Position numbers and translations under genes: made by a program | The notes under the pieces: model-generated | The model's database searches: none | Seen by the model: the letters and a program-made list of their open reading frames with translations, nothing else | Told to the model about the DNA's origin: nothing | NCBI GenBank assembly: GCA_030531165.1 | Contig: JAUNOI010000014.1 | Span: 7,026-40,906, forward strand | DNA: 33,881 nt | Reading direction: 5' to 3' | Source of the DNA: Lachnospiraceae bacterium | Lineage (GTDB): Bacteria > Bacillota > Clostridia > Lachnospirales > Lachnospiraceae | In this document: positions 1 through 33,881 of the stretch, piece by piece | How the letters are laid out: the number at the start of each line of letters is the position of its first letter | Position numbering within the stretch: position 1 is the first letter of the stretch

Positions 1-1627
1 CAAACGCAGGCCTGATCTGCTCTTTCTCACATACACGAATTCCTTTTGCTCCATAGCTTTCCGCTAACTTTACAAAATCCGGCGTATATGGCGGACACGC
101 TTCACAAGGTCCTTTGCATGTATATTCACAAGAACGTCTCTTTTGCAGACAGGTGCTTGCATAGCGTTTGCCGTAGAACAATTCCTGGAACTGACGCACC
201 ATTCCCAGAGACTGGTTATTAAAAATACAAATAATGATCGGTGTTTCCTGCTGAACAGCTGTTGCCATCTCCTGAATATTCATCTGAACACCACCGTCCC
301 CGGTATAACAGATTACCTTCTGATCACGATGTGACATTGCCGCGCCAATTGCAGCCGGAAGTCCAAATCCCATCGTCCCAAGTCCACCCGATGTCAGAAG
401 CTGACGTTTCGGATGTGTCATCGTCGTAAACTGGGTTGCCCACATCTGATGTTGTCCAACATCGGTAACAACAATCGCATCCGGCATCAATTCATTCGCT
501 GTCTCGATAACCGACTGAGGATTGACGCCGAGTCCGCTGTCCTCCATCTCAAGCGGATGTTCGCATTCCCATGTCTGTATTTCCTTTAAAAATTCATCTG
601 CATGTTTGATCTTTCCATGATTTTTAGCAATTTCCACAAGAGCTTCCAACGCAACTTTTGCATCCGCTACGACAGGAACATCAACGGTTACATTTTTCGA
701 AATTGCTGCCGTATCGATATCGATATGAATGATTTTTGCATTCAAAGCAAACTTGCCGAGTTTTCCGGTAATGCGGTCGCTAAAACGGGTACCGATCGAA
801 AACAGTACATCACATTCTGAAATAGCCATATTCGCCGCATACCGTCCATGCATGCCTGCATTACCGACAAATAACGGATGATCCGTCGGCATAACGCCCA
901 TGCCCATGATCGTTGATACAACCGGAACTCCGGTCAGTTCCGCAAGTTCCCGCATCTCCATATGTGCATTGGCAATTTTCGTACCGCCGCCAATTAAAAA
1001 CAACGGTTTTTTCGCCTTTTCCAATATTCCCATTGCCCGATGAAGCTGACGAATATGTACATTTTTCTGTGGCTTATAACCACGGATATTTACCTCTTTT
1101 GGATATTCCGCACTTCCGAGTTCTGCCATAATGTCTTTCGGAAGATCGACCAGAACTACACCCGGTTTTCCGGTACTTGCAATATAAAACGCTTCCTTTA
1201 TAATCCGTCCCAAATCTTCTCTGTTGCGGACTGTAATTACAAACTTTGCAATATTTCGCGTACATCCGACAATATCCACTTCCTGAAACGCATCATTGCC
1301 GATCAGCGGCATATTTACCTGTCCGGTAAAGCAAACTAACGGCACACTGTCATAATTCGCCGTTGCAATACCGGTCACAAGGTTTGTAGCTCCCGGTCCG
1401 CTTGTTACCAGACACACACCAACTTTTCCAGTCGATCTTGCATAGCCGTCCGCTTCATGAATCAACCCCTGTTCATGGCGTGGAAGGACAATCTCGATAT
1501 TATGATCCATCTTATACAATTCATCAAAAATATCGATTGCATAACCCCCGGGATAAGCAAACAATGTATCCACGCCTTCTTCCATCAGCGCTTTTACTAA
1601 TAATTGATTTCCTGAAATTTTTTCCAT
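1..1627 (-). CDS. ilvB: Acetolactate synthase large subunit, 3' end cut off by the window edge
   Basis: Thiamine-diphosphate enzyme that condenses two pyruvates (or pyruvate and 2-oxobutyrate) in the first common step of branched-chain amino acid synthesis, in the cytoplasm. About 542 codons are visible and the reading frame runs off base 1; the family is usually 550-570 residues, so only a short C-terminal piece is missing. Visible family signatures are the N-terminal LFAYPGG with the cofactor-activating Glu in RHEQG, TSGPGATNLVTG, and the diphosphate-binding segment GDGGVQMNIQE near the C-terminus. The start follows a GGAGG eight bases upstream and lies 34 bp after the scpB stop, so it is probably co-transcribed with scpB. 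A cysteine-rich insert (C493, C500, C504, C508, C511) lies just after the LFYGKRYA segment, where many homologues run directly into NPDFVKLAE. No regulatory subunit gene is in the window. Confidence 0.95.
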   Translation of the reverse strand, partial: MEKISGNQLLVKALMEEGVDTLFAYPGGYAIDIFDELYKMDHNIEIVLPRHEQGLIHEADGYARSTGKVGVCLVTSGPGATNLVTGIATANYDSVPLVCFTGQVNMPLIGNDAFQEVDIVGCTRNIAKFVITVRNREDLGRIIKEAFYIASTGKPGVVLVDLPKDIMAELGSAEYPKEVNIRGYKPQKNVHIRQLHRAMGILEKAKKPLFLIGGGTKIANAHMEMRELAELTGVPVVSTIMGMGVMPTDHPLFVGNAGMHGRYAANMAISECDVLFSIGTRFSDRITGKLGKFALNAKIIHIDIDTAAISKNVTVDVPVVADAKVALEALVEIAKNHGKIKHADEFLKEIQTWECEHPLEMEDSGLGVNPQSVIETANELMPDAIVVTDVGQHQMWATQFTTMTHPKRQLLTSGGLGTMGFGLPAAIGAAMSHRDQKVICYTGDGGVQMNIQEMATAVQQETPIIICIFNNQSLGMVRQFQELFYGKRYASTCLQKRRSCEYTCKGPCEACPPYTPDFVKLAESYGAKGIRVCEKEQIRPAF

Positions 1628-1661
1628 TATCTCATCCTCCAGCTCTTTCTTTTGTTATATC

Positions 1662-2249
1662 TTAATGATCGCCCTCTGAATGTTCATCAGGCTCCAAAAT
1701 AACATTCATCTCTTCTTGTGCTTCCTGTTTAAACTCCTCTAACATCGATGGATCTATCATCGGCAGATCATCAATATGCTCAACTCCAAAGCACCTTAAA
1801 AATTCTTCGGTCGTCTGAAGCAGGATCGGTCTTCCGACCGCATTCAAACGCCCTGCCTCACATACCAGATTATATTCGATCAAACGGTTCACGGCATGGT
1901 CGCATTTGACTCCGCGAATCGCTTCGATCTCCTGTTTGGTAACAGGCTGCTTGTACGCAATGATCGACAACGTCTCCAGCATAACATCGGTTAAACGATA
2001 TTTCTTTGGTTGTTTGACAACTTTGATCAATACATCATAATATTCCGGCTTCGTACAAAGTTGACAGGAATCTTCTAATTCAATCAACCGGATTCCCCGG
2101 TTTTCTTTCTCGTATTCATTTTTCATCTGCGCCAGCAATTCTGACAGCATCGTATCACTCAGATCCAGTACTTCCATCAACTGCTTCTTCTTTACCGAGC
2201 CGCCCATGGAAAACAGGATTCCTTCAATCATCCCTTTTTTCTGTTCCAT
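1662..2249 (-). CDS. scpB: Segregation and condensation protein B
   Basis: ScpB, the winged-helix kleisin-associated subunit of the SMC-ScpAB condensin that compacts and segregates the chromosome. The protein is 195 residues, the usual length. The central LSIIAYKQPVTKQEIEAIRG segment and the following VNRLIEYNLV, GRPILL and TTEEFLRCFG stretches are typical of the family, as is the acidic C-terminal tail. It starts six bases after the scpA stop codon, with its ribosome binding site overlapping the end of scpA, so the two are translationally close-coupled as is normal for this pair. The order scpA-scpB is conserved in most Firmicutes; linkage to ilvB downstream is less usual. Confidence 0.95.
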   Translation of the reverse strand: MEQKKGMIEGILFSMGGSVKKKQLMEVLDLSDTMLSELLAQMKNEYEKENRGIRLIELEDSCQLCTKPEYYDVLIKVVKQPKKYRLTDVMLETLSIIAYKQPVTKQEIEAIRGVKCDHAVNRLIEYNLVCEAGRLNAVGRPILLQTTEEFLRCFGVEHIDDLPMIDPSMLEEFKQEAQEEMNVILEPDEHSEGDH

Positions 2250-2255
2250 AGCTTC

Positions 2256-3029
2256 CTACTCCGTTCTCGTATCATCCATTTCTATCATAATATCGGCTCC
2301 GACATCCTCTTGAATTACATGAACACTTCCCATCTTCATAAGTTCCAGCAATGCTAAAAATGTCACAACGACTTCAACCTTCGTCGGCTGTTCTTCCAAA
2401 AGCCCCTGAAATGTCATCCTTTTCTCTGACTTAATCCGTTTTCTGATATGTATGAGCTTATCCTCAACCTTCACCTCATCCTGTCTGATCTCGCCAAAAC
2501 GGCTTCGTACCGGATCCAGCTTATCTGTCCGGCGCTTTAAAACAAATTCAAATACCTCTTTTAATTGTTCCAAAGTAACCCCTTGCCGCTCAATTAGCTT
2601 CTGCGGATCAATCGGTTCACGGTAAGATGCGACTTCTCTCGGAAGAGATGGATTTTTATATAAACACTTTCCTGCTTCCACTTCCCAATCCTTTAGTTCA
2701 CCGGAAGCATATTTATACATCTTATACTCGATCAATCGCTGCACCAGTTCTTCTCTCGGATCTTCTTCTTCCCCATCCTCATTCACTTCTTTCGGAAGAA
2801 GCATCTGCGATTTGATCCGAAGCAGCGTCGTCGCCATAACAAGAAATTCACTCATAATATCCAGATCTGCTTGCCGCATCTCTTCCAGATATTCAAGGTA
2901 CTGTTCCGTAATAACAGAAATAGGAATATCGTATATATCTATCTTATTCTTTTCAATCAAATGCAAAAGAAGGTCAAGCGGACCTTCAAATGCTGTTAAT
3001 TTTACCTCTATTGCCATTTTATTACTCAA
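2256..3029 (-). CDS. scpA: Segregation and condensation protein A (TTG start likely)
   Basis: ScpA is the kleisin subunit that bridges the SMC heads and binds ScpB. The N-terminal block FEGPLDLLLHLIEKNKIDIYD is diagnostic and is followed by the MATTLLRIKSQMLLP helix; the C-terminal winged-helix part includes VVVTFLALLELMKMG. The length of 257 residues is normal. The longest frame begins at a TTG at 3029-3027 with AAGGG nine bases upstream. An in-frame ATG at 3017 is closer to the usual N-terminus but has a poorer ribosome binding site, so the start could be either. The gene lies 26 bp after the metallophosphoesterase stop on the same strand. Confidence 0.94.
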   Translation of the reverse strand: MSNKMAIEVKLTAFEGPLDLLLHLIEKNKIDIYDIPISVITEQYLEYLEEMRQADLDIMSEFLVMATTLLRIKSQMLLPKEVNEDGEEEDPREELVQRLIEYKMYKYASGELKDWEVEAGKCLYKNPSLPREVASYREPIDPQKLIERQGVTLEQLKEVFEFVLKRRTDKLDPVRSRFGEIRQDEVKVEDKLIHIRKRIKSEKRMTFQGLLEEQPTKVEVVVTFLALLELMKMGSVHVIQEDVGADIMIEMDDTRTE

Positions 3030-3055
3030 CTCAAGAATCCCTTTTTGGTATTCTG

Positions 3056-3940
3056 TTACTTTTTATTTCTTTTATATAATTTGATCACGCTTAATTCCGG
3101 ATAATTTCGTACGCGAATATGAAATGTATGTGTACCAAGTCCCCGGCTGATGATCATCTGTGAATTTCCCATCTCATAATGTCCAGCATCATATTCAGGA
3201 AAAAAGGTCGTCTGCGGGGATACCATTCCTCCAAAGTGCGGAATACGGATCAGCCCGCCATGATTGTGCCCTGATAAAACAAGGTCTGCGCCCCACTTGG
3301 CATATTCCGGAAAATACAGCGGATTATGTGCCAGTAATATTCGAAAATCCCCCGGTGTTTTCTCACCCAGAGTCTGATTCAGATAGGAAACATCCATCGG
3401 TGTTTTCTTTCCCCTCTGGTAATACTTCCTCTCAATCTCTAATCCGGATATCGATATCCGGGCTCCTCCTCTTCGCAACACAGCAGTCTGGTTCTCCAGA
3501 TAAATGATCCCCTGTTCTCTTAATTTGGTAACATAATCATCATATTGTGTACCATATATACCTTTATATATCTTCATTCGAAATTCGTGGTTGCCATTCG
3601 CACATATAATCTGGTACTTTTTTGATAAGCGTTTTAAAAGAGGAAATGCAATATCCGTCGTATGATTCGATTTTCCAATGATCATATCGCCACCAACCAG
3701 AATAAAATCCGGATGTTCTTCATCGATCACCTGTATCAGACCTCTGTTTTCTTTTCCAAATGTCGCATTATGCAGATCAGACAAAAAGACGATCTTCATT
3801 CCCTCAAATTCGATCGGCAGATCAGACGAAGCAATATGATAATGGTCCGCACTGATCAACCTTCTCTCATATGCACTGACTCCCAGGACAGCAAGCGGAA
3901 CCACACATGAACTTCCAATTAATTTTGTTAGAAATTTCAT
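3056..3940 (-). CDS. Membrane-anchored metallophosphoesterase (YkuE/YaeI-like)
   Basis: Calcineurin-like phosphoesterase of 294 residues. The dinuclear metal site can be read in order: DLH (D55, H57), GGD (D85), GNHE (N117, H118), the AHNP histidine and the SGHNHGG double histidine near residue 225. The first 25 residues are hydrophobic with a short positive start, which fits a single N-terminal membrane anchor as in YkuE-type enzymes. Substrate is not readable; YkuE/YaeI relatives have been linked to lipid or UDP-lipid phosphoester cleavage, but this is family knowledge. The start has AAGGAGG nine bases upstream. It is the first gene of a probable operon with scpA, scpB and ilvB. Confidence 0.88.
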   Translation of the reverse strand: MKFLTKLIGSSCVVPLAVLGVSAYERRLISADHYHIASSDLPIEFEGMKIVFLSDLHNATFGKENRGLIQVIDEEHPDFILVGGDMIIGKSNHTTDIAFPLLKRLSKKYQIICANGNHEFRMKIYKGIYGTQYDDYVTKLREQGIIYLENQTAVLRRGGARISISGLEIERKYYQRGKKTPMDVSYLNQTLGEKTPGDFRILLAHNPLYFPEYAKWGADLVLSGHNHGGLIRIPHFGGMVSPQTTFFPEYDAGHYEMGNSQMIISRGLGTHTFHIRVRNYPELSVIKLYKRNKK

Positions 3941-3984
3941 AAAACGATTCCTCCTTCGTCTTTCTCAAAATAGTATGTTCTATC

Positions 3985-4013
3985 ATTTTACTAGAAGTGG
4001 CGAAAAAAAACAA
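3985..4013 (-). promoter_or_regulatory. Sigma-A-like promoter for the metallophosphoesterase-scpA-scpB-ilvB operon
   Basis: On the minus strand TTGTTT (4013-4008) is followed after exactly 17 bp by TAAAAT (3990-3985). It would start transcription near 3978, about 38 bases before the metallophosphoesterase start codon. The hexamers match the sigma-A consensus moderately well. Confidence 0.5.
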
Positions 4014-4085
4014 GTATCGTCCAAATATTCTCAAACTTTCAATCATCATTTTGTCATTTGACTAAATACAACACACAGTCATATT

Positions 4086-5291
4086 TCATTTTCCTGAATG
4101 AAAATAATATCCGGCTACACGCTCTATACTTTTTGCAAATGTCATTTTTTTTACTGCCTCTTCTGTAACAAGCTTTACTTTCCCAATATAACTGCCATTC
4201 AGATAATAAGTAACCCATCCAGCATCTGCACCTTTCTTCAACGGCGCTTGTAAATGCTTTTTTCTTTGAATATTATAAGTGATCTGCTTCGGATTTTCTT
4301 CCGGAGTCAGTATCGTTTTAAATTGCTTTTTCATTTTTACTTTTATTGTATCTTTGTCCCCACCGATTATCTTTATTGGCTCTATTTTTTTGGATAGATC
4401 CGGTGCCTCGTACATTTGACAATTGGCAAATCCATAGTCAAGGAGAGCTGATGCATCTTTTATCCTATCTTTCGAGGTGTTCGAAGCCATAACCACTGCG
4501 ATCAAAGAGATATCGTTTCTTTTTGCTGTTGCACTGATACAAAATTTCGCCTGACTCGTGCTTCCTGTCTTTAATCCAGTGCATCCCTGATACTGCTTAA
4601 TCATTTTATTGGTATTGCTCAGTGTAAATACAGACTCACCCTTTTTCGTTTTATGAGTAAATTCATCCATCCAAATTCCTGAATACTCGAACACTTTCGG
4701 ATGTTTTGTAATCAATTCTCTTGACATCAGAGCAATATCCTTTGCCGATGTTACATGTCCATCTGTATCCAATCCACAGCAGTTTTTAAATACCGTCTGT
4801 TCCATTTTCAATTCTTTCGCTTTTTGATTCATTTTCTGAACAAACGCATCTTCACTGCCGGCCACAAATTCAGCCATGGCTACCGCTGCATCATTGCCGC
4901 TTGCAATTACAATGGATTTTATCAAAACCTCCACGCTTTGAACTTCCGAAGCCTCCAAAAACACCTGAGAGCCTCCCATGGAAGCAGCATGTTCACTGAC
5001 AGATACTTCGTCATCCAGATGAATTTTCCCTTCATCAAGCGCCTCAAAAATAAGCAGCAGTGTCATTACTTTTGTAACACTGGCAGGCGGCAGCGCTTCT
5101 GTGCTATTCTTCTCATAGATGATCTTTCCGGTAGAAGCTTCCATAACAAGCCCTGATTTCGCAGTCAGATTGAGTTTATCTCCCGTTTCTTCCGATCCAG
5201 TACTCTCTGGTACCTCCATTTCTGCATTTACAGAATAACCTGCGGTAAATGTAAATAAAAAACAAAACATAATAATCGCGAATTTTTTCAT
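4086..5291 (-). CDS. D-alanyl-D-alanine carboxypeptidase (penicillin-binding protein 5/DacF type)
   Basis: Serine peptidase that trims the terminal D-Ala of peptidoglycan stem peptides outside the cell. All three active-site motifs are present: SVTK (S71-K74), SGN (131-133) and KTG (241-243). The first ~23 residues form a signal peptide (MKK plus hydrophobic core, then a VNA-like cleavage site). After the catalytic domain, residues from about 295 form the beta-rich C-terminal PBP5 domain. At 401 residues the length is normal. The start has AGGAG six bases upstream. It follows spoIID by 51 bp on the same strand; DacF-type carboxypeptidases act on spore cortex in Bacillus, so a sporulation role is plausible, but a vegetative DacA role cannot be excluded. 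Confidence 0.93.
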   Translation of the reverse strand: MKKFAIIMFCFLFTFTAGYSVNAEMEVPESTGSEETGDKLNLTAKSGLVMEASTGKIIYEKNSTEALPPASVTKVMTLLLIFEALDEGKIHLDDEVSVSEHAASMGGSQVFLEASEVQSVEVLIKSIVIASGNDAAVAMAEFVAGSEDAFVQKMNQKAKELKMEQTVFKNCCGLDTDGHVTSAKDIALMSRELITKHPKVFEYSGIWMDEFTHKTKKGESVFTLSNTNKMIKQYQGCTGLKTGSTSQAKFCISATAKRNDISLIAVVMASNTSKDRIKDASALLDYGFANCQMYEAPDLSKKIEPIKIIGGDKDTIKVKMKKQFKTILTPEENPKQITYNIQRKKHLQAPLKKGADAGWVTYYLNGSYIGKVKLVTEEAVKKMTFAKSIERVAGYYFHSGK

Positions 5292-5342
5292 ATATCGCTC
5301 CTGACAAAATGATTATTACATTTTACGAAACTATTTTACCGA

Positions 5343-6707
5343 TTATTCACACTCACTGATATCTTTTATTTTTGTTCCCGTATAATAGAATTGCAAAATT
5401 TCTGAATATCTTTTTCCATTTTCCGCCTGCTTTTTCACTCCGTTTTGCGACATACCGACTCCATGTCCATACCCGCCTCCATGAAAAATCAATCTTTTCC
5501 CCTTTTCTTCTATATAAAAACATCCGCTTGGAAGAATGTCTGCACTTCCATTTGAACCGTCCTTCCTTTTAATAGAAATTCCTTTCGGCGATAGATACGC
5601 CCGAATATTATATTCTCCCTGGATGACTCTGACCCCGCCCGAACCGGTAATGCGAAGTTCTTTTGCCACTCCGCTTTTCCCTCTTTTTGTGACTCTGATA
5701 TCTCGAATCGAACCGACCGAAGCCGCAGATAATCGAGAAACCGGTATTGTTACTGACCATCGATACCACGGAAAACTGCTGTCAAATGTTTCTGCGTCCG
5801 AATTCAAAAACTTTTTGATTTCATCATCAGACGATAGATCCATATTTTGATCTGTATCATTTTGAATTTTTCCCGTTAAATATACCGGGCTCTTCCCCTT
5901 CTGAAGCCAGACATCGTGACTATCAGCCGTATGCCCCCAGGATGTCGAAAAAAAATATGCCGAAACGATCTCTCCATCGTACGTCAGCACCTTCCCTGCC
6001 GTATCCACGGACGCTCGGATACTCTCTTCACATTCCTTTGTATTATTGTAAACCTGACTGGCAACACTATCGTCCATATCGGCTCCATAGCTTTTAAACT
6101 TTTTTCCCTTCTTCTGCTTTACCGCAAAGCTTCTTGCACAGATTGCCTGAACTTTCAGCGCTTCACTTCCATAAGAAACCGGCATCTCGCTCGGAATAAC
6201 AGCATACAGATATTCCTCCAGTAAAAGCTGATTGATTACATGAAAGCATCCGTTTTCATACTTAACTTCTAAAGTCCCCCGATAAGCCGGCGTTCCATAT
6301 GCCCGTTTGATCGATAAGATTCTTAATTTATCCGTTCCGGAAAATGTGACTGTTTGTCCTTTCTTTTTTTTATCATATTTCAGCGTTGTAACCGCTTTCG
6401 CTTTCTTTTTCACCGTTTTCTTTTCGGTTTTTACAAAATAGTCCTGATCTGATGTGATCTTTACCACATCATGATTATATTTTCCCAATGTGCGGTTGCT
6501 GATCAATACACGAATCGTTGAATAATCAATCGGAACCTGCTCTTCCTTTTCCGTCGTATTTGCCGTACTTTCTTCTGGAGCTTCTTTTTTCTTCTGCTTC
6601 TGGGTTATATCTGATTGTCCGTTCGAAAAATTCCATAGATATGGACCGGAAACAATTCCAGCCACCATACAAAAAAATAACAGTAATATAATGATTTTCT
6701 CTCCCAT
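5343..6707 (-). CDS. spoIID: SpoIID/LytB domain protein, stage II sporulation protein D
   Basis: Membrane-anchored lytic transglycosylase that, with SpoIIM and SpoIIP, digests septal peptidoglycan during engulfment. A transmembrane helix (about residues 5-25) precedes a Lys/Glu-rich linker; the SpoIID domain follows, with LLLEEYLYAVIPSEMP (candidate catalytic Glu E174), ALKVQAICARSFAV, and the C-terminal HGGGYGHGVGMSQNGV. The 454-residue length exceeds Bacillus SpoIID (about 340) because of the linker and a longer middle region, which is common in clostridial homologues. The gene could be a vegetative LytB-like paralogue. SpoIIM and SpoIIP are not nearby. The start codon lies five bases after GGGAGG, and that ribosome binding site is buried in a long hairpin (see 6708-6743). 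Confidence 0.9.
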   Translation of the reverse strand: MGEKIIILLLFFCMVAGIVSGPYLWNFSNGQSDITQKQKKKEAPEESTANTTEKEEQVPIDYSTIRVLISNRTLGKYNHDVVKITSDQDYFVKTEKKTVKKKAKAVTTLKYDKKKKGQTVTFSGTDKLRILSIKRAYGTPAYRGTLEVKYENGCFHVINQLLLEEYLYAVIPSEMPVSYGSEALKVQAICARSFAVKQKKGKKFKSYGADMDDSVASQVYNNTKECEESIRASVDTAGKVLTYDGEIVSAYFFSTSWGHTADSHDVWLQKGKSPVYLTGKIQNDTDQNMDLSSDDEIKKFLNSDAETFDSSFPWYRWSVTIPVSRLSAASVGSIRDIRVTKRGKSGVAKELRITGSGGVRVIQGEYNIRAYLSPKGISIKRKDGSNGSADILPSGCFYIEEKGKRLIFHGGGYGHGVGMSQNGVKKQAENGKRYSEILQFYYTGTKIKDISECE

Positions 6708-6743
6708 AAAATCCTCCCGTACATTCTATGTAGGGAGGATTTT
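6708..6743 (-). promoter_or_regulatory. Hairpin that encloses the spoIID ribosome binding site
   Basis: An inverted repeat: an 11-bp arm (6708-6718), one unpaired base (6719), a 5-bp inner arm (6720-6724), a 3-base loop and the matching arms at 6728-6743. In the spoIID mRNA the 3' arm contains GGGAGG directly before the start codon, so the folded form would hide the ribosome binding site. It could also act as a weak terminator for transcripts coming from the 6S RNA side, since TTTT follows the stem. Confidence 0.75.
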
Positions 6744-6835
6744 ATATATGTTAATAAAGAAATTTTTTCGCTTAAGACCAGATAAGATGTATTGATTTTC
6801 AATATATTGTCAAATTATCATCTGTAATCAAAGAC

Positions 6836-7057
6836 ATAAAAAAACTTCCCAAAATGCCGGACCTGTTATTTTGACGCCTAGCCAAAGCCAGGTGGGTTAT
6901 CGCATCCGGATTCCTGCCTTCCACTGCAAACGGAGGCTTGGCAATCCACCGGAGATATAGAAATCCCATTACACGTAAATGTAGGTTCAAAATTCACAGG
7001 CTATCGAACACCCCAGGAAGTTCTAAACTTCATCTTTCTGTAAAACTTAATTATCTT
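6836..7057 (-). ncRNA. ssrS: 6S RNA (regulator of the sigma-A RNA polymerase)
   Basis: Reading the minus strand, the region has the features of Firmicutes 6S RNA: a closing stem AACTTCC (about 7026) with GGAAGTT (about 6842), GGTGTTCG near the 5' side, TTTTGAACCTACA, then the apical rod GGATTGCC...GGCAGGAATCC enclosing CCTCCG...TGGAAGG, and a 3' side CCTGGCTTTGGCTAGG. The 3' stem ends in TTTTTTT, an intrinsic terminator. 6S RNA mimics an open promoter and sequesters housekeeping polymerase. The predicted start at about 7057 lies some 30 bases before the closing stem; the leader includes ACTTAAGATAATTAAGT, a small inverted repeat, and the mature 5' end may lie inside it. The identification is from recalled consensus, not from a covariance model. 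Confidence 0.75.
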
Positions 7058-7063
7058 AAGTCT

Positions 7064-7092
7064 ATTATACTAAAAGGATATGCAACTTGCAA
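7064..7092 (-). promoter_or_regulatory. Promoter of the 6S RNA
   Basis: On the minus strand TTGCAA (7092-7087) and a perfect TATAAT (7069-7064) are separated by 17 bp, a strong sigma-A promoter. The -35 box begins two bases past the DUF5662 stop codon, so the RNA has its own promoter with no terminator between it and the upstream gene. Confidence 0.8.
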
Positions 7093-7093
7093 G

Positions 7094-7654
7094 CTATTCA
7101 TACTTACTAATATTATTCTTTAAATCTTTTTTGATATAACGCAATGTATATGCTTCTCCCTTTACCGCGTACATCTTCATCAGATATTCCAGATATCGTC
7201 TCGAATCCGGATGAAGAAGATATTTACCGATACCATTTTGATAATATTCGTAAACATTTTTTCTCTTAAAATTCGCTCCATTATAAACTTTTCCGGCACA
7301 CACCCGGTCAATAAACATCTCAGCCATGTATTTCTTTGGAATCTTAAATCCGACCAGATGCTTTTCTTTTCGGCTCACAGAATAATCAAGCCAGTATTCA
7401 AAATGATGCCGGTTACGTCCCTTATGATGAAGCCATGCTGCCGAATATCCTTTCACTTCGCGCTCTACATTATTCGGGCTTTTCTTGCCCTGTGCGTAAT
7501 AACGTACACCGTTAAAGAACTCTATCGGCATATATTTTGACATATCATGCAAAAGCCCCTGTTTGAAAAGTCCGACACGAAAACACATCTTGGCTACCAT
7601 ATATTTATGATACGTAATTGTCTTAAAATGCCCGATTGCATTATTGATAAGCAT
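7094..7654 (-). CDS. DUF5662 family protein
   Basis: A 186-residue protein of unknown function that I recognise as DUF5662. It is rich in His, Tyr and Lys, with two conserved-looking clusters: LLHDMSKYMP (about 34-43) and HHKGRNRHHFEYW (about 75-88). The His-Asp pair followed by a His-rich block suggests a metal-dependent, HD-like helical fold, but no activity is known. No signal peptide or membrane segment. The start has AAGGAG seven bases upstream. A possible promoter (TTGCGC, 17 bp, TAATAT; 7715-7687, minus) uses the end of the adjacent repeat element as its -35 box. The gene sits directly before the 6S RNA on the same strand. Confidence 0.8.
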   Translation of the reverse strand: MLINNAIGHFKTITYHKYMVAKMCFRVGLFKQGLLHDMSKYMPIEFFNGVRYYAQGKKSPNNVEREVKGYSAAWLHHKGRNRHHFEYWLDYSVSRKEKHLVGFKIPKKYMAEMFIDRVCAGKVYNGANFKRKNVYEYYQNGIGKYLLHPDSRRYLEYLMKMYAVKGEAYTLRYIKKDLKNNISKYE

Positions 7655-7698
7655 AGTTTTTCTCCTTGCATTTTGATCTATTCATTATATTATCACGT

Positions 7699-7807
7699 CT
7701 TGTGCTTTCGCGCAACCGAATGAAACACGCTCTGCGAGTTTCATCGGTTCGCGTGCGGCGGCAAATGGAAATGCAAGCATTTCCGCTTGCCTTGTGCCTT
7801 CGCGCAA
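7699..7807. repeat. Composite palindromic repeat, full copy
   Basis: Two near-identical 17-bp direct repeats (7699-7715 and 7791-7807, one mismatch, centred on GTGC-TTCGCGCAA) enclose two hairpins: AACCGAATGAAAC/GTTTCATCGGTT (7714-7726 with 7738-7749) and GGCAAATGGAAATG/CATTTCCGCTTGCC (7760-7773 with 7778-7791). It encodes nothing convincing. Partial relatives lie at 16655-16684 (26 of 30 bases identical to the right part) and 29985-30028 (about three quarters identical to the left hairpin). This resembles a REP/MITE-like dispersed element. Confidence 0.75.
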
Positions 7808-7808
7808 A

Positions 7809-7862
7809 TAAAAAACTTCTTCCCATGTCCGGTCATCATCCTGTATATGAGAAGAAGTTTAT
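7809..7862 (-). terminator. Terminator after gltD (bidirectional form)
   Basis: AAACTTCTTC (7813-7822) and GAAGAAGTTT (7851-7860) pair around a 28-base loop. On the minus strand the stem is followed by a T-tract (TTTTTTATTT), ending the gltBD transcript 20-70 bases after the gltD stop. T-rich sequence also follows on the plus strand. Confidence 0.75.
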
Positions 7863-7880
7863 ATTTTTTCATTTTTTATG

Positions 7881-9368
7881 TTACTGCAAATTCGTATATC
7901 CCATCAAATCCATATCGATTTCTTTTGCACAGTCACGGCCTTCGCGAAGCCCCCATACGACTAACGACTGTCCCCTGTGCATATCGCCTGCCGTATAAAC
8001 TTTATCGATATTGGTCTTATAACTTCCTTCCTCTGTCTTTACATTTGTTCGAGGATTTAAGGCAACCTTAAAGTCTCTTGTTACATAATCCTGACTGCCT
8101 AAAAATCCTGCTGCGATCAAGACTAATTCGCAGTCGACCGTATACTCGCTACCAGGCACATTGACCATCATCATGCGGCCGGTCTTTTCATCCTTTTTAC
8201 TTTCCAGTTTCACCAAAACTGCCTGTTTTAAGTTGCCCTTGTCGTCTTTGATAAATTCTTTTACCGTCGTCGTATAAACGCGTGGGTCCTGACCAAATAC
8301 CGCAATCGCTTCTTCCTGGCCATAATCCGTCTTTAAGACTTTTGGCCACTGTGGCCATGGATTTGATTCCGCACGTTCTACCGGCGGTTTCGGCATCATT
8401 TCCAGCTGTGTTACACTCTTTGCCCCATGTCGAATCGATGTTCCAAGGCAGTCATTGCCGGTATCTCCGCCGCCTATGATAATGACATTTTTGCCTTTGG
8501 CAGAGATGTTTTTGCCATCAGTTAAATTTGAATCTAACAGGCTCTTTGTATTTGCTCTTAAGAAATCCACTGCAAAATAAATACCTTTTGCATCTCTTCC
8601 CGGAACTTTGATATCGCGAGGGTTCGAAGCACCACAACAGAGTACAACTGCATCGTAATCTTTTACAAGCTGTTTTGCCTTAACGTCAACACCGACGTTA
8701 CAGTTTGTCTTGAATACGACACCTTCCTCTTCCATAATTTTCACACGGCGTTCGATGAACTGTTTTTCCAGCTTCATATTCGGAATTCCGTACATCAAAA
8801 GTCCTCCGACACGGTCAAATCGTTCATAGACCGTTACGCTGTGACCGCGTTTATTTAAGAAATATGCTGTCGATAATCCGGCGGGACCCGAACCGATGAC
8901 TGCAACTTTCATACCTGTACGGACTTTTGGAGGATTTGCTTTTGCTAATCCCATTTCATAGGCACGTTCGATGATCGCAAGCTCATTCTCCTTTGATGCG
9001 ACCGGATCACCGTTTAAATTGCACGTACATGCCGCCATGCAGAGTCCCGGACAGACTCTTCCGGTAAATTCCGGGAACGGATTCGTCTTTTTCAGACGAT
9101 AGTAAGCCTGTTCCCAGTTACCACGGTACACGAGATCATTCCATTCCGGAACCAGATTGTTCAACGGACATCCTGATGCCATACCGGCGATCATCATACC
9201 GGCCTGACAAAACGGAACTCCGCATTCCATACATCTTCCACCTTGTTTTCTCTGTTCTTTTTCCGTAAGAGGAGTATGGAATTCATTAAAGTTTTTAATA
9301 CGTTCTAATGGTTCAATTGCTTCTGCTAATTTCTGTTCATAATCTAAAAATCCAGTTGGTTTTCCCAT
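7881..9368 (-). CDS. gltD: Glutamate synthase small (beta) subunit
   Basis: NADPH-oxidising flavoprotein subunit of GOGAT; it passes electrons to GltB for converting 2-oxoglutarate plus glutamine to two glutamates. The N-terminal Fe-S region carries CMECGVPFCQ, CPLNN and CPGLCMAACTCN. Two Rossmann motifs follow, VAVIGSGPAGLS (FAD, about residue 155) and VIIIGGGDTGNDC (NADPH, about 300), then the C-terminal VYTAGDMHRGQSLVVWG. The 495-residue length is normal. GAGGAGG lies before the start. It begins 15 bp after gltB and is clearly in the same transcript. Confidence 0.97.
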   Translation of the reverse strand: MGKPTGFLDYEQKLAEAIEPLERIKNFNEFHTPLTEKEQRKQGGRCMECGVPFCQAGMMIAGMASGCPLNNLVPEWNDLVYRGNWEQAYYRLKKTNPFPEFTGRVCPGLCMAACTCNLNGDPVASKENELAIIERAYEMGLAKANPPKVRTGMKVAVIGSGPAGLSTAYFLNKRGHSVTVYERFDRVGGLLMYGIPNMKLEKQFIERRVKIMEEEGVVFKTNCNVGVDVKAKQLVKDYDAVVLCCGASNPRDIKVPGRDAKGIYFAVDFLRANTKSLLDSNLTDGKNISAKGKNVIIIGGGDTGNDCLGTSIRHGAKSVTQLEMMPKPPVERAESNPWPQWPKVLKTDYGQEEAIAVFGQDPRVYTTTVKEFIKDDKGNLKQAVLVKLESKKDEKTGRMMMVNVPGSEYTVDCELVLIAAGFLGSQDYVTRDFKVALNPRTNVKTEEGSYKTNIDKVYTAGDMHRGQSLVVWGLREGRDCAKEIDMDLMGYTNLQ

Positions 9369-9383
9369 TTTTTTGTCCTCCTC

Positions 9384-12300
9384 TTAATGATTTTTATTCA
9401 TATAAAATGCTTCGATCTGAGCCTGTTCACTGTTCAAACCACGTTCTTCCATCTGAACAATCGCATTCATCATGCGTTTGTAATCATGTGGCATAACTTT
9501 CTTGAATTTCGGCAAATATTCTTCAATATGATCTAAGATCAATTTACCTTTTTCAGAATTTGTATATTTTACATGCTCTTTGATCATATCGATCAATTCA
9601 ATAACATCATATTTATTTGACAGAGGTTCAATTCCAACTAACGCTTTATTTACACGTTTGTACAGCTTATTATTCTCATCCAGTACATAGGCGATACCAC
9701 CGCTCATTCCGGCTGCAAAGTTCTTGCCGGTTTCACCAAGGATCACCGCACGGCCGCCGGTCATATATTCACATCCATGATCGCCGACACCTTCAACGAC
9801 TGCTGTACATCCGGAGTTACGTACACAGAAACGTTCGCCCGCAACACCACTGATGTACGCGGAACCGCTTGTTGCACCGTATAAAGCAACATTACCGATG
9901 ATGATATTCTCATCTGCTTTAAATGTCGATCCTTTTGGAGGATATACGATCAGTTTACCACCGGAAAGTCCTTTTCCGAAATAGTCATTGCTGTCACCTT
10001 CGAGTTCGAGCGTCAGTCCTTTCGGAATAAATGCTCCAAAAGACTGTCCGCCGGCACCGTTACAGATGACCGTATACGTATCGTCATCCAGTGTATTGCC
10101 GTATCGTTTTGTAATTTCTGAACCAAAAATCGTTCCGAATGTGCGGTCGATATTCGTTACATCGACAGAAATACTTCTCTTCTGTCCGGTCTCCAATGCT
10201 GATTGGAACTGTTTTAACAAGATCGTTTCATCTTTTGTCTTTTCCAGTTCAAAATCATACGGATTTTTCTTGTTGTACTGAATCTTCTCCTTCTTGCTGT
10301 CGAAAGGATTCGTTAAAATATTCGTTAAATCAACATTTCTTTCCGCTGCAAGTTCATTTGGCTCAAGGAAATCGGAACGTCCAACTAACTCATCAACCGT
10401 TCTGACACCTAGTTTTGCCATATATTCTCTTAATTCCTGTGCAATAAACTTCATAAAGTTTTCTACATATTCCGGTTTGCCCATGAAGCGTTTCCGAAGT
10501 TCTGGATTCTGTGTTGCCACACCGACTGGACAGGTGTCCAGGTTACAAACTCTCATCATGACACAGCCCAAAGTTACCAACGGTGCTGTTGCAAATCCAA
10601 ATTCTTCTGCACCGAGCATTGCTGCAATTGCCACGTCACGGCCGCTCATCAATTTACCATCCGTTTCGATAACAACTTTATGACGCAGATCATTTCTGAT
10701 CAAAGTCTGATGCGTCTCTGCGAGACCTAATTCCCATGGAAGTCCCGCATTGTGGATTGAGCTGATTGGAGCAGCACCCGTACCACCATCATAACCGGAG
10801 ATCAAAATAACTTGCGCACCCGCTTTTGCTACACCTGCAGCGACCGTTCCGACACCAGCTTCTGATACTAATTTTACAGAAATTCTCGCATCGGTATTCG
10901 CATTTTTGCAGTCATAGATCAACTGCGCCAAATCCTCAATCGAATAAATGTCGTGATGCGGAGGTGGCGAAATTAAGGATACCCCTGGTGTTGAGTGTCT
11001 TGTCTTTGCAATCCAAGGATATACTTTTCCACCCGGAAGGTGTCCGCCTTCACCTGGTTTTGCACCCTGAGCCATCTTGATCTGGATCTCTTTTGCACTT
11101 ACTAAATATTCGCTTGTTACGCCAAATCGTCCGGAAGCAACCTGCTTAATTGCCGAGCATTTATTCAATCCGTCTGCACCGACTTTTAAACGTTCCGGGC
11201 GTTCTCCACCTTCACCAGAGTTGGATTTACCGCCGAGACGGTTCATCGCAACGGCTAACGCTTCATGTGCTTCTCCCGAAATTGATCCATAAGACATCGC
11301 ACCTGTTTTAAATCGTTTTACAATGGATTCCACACTTTCTACCTGAGAAAGAGAAATGCCTTTCTTTGGATATTTAAACTTCATCATACCGCGGATATTG
11401 CCCGGTTCCAGTTCCTGATCGATCATATGCGTATATTCCTTAAACAGCTCATAGTTGCCGGTACGCGTTGCGAGCTGTAACGTGTGGATCGTCTTCGGAT
11501 TATATAAATGCTGTTCCTTACCGCTTCTCGATTTGTGATCGCCGCTGCTGTCCAATGCAAGATCATTTTCAAGTCCCAGCGGATCAAATGCCGCCGTATG
11601 ATTTGCCAGTACATCATCATAAATATCATCAAGTGTAATTCCTTCAATACGGCTGACTGTATTCGTAAAATATTTATCGATCACGTCTTTGCTGATACCG
11701 ATTGCTTCAAAAATCTGGGATCCCTGATAAGACTGAATCGTCGAAATACCCATCTTCGAAGCAATTTTTACGATACCCTGTAAAATCGCATTATTGTAAT
11801 CGTCAACTGCTGCATAATAGTCTTTTTCAAGCAGATCATCATTGATCAGATCCTGAATCGTCAGCTGCGCGAGATACGGATTGATCGCTACCGCACCATA
11901 TCCGAGCAATGTTGCAAAATGATGTACTTCTCTCGGCTGACCGGATTCTAAAATAATCGCCATCGATGTTGATTTCTTTGTACGGATCAAATACTGATGC
12001 AATGCGGATACTGCTAACAATGCCGGAATTGCCACATGATATTCATCCACTTCGCGGTCTGTTAAAATAACAATATTCGCACCATCTCTGTACGCACGGT
12101 CTGCTTCGATAAATAAATGATCGATTGCTTTTTCCATCGATGTATTCTTATAGAAGGTAATCGGAATCTCGGCAACTTTAAATCCATGTCCGCTTAAATT
12201 TTTGATCTTTAACATATCCGTATTTGTCAGAATCGGATTGCGCACTTTTAAGACATTGCAATTCGAAGGAACTTCTTCTAATACATTGCCGCCCTTTCCG

Positions 12301-13919
12301 ATATAGACAGTCGTCGATGTAACAATTTTTTCACGCTGCGCATCAATCGGAGGATTCGTAACCTGTGCAAACAGCTGTTTAAAATAGTTAAATAACGGCT
12401 GTCTGACTTTAGAAAATACAGCCAGTGGCACATCCGTTCCCATTGCTCCAATCGGCTCACTTCCTTTTTCAGCCATTGAAAGAATGGAATTTTTCACATC
12501 TTCATAGGCATATCCGAAGGATTTTAATAATTTCTGTCTATGTTCTAATGAATAGGTTTCTACTTTTTTATTTGGAATCTTCAGATTATGCAGTTCCACA
12601 ATCTGGTCATCCAGCCATTCACCGTATGGCTGACGGTTGGCATATTCTTCTTTTAATGTAGCGTCATCGATCATTTCTCCCTTAACCGTATCGATCAAAA
12701 GCATACGTCCCGGACGAAGACGGTCTTTAATCTTAATATTCGTCGGATCAATATCCAATACACCGATCTCAGAGGATAAAATCAACTGATCGTCATTCGT
12801 TACATAATAACGGGAAGGACGAAGTCCGTTACGGTCAAGTACCGCACCAACAATATCGCCATCCGTAAAGATGATCGACGCAGGGCCGTCCCACGGTTCC
12901 ATCATCGTTGCATAATATTGATAAAAGTCTCTCTTTTCCTGAGACATTGTATCATTATTTTCCCATGGTTCCGGAATCGTGATCATAACCGCTAGCGGAA
13001 GTTCCATACCGCTCATAACCATGTATTCTAATGTATTATCCAGTCTTGCAGAATCGGATCCGTTCGGATCAACAACAGGTGTGATCTTGGACATCTGTCC
13101 TTTTAATTCCTCAGACTCTAAAATCTCTTCGCGCGCATGCATCTTATCTGCATTACCACGGATTGTATTAATCTCACCGTTATGTACGATGAAACGATAT
13201 GGATGTGCTTTTTCCCAGCTTGGCGTCGTATTCGTAGAAAAACGGGAGTGTACTAATGCGATTGCCGATTCATAATCTTCATCATGCAGATCTTTAAAGA
13301 ACAGACGGAGCTGTCCGACTAAGAACATTCCTTTATATACGATCGTTCTGCTGGAGCAGGATACCACATATACTTCTTCATTATTACTCTGTTCAAATAT
13401 TTTTCTTACGATATATAATTTTCGGTCAAAATCAAGCCCTGCTTTTACATCTGCAGGTTTTGCTACAAATCCCTGCTTGATATTCGGCATACAGTCCAGA
13501 GCTCTTTTGCCTAAAACGTCAGGATTCGTCGGAACATCTCTCCATCCAAGGAATTTCATTCCCTCTTTCTTTACGATGACTTCAAACATCTTCATCGCCT
13601 GTTTTGCTTTTCTTTCATCCTGTGGGAAGAAGAACATACCGATTCCGTATTCTCTTTCCTCTCCAATCGGAATCGAAGCTTTCTGGCAAGCTTTCTTAAA
13701 AAAGTTATGTGAGATCTGAAGCATGATTCCAACGCCATCTCCGGTTTCCCCGGCAGCATCCTTACCGGCTCTATGTTCCAGTGTTTCTACAATCTTAAGT
13801 GCATTTTGCACAGTCGCATGGCTTTTTCTTCCTTTAATATCGACGCAGGCACCGATACCACAGTTATCATGTTCAAATCTTGGATCATATAAACCGATAT
13901 TCTGATTATTCTGACTCAT
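9384..13919 (-). CDS. gltB: Glutamate synthase large (alpha) subunit
   Basis: Full-length 1511-residue GOGAT alpha subunit, central to ammonia assimilation together with glutamine synthetase. The Ntn-type glutaminase domain starts at Cys20 in NCGIGA, so a 19-residue propeptide must be removed. The FMN-binding synthase domain (about 800-1190) contains PGEGGHLPGGKV, SVKLVSEAGVG and the 3Fe-4S motif C-x5-C-x4-C in CVMMRVCNLDTCPVG. The C-terminal GXGXG beta-helix starts near GAGGQSFGAFIPKG. No frameshifts. AGGAG is eight bases before the ATG. A good promoter and a repeated dyad lie upstream (14070-14166). The neighbouring GlnL-like regulator and glutamate symporter (16830-21063) suggest a nitrogen-related region. 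Confidence 0.98.
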   Translation of the reverse strand: MSQNNQNIGLYDPRFEHDNCGIGACVDIKGRKSHATVQNALKIVETLEHRAGKDAAGETGDGVGIMLQISHNFFKKACQKASIPIGEEREYGIGMFFFPQDERKAKQAMKMFEVIVKKEGMKFLGWRDVPTNPDVLGKRALDCMPNIKQGFVAKPADVKAGLDFDRKLYIVRKIFEQSNNEEVYVVSCSSRTIVYKGMFLVGQLRLFFKDLHDEDYESAIALVHSRFSTNTTPSWEKAHPYRFIVHNGEINTIRGNADKMHAREEILESEELKGQMSKITPVVDPNGSDSARLDNTLEYMVMSGMELPLAVMITIPEPWENNDTMSQEKRDFYQYYATMMEPWDGPASIIFTDGDIVGAVLDRNGLRPSRYYVTNDDQLILSSEIGVLDIDPTNIKIKDRLRPGRMLLIDTVKGEMIDDATLKEEYANRQPYGEWLDDQIVELHNLKIPNKKVETYSLEHRQKLLKSFGYAYEDVKNSILSMAEKGSEPIGAMGTDVPLAVFSKVRQPLFNYFKQLFAQVTNPPIDAQREKIVTSTTVYIGKGGNVLEEVPSNCNVLKVRNPILTNTDMLKIKNLSGHGFKVAEIPITFYKNTSMEKAIDHLFIEADRAYRDGANIVILTDREVDEYHVAIPALLAVSALHQYLIRTKKSTSMAIILESGQPREVHHFATLLGYGAVAINPYLAQLTIQDLINDDLLEKDYYAAVDDYNNAILQGIVKIASKMGISTIQSYQGSQIFEAIGISKDVIDKYFTNTVSRIEGITLDDIYDDVLANHTAAFDPLGLENDLALDSSGDHKSRSGKEQHLYNPKTIHTLQLATRTGNYELFKEYTHMIDQELEPGNIRGMMKFKYPKKGISLSQVESVESIVKRFKTGAMSYGSISGEAHEALAVAMNRLGGKSNSGEGGERPERLKVGADGLNKCSAIKQVASGRFGVTSEYLVSAKEIQIKMAQGAKPGEGGHLPGGKVYPWIAKTRHSTPGVSLISPPPHHDIYSIEDLAQLIYDCKNANTDARISVKLVSEAGVGTVAAGVAKAGAQVILISGYDGGTGAAPISSIHNAGLPWELGLAETHQTLIRNDLRHKVVIETDGKLMSGRDVAIAAMLGAEEFGFATAPLVTLGCVMMRVCNLDTCPVGVATQNPELRKRFMGKPEYVENFMKFIAQELREYMAKLGVRTVDELVGRSDFLEPNELAAERNVDLTNILTNPFDSKKEKIQYNKKNPYDFELEKTKDETILLKQFQSALETGQKRSISVDVTNIDRTFGTIFGSEITKRYGNTLDDDTYTVICNGAGGQSFGAFIPKGLTLELEGDSNDYFGKGLSGGKLIVYPPKGSTFKADENIIIGNVALYGATSGSAYISGVAGERFCVRNSGCTAVVEGVGDHGCEYMTGGRAVILGETGKNFAAGMSGGIAYVLDENNKLYKRVNKALVGIEPLSNKYDVIELIDMIKEHVKYTNSEKGKLILDHIEEYLPKFKKVMPHDYKRMMNAIVQMEERGLNSEQAQIEAFYMNKNH

Positions 13920-14069
13920 AACGTTAACTCCTTTCCATTACAAATGCAAAACTGATACTTTTTGCAGTCCAAAATTCAATTTCTTTTTAAATCCAAAGTT
14001 TTATATCGTGATTTTCTCTCTTTTTTGCAACTTTGAATATTTTTTCCTTCATTTTTAATTTCGAATGAT

Positions 14070-14098
14070 ATGATACTACTTTTTTCTCCTTTTGTAAA
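14070..14098 (-). promoter_or_regulatory. Probable gltBD promoter
   Basis: On the minus strand TTTACA (14098-14093) is followed after 17 bp by TATCAT (14075-14070), predicting a start near 14063 and a leader of about 140 bases. The rest of 13920-14241 is very AT-rich; an 82-codon frame there (13976-14224) has no ribosome binding site or recognisable product and overlaps this promoter and the terminator of the upstream operon. Confidence 0.55.
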
Positions 14099-14110
14099 CA
14101 ACTTTTTTCG

Positions 14111-14166
14111 TATAATTATCTGATAATTCGAATACTTAACTTTATTAATATAGTTATCTGATAATT
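14111..14166. promoter_or_regulatory. Two copies of an 18-bp dyad upstream of the gltB promoter
   Basis: TATAATTATCTGATAATT (14111-14128) and TATAGTTATCTGATAATT (14149-14166) match at 17 of 18 bases and are 38 bp apart. Each contains the perfect dyad TTATC-T-GATAA. They would lie about 48 to 103 bases upstream of the predicted gltB start, a typical position for activator binding. No known regulator site was recognised. Confidence 0.6.
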
Positions 14167-14169
14167 TAA

Positions 14170-14227
14170 AAATAACAAAGAAAAAGTGCATAAATTGTTT
14201 TATCTTTTCCCACAACTTATACACTTT
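14170..14227 (-). terminator. Terminator of the queDE-folE-queC operon
   Basis: On the minus strand a 15-bp stem (AAAGTGTATAAGTTG with CAATTTATGCACTTT, two G-U pairs) starts 14 bases after the queC stop codon and is followed by a T-rich run. It separates the que operon from gltB. Confidence 0.7.
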
Positions 14228-14241
14228 ATAAAATAAGTTTT

Positions 14242-14907
14242 TTACTTTGACGCCTCTTTTTCCTGAATATACAGATCATAACCCTTTTTTCGCAGCTTAC
14301 ATGCAGGACAGTCGCCGCATCCATCGCCGATAATCCCATTGTAGCAGGTCAGTGTTTCATTTTTAATAATATCAAGAACACCCAGCTGATCTGCAAATTC
14401 CCATGTCTCCTTTTTATCAATCCACATCATCGGTGTCATGATTTCAAACTCATAATCCATAGCAAGCGTCAGGCTCGTATTCAGAGATTTGATAAAGACA
14501 TCCCGACAGTCAGGATATCCACTGAAATCGCTCTGAGAAACCCCGGTAACCAGTACATGAATCTCTCTCTGCTTTGCAAACACTGCCGCAAAAGTCAGGA
14601 AAATCATATTTCTTCCATCGACAAACGTATTCGGCGTTCCTTCCTCCGGTGCATCGTGATCAACTTCCATATCGATCCTTGTCAAAGAATTCGGAGCAAG
14701 CTGTCCAAGAAGGCTCATATCCAAAATATGATGCTCAATTCCATATTTTTTTGTAATCGCTTTCGCACATTCCAGTTCCTTAACATGCCGCTGTCCATAG
14801 TCAAATGAAATTGCAATGACCTCATCAAATTTCTGTTTCGCCCAGAACAAACAGGTCGTGCTGTCCTGCCCGCCGCTAAATACAACAACTGCTCTATTGT
14901 GTTTCAT
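14242..14907 (-). CDS. queC: 7-cyano-7-deazaguanine (preQ0) synthase
   Basis: ATP-dependent enzyme converting 7-carboxy-7-deazaguanine and ammonia to preQ0, precursor of queuosine in tRNA wobble positions. The N-terminal PP-loop motif [13 protein letters not shown] and the C-terminal zinc site [16 protein letters not shown] (four Cys) are both intact. The 221-residue length is normal. It is the last gene of queD-queE-folE-queC, 29 bp after folE. No tgt, queA or queF is in the window. Confidence 0.96.
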
Positions 14908-14936
14908 AATACTTGATCTCCTTTTTTCGTCTTTTA

Positions 14937-15524
14937 TTAACTCCTCATCATAAACAGCAATTTATTCTGCAGCACCGGATCAGTATCAAACCGTCCTCGA
15001 AATGTCGTTGTAATCGTCTTTGCATCCGGCTTTTTAATTCCGCGTGCTGTCATGCAGCTATGGCAGCCTTCGATAATGACCGCCACATCATTAGAACCGG
15101 TTACCTTGCTGATAATCTGCGCGATATCACTGCCGATGCGCTCCTGAAGCTGCAGGCGCTTTCCTGCCATTTCCGCAATTCTTGCGATTTTGCTCAGACC
15201 GATCACCTTATCCGTCGGAGTATAAGCGACCGATACTTTCATATCGTACATTAACGCCATATGATGCTCACAAAAACTGAAGATATCAATATTTTTTACG
15301 AGTACAATATCGTTTTTTCCTTTATCTGTCGCTTCCTCAACAAAAGTTTTGCCAAACATCTCCGCAATTTCATCATTGGTATAATTCATGCCTTCAAAAA
15401 CTTCTTCATACATTCTCGCAACGCGGTCGGGTGTCTCCTTAAGCCCTTCCCTTTCAGGATCATCCCCAAGAGCAACTAAAATTCCTCTTATATGCTCTTT
15501 GATCGCTTCTTTATCAATTGCCAT
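14937..15524 (-). CDS. folE: GTP cyclohydrolase I
   Basis: Converts GTP to 7,8-dihydroneopterin triphosphate, the substrate of QueD and also of folate synthesis. The zinc and active-site motifs FCEHHM (about residue 83) and EGCHSCM (about 150) are present, with GLSKIARI between. The 195-residue length matches the family. Its place between queE and queC, with only three bases between the queE stop and its start, indicates that this copy serves queuosine precursor synthesis under riboswitch control; a folate role may be shared if it is the only copy in the genome. Confidence 0.96.
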
Positions 15525-15527
15525 TTC

Positions 15528-16196
15528 CTACACTCCTTTCATCTCAGGATCCCATATTACTTTATGCATCTGGATCTGAAGATTGACCCCGTTTAATTTC
15601 TCTTCTTTCATAAATGTAACTATTTCTTCCGGTTCTATTTTTCCGAACACCGGGCTCAAATAACAGCTGCATCTGGATACTAATCCATATTGATCCATGA
15701 TCTCTTTCGCACGGATCAAATCCTCCCTGCTGCCCGATACAAACTTCACCGTATCCACCGTTCTTACTTTTTCATAATTCGAAAGATACATTGCCGACTC
15801 CATTCCGCTTCCCGGAAGTTTATAATCCAGCGTCATAGAAATCCTGTCACTGATGCCGATATATGGCGTAATGTCTACGCTTCCATTTGTCTCAATTTCA
15901 ATTGCAAGCCTCTCATCCCGTATAAGATACGAAAGAAGATCACACATATACTCCTGCCGTAAAGGCTCTCCACCTGTTAATGTAACATTATAAACGCCAA
16001 AATCACATATAACCTGATATATTTCCTCTTTTGTCATCCATATAAATGGAGCATCCGGATGATTTGCCCATGTTGTATCGCAATAACTGCAATTGAGATT
16101 GCAGCCGGCAAAGCGAATAAATACGGCTAACTGCCCTGCCTTCTTCCCTTCACCGTTAATACTTAAAAAACTTTCTACTACCTGATATCGTTCCAT
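15528..16196 (-). CDS. queE: 7-carboxy-7-deazaguanine synthase (radical SAM)
   Basis: Radical SAM enzyme that contracts 6-carboxytetrahydropterin to 7-carboxy-7-deazaguanine. The cluster motif is CNLNCSYCDT (C-x3-C-x2-C), preceded by the substrate-binding NGEG near the N-terminus and followed by TGGEP (SAM-binding GGE). At 222 residues it has normal length. The ATG directly follows the queD stop codon with no gap, so translation is probably coupled. Confidence 0.96.
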   Translation of the reverse strand: MERYQVVESFLSINGEGKKAGQLAVFIRFAGCNLNCSYCDTTWANHPDAPFIWMTKEEIYQVICDFGVYNVTLTGGEPLRQEYMCDLLSYLIRDERLAIEIETNGSVDITPYIGISDRISMTLDYKLPGSGMESAMYLSNYEKVRTVDTVKFVSGSREDLIRAKEIMDQYGLVSRCSCYLSPVFGKIEPEEIVTFMKEEKLNGVNLQIQMHKVIWDPEMKGV

Positions 16197-16619
16197 TTAA
16201 TTCTCCCGATAAGATGCACAATTATTCGGCGTCTCATATACCATTGCCTCAACTACCCGATAACCTTTTTCAACCATTCTGTCATAAAAATATTTCGCAA
16301 AATTCTCAGCAGTTGGACGAATCGGCAGAGAAATCACTTCAAATCCCTCTTCTGCCAGAATTTCCAGAGTAATCGACCGCAGACTTCCTTCTTCAATAAT
16401 CAATTTATGATCGAAAAAGTCAACCATTTCTTTGACGTCTGATTTTAATTTTGAGAAATCAACTACCATGCCGCGCATATTGCCTTCCTGCTGCAGCGTC
16501 TCACTGCCAACATTCACGATGACTTTCCATCGGTGTCCATGAATATTCCTGCATTTTCCATCATATCCTTTCAAAAAATGCGCTGCATCAAAATCATGCT
16601 CTGTTTTCAATATATACAT
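16197..16619 (-). CDS. queD: 6-carboxy-5,6,7,8-tetrahydropterin synthase
   Basis: Converts dihydroneopterin triphosphate to 6-carboxytetrahydropterin. Near the N-terminus HDFDAAHF supplies one zinc His and CRNIHGHRWKV supplies the catalytic Cys and the other two His; the HxH pair and a later DHKL segment fit the PTPS/QueD fold. I choose the ATG at 16619 (protein begins MYILKTEHDFDAAHF, 140 residues) because AAGGAG lies nine bases upstream. A longer in-frame reading from 16739 would translate the riboswitch terminator and a repeat remnant and is not credible. First gene of the que operon. Confidence 0.95.
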   Translation of the reverse strand: MYILKTEHDFDAAHFLKGYDGKCRNIHGHRWKVIVNVGSETLQQEGNMRGMVVDFSKLKSDVKEMVDFFDHKLIIEEGSLRSITLEILAEEGFEVISLPIRPTAENFAKYFYDRMVEKGYRVVEAMVYETPNNCASYREN

Positions 16620-16654
16620 CCATTTTATCTCCTTTTTAAATAGAATTTCAGAGT

Positions 16655-16684
16655 AATTTCCGTTTGCCTTATGCCTTCGCGTAA
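16655..16684. repeat. Partial copy of the composite repeat, in the queD leader
   Basis: This 30-base segment is identical at 26 positions to 7778-7807, covering the right end of the full element (TTTCCG-TTGCCTT-TGCCTTCGCG). It lies between the riboswitch terminator and the queD ribosome binding site. The second hairpin half and the left part are missing. Confidence 0.65.
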
Positions 16685-16715
16685 AAAATAGGACAGGCAA
16701 AAAAATCGCCTGTCC
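16683..16715 (-). terminator. Attenuator terminator of the preQ1 riboswitch
   Basis: On the minus strand GGACAGGC (16715-16708) and GCCTGTCC (16698-16691) form an 8-bp GC-rich stem followed by TATTTTTT. It lies between the aptamer and queD. The 5' arm can instead pair with CCTGTC of the aptamer's P1 stem (16768-16763), which gives a simple ON/OFF switch. Confidence 0.85.
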
Positions 16716-16743
16716 CTTCATCATAATCATTCTCATCATAAAT

Positions 16744-16788
16744 GGTCCTAGTTTTGTTTATAGACAGGATGGTACAAGCGAACTGTCT
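16744..16788 (-). promoter_or_regulatory. preQ1-I riboswitch aptamer
   Basis: The minus strand has the preQ1-I layout: P1 stem GACAG/CTGTC, a loop TTCGCTTGTACCATC with the C-rich binding segment, and the A-rich tail TATAAACAAAACTAGGA that would fold back as the pseudoknot. It lies about 14 bases after the predicted transcription start and upstream of the queuosine precursor genes, exactly where this class is found. Binding of preQ1 is expected to switch the operon off. Confidence 0.88.
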
Positions 16789-16808
16789 TATTCATTTTCA
16801 ACTTTAGT

Positions 16809-16837
16809 ATCATATCATCTTACCGGTATCTAGTCAA
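16809..16837 (-). promoter_or_regulatory. Promoter of the que operon
   Basis: On the minus strand TTGACT (16837-16832) and TATGAT (16814-16809) are separated by 17 bp. The -35 box overlaps the last codons and stop codon of the response-regulator gene. The start would be near 16802, just before the riboswitch. Confidence 0.75.
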
Positions 16838-17702
16838 CTCTGGATAAAATACCTTCCATAAATTTTTTTGTGTTAATCTTTCCGGCATATGCCTGTGGAT
16901 CTTTAACATGCTGCATTTCCTGCCTTACCTGTTTAAAATCAAACAGGACATTCGCATATTTTGTAAAAACCGGATCATAATAATCTTCACATCCCATTTC
17001 AGCAATATTGCCGAGCGCTTTCTGAATCGTCCGCCGGATACGCTGTTCCATATTCTTCTGGGCAATCACCCGGTTCGTATCGCCGTGCATCTTTACACAT
17101 ACTTCCCGATAAACGTCTTTCAGATGATACTTTTGTTTCTGATCCAGCTTTTGAATGCGATAAATGCTTTTTAAAACCTCCCTGATCTCCTCTGTTCCTG
17201 AAAGTCCGATAATTCCAATTTCCGTGAAAATATCATACAGCCGTTCTCCGATATCCTGCTTTACAGTTTTTACCTTTTCAACACCCTGATCCGTCTGAAA
17301 AATGATACCTTTAATCTGAGACATCGACTTTTCTAATTCGATCATCTTTTTTGTACTATTCAAAACACTTATGACTTCCGTTGTATTCACCGGTTTCTGT
17401 ATATAAAATAGAATCCCTTCCTCATATGCCTGTGCGATTACACGCTCCTCTTTGACAGTAGAAACAACAATAATCTTACCCGCATATCCTCTTCTGATTA
17501 CTTCCTTTATAATCTCCAGCCCTTTCCTCTCAGACATCATAAAATCGATCAAAAGAATATCCGGACGATAAAATAAGATATCTTCTATTGCATTTTCATC
17601 GCTTTCGAGCTGTGCAACTAAATTCCCCAGATAATTTTGTCTGATCAAAAGACTTAATATCGTTCGATTACTTTTATCATCATCAATGATCATACAATTC
17701 AT
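16830..17702 (-). CDS. Response regulator with YcbB (GlnL-type) output domain
   Basis: A 290-residue protein. The N-terminal receiver has the acidic pocket D7/D8, phosphorylation site D53 (in LLIDFMM), T82 and K103 (QKP). The C-terminal part, with IFTEIGIIGLSGTEEIREVL and ALGNIAEMGCEDYYDPVFTK, resembles the YcbB domain of Bacillus GlnL, a regulator of glutamine use. No histidine kinase gene is next to it in this window, so its partner is elsewhere. It is divergent from the RmlD-like/symporter/binding-protein genes across a 335-bp gap, and is read in the same direction as the que operon that follows. AAGG precedes the ATG. The YcbB assignment is by resemblance and is less certain than the receiver. 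Confidence 0.8.
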   Translation of the reverse strand: MNCMIIDDDKSNRTILSLLIRQNYLGNLVAQLESDENAIEDILFYRPDILLIDFMMSERKGLEIIKEVIRRGYAGKIIVVSTVKEERVIAQAYEEGILFYIQKPVNTTEVISVLNSTKKMIELEKSMSQIKGIIFQTDQGVEKVKTVKQDIGERLYDIFTEIGIIGLSGTEEIREVLKSIYRIQKLDQKQKYHLKDVYREVCVKMHGDTNRVIAQKNMEQRIRRTIQKALGNIAEMGCEDYYDPVFTKYANVLFDFKQVRQEMQHVKDPQAYAGKINTKKFMEGILSRVD

Positions 17703-17854
17703 TTTTTTCCTTCTTCCATACTACTGATTTCTACATAATATTTCTTAAATTCTACACAAAAATTTCCTTTTTTTCAATATTTTTTCGACCTTTTTTCCAA
17801 AAATATTTTATCGCACGAAACATACTTCGTGAATTTCTTTCATCTCATCTTTGT

Positions 17855-17868
17855 ACAAATATATTTGT
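17855..17868. promoter_or_regulatory. Perfect 14-bp palindrome in the divergent region
   Basis: ACAAATATATTTGT reads the same on both strands and lies between the response regulator and the RmlD-like gene, 16 bp upstream of the -35 box of the latter. TTTGT also occurs directly before it (17850-17854), giving two TTTGT copies 14 bp apart. It is a candidate operator. Confidence 0.45.
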
Positions 17869-17884
17869 CATTTTATGTTATTTA

Positions 17885-17914
17885 TTGATTTTTTTTGTAG
17901 GATATGGATATAAT
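17885..17914 (+). promoter_or_regulatory. Promoter of the RmlD-like/symporter/binding-protein operon
   Basis: TTGATT (17885-17890), 18 bp, TATAAT (17909-17914). The start would be near 17921, leaving a leader of about 117 bases. That leader holds a loose hairpin GGTCC (17977-17981) with GGACC (18005-18009) followed by AATTTTTA just before the ribosome binding site, which could be a weak attenuator. I see nothing else in the 335-bp gap 17703-18037. Confidence 0.6.
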
Positions 17915-18037
17915 GATATTGTTTGATTTTATTATTAACGATACATCTTAATTTTAAACTAAATTGTTAATTTTTCGGTCCTATTTTGCTGAAAAAGTGA
18001 AGTCGGACCAATTTTTATATTTAAGGAGATGAAAAAT

Positions 18038-18898
18038 ATGAGTAAAACAAAAATCTGGGTTACTGGAGCAAAAGGCCAAGTTGGCAAGGCTATCTGTAAA
18101 GAAGCTGACAAATTAACTTATGTCATCTATTCTACCGACCGCGATCTCGATATCACGGATATGACAGAAGTCAGTACGTTTGCACATTCTTTCCGTCCAA
18201 ACATTATCATCAATTGTGCCGGCATGACTGACCTGACGCTTTGCGAAGAAAATCCACTGGACGCTTATCGTGTAAACGCTATCGGTGCACGAAATCTCGC
18301 TGCAGTCTCTCGTGCTGTCGGTGCAAAATTCGTTCAGATTTCTACGGACGATGTATTTGATGGTGTCCGCCAGGTGTCATTAAACGAATTTGATACCGTT
18401 ATGCCGATCACAGTATATGGCAAATCCAAATTAGCCGGCGAAACCCTCGTCCGCGAACTGAACCCAAAACATCTGATCATCCGAAGCTCATGGATCTATG
18501 GCGATGGAAGCCACAATTTTGTTTCCCATCTATTAGAAACTGCGAAGACAAGAGATACGATCCAGGTACCAAATGACCAGTTCAGCTGCCCGACAAGCGC
18601 TATCGAACTGGCAAGATGTATTCTTGCTTTGATCGAAACGAATGAATACGGCATCTTCCACGCTTCATGTGAAGGTATGACAAGCCGTTATAATTTTGCC
18701 AAAAAGATCATCAAACTTGCCGGTCTTTCTGATACAGTTACAATCGAACCAGTCATTGCGGCATCAACAAATGTCGGAATCGTAAACCGAAGTCGATATA
18801 CGATTTTAGACAATCTGATGCTTAAGTTAACAGGCACATACGAAATGCCTGCCTGGGAAGATGCCCTGAATGAATACATGGCAACGATCAAAAAGTAA
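18038..18898 (+). CDS. RmlD-like NAD(P)-dependent reductase/sugar nucleotide-binding protein
   Basis: Short-chain (extended) reductase resembling dTDP-4-dehydrorhamnose reductase. The nucleotide-binding motif TGAKGQVG is at the N-terminus, then IINCAGMT, the STDDVFDG segment (usually STDYVFDG in RmlD), the catalytic YGKSK and RSSWIYG. The protein is 286 residues from the ATG at 18038, which follows AAGGAG by nine bases; an ATG nine bases earlier overlaps the ribosome binding site and is unlikely. It lies 18 bp before a symporter gene and away from other rhamnose genes (rmlA, B, C are absent), so a rhamnose role is doubtful. The physiological substrate cannot be read from the sequence. Confidence 0.82.
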   Translation: MSKTKIWVTGAKGQVGKAICKEADKLTYVIYSTDRDLDITDMTEVSTFAHSFRPNIIINCAGMTDLTLCEENPLDAYRVNAIGARNLAAVSRAVGAKFVQISTDDVFDGVRQVSLNEFDTVMPITVYGKSKLAGETLVRELNPKHLIIRSSWIYGDGSHNFVSHLLETAKTRDTIQVPNDQFSCPTSAIELARCILALIETNEYGIFHASCEGMTSRYNFAKKIIKLAGLSDTVTIEPVIAASTNVGIVNRSRYTILDNLMLKLTGTYEMPAWEDALNEYMATIKK

Positions 18899-18916
18899 AT
18901 ATAGGAGGTTTCAAAT

Positions 18917-20200
18917 ATGGCAAAAAACAAAAAGAAAAAAATTGGACTCACCACAGTCATCCTACTCTCTCTGGTAGCCGGTGCATTAGTAGGTGCATGT
19001 ATGCATTACTTTGTTCCGGCAGGATATGTTAGAGATACTGTGATTGTCGGCGGCATTTTTTATGTATTTGGACAAGGATTCATCAGACTCATGCAGATGC
19101 TCGTTGTCCCACTCGTATTCTGTTCTCTGGTCTGCGGCAGTTCCGCGATCGGTGATACAAAGACATTAGGAAAAGTAGGTGTAAAGACGATCGTCTTCTA
19201 CTTGTTTACGACTGCAATTGCAATCAGCGTTGCACTCTCTCTTGCAACTTTAACCAATCCCGGCAGAGGTCTGGATATCGATAACATTACCAAAGGCGAA
19301 GCTACTGTTGCAGAAAGCACGAGTTTAGCGGATACTTTATTGAATATCATTCCAAAGAATCCAATTCAGGGTCTTGCGGAAGGTAATATGTTACAGATTA
19401 TCTTATTTGCTATGATCGTTGGTATTATCCTTGCAAAACTCGGTGAAAAGGCAGATATCGTAGCCGGTTTCTTTGCTCAGTTTAACGATGTAATGATGGA
19501 AATGACGAGTATCGTCATGAAAGTTGCACCAATCGGAGTATTCTCTCTGATTGCTAAAACTTTTTGCGAAATCGGATTTGATGCATTTATCCCGATGTTA
19601 AAATATATGGGAACAGTGTTTGGAGGATTATTCGTTCAGTGCTGTGTTGTGTATATGCTTTTACTCCTCCTGTTTACACGTTTAAATCCACTGAAATTCC
19701 TAAAAAAATTCTTCCCGGTTATGGTATTCGCATTTTCAACTGCGACATCCAATGCAACCATTCCGCTGTCAATTGAAACTTTAACGGATAAAATCGGAGT
19801 ATCAAAAAAGATTTCTTCCTTTACAATTCCTCTTGGTGCAACGATCAACATGGACGGTACTGCAATCATGCAGGGTGTTGCTGTTGTTTTCGCCGCTCAG
19901 GCTTACGGCATTGCATTATCTCCTGCCGATTATCTGACAGTCATCGCTACTGCGACACTCGCCTCCATCGGTACAGCAGGTGTGCCGGGCGTTGGTCTGA
20001 TTACTTTATCTATGGTATTTGCATCCGTAGGACTTCCTGTAGAAGCAATCGCATTGATCATGGGTATCGACCGTATTCTCGATATGACACGTACTGCAGT
20101 TAATATTACCGGTGACGCTGTCTGTACAACGATCGTTGCTCATCAGGACGGCTCTCTTGACAGAGATATTTTTAACAGCGATACTCCGGTTTCTGAATAG
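18917..20200 (+). CDS. Acidic amino acid:cation symporter (DAACS family, GltP/GltT-like)
   Basis: A 427-residue inner-membrane transporter of the glutamate transporter fold. NMDGTA is the conserved sodium-site loop. The last core helix reads DRILDMTRTAVNITGD (385-400). Comparison with GltPh from memory places its ligand residues at D389 (amino group), R392 (side-chain carboxylate), T393, N396 and D400 (sodium). The Asp plus Arg combination favours aspartate or glutamate over C4-dicarboxylates or neutral amino acids. Several hydrophobic helices and a Lys-rich start are visible. It sits between an RmlD-like reductase and a substrate-binding lipoprotein in one operon. Confidence 0.92.
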   Translation: MAKNKKKKIGLTTVILLSLVAGALVGACMHYFVPAGYVRDTVIVGGIFYVFGQGFIRLMQMLVVPLVFCSLVCGSSAIGDTKTLGKVGVKTIVFYLFTTAIAISVALSLATLTNPGRGLDIDNITKGEATVAESTSLADTLLNIIPKNPIQGLAEGNMLQIILFAMIVGIILAKLGEKADIVAGFFAQFNDVMMEMTSIVMKVAPIGVFSLIAKTFCEIGFDAFIPMLKYMGTVFGGLFVQCCVVYMLLLLLFTRLNPLKFLKKFFPVMVFAFSTATSNATIPLSIETLTDKIGVSKKISSFTIPLGATINMDGTAIMQGVAVVFAAQAYGIALSPADYLTVIATATLASIGTAGVPGVGLITLSMVFASVGLPVEAIALIMGIDRILDMTRTAVNITGDAVCTTIVAHQDGSLDRDIFNSDTPVSE

Positions 20201-20211
20201 GAGGAGTGCCT

Positions 20212-21063
20212 ATGAAACGAAAACGAATTCTTGCTTTTTTATTGGTTTTTCTTCTCGGATCTGTTCTTTTGACAGGATGTAATACAAATTCTTCCGATCA
20301 ATCGAATGATACTACAGAAGAAAAAGATTATACGATCCAAATAACCGATGACATTCAGGATATTATCGACCGTGGTTATCTGATCGTTGGTGTTAAAACG
20401 GACGTTCCGGGATTCGGATATTATGACGCAAAGACAAAAGAATATTCCGGTATGGAAATCGATCTTTCCTATCAGATTGCAGCAAAGATTTTTGATACAA
20501 CACCGGAAAAAGCCAAAACAGAGAAGCTCGTTCAATTTGAAAAGGCGACCGTTGACAACCGAAGCACTTTATTGGTTGAACATTCCGTCGATCTCGTGAT
20601 TGCTACTTTTACAATTACAAAAGACCGTCAGGAGGCATTCTTATTCTCTGATTCCTATTATTCCGACTACATCGGACTTATGGTAAAAAAGAACAGAGCG
20701 GATGAATCCAGCCTCGGTACTAATGCCATTACTTCTATTCATAAGTTAGATGGTAAGAAAATCGGAGTTGCCAAAAATGCGGACACCCGTTCACATATGC
20801 TCCTCTATTTCAAACAGCGCAGCTACAATATTGCACCATATTTTATGGAATATTCTACGTATACACAGCTCTATAAAGCCTTAAAAGACGGGGATATTGA
20901 TGCATTTGCAGTTGATACGAGCATCTTAAACGGATACCTGGATGATTCGCTTACCATCCTTCCGGATCGTTTTTCTGAACAGAAATACGGCGTTGCCGCT
21001 CCAAACGGTTCCGAAGGTCTGATTGATGCGGTAAATGTTGTCATCGATGAGTATAAATACTAA
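20212..21063 (+). CDS. Amino-acid-binding lipoprotein (family 3 solute-binding protein)
   Basis: A 283-residue exported lipoprotein: KRKR start, hydrophobic core, lipobox LLTGC (Cys about residue 22). The mature part has the GlnH-like order IIDRGYLIVGVKTDVPGFGYYD, SGMEIDLSYQIA, LVIATFTITKDRQEAFLFSDSYY, GKKIGVAKNADT and the closing IDAFAVDTSIL. An in-frame GTG at 20206 overlaps the AGGAGG ribosome binding site; ATG 20212, seven bases downstream of it, is the better start. It begins 11 bp after the symporter stop. ABC permease and ATPase genes, the usual partners, are missing here. Confidence 0.9.
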   Translation: MKRKRILAFLLVFLLGSVLLTGCNTNSSDQSNDTTEEKDYTIQITDDIQDIIDRGYLIVGVKTDVPGFGYYDAKTKEYSGMEIDLSYQIAAKIFDTTPEKAKTEKLVQFEKATVDNRSTLLVEHSVDLVIATFTITKDRQEAFLFSDSYYSDYIGLMVKKNRADESSLGTNAITSIHKLDGKKIGVAKNADTRSHMLLYFKQRSYNIAPYFMEYSTYTQLYKALKDGDIDAFAVDTSILNGYLDDSLTILPDRFSEQKYGVAAPNGSEGLIDAVNVVIDEYKY

Positions 21064-21065
21064 AC

Positions 21066-21117
21066 ACAAAATCCCGCCGGAAATTGAGAAATTCTCAAAA
21101 TCCTGCGGGATTTTTTT
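21066..21117. terminator. Bidirectional terminator between convergent genes
   Basis: ATCCCGC (21071-21077) and GCGGGAT (21105-21111) pair around a loop that itself holds GAGAA/TTCTC. T-runs follow on the plus strand (TTTTTTT) and, from the A-rich flank, on the minus strand. It serves both the binding-protein operon and the Na+/phosphate cotransporter gene. Confidence 0.88.
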
Positions 21118-22813
21118 ATCTACTTTGTTCTGTCTCTAACGTATTCAGATAATTCAGATGGATCTTATTTTTTGCTGCCTCGGCAATATTGATACAATTA
21201 TGGCTGATACGTTCCATGTTCGTAAATACATTGGAAAACGAAGTCGTCAGTTCTAATTTGCATTGACCGCTTTTCATACGTTTCTTATGATTTTTGCGTG
21301 CAGTTTTCTTCATTTCATGGATTTCTCGCACTTTCACACTGATCTCATCATCTCTGACCTTTGTGCCATATAAGAACATATCACTGCACAATTTATAAAG
21401 AGCTATCACATTATCCATGTTGTGATCAATTTCTTTTTCCGCTTCTTTCGAAAATCGAACTCCCTTTTCCCCTTTTTCCACAAGTTCCAGAACCTCTTCC
21501 AGCCTTAATGCTACTCTTACGATATCTTCGATTACATACATGATATCCGTTGCATAGGAAGCTTGTTCCTCCGTCAATGTTCCTTCCGAAAAAAGTAAGA
21601 CCATATATGCATTAATAGCATCCTGCAATGCTCGGACGGACTCAGACGTCTGCCTCGCCTTTTGGATCATCTTTGGATCATTATTGAGAATTGCCTTCTT
21701 CCCTTCTAGAAGCATCCTTGAAATCAGATTGCTATAATGTTCTACTTCTTTTGATACAAGATTTAATGCAACGACCGGTTGGTGGATCACACTTCGGTCT
21801 AAATACATGGGCTTCATCTCATCGATGGATTCATCTCCACGATCAGGAATGATAAAGTATACGATTTTCACAAGCACCCAAATAAATGGAATCCAGATAA
21901 TCGTATTGATCACATTGAAACTCGTATGCGCATTCGCAATCTGTCTGGAAATCACATCCAGTTCTGGCCCTTTTGGTGAAATATATGCGACCAATTTTGC
22001 AAACCACGGAATAAACCAGATAAAAATCAATGTACCACAGATATTAAATACACTGTGAGCAATTGCGGTACGCTTTGCATTTTTTGATTGTCCGATACTT
22101 GCAAGTAATGCCGTAATCGTTGTTCCGATATTATCCCCAAATAAGATCGGAATCGCACCGGTAAGCCCTAATACACTATGTACGCCGTCAGGTCCTGCCT
22201 GTGAAGCAAAATTCTGCAATACCGCAATTGTGGCACTGCTGGACTGTACAATCAGTGTCATGCCTGCTCCAAGCAATACTCCAAGCACAGGAATATCACT
22301 TACTTTTCCCATCAATTCCGTAAAAATCGGACTTGCAGCCAAAGGTTTCATTACATCGCCCATCGTCTCGATTCCAACAAATAAAAGACCGAATGCAAAA
22401 ATCGTAATACCGATATTTTTTACTTTTTCATTCTTACTGATAAAATGGATGATAAATCCAACAAATAAAATCGGCCAGATATAGTCGCTAATTTTAAATG
22501 CAAGCAATTGTGCTGTCATCGTTGTACCGATATTGGCGCCTAATATGACAGAAATCGCCTGTGGAAGTGACATCAGATTCGCGCTTACAAATCCGATGAC
22601 CATAACCGTCGTTGCACTGCTGCTCTGTAAAACTGCAGTTGTAAGCGCTCCGGCCAATACACCAAGCACCGGATTTTTCGTTAAAAATCCAAGAACACTT
22701 TTCATCTTTTCCCCTGCTGCTTTTTGTAATCCATCGCTCATCATATTCATTCCATAAAGGAAAAGTGCGAGCCCTCCTAAAAGACCAAATATCGTTTGCA
22801 GTGTCTCATTCAT
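21116..22813 (-). CDS. Na+/phosphate cotransporter with PhoU-like domain (NptA/YjbB type)
   Basis: A 565-residue membrane protein. Two inverted NaPi repeats carry the signature QSSSAT motif, at about residues 66 and 190 (TTAVLQSSSATTVMVIGF and TLIVQSSSATIAVLQNF). After about residue 330 comes a soluble all-helical PhoU-like domain (LVSKEVEHYSNLISRMLLEG and later helices). Members move phosphate with sodium; E. coli YjbB exports phosphate and others import it, so direction is open. The start is the ATG at 22813, with GGAGGAG just upstream; a longer frame begins inside that ribosome binding site. No PhoBR or Pst genes are nearby. Confidence 0.9.
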   Translation of the reverse strand: MNETLQTIFGLLGGLALFLYGMNMMSDGLQKAAGEKMKSVLGFLTKNPVLGVLAGALTTAVLQSSSATTVMVIGFVSANLMSLPQAISVILGANIGTTMTAQLLAFKISDYIWPILFVGFIIHFISKNEKVKNIGITIFAFGLLFVGIETMGDVMKPLAASPIFTELMGKVSDIPVLGVLLGAGMTLIVQSSSATIAVLQNFASQAGPDGVHSVLGLTGAIPILFGDNIGTTITALLASIGQSKNAKRTAIAHSVFNICGTLIFIWFIPWFAKLVAYISPKGPELDVISRQIANAHTSFNVINTIIWIPFIWVLVKIVYFIIPDRGDESIDEMKPMYLDRSVIHQPVVALNLVSKEVEHYSNLISRMLLEGKKAILNNDPKMIQKARQTSESVRALQDAINAYMVLLFSEGTLTEEQASYATDIMYVIEDIVRVALRLEEVLELVEKGEKGVRFSKEAEKEIDHNMDNVIALYKLCSDMFLYGTKVRDDEISVKVREIHEMKKTARKNHKKRMKSGQCKLELTTSFSNVFTNMERISHNCINIAEAAKNKIHLNYLNTLETEQSR

Positions 22814-22982
22814 GATTTTCTCCTCCATCTTTTACCCTTCGAAAACTTATTTCTGTTTCAGTTAATATTTTTTCCAAATCTTTTACATTTCATTCGAAAT
22901 CCTTTGCCGTCTTTTTACCTTGCTGTCTGATTCCAGTATATCAATTCAAGAAAATGGTAACTATCATGAAAAGGTAAAGTAA

Positions 22983-23000
22983 TGTAAAATTTATTTTACA
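22983..23000. promoter_or_regulatory. Inverted repeat between nptA-like and alpha-mannosidase genes
   Basis: TGTAAAAT-TT-ATTTTACA is a perfect 8-bp inverted repeat lying five bases upstream of the -35 region of the mannosidase promoter. TGTAAAAT recurs at 23056-23063 between that promoter and the start codon. On the other strand TTTACA and TTTACC follow each other, loosely recalling PhoP boxes. It could serve either of the divergent genes. Confidence 0.4.
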
Positions 23001-23004
23001 AATC

Positions 23005-23033
23005 TTTTATCTTTTGAATACATTCGCTATAAT
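23005..23033 (+). promoter_or_regulatory. Probable promoter of the alpha-mannosidase gene
   Basis: A perfect TATAAT (23028-23033) stands 17 bp after the poor -35 box TTTTAT (23005-23010), about 50 bases before the start codon. The weak -35 box with an inverted repeat just upstream suggests an activated promoter. Confidence 0.5.
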
Positions 23034-23084
23034 AGAGAAAAAGCAACTGTCTTTTTGTAAAATCATTTGAAAGGAGTCACGATC

Positions 23085-26000
23085 ATGCAGCTGCATCAAC
23101 TCGATAAAAGAATACGTAAAATGCTGGAGTATTTAAAACAAATGACGATGATTCAATCAATTCCTGTTGAAAATATTCAGATTTCTCATAGAAATTTACA
23201 AGATTGGACTGATTTTAAGAATGGAGAATGCTGGGGAAATGAGCAGGAAGAATGGTTTGATTTTCGTTTTTCTATTACAATTCCATCTGATTTCATCGGA
23301 CAGCCGATTCTACATGTATTAACCGGAAGAGAGGGAGAATGGGAAGCTTTAAATCCCCAGATTGTCGTATGGGTCAATGGAGCAATCGCACAGGCATTTG
23401 ATACGAGGCACCATTCCCTAATTCTATCGGACAAACCGGAATCTGGAAGAACATACGATATTTACCTGCAGGCATATGTACCAAAGTTAGAACCTATGCA
23501 AAATCCGGCACGCTTGCTCATCGAGCTGCGTGACATAAACACCGAGGTTTTGGGACTTTTATACGACATCAAAGTCCCATGGGAAGCCGCCTGCCTGACT
23601 CCCGAAGGAAACCGCGATCGCGAATGTACACTGGAAATCCTTTCTGAGGCATTGAATCGCCTAGATCTGCGTATTCCGCAATCCGAAGCATTCCAGCAGT
23701 CGATCCTTGATGCACGGGCATTTCTGCATTCAGAATATTATGAAAAACGCGAGAAAATGGATGTGACCGCGGTCGCCAACTGCATCGGACATACGCATAT
23801 TGACTGTGCATGGTTATGGGATCTTGATCAGACACGCCATAAAGCAGTACGCTCGTTTTCTACCATGCTGCGTCTGATGGATGAATATCCCGAATTTAAA
23901 TTTATGAGCAGCCAGCCGCTTCTCTATCAAATGGTAAAAGGGGATCAGCCGGAACTATTTGAACGAATCGTTAAAGCCGTCAAACGCGGTCAGTGGCAGC
24001 CAGAAGGCGGTATGTGGGTCGAAGCGGACTGCAATCTTCCTTCCGGTGAATCCCTTGTTCGTCAGTTTCTGCATGGACAGGAATTTTTTGAACGTGAATT
24101 TGGTGAACGTTGCCGTATTTTATGGCTTCCTGATGTATTCGGCTATTCGGCTGCAATGCCTCAGATTATGAAGAAATCAGGCATTGACTATTTTTATACT
24201 TCCAAGCTGAGTTGGAGTGAATTTAACCTGTATCCGTATGATACGTTTCTCTGGAAAGGCATCGACAGCAGCGAAGTGCTGACGCACTTTACCCCTGCCC
24301 GCGATGTGAATGAAGGGGAGCCTGATCTGGATCATTTTACTACTTATAATGCGATGTTAAATCCCACACAGATGCAGGGCGGTTGGAACCGTTTTCAGCA
24401 AAAAGCACTCGATAACCATTTTCTCGTATCATACGGATATGGCGACGGTGGCGGCGGTACAACAAGCTGGATGATTGAAAATGCAAGACGGATGTCGGTT
24501 CCCCTGCCCGGCACACCGGTCGTAAAGCATACATTCCCACGCACCTTTTTTGAAGAATTAGAAGCGCGCGTTACTGACCATCCTCGTCTGCCAAAATGGA
24601 GCGGCGAACTGTATCTCGAATATCACCGCGGTACTTATACCGCAATGGCGAGAAACAAACGTTTTAACCGAAAAATGGAGCTTGCACTCCGCGACGCAGA
24701 ATTTCTCTGTACATATGCTGGATCTCTATGCGGTTTTCCTTACCCTTCCAACGAACTTCATGACCTTTGGGAAACCGTTTTAACCCTGCAGTTTCACGAT
24801 ATTCTGCCAGGTTCCTCGATCAAAAAAGTCTATGATGATGCATTGGAAATGTATACGGATGTGGAAACGAAAGTAAATGCGATCCGTTCAAAGGCAATGG
24901 CATCCATCGCTGCAACCTTAAACGGCGATCTGCTCGCATTTAATACACTTTCTTCTGCAAGAAATGATATTCTGTATTTTGACGCGCCAGAACAAGTGTC
25001 CGCTTTAAAAGATATGAATGGAAACACTTATCCCGTACAACACGATCACGGCATTGCTTGTGCCTATGTTAGCTGTCTTCCTCCGCTGTCGGTGACACCG
25101 CTGTTCTTTTCGACGAAGCCGGTCGCACAGACTTCGATGGAGATTACGTACAAAACATTCGAAACACCTTTCTTTAAAGGAACATTTGATGAATCGATGC
25201 GGATCACTTCCCTGATCGACAAAGCAAACGGGCGGGAATTGTGCAAAAAAGGTGAGGCATTAAACTGCATCGTCTGTTACGAAAACCGGCCTCACAATTT
25301 TGATGCATGGGATATTAATATTTATTATGATCAGAAATACTGGGAAATAACGGATGTTACAAAGACAGAACTGATTTCGAAAGGTCCTGTTATGACAAAA
25401 GTCCGCGTTCATTATGCATTTAACCGGTCAACCATCGTACAGGATATAATTTTTTACCGGGATATTGACCGCATTGATTTTGAAACAACCGTAGACTGGA
25501 AAGAAGTCCACTATATGCTCAAAGCGCATTTTCCAGCGGATATCTATTATAATGAAGCAACATTTGATATTCAGTACGGCAATTTAAAGCGTCCGACCCA
25601 CAAAAATACAAGCTGGGATACCGCGCGCTTTGAAGTATGCGCACATAAGTGGGCGGATGTCTCCGAACCCGGTTATGGACTCAGCCTGCTTAACGATTGC
25701 AAATACGGATATTCTGCTGATGAAAACAGCATTGCACTGACGCTTTTAAAGTCCTCTGACTATCCAAATCCGGAAGCCGATCAGGAAGTCCATCATTTTA
25801 CTTACTCGATTTATCCACATAGCGGCGACTGGCGCTCTGCCAATACTCCGGACATGGCTTATCGTCTGAACATACCGGTATTAACCGCAACCGGAACCGG
25901 CACAGCCGCTTCATGCACAAACTTTGCGGAACTAAATCGGAACAATGTCATCCTGGAAACGGTCAAACAGGCTTTGGACGGCTCCGGAACAATTTTAAGA

Positions 26001-26174
26001 CTTTATGAATGTTTTGGTATGAGAACCGATGTCGATTTGAAACTGCATGTTGCGGCAAAACACGCCGTGTTTACAAATATGCTGAAAGATACGATCGAAA
26101 CAGCGGATTTTGATAACGATACGATTCATTTGAAGCTAAAACCGTATGAGATTGTAACATTGAAAGTGTGGTAA
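23085..26174 (+). CDS. Alpha-mannosidase, glycoside hydrolase family 38
   Basis: A 1029-residue cytoplasmic enzyme (no signal peptide) that releases mannose from alpha-mannosides. The GH38 catalytic domain has HTHID (H236-D240, zinc ligands) and the nucleophile D350 in WLPDVFGYSAAMP; QFHDILPGSSIKKVYDD is the later zinc-His segment. The N-terminal ~230 residues and the large C-terminal beta domain match the long bacterial type. I chose ATG 23085 because AAAGGAG precedes it by eight bases; the frame extends six codons further upstream without a ribosome binding site. It stands alone on its strand, facing a NimA-like gene. Transport or other mannose genes are not adjacent. Its role is probably in using host or yeast N-glycan fragments taken up as oligosaccharides. 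Confidence 0.94.
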   Translation: MQLHQLDKRIRKMLEYLKQMTMIQSIPVENIQISHRNLQDWTDFKNGECWGNEQEEWFDFRFSITIPSDFIGQPILHVLTGREGEWEALNPQIVVWVNGAIAQAFDTRHHSLILSDKPESGRTYDIYLQAYVPKLEPMQNPARLLIELRDINTEVLGLLYDIKVPWEAACLTPEGNRDRECTLEILSEALNRLDLRIPQSEAFQQSILDARAFLHSEYYEKREKMDVTAVANCIGHTHIDCAWLWDLDQTRHKAVRSFSTMLRLMDEYPEFKFMSSQPLLYQMVKGDQPELFERIVKAVKRGQWQPEGGMWVEADCNLPSGESLVRQFLHGQEFFEREFGERCRILWLPDVFGYSAAMPQIMKKSGIDYFYTSKLSWSEFNLYPYDTFLWKGIDSSEVLTHFTPARDVNEGEPDLDHFTTYNAMLNPTQMQGGWNRFQQKALDNHFLVSYGYGDGGGGTTSWMIENARRMSVPLPGTPVVKHTFPRTFFEELEARVTDHPRLPKWSGELYLEYHRGTYTAMARNKRFNRKMELALRDAEFLCTYAGSLCGFPYPSNELHDLWETVLTLQFHDILPGSSIKKVYDDALEMYTDVETKVNAIRSKAMASIAATLNGDLLAFNTLSSARNDILYFDAPEQVSALKDMNGNTYPVQHDHGIACAYVSCLPPLSVTPLFFSTKPVAQTSMEITYKTFETPFFKGTFDESMRITSLIDKANGRELCKKGEALNCIVCYENRPHNFDAWDINIYYDQKYWEITDVTKTELISKGPVMTKVRVHYAFNRSTIVQDIIFYRDIDRIDFETTVDWKEVHYMLKAHFPADIYYNEATFDIQYGNLKRPTHKNTSWDTARFEVCAHKWADVSEPGYGLSLLNDCKYGYSADENSIALTLLKSSDYPNPEADQEVHHFTYSIYPHSGDWRSANTPDMAYRLNIPVLTATGTGTAASCTNFAELNRNNVILETVKQALDGSGTILRLYECFGMRTDVDLKLHVAAKHAVFTNMLKDTIETADFDNDTIHLKLKPYEIVTLKVW

Positions 26175-26186
26175 CAAACCATCATA

Positions 26187-26678
26187 CTAGCAGTCCGACC
26201 CGCCATTCGGCGGGTTCTGCTTTCCTGTAATCTCCATTACCTTAAGTTTTATCACGGCAGTTGCGGCAACTGCCTTCCGATTATAGTCAAAATGTCTCGT
26301 TTCATCGTACCGATTCATAATAATATCATCGATCGCACGCTGCTTTTCCTCTCCCTCAAGAAACTCGATCTCGGCCTTTCCCATTACACTTCGATACCGC
26401 ATTGTTACATCCTTTTTCTCAACAATACAATCCATTTGTAACGGAATATCCATTTCAAACGAACAATGCGGATTACGCTTTAACAGCTCATATTTGCGTC
26501 CGGCTTTCGCTCCATGCAGATACAAATACAACTGTCCATTCTGATTCTCATATGCAAAATTAACCGGAACAATATAAGGAAAATCACCGTCTGCTAGTCC
26601 CAGACGGATAATGTCACATTCCTCCACGATCTCTAATATTTTATTAAAATTCGTTATTTCCCTGTCCTTGCGTCTCAA
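26187..26678 (-). CDS. Pyridoxamine 5'-phosphate oxidase-like flavoprotein (NimA-like), TTG start
   Basis: A 163-residue split-barrel flavin-binding protein of the kind annotated as NimA/nitroimidazole resistance or PNPOx-like. The start MRRKDREITNFNKILEIVEECD and the following RLGLADGDFPYIVPVNFAYE and YLHGAKAGRKYELLKRNPHCSFEMD are typical. The start codon is TTG (26678-26676), supported by GAGGTG seven bases upstream and by the MRRKDRE beginning common in the family. Actual substrate is unknown; many members are not resistance proteins. Its last codons form the terminator hairpin of the facing mannosidase gene. Own promoter at 26722-26751. Confidence 0.87.
   Translation of the reverse strand: MRRKDREITNFNKILEIVEECDIIRLGLADGDFPYIVPVNFAYENQNGQLYLYLHGAKAGRKYELLKRNPHCSFEMDIPLQMDCIVEKKDVTMRYRSVMGKAEIEFLEGEEKQRAIDDIIMNRYDETRHFDYNRKAVAATAVIKLKVMEITGKQNPPNGGSDC
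26190..26220 (+). terminator. Hairpin after the alpha-mannosidase gene, inside the end of the NimA-like gene
   Basis: ACCCGCC (26198-26204) and GGCGGGT (26209-26215) form a GC-rich stem with a 4-base loop, extended by GCAG/CTGC. Only a short T-run (TTT) follows, so termination may be partial. The whole stem lies within codons for the C-terminus (NPPNGGSDC) of the opposite gene. Confidence 0.55.
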
Positions 26679-26721
26679 AGTCTATCACCTCTCATCTTAA
26701 TGTCTACTCTTCTTTGGGCCC

Positions 26722-26751
26722 ATTATACGCCTATGTCATCAAACAATGCAA
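26722..26751 (-). promoter_or_regulatory. Promoter of the NimA-like gene
   Basis: On the minus strand TTGCAT (26751-26746), 18 bp, TATAAT (26727-26722). It lies directly after the glycyl radical enzyme stop codon; no terminator hairpin is visible between the two genes, so read-through is possible. Confidence 0.65.
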
Positions 26752-26758
26752 TCCAATT

Positions 26759-29062
26759 TTATGAAATTCCGCATCTTTGCTCATCGTAAGTGATTCGGCT
26801 TAATAATTCCTGCTGAACTTCCGGCGTCAGATTGACAAAGACTGCAGAGAAACCGCTGACACGCACGATCAAGTTCGGATACTTTTCCGGATGATCAACC
26901 GCATCTTCCAATGTCGCTTTATCCACAACGGTTACCATCAGATGGCATCCTCTTTTTCTGAAAAAATACGTCTTCATCAGAATCTTAATGATTTCTCTAT
27001 TCTGATTAAACATTGTCGGCGAAAATTTAATATTCTGAACAGATCCCGCATGATATTTTGCATCAAATTTTGCGATTGAATTTAGCATTGCAGTCGGACC
27101 ATTTTTATCTGCACCGCCCTGAGGGTTATTCGCCGGATTCAGATATACGCCGTCCAATCTGCCATCAGGAGAAGCCGCCGTCGTCAATCCCCATTCCGTA
27201 TTCAGCTGATTGTTGCTGATTACGATCAGAAAATACTGCATTCCTGCTTCAATTCCACGGTCACGAATACCTTTTGCAACATATTCATATACCTGATTCG
27301 CCATTTCATCCGCTGTTTCCAAATCATTTCCATATTTATCGCAGGCAAGGCAGTCCTGCCTGATGATCTCATATCCTTCAAAGTTTGCTAAAACTGCCTG
27401 ATGAAGTTGTTCCAATGTATATTTCTTTCGGTTAAATACCAAATCTTTGATTGCCCAGAGGGAATCGGAAACATTTATATTACCATATGTTTCACACGTT
27501 CCGCCGAGGTAATGGACGCCGCCGTCCAATAACGCCTTACCTTTGCCGATACAGTCATCCATTAAGATGCTCGTAAACAGAAATCCAACCTCATCATTCA
27601 TAATCTGATAAGAACGGTACTGTCCCATAATGGATAAATCCATGTAATAATCCAAAAACCGTTTGTAACCGTTAAAAAATTCATCAAATGTCCTGTAAGA
27701 AGATACCGGTGGAATCTTGCAACCACCGGATTTATCTTTGCCGTCTTCCGGATCGATACCTTCGTTCATGAAAATCGTTAATATTTTTAAAAGATTGATA
27801 CAGATATTCGGCGTTCCGGTACTCTTACCCTGAATAACAAATTCTGTACATCCAAACGGAACATATTGTTTTGCATCTTCTTCCGGAATCCGCATACCGT
27901 AGGCAACAGCAGGAACATTGACAGCATCATTATATAAAGTCGGATAAGTCGCTCCGACTCCGAGAGCATCCAATGCTTCATCCCAAATCTGCTCCGAAGT
28001 GCTTTCATCAAACCGCAGAGTAAACTGAGGTTCTACATATCTTGTATTTTTTGCGACCTTCATCGCAATATGAAGAAAGACGTCCGCTTCCTTCGGATGT
28101 TTTCTTCCCTGTCCGCCGACGATGATTCGACCATTGACCGTGGTACGGCGGTTTTCGATCATCGTCCATAACGCATGAAGATATTGATAACCTTCTTCTT
28201 CTGTCAGGCGTCCTTCTTCCATATCTTTTACAAGAAACGGTCCCAGATAATCGTCGAGTCTGCCATAATTGATCGCACCGGATAATAATGCATACAGCCA
28301 GATCAACTGCAGTGCCTGTGGAAATGTCTCCGGTACATCGGTTTTTATTTTTTCCAGATCATCCGCCATTCGAAGCAATTCAAATCTGCGCTTTCCATTT
28401 GCTTTCTTGCTCTGTCCGAGCGCTTTCTGTTTCAGTTCTTCTGCACTGTCTACAAAGATATCCAGGCATTGAAGCGATGCTTCATAAAAATGATTTTGCG
28501 GCGATGTTTTCAGTCCATCCGTAATCTCTTCACGTAGTCCTCCAATTCCTCTTTCAAGCAATTTGGGATAATCGAGCATCATTCCGGATAATCTTGCAGT
28601 GGCAATGAGCGGAAATCTCGTATCGATAAATCCGCCGAGCACATCGCCTTGCAATACCTTATTACAATAGATCGTCTTCACATCATGATCAAGCCAGTAC
28701 TCATAAAGAGCATCAACGCGTTTCTTTTCCGCTTCTGTTTCTAATTTTTCCTGAAAATCACGAAGTTTGCGGAATACACAGTAATGTCCGACTCCACCGA
28801 GAGAAGTTACGCAGCCAAAACCGATTGGAAGAAAATCCAGTCTTCCCGCAATCAAGTCCTGTTCTTCGATGCTTCGGAACATTCTCGGATATAACACTTT
28901 CAGACAATGCGCTTCTCTGATTTCCTTTGGCTGTCCGGCATTTTCTTTATGGACCCTTGTATATTCTTCCATAATTTCCAGCTGTTCCGTCCATGATTTC
29001 TCACAAGGAATCTTTACACTGATTTCTACATTTTGCGCGGTTTCTACGTTAAATCCTGCCAT
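26759..29062 (-). CDS. Glycyl radical enzyme of unknown substrate (pyruvate formate-lyase superfamily)
   Basis: A 767-residue protein with the full PFL-like barrel and C-terminal glycyl radical domain. The radical site is G737 in RVSGFSAVF, 30 residues from the end as usual. The thiyl Cys is C405 in FGCTEF. A single Cys followed by x-Glu resembles dehydratases and eliminases (GCVE in choline lyase and diol dehydratases) and rules out pyruvate formate-lyase itself, which has two adjacent Cys. The Thr in GCTE is unusual to me. The start is ATG 29062, six bases after GGAGGAG. It follows a NanE-like epimerase by 35 bp, and no activating radical SAM enzyme is in the window. The substrate may be a sugar or amino sugar derivative, but this is only inferred from the neighbour. 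Confidence 0.9.
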   Translation of the reverse strand: MAGFNVETAQNVEISVKIPCEKSWTEQLEIMEEYTRVHKENAGQPKEIREAHCLKVLYPRMFRSIEEQDLIAGRLDFLPIGFGCVTSLGGVGHYCVFRKLRDFQEKLETEAEKKRVDALYEYWLDHDVKTIYCNKVLQGDVLGGFIDTRFPLIATARLSGMMLDYPKLLERGIGGLREEITDGLKTSPQNHFYEASLQCLDIFVDSAEELKQKALGQSKKANGKRRFELLRMADDLEKIKTDVPETFPQALQLIWLYALLSGAINYGRLDDYLGPFLVKDMEEGRLTEEEGYQYLHALWTMIENRRTTVNGRIIVGGQGRKHPKEADVFLHIAMKVAKNTRYVEPQFTLRFDESTSEQIWDEALDALGVGATYPTLYNDAVNVPAVAYGMRIPEEDAKQYVPFGCTEFVIQGKSTGTPNICINLLKILTIFMNEGIDPEDGKDKSGGCKIPPVSSYRTFDEFFNGYKRFLDYYMDLSIMGQYRSYQIMNDEVGFLFTSILMDDCIGKGKALLDGGVHYLGGTCETYGNINVSDSLWAIKDLVFNRKKYTLEQLHQAVLANFEGYEIIRQDCLACDKYGNDLETADEMANQVYEYVAKGIRDRGIEAGMQYFLIVISNNQLNTEWGLTTAASPDGRLDGVYLNPANNPQGGADKNGPTAMLNSIAKFDAKYHAGSVQNIKFSPTMFNQNREIIKILMKTYFFRKRGCHLMVTVVDKATLEDAVDHPEKYPNLIVRVSGFSAVFVNLTPEVQQELLSRITYDEQRCGIS

Positions 29063-29097
29063 AATTCTCTCCTCCATGATTTTTTCATTCTATATCA

Positions 29098-29838
29098 TTA
29101 GTGCTTTGCCCGTTCTGCATCTCTCCAGTTATCCTGATATCCCGATAACAGATCGACGAATCGTTTTGCTGTCAGATGCGGTCTTGTAATCGCACTACCG
29201 ACAACAACTGCATCTGCTCCTAAAAACATACATTTCATTGCATCTTCCGGTGTATAGATATGACCTTCCATCATAATGCTGACCTGATCTCCGAGTTCTC
29301 TACACATCTGTGCAAACATTCTCATATCCGGTTCTTCGATATGTGCTGTTTCTGCGGTATAGCCATATAAAGTCGGTGCAACAATATCGGCTCCCATTTC
29401 AGCAGCTCTTCTTGCTTCTTCCAAATTAGAAACATCAGCAAAAATCGGTGCTTCCGGAATCTCTTTCTTAACCTCTGCGAGCAACTCATAAGCAGGACGA
29501 CCCTCATGGTTGATCTGTGAAGTACAGTCTAATGCGATAATATCCGCTCCTGCTTCCCAAACCTGTTTACATGCCTCCAAGGTCGGTGTAATAAATACAT
29601 CCGTATCATCATGCCAGATTTTGTATAATCCGATGATTGGAAGATCAACTTCCGCTTTGATCGCTGCAATTTGTTCAGGGCTGTTTGCCCGGATGCCGAC
29701 TGCTCCTGCCCATTTTGCTGCTTTTGCCATTATGACAACCATATCGTCCGTGTGGATCGGATCGTCCGGCTGTGTCTGACAAGATACAATTAAACCTTTC
29801 ATAGAATCGATCAGTGCTTTCTTTTCCTGTTTATTCAT
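29098..29838 (-). CDS. NanE-like N-acylglucosamine-6-phosphate 2-epimerase (divergent)
   Basis: A 246-residue TIM barrel resembling NanE, which interconverts N-acetylmannosamine-6-phosphate and N-acetylglucosamine-6-phosphate. Kept features: KGLIVSCQ at the N-terminus, R50 in GIRAN, K73 (in GLYK), E191 in MEGHIYTPE and the phosphate-binding AVVVGSAITRP. Changed: the KRD after the catalytic Lys is KIWHDD, and the substrate loop normally like DATxRxRPDG reads DCTSQINHEG. It may therefore act on a different hexosamine or sugar phosphate. The start has AAGGAG eight bases upstream. First gene of an operon with the glycyl radical enzyme, divergent from an AraC regulator. No nanA, nanK or nagA is present in the window. 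Confidence 0.85.
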   Translation of the reverse strand: MNKQEKKALIDSMKGLIVSCQTQPDDPIHTDDMVVIMAKAAKWAGAVGIRANSPEQIAAIKAEVDLPIIGLYKIWHDDTDVFITPTLEACKQVWEAGADIIALDCTSQINHEGRPAYELLAEVKKEIPEAPIFADVSNLEEARRAAEMGADIVAPTLYGYTAETAHIEEPDMRMFAQMCRELGDQVSIMMEGHIYTPEDAMKCMFLGADAVVVGSAITRPHLTAKRFVDLLSGYQDNWRDAERAKH

Positions 29839-29882
29839 TATAAAATCTCCTTTTTATGTGCCTTGTTGTTTTTATTGTATTT

Positions 29883-29944
29883 ATCATAGCACTCCTTCGA
29901 TAGATGCACATCCTCTCATCTTGTTAAAAAATTTATTCATCTTG
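29883..29944 (-). promoter_or_regulatory. nanE-like promoter with tandem AraC-type half-sites
   Basis: Minus strand: CAAGATGA at 29944-29937 and again at 29923-29916, exactly 21 bp apart (two helical turns), then a poor -35 (ATGTGC, 29911-29906) four bases later, 17 bp and the -10 TATGAT (29888-29883). Direct half-sites abutting a weak -35 are the standard layout for an AraC-family activator. Confidence 0.6.
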
Positions 29945-29970
29945 CTTTTTTATCTGATTCAGGATAATAT
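29942..29970 (+). promoter_or_regulatory. Promoter of the AraC-family gene
   Basis: TTGCTT (29942-29947), 17 bp, TAATAT (29965-29970), start near 29977. The distal CAAGATGA half-site (29937-29944) overlaps the -35 box, which predicts self-repression. Confidence 0.65.
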
Positions 29971-29984
29971 AGAAATAAAATAGA

Positions 29985-30028
29985 ACCCGGATGAAACACA
30001 CTTTGCGCATTTCACCGGTTTACATGTG
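29985..30028. repeat. Partial copy of the composite repeat, in the araC-like leader
   Basis: About 33 of 44 bases match 7714-7757, including TGAAACAC, TGCG, TTTCA and CGGTT. It keeps the hairpin (CCGG-TGAAA with TTTCA-CCGG). It lies in the untranslated leader, between the predicted transcription start and the ribosome binding site of the AraC gene. Confidence 0.6.
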
Positions 30029-30071
30029 CGAATTAATTTGTAAACAAAATTTCATTTCAGGAGACAGTTTT

Positions 30072-30917
30072 ATGATATGCAGAGAACGCGGTGTAACAGG
30101 ACAATCTCAATATTTCTTCTTTTCACCATCCGATAGTTTTTTAGAACACAATTACGGAATTATCAATTGCGGGCATTTTTACTGTAGATTTGGATACCGG
30201 ATTGAACGCGAAGGCAATGCATTTCCGCTCTTTGTCTTAGTTATCGATGGAGAATTCCATCTAACATATGATGACAAATATTATATCGGATCAAAGGGAG
30301 ATATTTTGCTAATCGACTGTTCTAAACCGCACACCTACTATGTTGAAACAAACTGTGAATTTTTGTATTTTCATTTTGCAGGTAATTCTGCCTATGAAGT
30401 CGCTTCTTCGCTCGTCATTAAGAATGCATCTCCGGTCTTTCGGATTTCCGGCGGTGATCAGCTGCGCCGCATTTTAGACCATACGCTATCAAAACTTTAT
30501 GATTCCAAGCCTGTCGGCGATGTGGAACTTTCCTGTCTCGCATACCGCTGTTTATGCACCCTGCAGGCGGAGGATGATATTTTCACAGTTGAAGACAGCC
30601 ATCCAAGCGATGTAGTCAATCGAACAATGACTTATATTAAGGAACATCTCGATCATAAATTCACGCTTTCTGAACTTGCCGAACAGGTCAATATGAGTGA
30701 CTATTATTTTGCTCATATATTTAAAAAAGAGACCGGCATATCGCCGATCGAATATGCCTCACAGACAAAGATCAACTATGCAAAATCCATTTTAAAGACA
30801 TCGGAAACTTCGATCAGCGAGATCACGGATATGCTCGGTTACAGTTCTAATGCAAGCTTTATAAACGCATTTAAAAAACGGGTCGGAATATCTCCCGCCC
30901 GTTTTCGGAAAAGTTAA
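30072..30917 (+). CDS. AraC-family transcriptional regulator
   Basis: A 281-residue regulator. The N-terminal ~150 residues form a cupin-like sensor (LTYDDKYYIGSKGDILLIDCSKPHTYYVE). The C-terminal pair of helix-turn-helix motifs is clear: FTLSELAEQVNMSDYYFAHIFKKETG and the second, ISEITDMLGYSSNASFINAFKKRVG followed by ISPARFRK. The chosen start (ATG 30072, protein MICRERG) has CAGGAGA seven bases upstream. A frame beginning at 29991 would translate a repeat hairpin and lacks a ribosome binding site. Divergent from the NanE-like/glycyl radical operon, which it probably activates; its stop codon overlaps that of the converging glycosyltransferase-synthetase gene. Confidence 0.92.
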   Translation: MICRERGVTGQSQYFFFSPSDSFLEHNYGIINCGHFYCRFGYRIEREGNAFPLFVLVIDGEFHLTYDDKYYIGSKGDILLIDCSKPHTYYVETNCEFLYFHFAGNSAYEVASSLVIKNASPVFRISGGDQLRRILDHTLSKLYDSKPVGDVELSCLAYRCLCTLQAEDDIFTVEDSHPSDVVNRTMTYIKEHLDHKFTLSELAEQVNMSDYYFAHIFKKETGISPIEYASQTKINYAKSILKTSETSISEITDMLGYSSNASFINAFKKRVGISPARFRKS

Positions 30918-32491
30918 ATAATCTTCTTTTTGATTGCCTGCATCCGCTGATCTAAGGATGCGCTGATTTCAGCGCATTCTCCCAGTTCCATTGCCAAAAG
31001 ATGCATTTGTTCTTCCGACAGATTTTTCTTATAGCGGAGCTTATGTTCCAAACTTGCCCAACAGTCCATCGAAAGCGTACGAATCTGCACTTCAACTTTC
31101 ATATTGCGTTTTTCTTCCTGTAAAAAGATCGGAATTTCTATGATCAGATGAAGACTTCGATATCCGCTCGGTTTTGGATTTTTAATATAATCCTTTACCT
31201 CGATCAGATAGATATCATCCTGTCTTAAAAGCGCGTCCGCAAGCATATAGACATCATCCTGAAAAGAGCAGATCACACGAATACCAGCGATATCCCGGAT
31301 GTTTTCTTCTATCGCATCCAAAGATAACGAAAGATCCTTTGTACGTATTTTCCGAAGAAGGCTGTCCATGGATTTTACCCTTGATTTGATATTCTCAATC
31401 GGATTTCTGTCATATTGCAGTGAATATTCCTCATTTAAAACTTTAAACTTGGTTTCTACCTCCATAATAGCACAGCGATAATACGTCATCATGCGCCGAA
31501 AGGGTTCGTTATTCGAATTAAAAGAATCCAGAAATTCATCCGATAACAACGTATCCTTGATCACCTTTTGCTGCTTTTGTTCAATCATGCGTCCAATCTG
31601 CTCAACTTTATGAGGAATCGGAAATACCGGTTTTTCTGTTCCGTCCACTCCGGTTTCACGCGCATTCTTTTCCAAAGGTTCCGTTCCAGGATCGAGTTCC
31701 TGCTTTAATTCTTTATAAAATATATCCAGCTTTCCGATATAATTTTTGTTCCAAGGTTTATTTCTGCCAAAATAGTGGATAATAACGCTGTTTTTCCGTA
31801 CCCAGTTAACATCGATTTTCTCATTCTCAACTTTTGCATTGTGCATCAAAAGAATTCTGTCATTGATATTGTATTTCAGCGTATCGATGCTTTTTATCTG
31901 ATTGCCGTATAATGCAGTAATCACATCCTGATCCGGCAGCATCAGGCTCTGTCTTTTTTCAATCGCATATTGTAATACTTCCGCTGTATCCTGTTCTTTT
32001 CTTAATTTTTCGAGATTCATCAGCAAAATTCCGCTGTTATAATAGTCGTTGTCCTCTTTGATTCCAAGCCTTACCTGATTGATCTTCTTCATCACCTTGC
32101 CCACATGCGTGCAGGCGCAAAAATAATCATCTTCAAAATCCGTATCATACAACTCTTCTAACGAATTAATGACAACTATATCTCCATCCAGATACAAAAT
32201 CCGATCAAGATGTTCCGGCAGAAACTGCGCCGCAAAAATACGATAATAAATCAACTTCGGATAGCGCTTGTTTTCCGGAAACTCGGAAAAAAGTGTCGGG
32301 TCAATATAAATAAAATCAATCACGGCTCTGTTGCCAATCTTGCTTTTAAAATCGTCCATCTTCTTCTGATCGCAGTCAGAATGAAAGATATAAATATGAT
32401 ATCCATCTTCCACAGGAAATCTTAAAAATGACTGAATACATTCGTAAATATGTCTCAAATAATTTCCATCTGTTGTAAACAATATGTTCAT
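30914..32491 (-). CDS. Fusion of GT8 glycosyltransferase and RelQ-type (p)ppGpp synthetase
   Basis: One continuous 525-codon frame encodes two complete enzymes. Residues 1-265 are a family 8 retaining glycosyltransferase: DGD (102-104, metal/UDP-sugar), NSGILLMNL (152-160), DQD (187-189) and H239...KPW (245-247). After a low-complexity linker (about 268-292), residues 293-525 resemble the small alarmone synthetase RelQ/YjbM: SRVK (R371, K373), RDIAGIRV (D400, metal), SGYRS (443-446), VEVQIRT (E467, Q469, R471) and H483 in SLEHKLRYK. No HD hydrolase domain is present. All catalytic residues I can check are kept in both halves. No signal peptide or membrane span, so it acts in the cytoplasm. 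It starts 19 bp after an LRR lipoprotein gene, with GGAG nine bases before the ATG. I know of no described protein with this combination, but this has not been checked against a database. Confidence 0.92.
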   Translation of the reverse strand: MNILFTTDGNYLRHIYECIQSFLRFPVEDGYHIYIFHSDCDQKKMDDFKSKIGNRAVIDFIYIDPTLFSEFPENKRYPKLIYYRIFAAQFLPEHLDRILYLDGDIVVINSLEELYDTDFEDDYFCACTHVGKVMKKINQVRLGIKEDNDYYNSGILLMNLEKLRKEQDTAEVLQYAIEKRQSLMLPDQDVITALYGNQIKSIDTLKYNINDRILLMHNAKVENEKIDVNWVRKNSVIIHYFGRNKPWNKNYIGKLDIFYKELKQELDPGTEPLEKNARETGVDGTEKPVFPIPHKVEQIGRMIEQKQQKVIKDTLLSDEFLDSFNSNNEPFRRMMTYYRCAIMEVETKFKVLNEEYSLQYDRNPIENIKSRVKSMDSLLRKIRTKDLSLSLDAIEENIRDIAGIRVICSFQDDVYMLADALLRQDDIYLIEVKDYIKNPKPSGYRSLHLIIEIPIFLQEEKRNMKVEVQIRTLSMDCWASLEHKLRYKKNLSEEQMHLLAMELGECAEISASLDQRMQAIKKKII

Positions 32492-32510
32492 CTTTTGTTA
32501 CTCCAATCAC

Positions 32511-33797
32511 TTATTTGTTCATTTTTTCTTCCAGTTTTTTTAATTCTATCTGATTATAGGTATTCCAACTTTCTACATGATCGTAACAATCATTGTCCTT
32601 ATACCATTCTTTATAGCTGTCCTCTGCATTTTTTGGTACATATATATTCGCGGAAATTGGAAGAGGACAGCTGCCATCTTTTACATCTGATACTTTTGGC
32701 GGTATTCCACCTGTAAAATATACTTTTTTTAGCATTTCATTATAAGAAAAACTTAATCCTGTTCCTCTTACTTCTTCTAAATTTCTGGAAAGAACTACAA
32801 TACGCACATCTCCACCGGCAATGCTGTATGTATCATCCAGCTTTCGAATCCGATTGCTGATTCGCAGAAAACCCTTTTTGTTTGGCATGGCAACCACTAA
32901 ACGGTCATCACCTTTTGCATAGATACACTGTCCTGAAATTGCAAAATTTTTATTATCCTTTGCTATTTTTATATTCTTGATATTCTCATTTTCCAATGCC
33001 TGACTGCCGATATTCTTTACCGTCGATGAAATCAGAACATTTTGGGCCCCACTGTTTATAAACGCTCTATTTCCAATCGTAATCACACCCTCTGGGATCT
33101 TAACTGTCTTTTTCTCCGCAACAACAAAGATTAGCTCGTGCTTATTCTTTATCATCAACATTCCGTCAATCACTTCATACTTTTCATTCTCTGAAGAAAT
33201 CTTCAGCGTTTTCAATGCAGAACAATCCTCCAATGCATCTGCATGAAATGAATCAAGATTTTTTGGAAGCGTTACTGACTTCAAACGTTCACAGCCGTAG
33301 AAAGTTTCCGATTTTAATTTGTGGACGCCATCCGGTATTTTAATAGAAGACAAATACCGAAGTCCGCTAAAACAGGTAGCTTGTATCTCGGTTACAGAAT
33401 CCGGAATCGTGACTTTTGTAATCCCTTCTAATTTTTTATCATATCCATCAATATTATGCACCCGTTCAACTCTAATTCCAAATATATTTTTCCTGAATTC
33501 CGAAGGCTCTGATAACTCTGCATATCCAATACGGGTTACTTTCTTCCCCTCTATCTCCGATGGAAGCTCAAGATCAGAGGTATCTCCTTTTTCTTTATCT
33601 ACATCGATCAAATAGATCCAGCATTTGCTTTCATCCCCCGATACATAAGCATGAAAAGTAAACGCCCCGGATTTCATTTCTACAGCTTCCTCATAATTCC
33701 ACGCCTCTTTTTTTGACTTGGCCGTTCCATTCGAACATCCAATCGCAACAACTGCTAAAAATGTGAAAAACAGCGGTATCAACCATCTCTTTTCCAT
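32511..33797 (-). CDS. Leucine-rich-repeat surface lipoprotein (BspA-type)
   Basis: A 428-residue lipoprotein: MEKRW start, hydrophobic core and lipobox VAIGC (Cys about 21). Several LRR_5/BspA-type repeats follow, of the form IPDSVTEIQATCFSGL, IPDGVHKLKSETFYGC and IPEGVITIGNRAFINS, each about 23 residues, interrupted by a middle block (about 190-270) with weaker repeats. Such proteins bind host or microbial surfaces, but no ligand can be named. The ATG at 33797 has AGGAG eight bases upstream; two in-frame GTG codons further upstream overlap the ribosome binding site. First gene of an apparent operon with the GT8-RelQ fusion. A TATAAT-like box lies at 33849-33854 (minus) with a poor -35, a possible promoter cut close to the window edge. 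Confidence 0.87.
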   Translation of the reverse strand: MEKRWLIPLFFTFLAVVAIGCSNGTAKSKKEAWNYEEAVEMKSGAFTFHAYVSGDESKCWIYLIDVDKEKGDTSDLELPSEIEGKKVTRIGYAELSEPSEFRKNIFGIRVERVHNIDGYDKKLEGITKVTIPDSVTEIQATCFSGLRYLSSIKIPDGVHKLKSETFYGCERLKSVTLPKNLDSFHADALEDCSALKTLKISSENEKYEVIDGMLMIKNKHELIFVVAEKKTVKIPEGVITIGNRAFINSGAQNVLISSTVKNIGSQALENENIKNIKIAKDNKNFAISGQCIYAKGDDRLVVAMPNKKGFLRISNRIRKLDDTYSIAGGDVRIVVLSRNLEEVRGTGLSFSYNEMLKKVYFTGGIPPKVSDVKDGSCPLPISANIYVPKNAEDSYKEWYKDNDCYDHVESWNTYNQIELKKLEEKMNK

Positions 33798-33881
33798 ATT
33801 CACCACTCCTAATTATCATTTTTTGTCAATATTTTTAATATTAACTCAATTATACACGATTTTTTTGTTTGAATTGTGATC

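Follow-up and report, generated by a model that had tools for sequence, protein, structure and literature searches.

Small alarmone synthetases are usually regarded as lone enzymes under transcriptional control. The first-pass annotation of a 33,881-nt stretch of Lachnospiraceae DNA (the window) placed one of them behind a GT8 glycosyltransferase in a single uninterrupted frame, which raises the questions of whether such a gene is real, which enzymes it joins and what the joined protein may do.

One reading frame in two species of the genus

The gene occupies 30914..32491 on the minus strand, where the ORF list gives one open frame with an ATG start, 525 amino acids and a stop codon, and no internal stop. 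A GGAG ribosome-binding motif (32501..32504, minus strand) lies in front of the ATG with a gap of 9 nt. Pfam Glyco_transf_8 matches residues 2-249 (E 1.3e-38, 133.5 bits against a cut-off of 24.3) and RelA_SpoT residues 370-490 (E 2.5e-32, 111.9 bits against a cut-off of 27), so that the annotated two-domain frame holds. All on the minus strand, the GT8 half comprises residues 1-265 (31697..32491), the linker residues 266-296 (31604..31696) and the synthetase half residues 297-525 (30917..31603), including the N-terminal extension found in stand-alone relatives. Internal ATGs at residues 302, 334, 335 and 343 of the synthetase half show by eye no good ribosome-binding motif; a separate synthetase product may arise from these poorly equipped candidates. 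The G+C content of the gene (0.380, window 0.408) gives no clear compositional signal of foreign origin.

A full-length homologue was found in a second species of the genus (G152:C4, 550 aa, 73% identity, aligned over residues 1-523), with flanking genes that differ from those in the window. Because this second genome carries an independent full-length fusion, we regard the fusion as neither an assembly artefact nor a chance product; the end-to-end match rules out an assembly chimera or a missed stop, and it leaves no place in G152 for the stop or frameshift between residues 265 and 295 that the annotation had named as the sign of two separate genes. Alignment with G152 located a variable linker where the annotation had put it, at residues 265-295: 19 positions of the linker align, 6 of them identical (32%), and the G152 linker is 12 residues shorter. 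Identity is 189/265 (71%) over residues 1-265 and 180/229 (79%) over residues 297-525. By the NG86 count, synonymous differences between the two fusions have reached saturation (pS 0.83-0.88), while pN is 0.173 for residues 1-262, 0.112 for residues 331-525 and 0.368 for residues 263-330, that is, the linker plus the N-terminal extension of the synthetase. Judged from these sequences, both halves have been under constraint since the two fusions parted.

Stand-alone GT8 proteins end where the linker starts, and stand-alone synthetases begin at about residue 297. The fusion may thus be two complete genes joined, a view we hold tentatively, with the same not quite even confidence as the joint explanation of which it forms part. 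Each half of the window fusion is the sister of the matching half in G152 at 100/100, in the synthetase tree and in the GT8 trees, which fits a single fusion event.

The genes around the fusion give little orientation. Upstream, at 32511..33806 (minus strand), a BspA-type leucine-rich repeat (LRR) protein whose N-terminus looks by eye like that of a lipoprotein is separated from the fusion by a gap of 19 nt and is a possible operon partner in the window; it is not beside the fusion in G152. A convergent AraC-family regulator, identified by domain search (29991..30917, plus strand), overlaps the 3' end of the fusion by 4 nt and is a neighbor only. A look for a conserved neighborhood gave none: the best homologues of the LRR protein (G153:C83, G152:C27) and of the AraC regulator (G152:C52) lie on contigs other than that of the G152 fusion. 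Behind the G152 fusion, and overlapping it, comes a small gene that matches DUF4364 below the cut-off (22.3 against 26.9 bits) and looks MarR-like by eye. As the two fusions have different neighbors, the context yields no pathway.

The synthetase half is RelP-type

The annotation had called the synthetase RelQ-type. Against solved relatives the synthetase half scores 185.2 bits with YwaC, 176.2 with SaRelP and 123.9 with RelQ/YjbM. In the synthetase tree a 100/100 branch separates YjbM and five RelQ-like enzymes of the genus from the fusions, SaRelP and YwaC, although the drawn midpoint root sets YwaC beside the YjbM/RelQ-like group and several branches are long; the fusion synthetase is nested among stand-alone RelP-like enzymes. 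The G-loop proline, SaRelP P146, which distinguishes RelP from RelQ (PMC5794853), is present as P439 and occurs in 22 of 23 rows, missing only in the RelQ-like L002, and the fusion lies outside the group formed by YjbM and L002. One score is contrary: the best NCBIfam model is YjbM, with 165.9 bits far below its cut-off of 320, and there is no RelP model among the five matches. Because scores against solved relatives, the tree and the published G-loop proline agree, the synthetase half is assigned by sequence to the RelP type (YwaC/SAS2), and the bit scores, the 100/100 branch and P439 rule out the RelQ subtype.

The catalytic motifs lie on the minus strand and, as annotated, are intact. RVK (residues 371-373, 31373..31381) holds R371 and K373, the counterparts of the ATP-binding SaRelP R78 and K80 (mapping via PMC5794853); D400 (31292..31294) corresponds to the Mg ligand D107, and H483 (31043..31045) to H190 at the ATP ribose, each in 23/23 rows. 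The G-loop PKPSGYRS (residues 439-446, 31154..31177) contains Y444, aligned with the guanosine-binding SaRelP Y151 (PMC5794853), and EVQIR (residues 467-471, 31079..31093) contains the Mg ligand E467 (SaRelP E174), with E467, Q469 and R471 in 23/23 rows. In total, 19 of 20 synthetase columns tested are invariant in 23/23 rows, and 9 of the 10 SaRelP substrate residues (R78, K80, S84, K88, R91, D107, R112, Y151, E174, H190) are identical at an offset of 293. The exception is T384, which replaces the phosphate-contacting R91 in both fusions and in none of 20 relatives. Positions 384 and 474 pass our filter for fusion-specific residues (both fusions agree, 0/20 relatives share the residue and at least 12 agree on another). 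A fusion-specific loss of a catalytic residue at T384 is doubtful, as only 12 of the 20 relatives carry R there, the other 8 having D, K, S or V.

The fusion thus has in common with RelP/YwaC/SAS2 of S. aureus and B. subtilis (6ewz, 6fgk) the whole synthetase domain, the G-loop Tyr and the RelP proline, whereas known RelP enzymes, characterized as homotetramers, are stand-alone and the fusion has a preceding GT8 enzyme and T384 in place of R91. Reports on the regulation of RelP disagree: the B. subtilis enzyme showed no activity when assayed in PMC5794853, and PMC10117726, which ties RelP to cell-wall stress, cites (p)ppGpp as an inhibitor and Zn2+ as an activator. Besides the fusion, the genome of the window encodes a long bifunctional Rel, whose hydrolase and synthetase domains share a single frame of 768 codons, a small protein with a hydrolase domain, and a RelP-like and a RelQ-like enzyme of its own; alongside these RSH genes, the fusion is an accessory enzyme.

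The annotation had also proposed that the fold modifies another nucleotide or an acceptor bound by the GT8 half. Related enzymes act on such targets, exported ones making (p)ppApp and toxic ones modifying tRNA CCA ends according to PMC12691689 and PMC11782079, but pyrophosphorylation of an adenine nucleotide, a tRNA end or the GT8 acceptor appears highly improbable for a RelP-type sequence with the motif set retained. The proposal draws no support from the sequence, in which the Mg residues, most of the ATP residues and Tyr444, which stacks on the guanine, fit a GDP/GTP pyrophosphokinase.

A role as toxic or defence effector, with the GT8 half as immunity or trigger domain, is likewise very unlikely. 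In the synthetase half, residues 301-479 give a match to the PADLOC candidate PDC-S33 (87.6 bits), some phage records contain stand-alone relatives, and GT8 as antitoxin would be compatible with the lack of an adjacent toxSAS antitoxin at the window locus. Against this, the synthetase is nested among stand-alone RelP-like enzymes, in a tree without toxSAS rows, and the neighbors are the LRR protein and the convergent AraC regulator. No record covering 80% of the query was among the matches listed (best 10 of 45 phage and best 10 of 155 plasmid records). The longest plasmid matches listed (H13 and H15, rounded to about 80%) come from E. coli and share 24-25% identity; at one of them the annotation names glycosyltransferase and rfaY, and the other is unannotated. 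Among viral contigs, 73 pattern stretches gave 0 relatives, a weak test as both patterns used came from the GT8 half only.

The GT8 half and its MarR-fused relatives

Membership of the N-terminal half in GT8 follows from the Glyco_transf_8 score above cut-off and the presence of DxD, DQD and H-G-K-P-W. Its PDB matches are 3tzt (E 3.5e-49) and LgtC (1g9r, E 2.9e-18), both GT8 by sequence with the same DxD, DQD and H-x-x-G-x-x-KPW elements. On the minus strand, the DxD motif DGD (residues 102-104, 32180..32188) has D102 and D104 in 16/16 rows, DQD (residues 187-189, 31925..31933) aligns with DQD of LgtC in 16/16 rows, and the conserved GT8 motif HYFGRNKPW (residues 239-247, 31751..31777) has H239, G242, K245 and W247 in 16/16 rows. 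Of 14 columns tested 12 are invariant in all 16 rows; D8 and N10 differ among relatives. A first 38-row alignment (A2) had misplaced GT8 tails and was left out of all counts. The best NCBIfam name, LPS galactosyltransferase, reaches 82.1 bits, far below the cut-off of 461.

The fused pair shares a 20-row GT8 clade (98/98) with proteins in which a MarR-type DNA-binding domain either follows the GT8 (L092, L093) or precedes it (L122), and in the sister species G153 a GT8 of the MarR-fused subclade stands in a run MarR - AI-2E transporter - GT8. Together with the MarR-like small gene overlapping the G152 fusion, this repeated link with regulators fits a sensing role, in which a UDP-sugar or acceptor in the GT8 pocket would switch the RelP half allosterically and the alarmone would report sugar-nucleotide or glycolipid status. 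We consider such a sensor unlikely: the GT8 catalytic motifs are retained, which a pure sensor would not need, the MarR fusions form a single subclade (100/98) that excludes the fused pair, and the poorly conserved linker, variable in length (by 12 residues) and sequence, argues against a rigid relay. Rather unlikely is also a form in which the GT8 clade would be a reusable 'glycan-status' module that, while glycosylating, reports substrate or acceptor supply to the attached output, MarR transcription or RelP (p)ppGpp.

A neighboring GT8 clade supplies a lead to the acceptor, perhaps a glycolipid. In L027 and L028 a GT8 of this clade is fused to an MGDG-synthase/GT28 module. A PlsC-type acyltransferase gene adjoins the GT8 in L028, with related ones in L027 and L032, and genes nearby encode an AMP-binding enzyme in L032 and a phospholipase-D-type protein in L029. 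In the larger GT8 tree these lipid-linked GT8 genes fall outside the clade of the fused GT8, in its sister clade, which counts against the lead; it slightly lowered our confidence in the bifunctional reading set out below and raised that in a functionally unlinked fusion. The sole PlsY neighbor (L087) stands beside a GT8 that is more distant still, and nearer GT8 relatives adjoin unrelated genes (Hsp90, CCA-transferase-like and, by eye, FtsH-like and aldehyde-dehydrogenase-like).

Rarity of the fusion and other partners

Two of 5 genomes of the genus carry the GT8-synthetase fusion, and a sample of 397 genomes from the family likewise yielded 2; GT8 and synthetase each also exist as separate genes. 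Eleven receiver-RelP fusions of 356-406 aa (L059, L062, L063, L079-L086) likewise carry an N-terminal partner on a related RelP-type synthetase, but here the partner is a response-regulator receiver; they form their own clade (100/97) in the synthetase tree and thus represent a separate fusion event. GDSL-lipase fusions of related synthetases (SAS-GDSL) were also found. Two Bacilli MAGs from rabbit (L029, L030) have a GT8 gene and a small alarmone synthetase gene separated by about 4 kb, and in L029 a confirmed two-component pair lies in the interval; this proximity is suggestive, but the synthetase stands on a long branch and the MAGs seem close kin.

The annotation described small alarmone synthetases as normally stand-alone or antitoxin-paired, an incomplete picture in view of the receiver-SAS and SAS-GDSL proteins and of RelZ (MS_RHII-RSD) of Mycobacterium smegmatis, a published dual-domain SAS with RNase HII and alarmone synthetase. 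RelZ has the same layout, with the second enzyme at the N-terminus and the synthetase at the C-terminus, but its RNase HII/DUF429 domain is absent from our protein, whose partner is GT8; the fusion is a further variant among the known dual-domain synthetases. In the literature searched, to which subscription papers, preprints and protein-architecture databases did not belong, we found no title on a GT8-alarmone synthetase or receiver-alarmone synthetase, a result that is not equal to absence from print.

With so rare and patchy a distribution, and with relatives of both modules joined to other partners, both modules may simply be fusion-prone, and the two enzymes could share promoter and polypeptide while each acts like its stand-alone relatives, functionally unlinked. 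We see this as possible, if on the unlikely side; set against it, the fusion stayed intact in two species and two gene neighborhoods despite saturated synonymous sites.

A putative bifunctional enzyme

Our preferred reading, held at slightly less than even confidence, is a functional bifunctional enzyme in which one polypeptide would glycosylate a surface or lipid acceptor and make (p)ppGpp; coupling and substrates are the conjectural parts. Against this reading count T384 in the synthetase, the variation at D8 and N10 of the GT8 and the disagreement over RelP regulation. The GT8 half would move sugar from a UDP-sugar, with retention as in GT8 enzymes, onto an acceptor in the envelope or the membrane, which could be a glycolipid, and the RelP half would pyrophosphorylate GDP/GTP with ATP to (p)ppGpp, presumably without stimulation by pppGpp, as reported for SaRelP. 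By analogy with RelP of other Firmicutes, which takes part in their response to cell-wall stress, control would be mainly via expression, and the fusion gene is predicted to be stress-induced. An expression-governed single polypeptide would deliver its two outputs, envelope glycosylation and growth slowdown, at a fixed ratio. A tie to sugar-nucleotide use or surface glycosylation is plausible from the domains joined.

The conserved GT8 fusion points to glycosylation as a concrete process tied by evolution to (p)ppGpp, and offers a one-protein system in which this coupling can be assayed. Taken with the receiver and lipase fusions, it suggests that small alarmone synthetases of the family are modular outputs placed on several partners. 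Change of the cell surface and slowdown of growth may be switched together; if the glycan-status reading were true, envelope glycosylation would set growth rate directly, in one protein and without a separate sensor.

The fusion gene and its counterpart in the genus

The fusion gene is a single frame of 525 codons on the minus strand of the window (30914-32491), with a GGAG motif preceding its ATG. Pfam matches far over their cut-offs were obtained for GT8 (residues 2-249, 133.5 bits) and RelA_SpoT (residues 370-490, 111.9 bits), and every catalytic residue named in the first-pass annotation lies, by sequence and alignment, where that annotation had placed it. The window comes from a genome in draft state, which is 85.5% complete and split into 149 contigs. 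One other of the five genus genomes, the window's own included, carries a full-length fusion of the same architecture (G152; 550 aa, 73% identity, aligned over residues 1-523), which bears out the single chain of GT8 and synthetase proposed earlier. A split between residues 265 and 295 in a related genome had been named as a sign of two separate genes; G152 instead encodes the fusion end to end. Its neighbors differ from those in the window: nitroreductase and TetR-type genes flank it at one end, and a small gene that matches DUF4364 below cut-off flanks it at the other, together with an EamA transporter. Because of this difference the two fusions are not copies of one error, and a shared assembly error was ruled out as their source. 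Elsewhere in the window, 26759-29838 (minus strand) holds a PFL-like glycyl radical enzyme of 772 aa, which adjoins an N-acetylmannosamine-6-phosphate epimerase-like gene and stays below cut-off for each of the 12 NCBIfam models that it matches.

The stand-alone GT8s shown end within about 10 residues of fusion position 265. In the nearest clade, stand-alone synthetases start at around position 297, and their N-terminal extension is kept in the fusion; judged by its sequence, the fusion is two complete genes joined. Identity between the two fusions amounts to 189/265 in the GT8 half, 6/19 aligned positions in the linker (266-296), which is 12 residues shorter in G152, and 180/229 in the synthetase half (297-525). 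A scripted Nei-Gojobori count on this pair gave saturated synonymous differences (pS 0.83-0.88) and a pN of 0.173 for residues 1-262, 0.368 for residues 263-330 (linker plus N-terminal extension of the synthetase) and 0.112 for residues 331-525. Because the motif sets are complete and selection acts on both halves, we argue for two predicted working enzymes.

The synthetase half is of the RelP type

Against solved structures the synthetase half scored 185.2 bits with B. subtilis YwaC (RelP), 176.2 bits with S. aureus RelP (SaRelP) and 123.9 bits with YjbM (RelQ). The fused pair are sisters in a 65-row synthetase tree (branch supports 100/100). Around them lie 25 stand-alone enzymes, of which 24 belong to the same family and one to a Clostridia MAG, and together these make up a 27-row group (99/97). 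A 100/100 branch cuts YjbM and five RelQ-like genus enzymes off from YwaC, SaRelP, the fusions and all else, in a tree with several long branches and some open forks whose midpoint root, as drawn, puts YwaC beside the YjbM/RelQ-like group. All five genomes of the genus encode, in addition, a RelP-like enzyme of their own (98/96). A proline in the G-loop (P146), present in RelP and absent from RelQ, makes stimulation by pppGpp unnecessary, according to Steinchen et al. 2018 (PMC5794853). The equivalent position in the fusion, P439, is proline in 22 of 23 rows and differs solely in the RelQ-like row. The first-pass annotation had called the synthetase RelQ-type; bit scores, tree side and P439 make it RelP instead, while the NCBIfam scan points the other way, naming YjbM, but far below its cut-off. 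Nine of ten SaRelP substrate residues named in the same paper are identical in the fusion at a constant offset of 293. SaRelP R91 corresponds to T384, a threonine found only in the two fusions; 12 of 20 relatives have R here.

Four RelA_SpoT domains are present in the window's genome: a 768-codon frame that joins RelA_SpoT to an HD_4 hydrolase domain (Rel), a RelQ-like and a RelP-like enzyme (both placed by the synthetase tree) and the fusion, which is therefore an extra alarmone enzyme. A second HD_4 domain (G000:C126:17091-17465, minus strand, locus L146) lies in a separate 186-codon frame, a candidate small alarmone hydrolase, and the cell is probably able to degrade the fusion's predicted (p)ppGpp product.

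Spread of the fusion

Searches with both fusions gave full-length matches in at least 2 of 397 family genomes, among the matches listed, and in 1/392, 1/391 and 1/398 genomes of the order, class and phylum samples, the lone match each time being the window's own genome; these samples overlap, at most three candidates were scored per genome, and at E-value limits of 1e-60 to 1e-85 a divergent fusion could escape. No phage or plasmid record among the matches listed covers 80% of the fusion query, and the best plasmid-record match listed for the synthetase half is from Lachnospira eligens (63.9%), which makes Lachnospiraceae the likely family. Ten named-contig loci found with six short peptide patterns, a search that may omit near kin of the window's genome, each encode one half and none a fused GT8 and synthetase.

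Other partners of the synthetase half

Among the matches listed, the family search yielded 15 frames of at least 350 codons: the two GT8-synthetase fusions, 11 receiver-RelP proteins, one RelP with a C-terminal GDSL lipase/acylhydrolase (Pfam; 483 aa, L018:1149-2600, genome G006) and one GT8 (L087), whose listed ORF has 334 aa and no second domain. The 11 receiver fusions are not a rate, because the loci were fetched for being long. They form one clade (100/97) from 11 genomes of the family, the architecture being Pfam-confirmed in all (L059:34-1116, L062:6954-8036, L063:227-1297, L081:1056-2138, L083:251-1354 and L086:1408-2628; on the minus strand L079:1576-2679, L080:1615-2706, L082:1666-2769, L084:1660-2808 and L085:1792-2871). 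By eye, no histidine kinase gene directly adjoins receiver-RelP in 8 of the 11 loci. In L059 genes for a GHKL kinase and a LytTR regulator lie as a pair one gene off, on the opposite strand. Receiver-RelP is a two-component protein, and its output would be (p)ppGpp itself. Two RelP-type synthetases end in C-terminal tails, of 119 residues (Lys/Glu-rich; L097:1468-2526, minus strand) and 103 residues (L098:1740-2750).

Relatives of the GT8 half and possible function

The best solved relative of the GT8 half is 3tzt (E 3.5e-49), with LgtC second. D102, D104, D187, Q188, D189, H239, G242, K245 and W247 are invariant in 16/16 rows; D8 and N10 vary. The fused pair are again sisters (100/100) in GT8 trees of 25 and 41 rows, and in the latter their nearest row, L091 (93/85), is a stand-alone GT8 from the same order but a different family. 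Both lie in a 20-row clade (98/98), which also holds a separate 5-row subclade (100/98) of three MarR fusions and two unfused members, the GT8 of the genus-mate G153 included. The MarR-type domain is C-terminal in L092:3607-4983 (minus strand) and L093:3362-4714 (plus strand), from one genus, and N-terminal in L122:1492-2811 (minus strand), from another class. When 236 genomes of the order were searched with GT8 alone, 22 gave a match: one is the window's fusion, one a MarR fusion (the L092 gene, in G518), and in the other 20 the frames span 222-358 codons, one of them cut by a contig end.

These MarR fusions support a more exciting but, in our view, unlikely explanation, in which the GT8 half senses and allosterically controls the synthetase half; the loose linker speaks against it. 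The reading we favor, tentatively and at slightly under an even chance, is that one induced polypeptide would serve envelope glycosylation through its GT8 half and yield (p)ppGpp through its RelP half. Induction would resemble that of RelP in other Firmicutes, which the cell-wall stress systems VraRS and WalKR switch on, according to a passage in PMC10117726. Outside the 20-row clade, sister-clade GT8 genes stand beside glycerolipid genes, in Bacilli, or form fusions with a glycolipid synthase (GT8 with MGDG synthase/GT28, 646 aa; L027:5480-7420 and L028:114-2054), and because of this association a lipid may be named as acceptor, as a first guess only; GT8 relatives nearer to the fused pair adjoin unrelated genes. 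A PlsC-type acyltransferase gene follows the L028 fusion and a related gene the L027 fusion. Two Bacilli MAGs have a GT8 within about 5 kb of a very divergent alarmone synthetase (L029:2921-8253, L030:6211-11240), a span that also holds a response regulator, a histidine kinase and a zinc metallopeptidase (domains checked in L029).

Small synthetases are in general single-domain according to Atkinson et al. 2011 (PMC3153485), who name as an exception those of some mycobacteria, which carry DUF429; these are apparently the same proteins as RelZ, which carries RNase HII in an account by Krishnan and Chatterji 2020 (PMC7591505). Part of a 2025 export paper (PMC12691689) adds fusions to secretion domains such as LXG. 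As synthetases with other partners are thus described and the word start 'glycosyl' does not occur in the main texts of these three papers, the GT8 fusion is a new form of dual-domain small alarmone synthetase.
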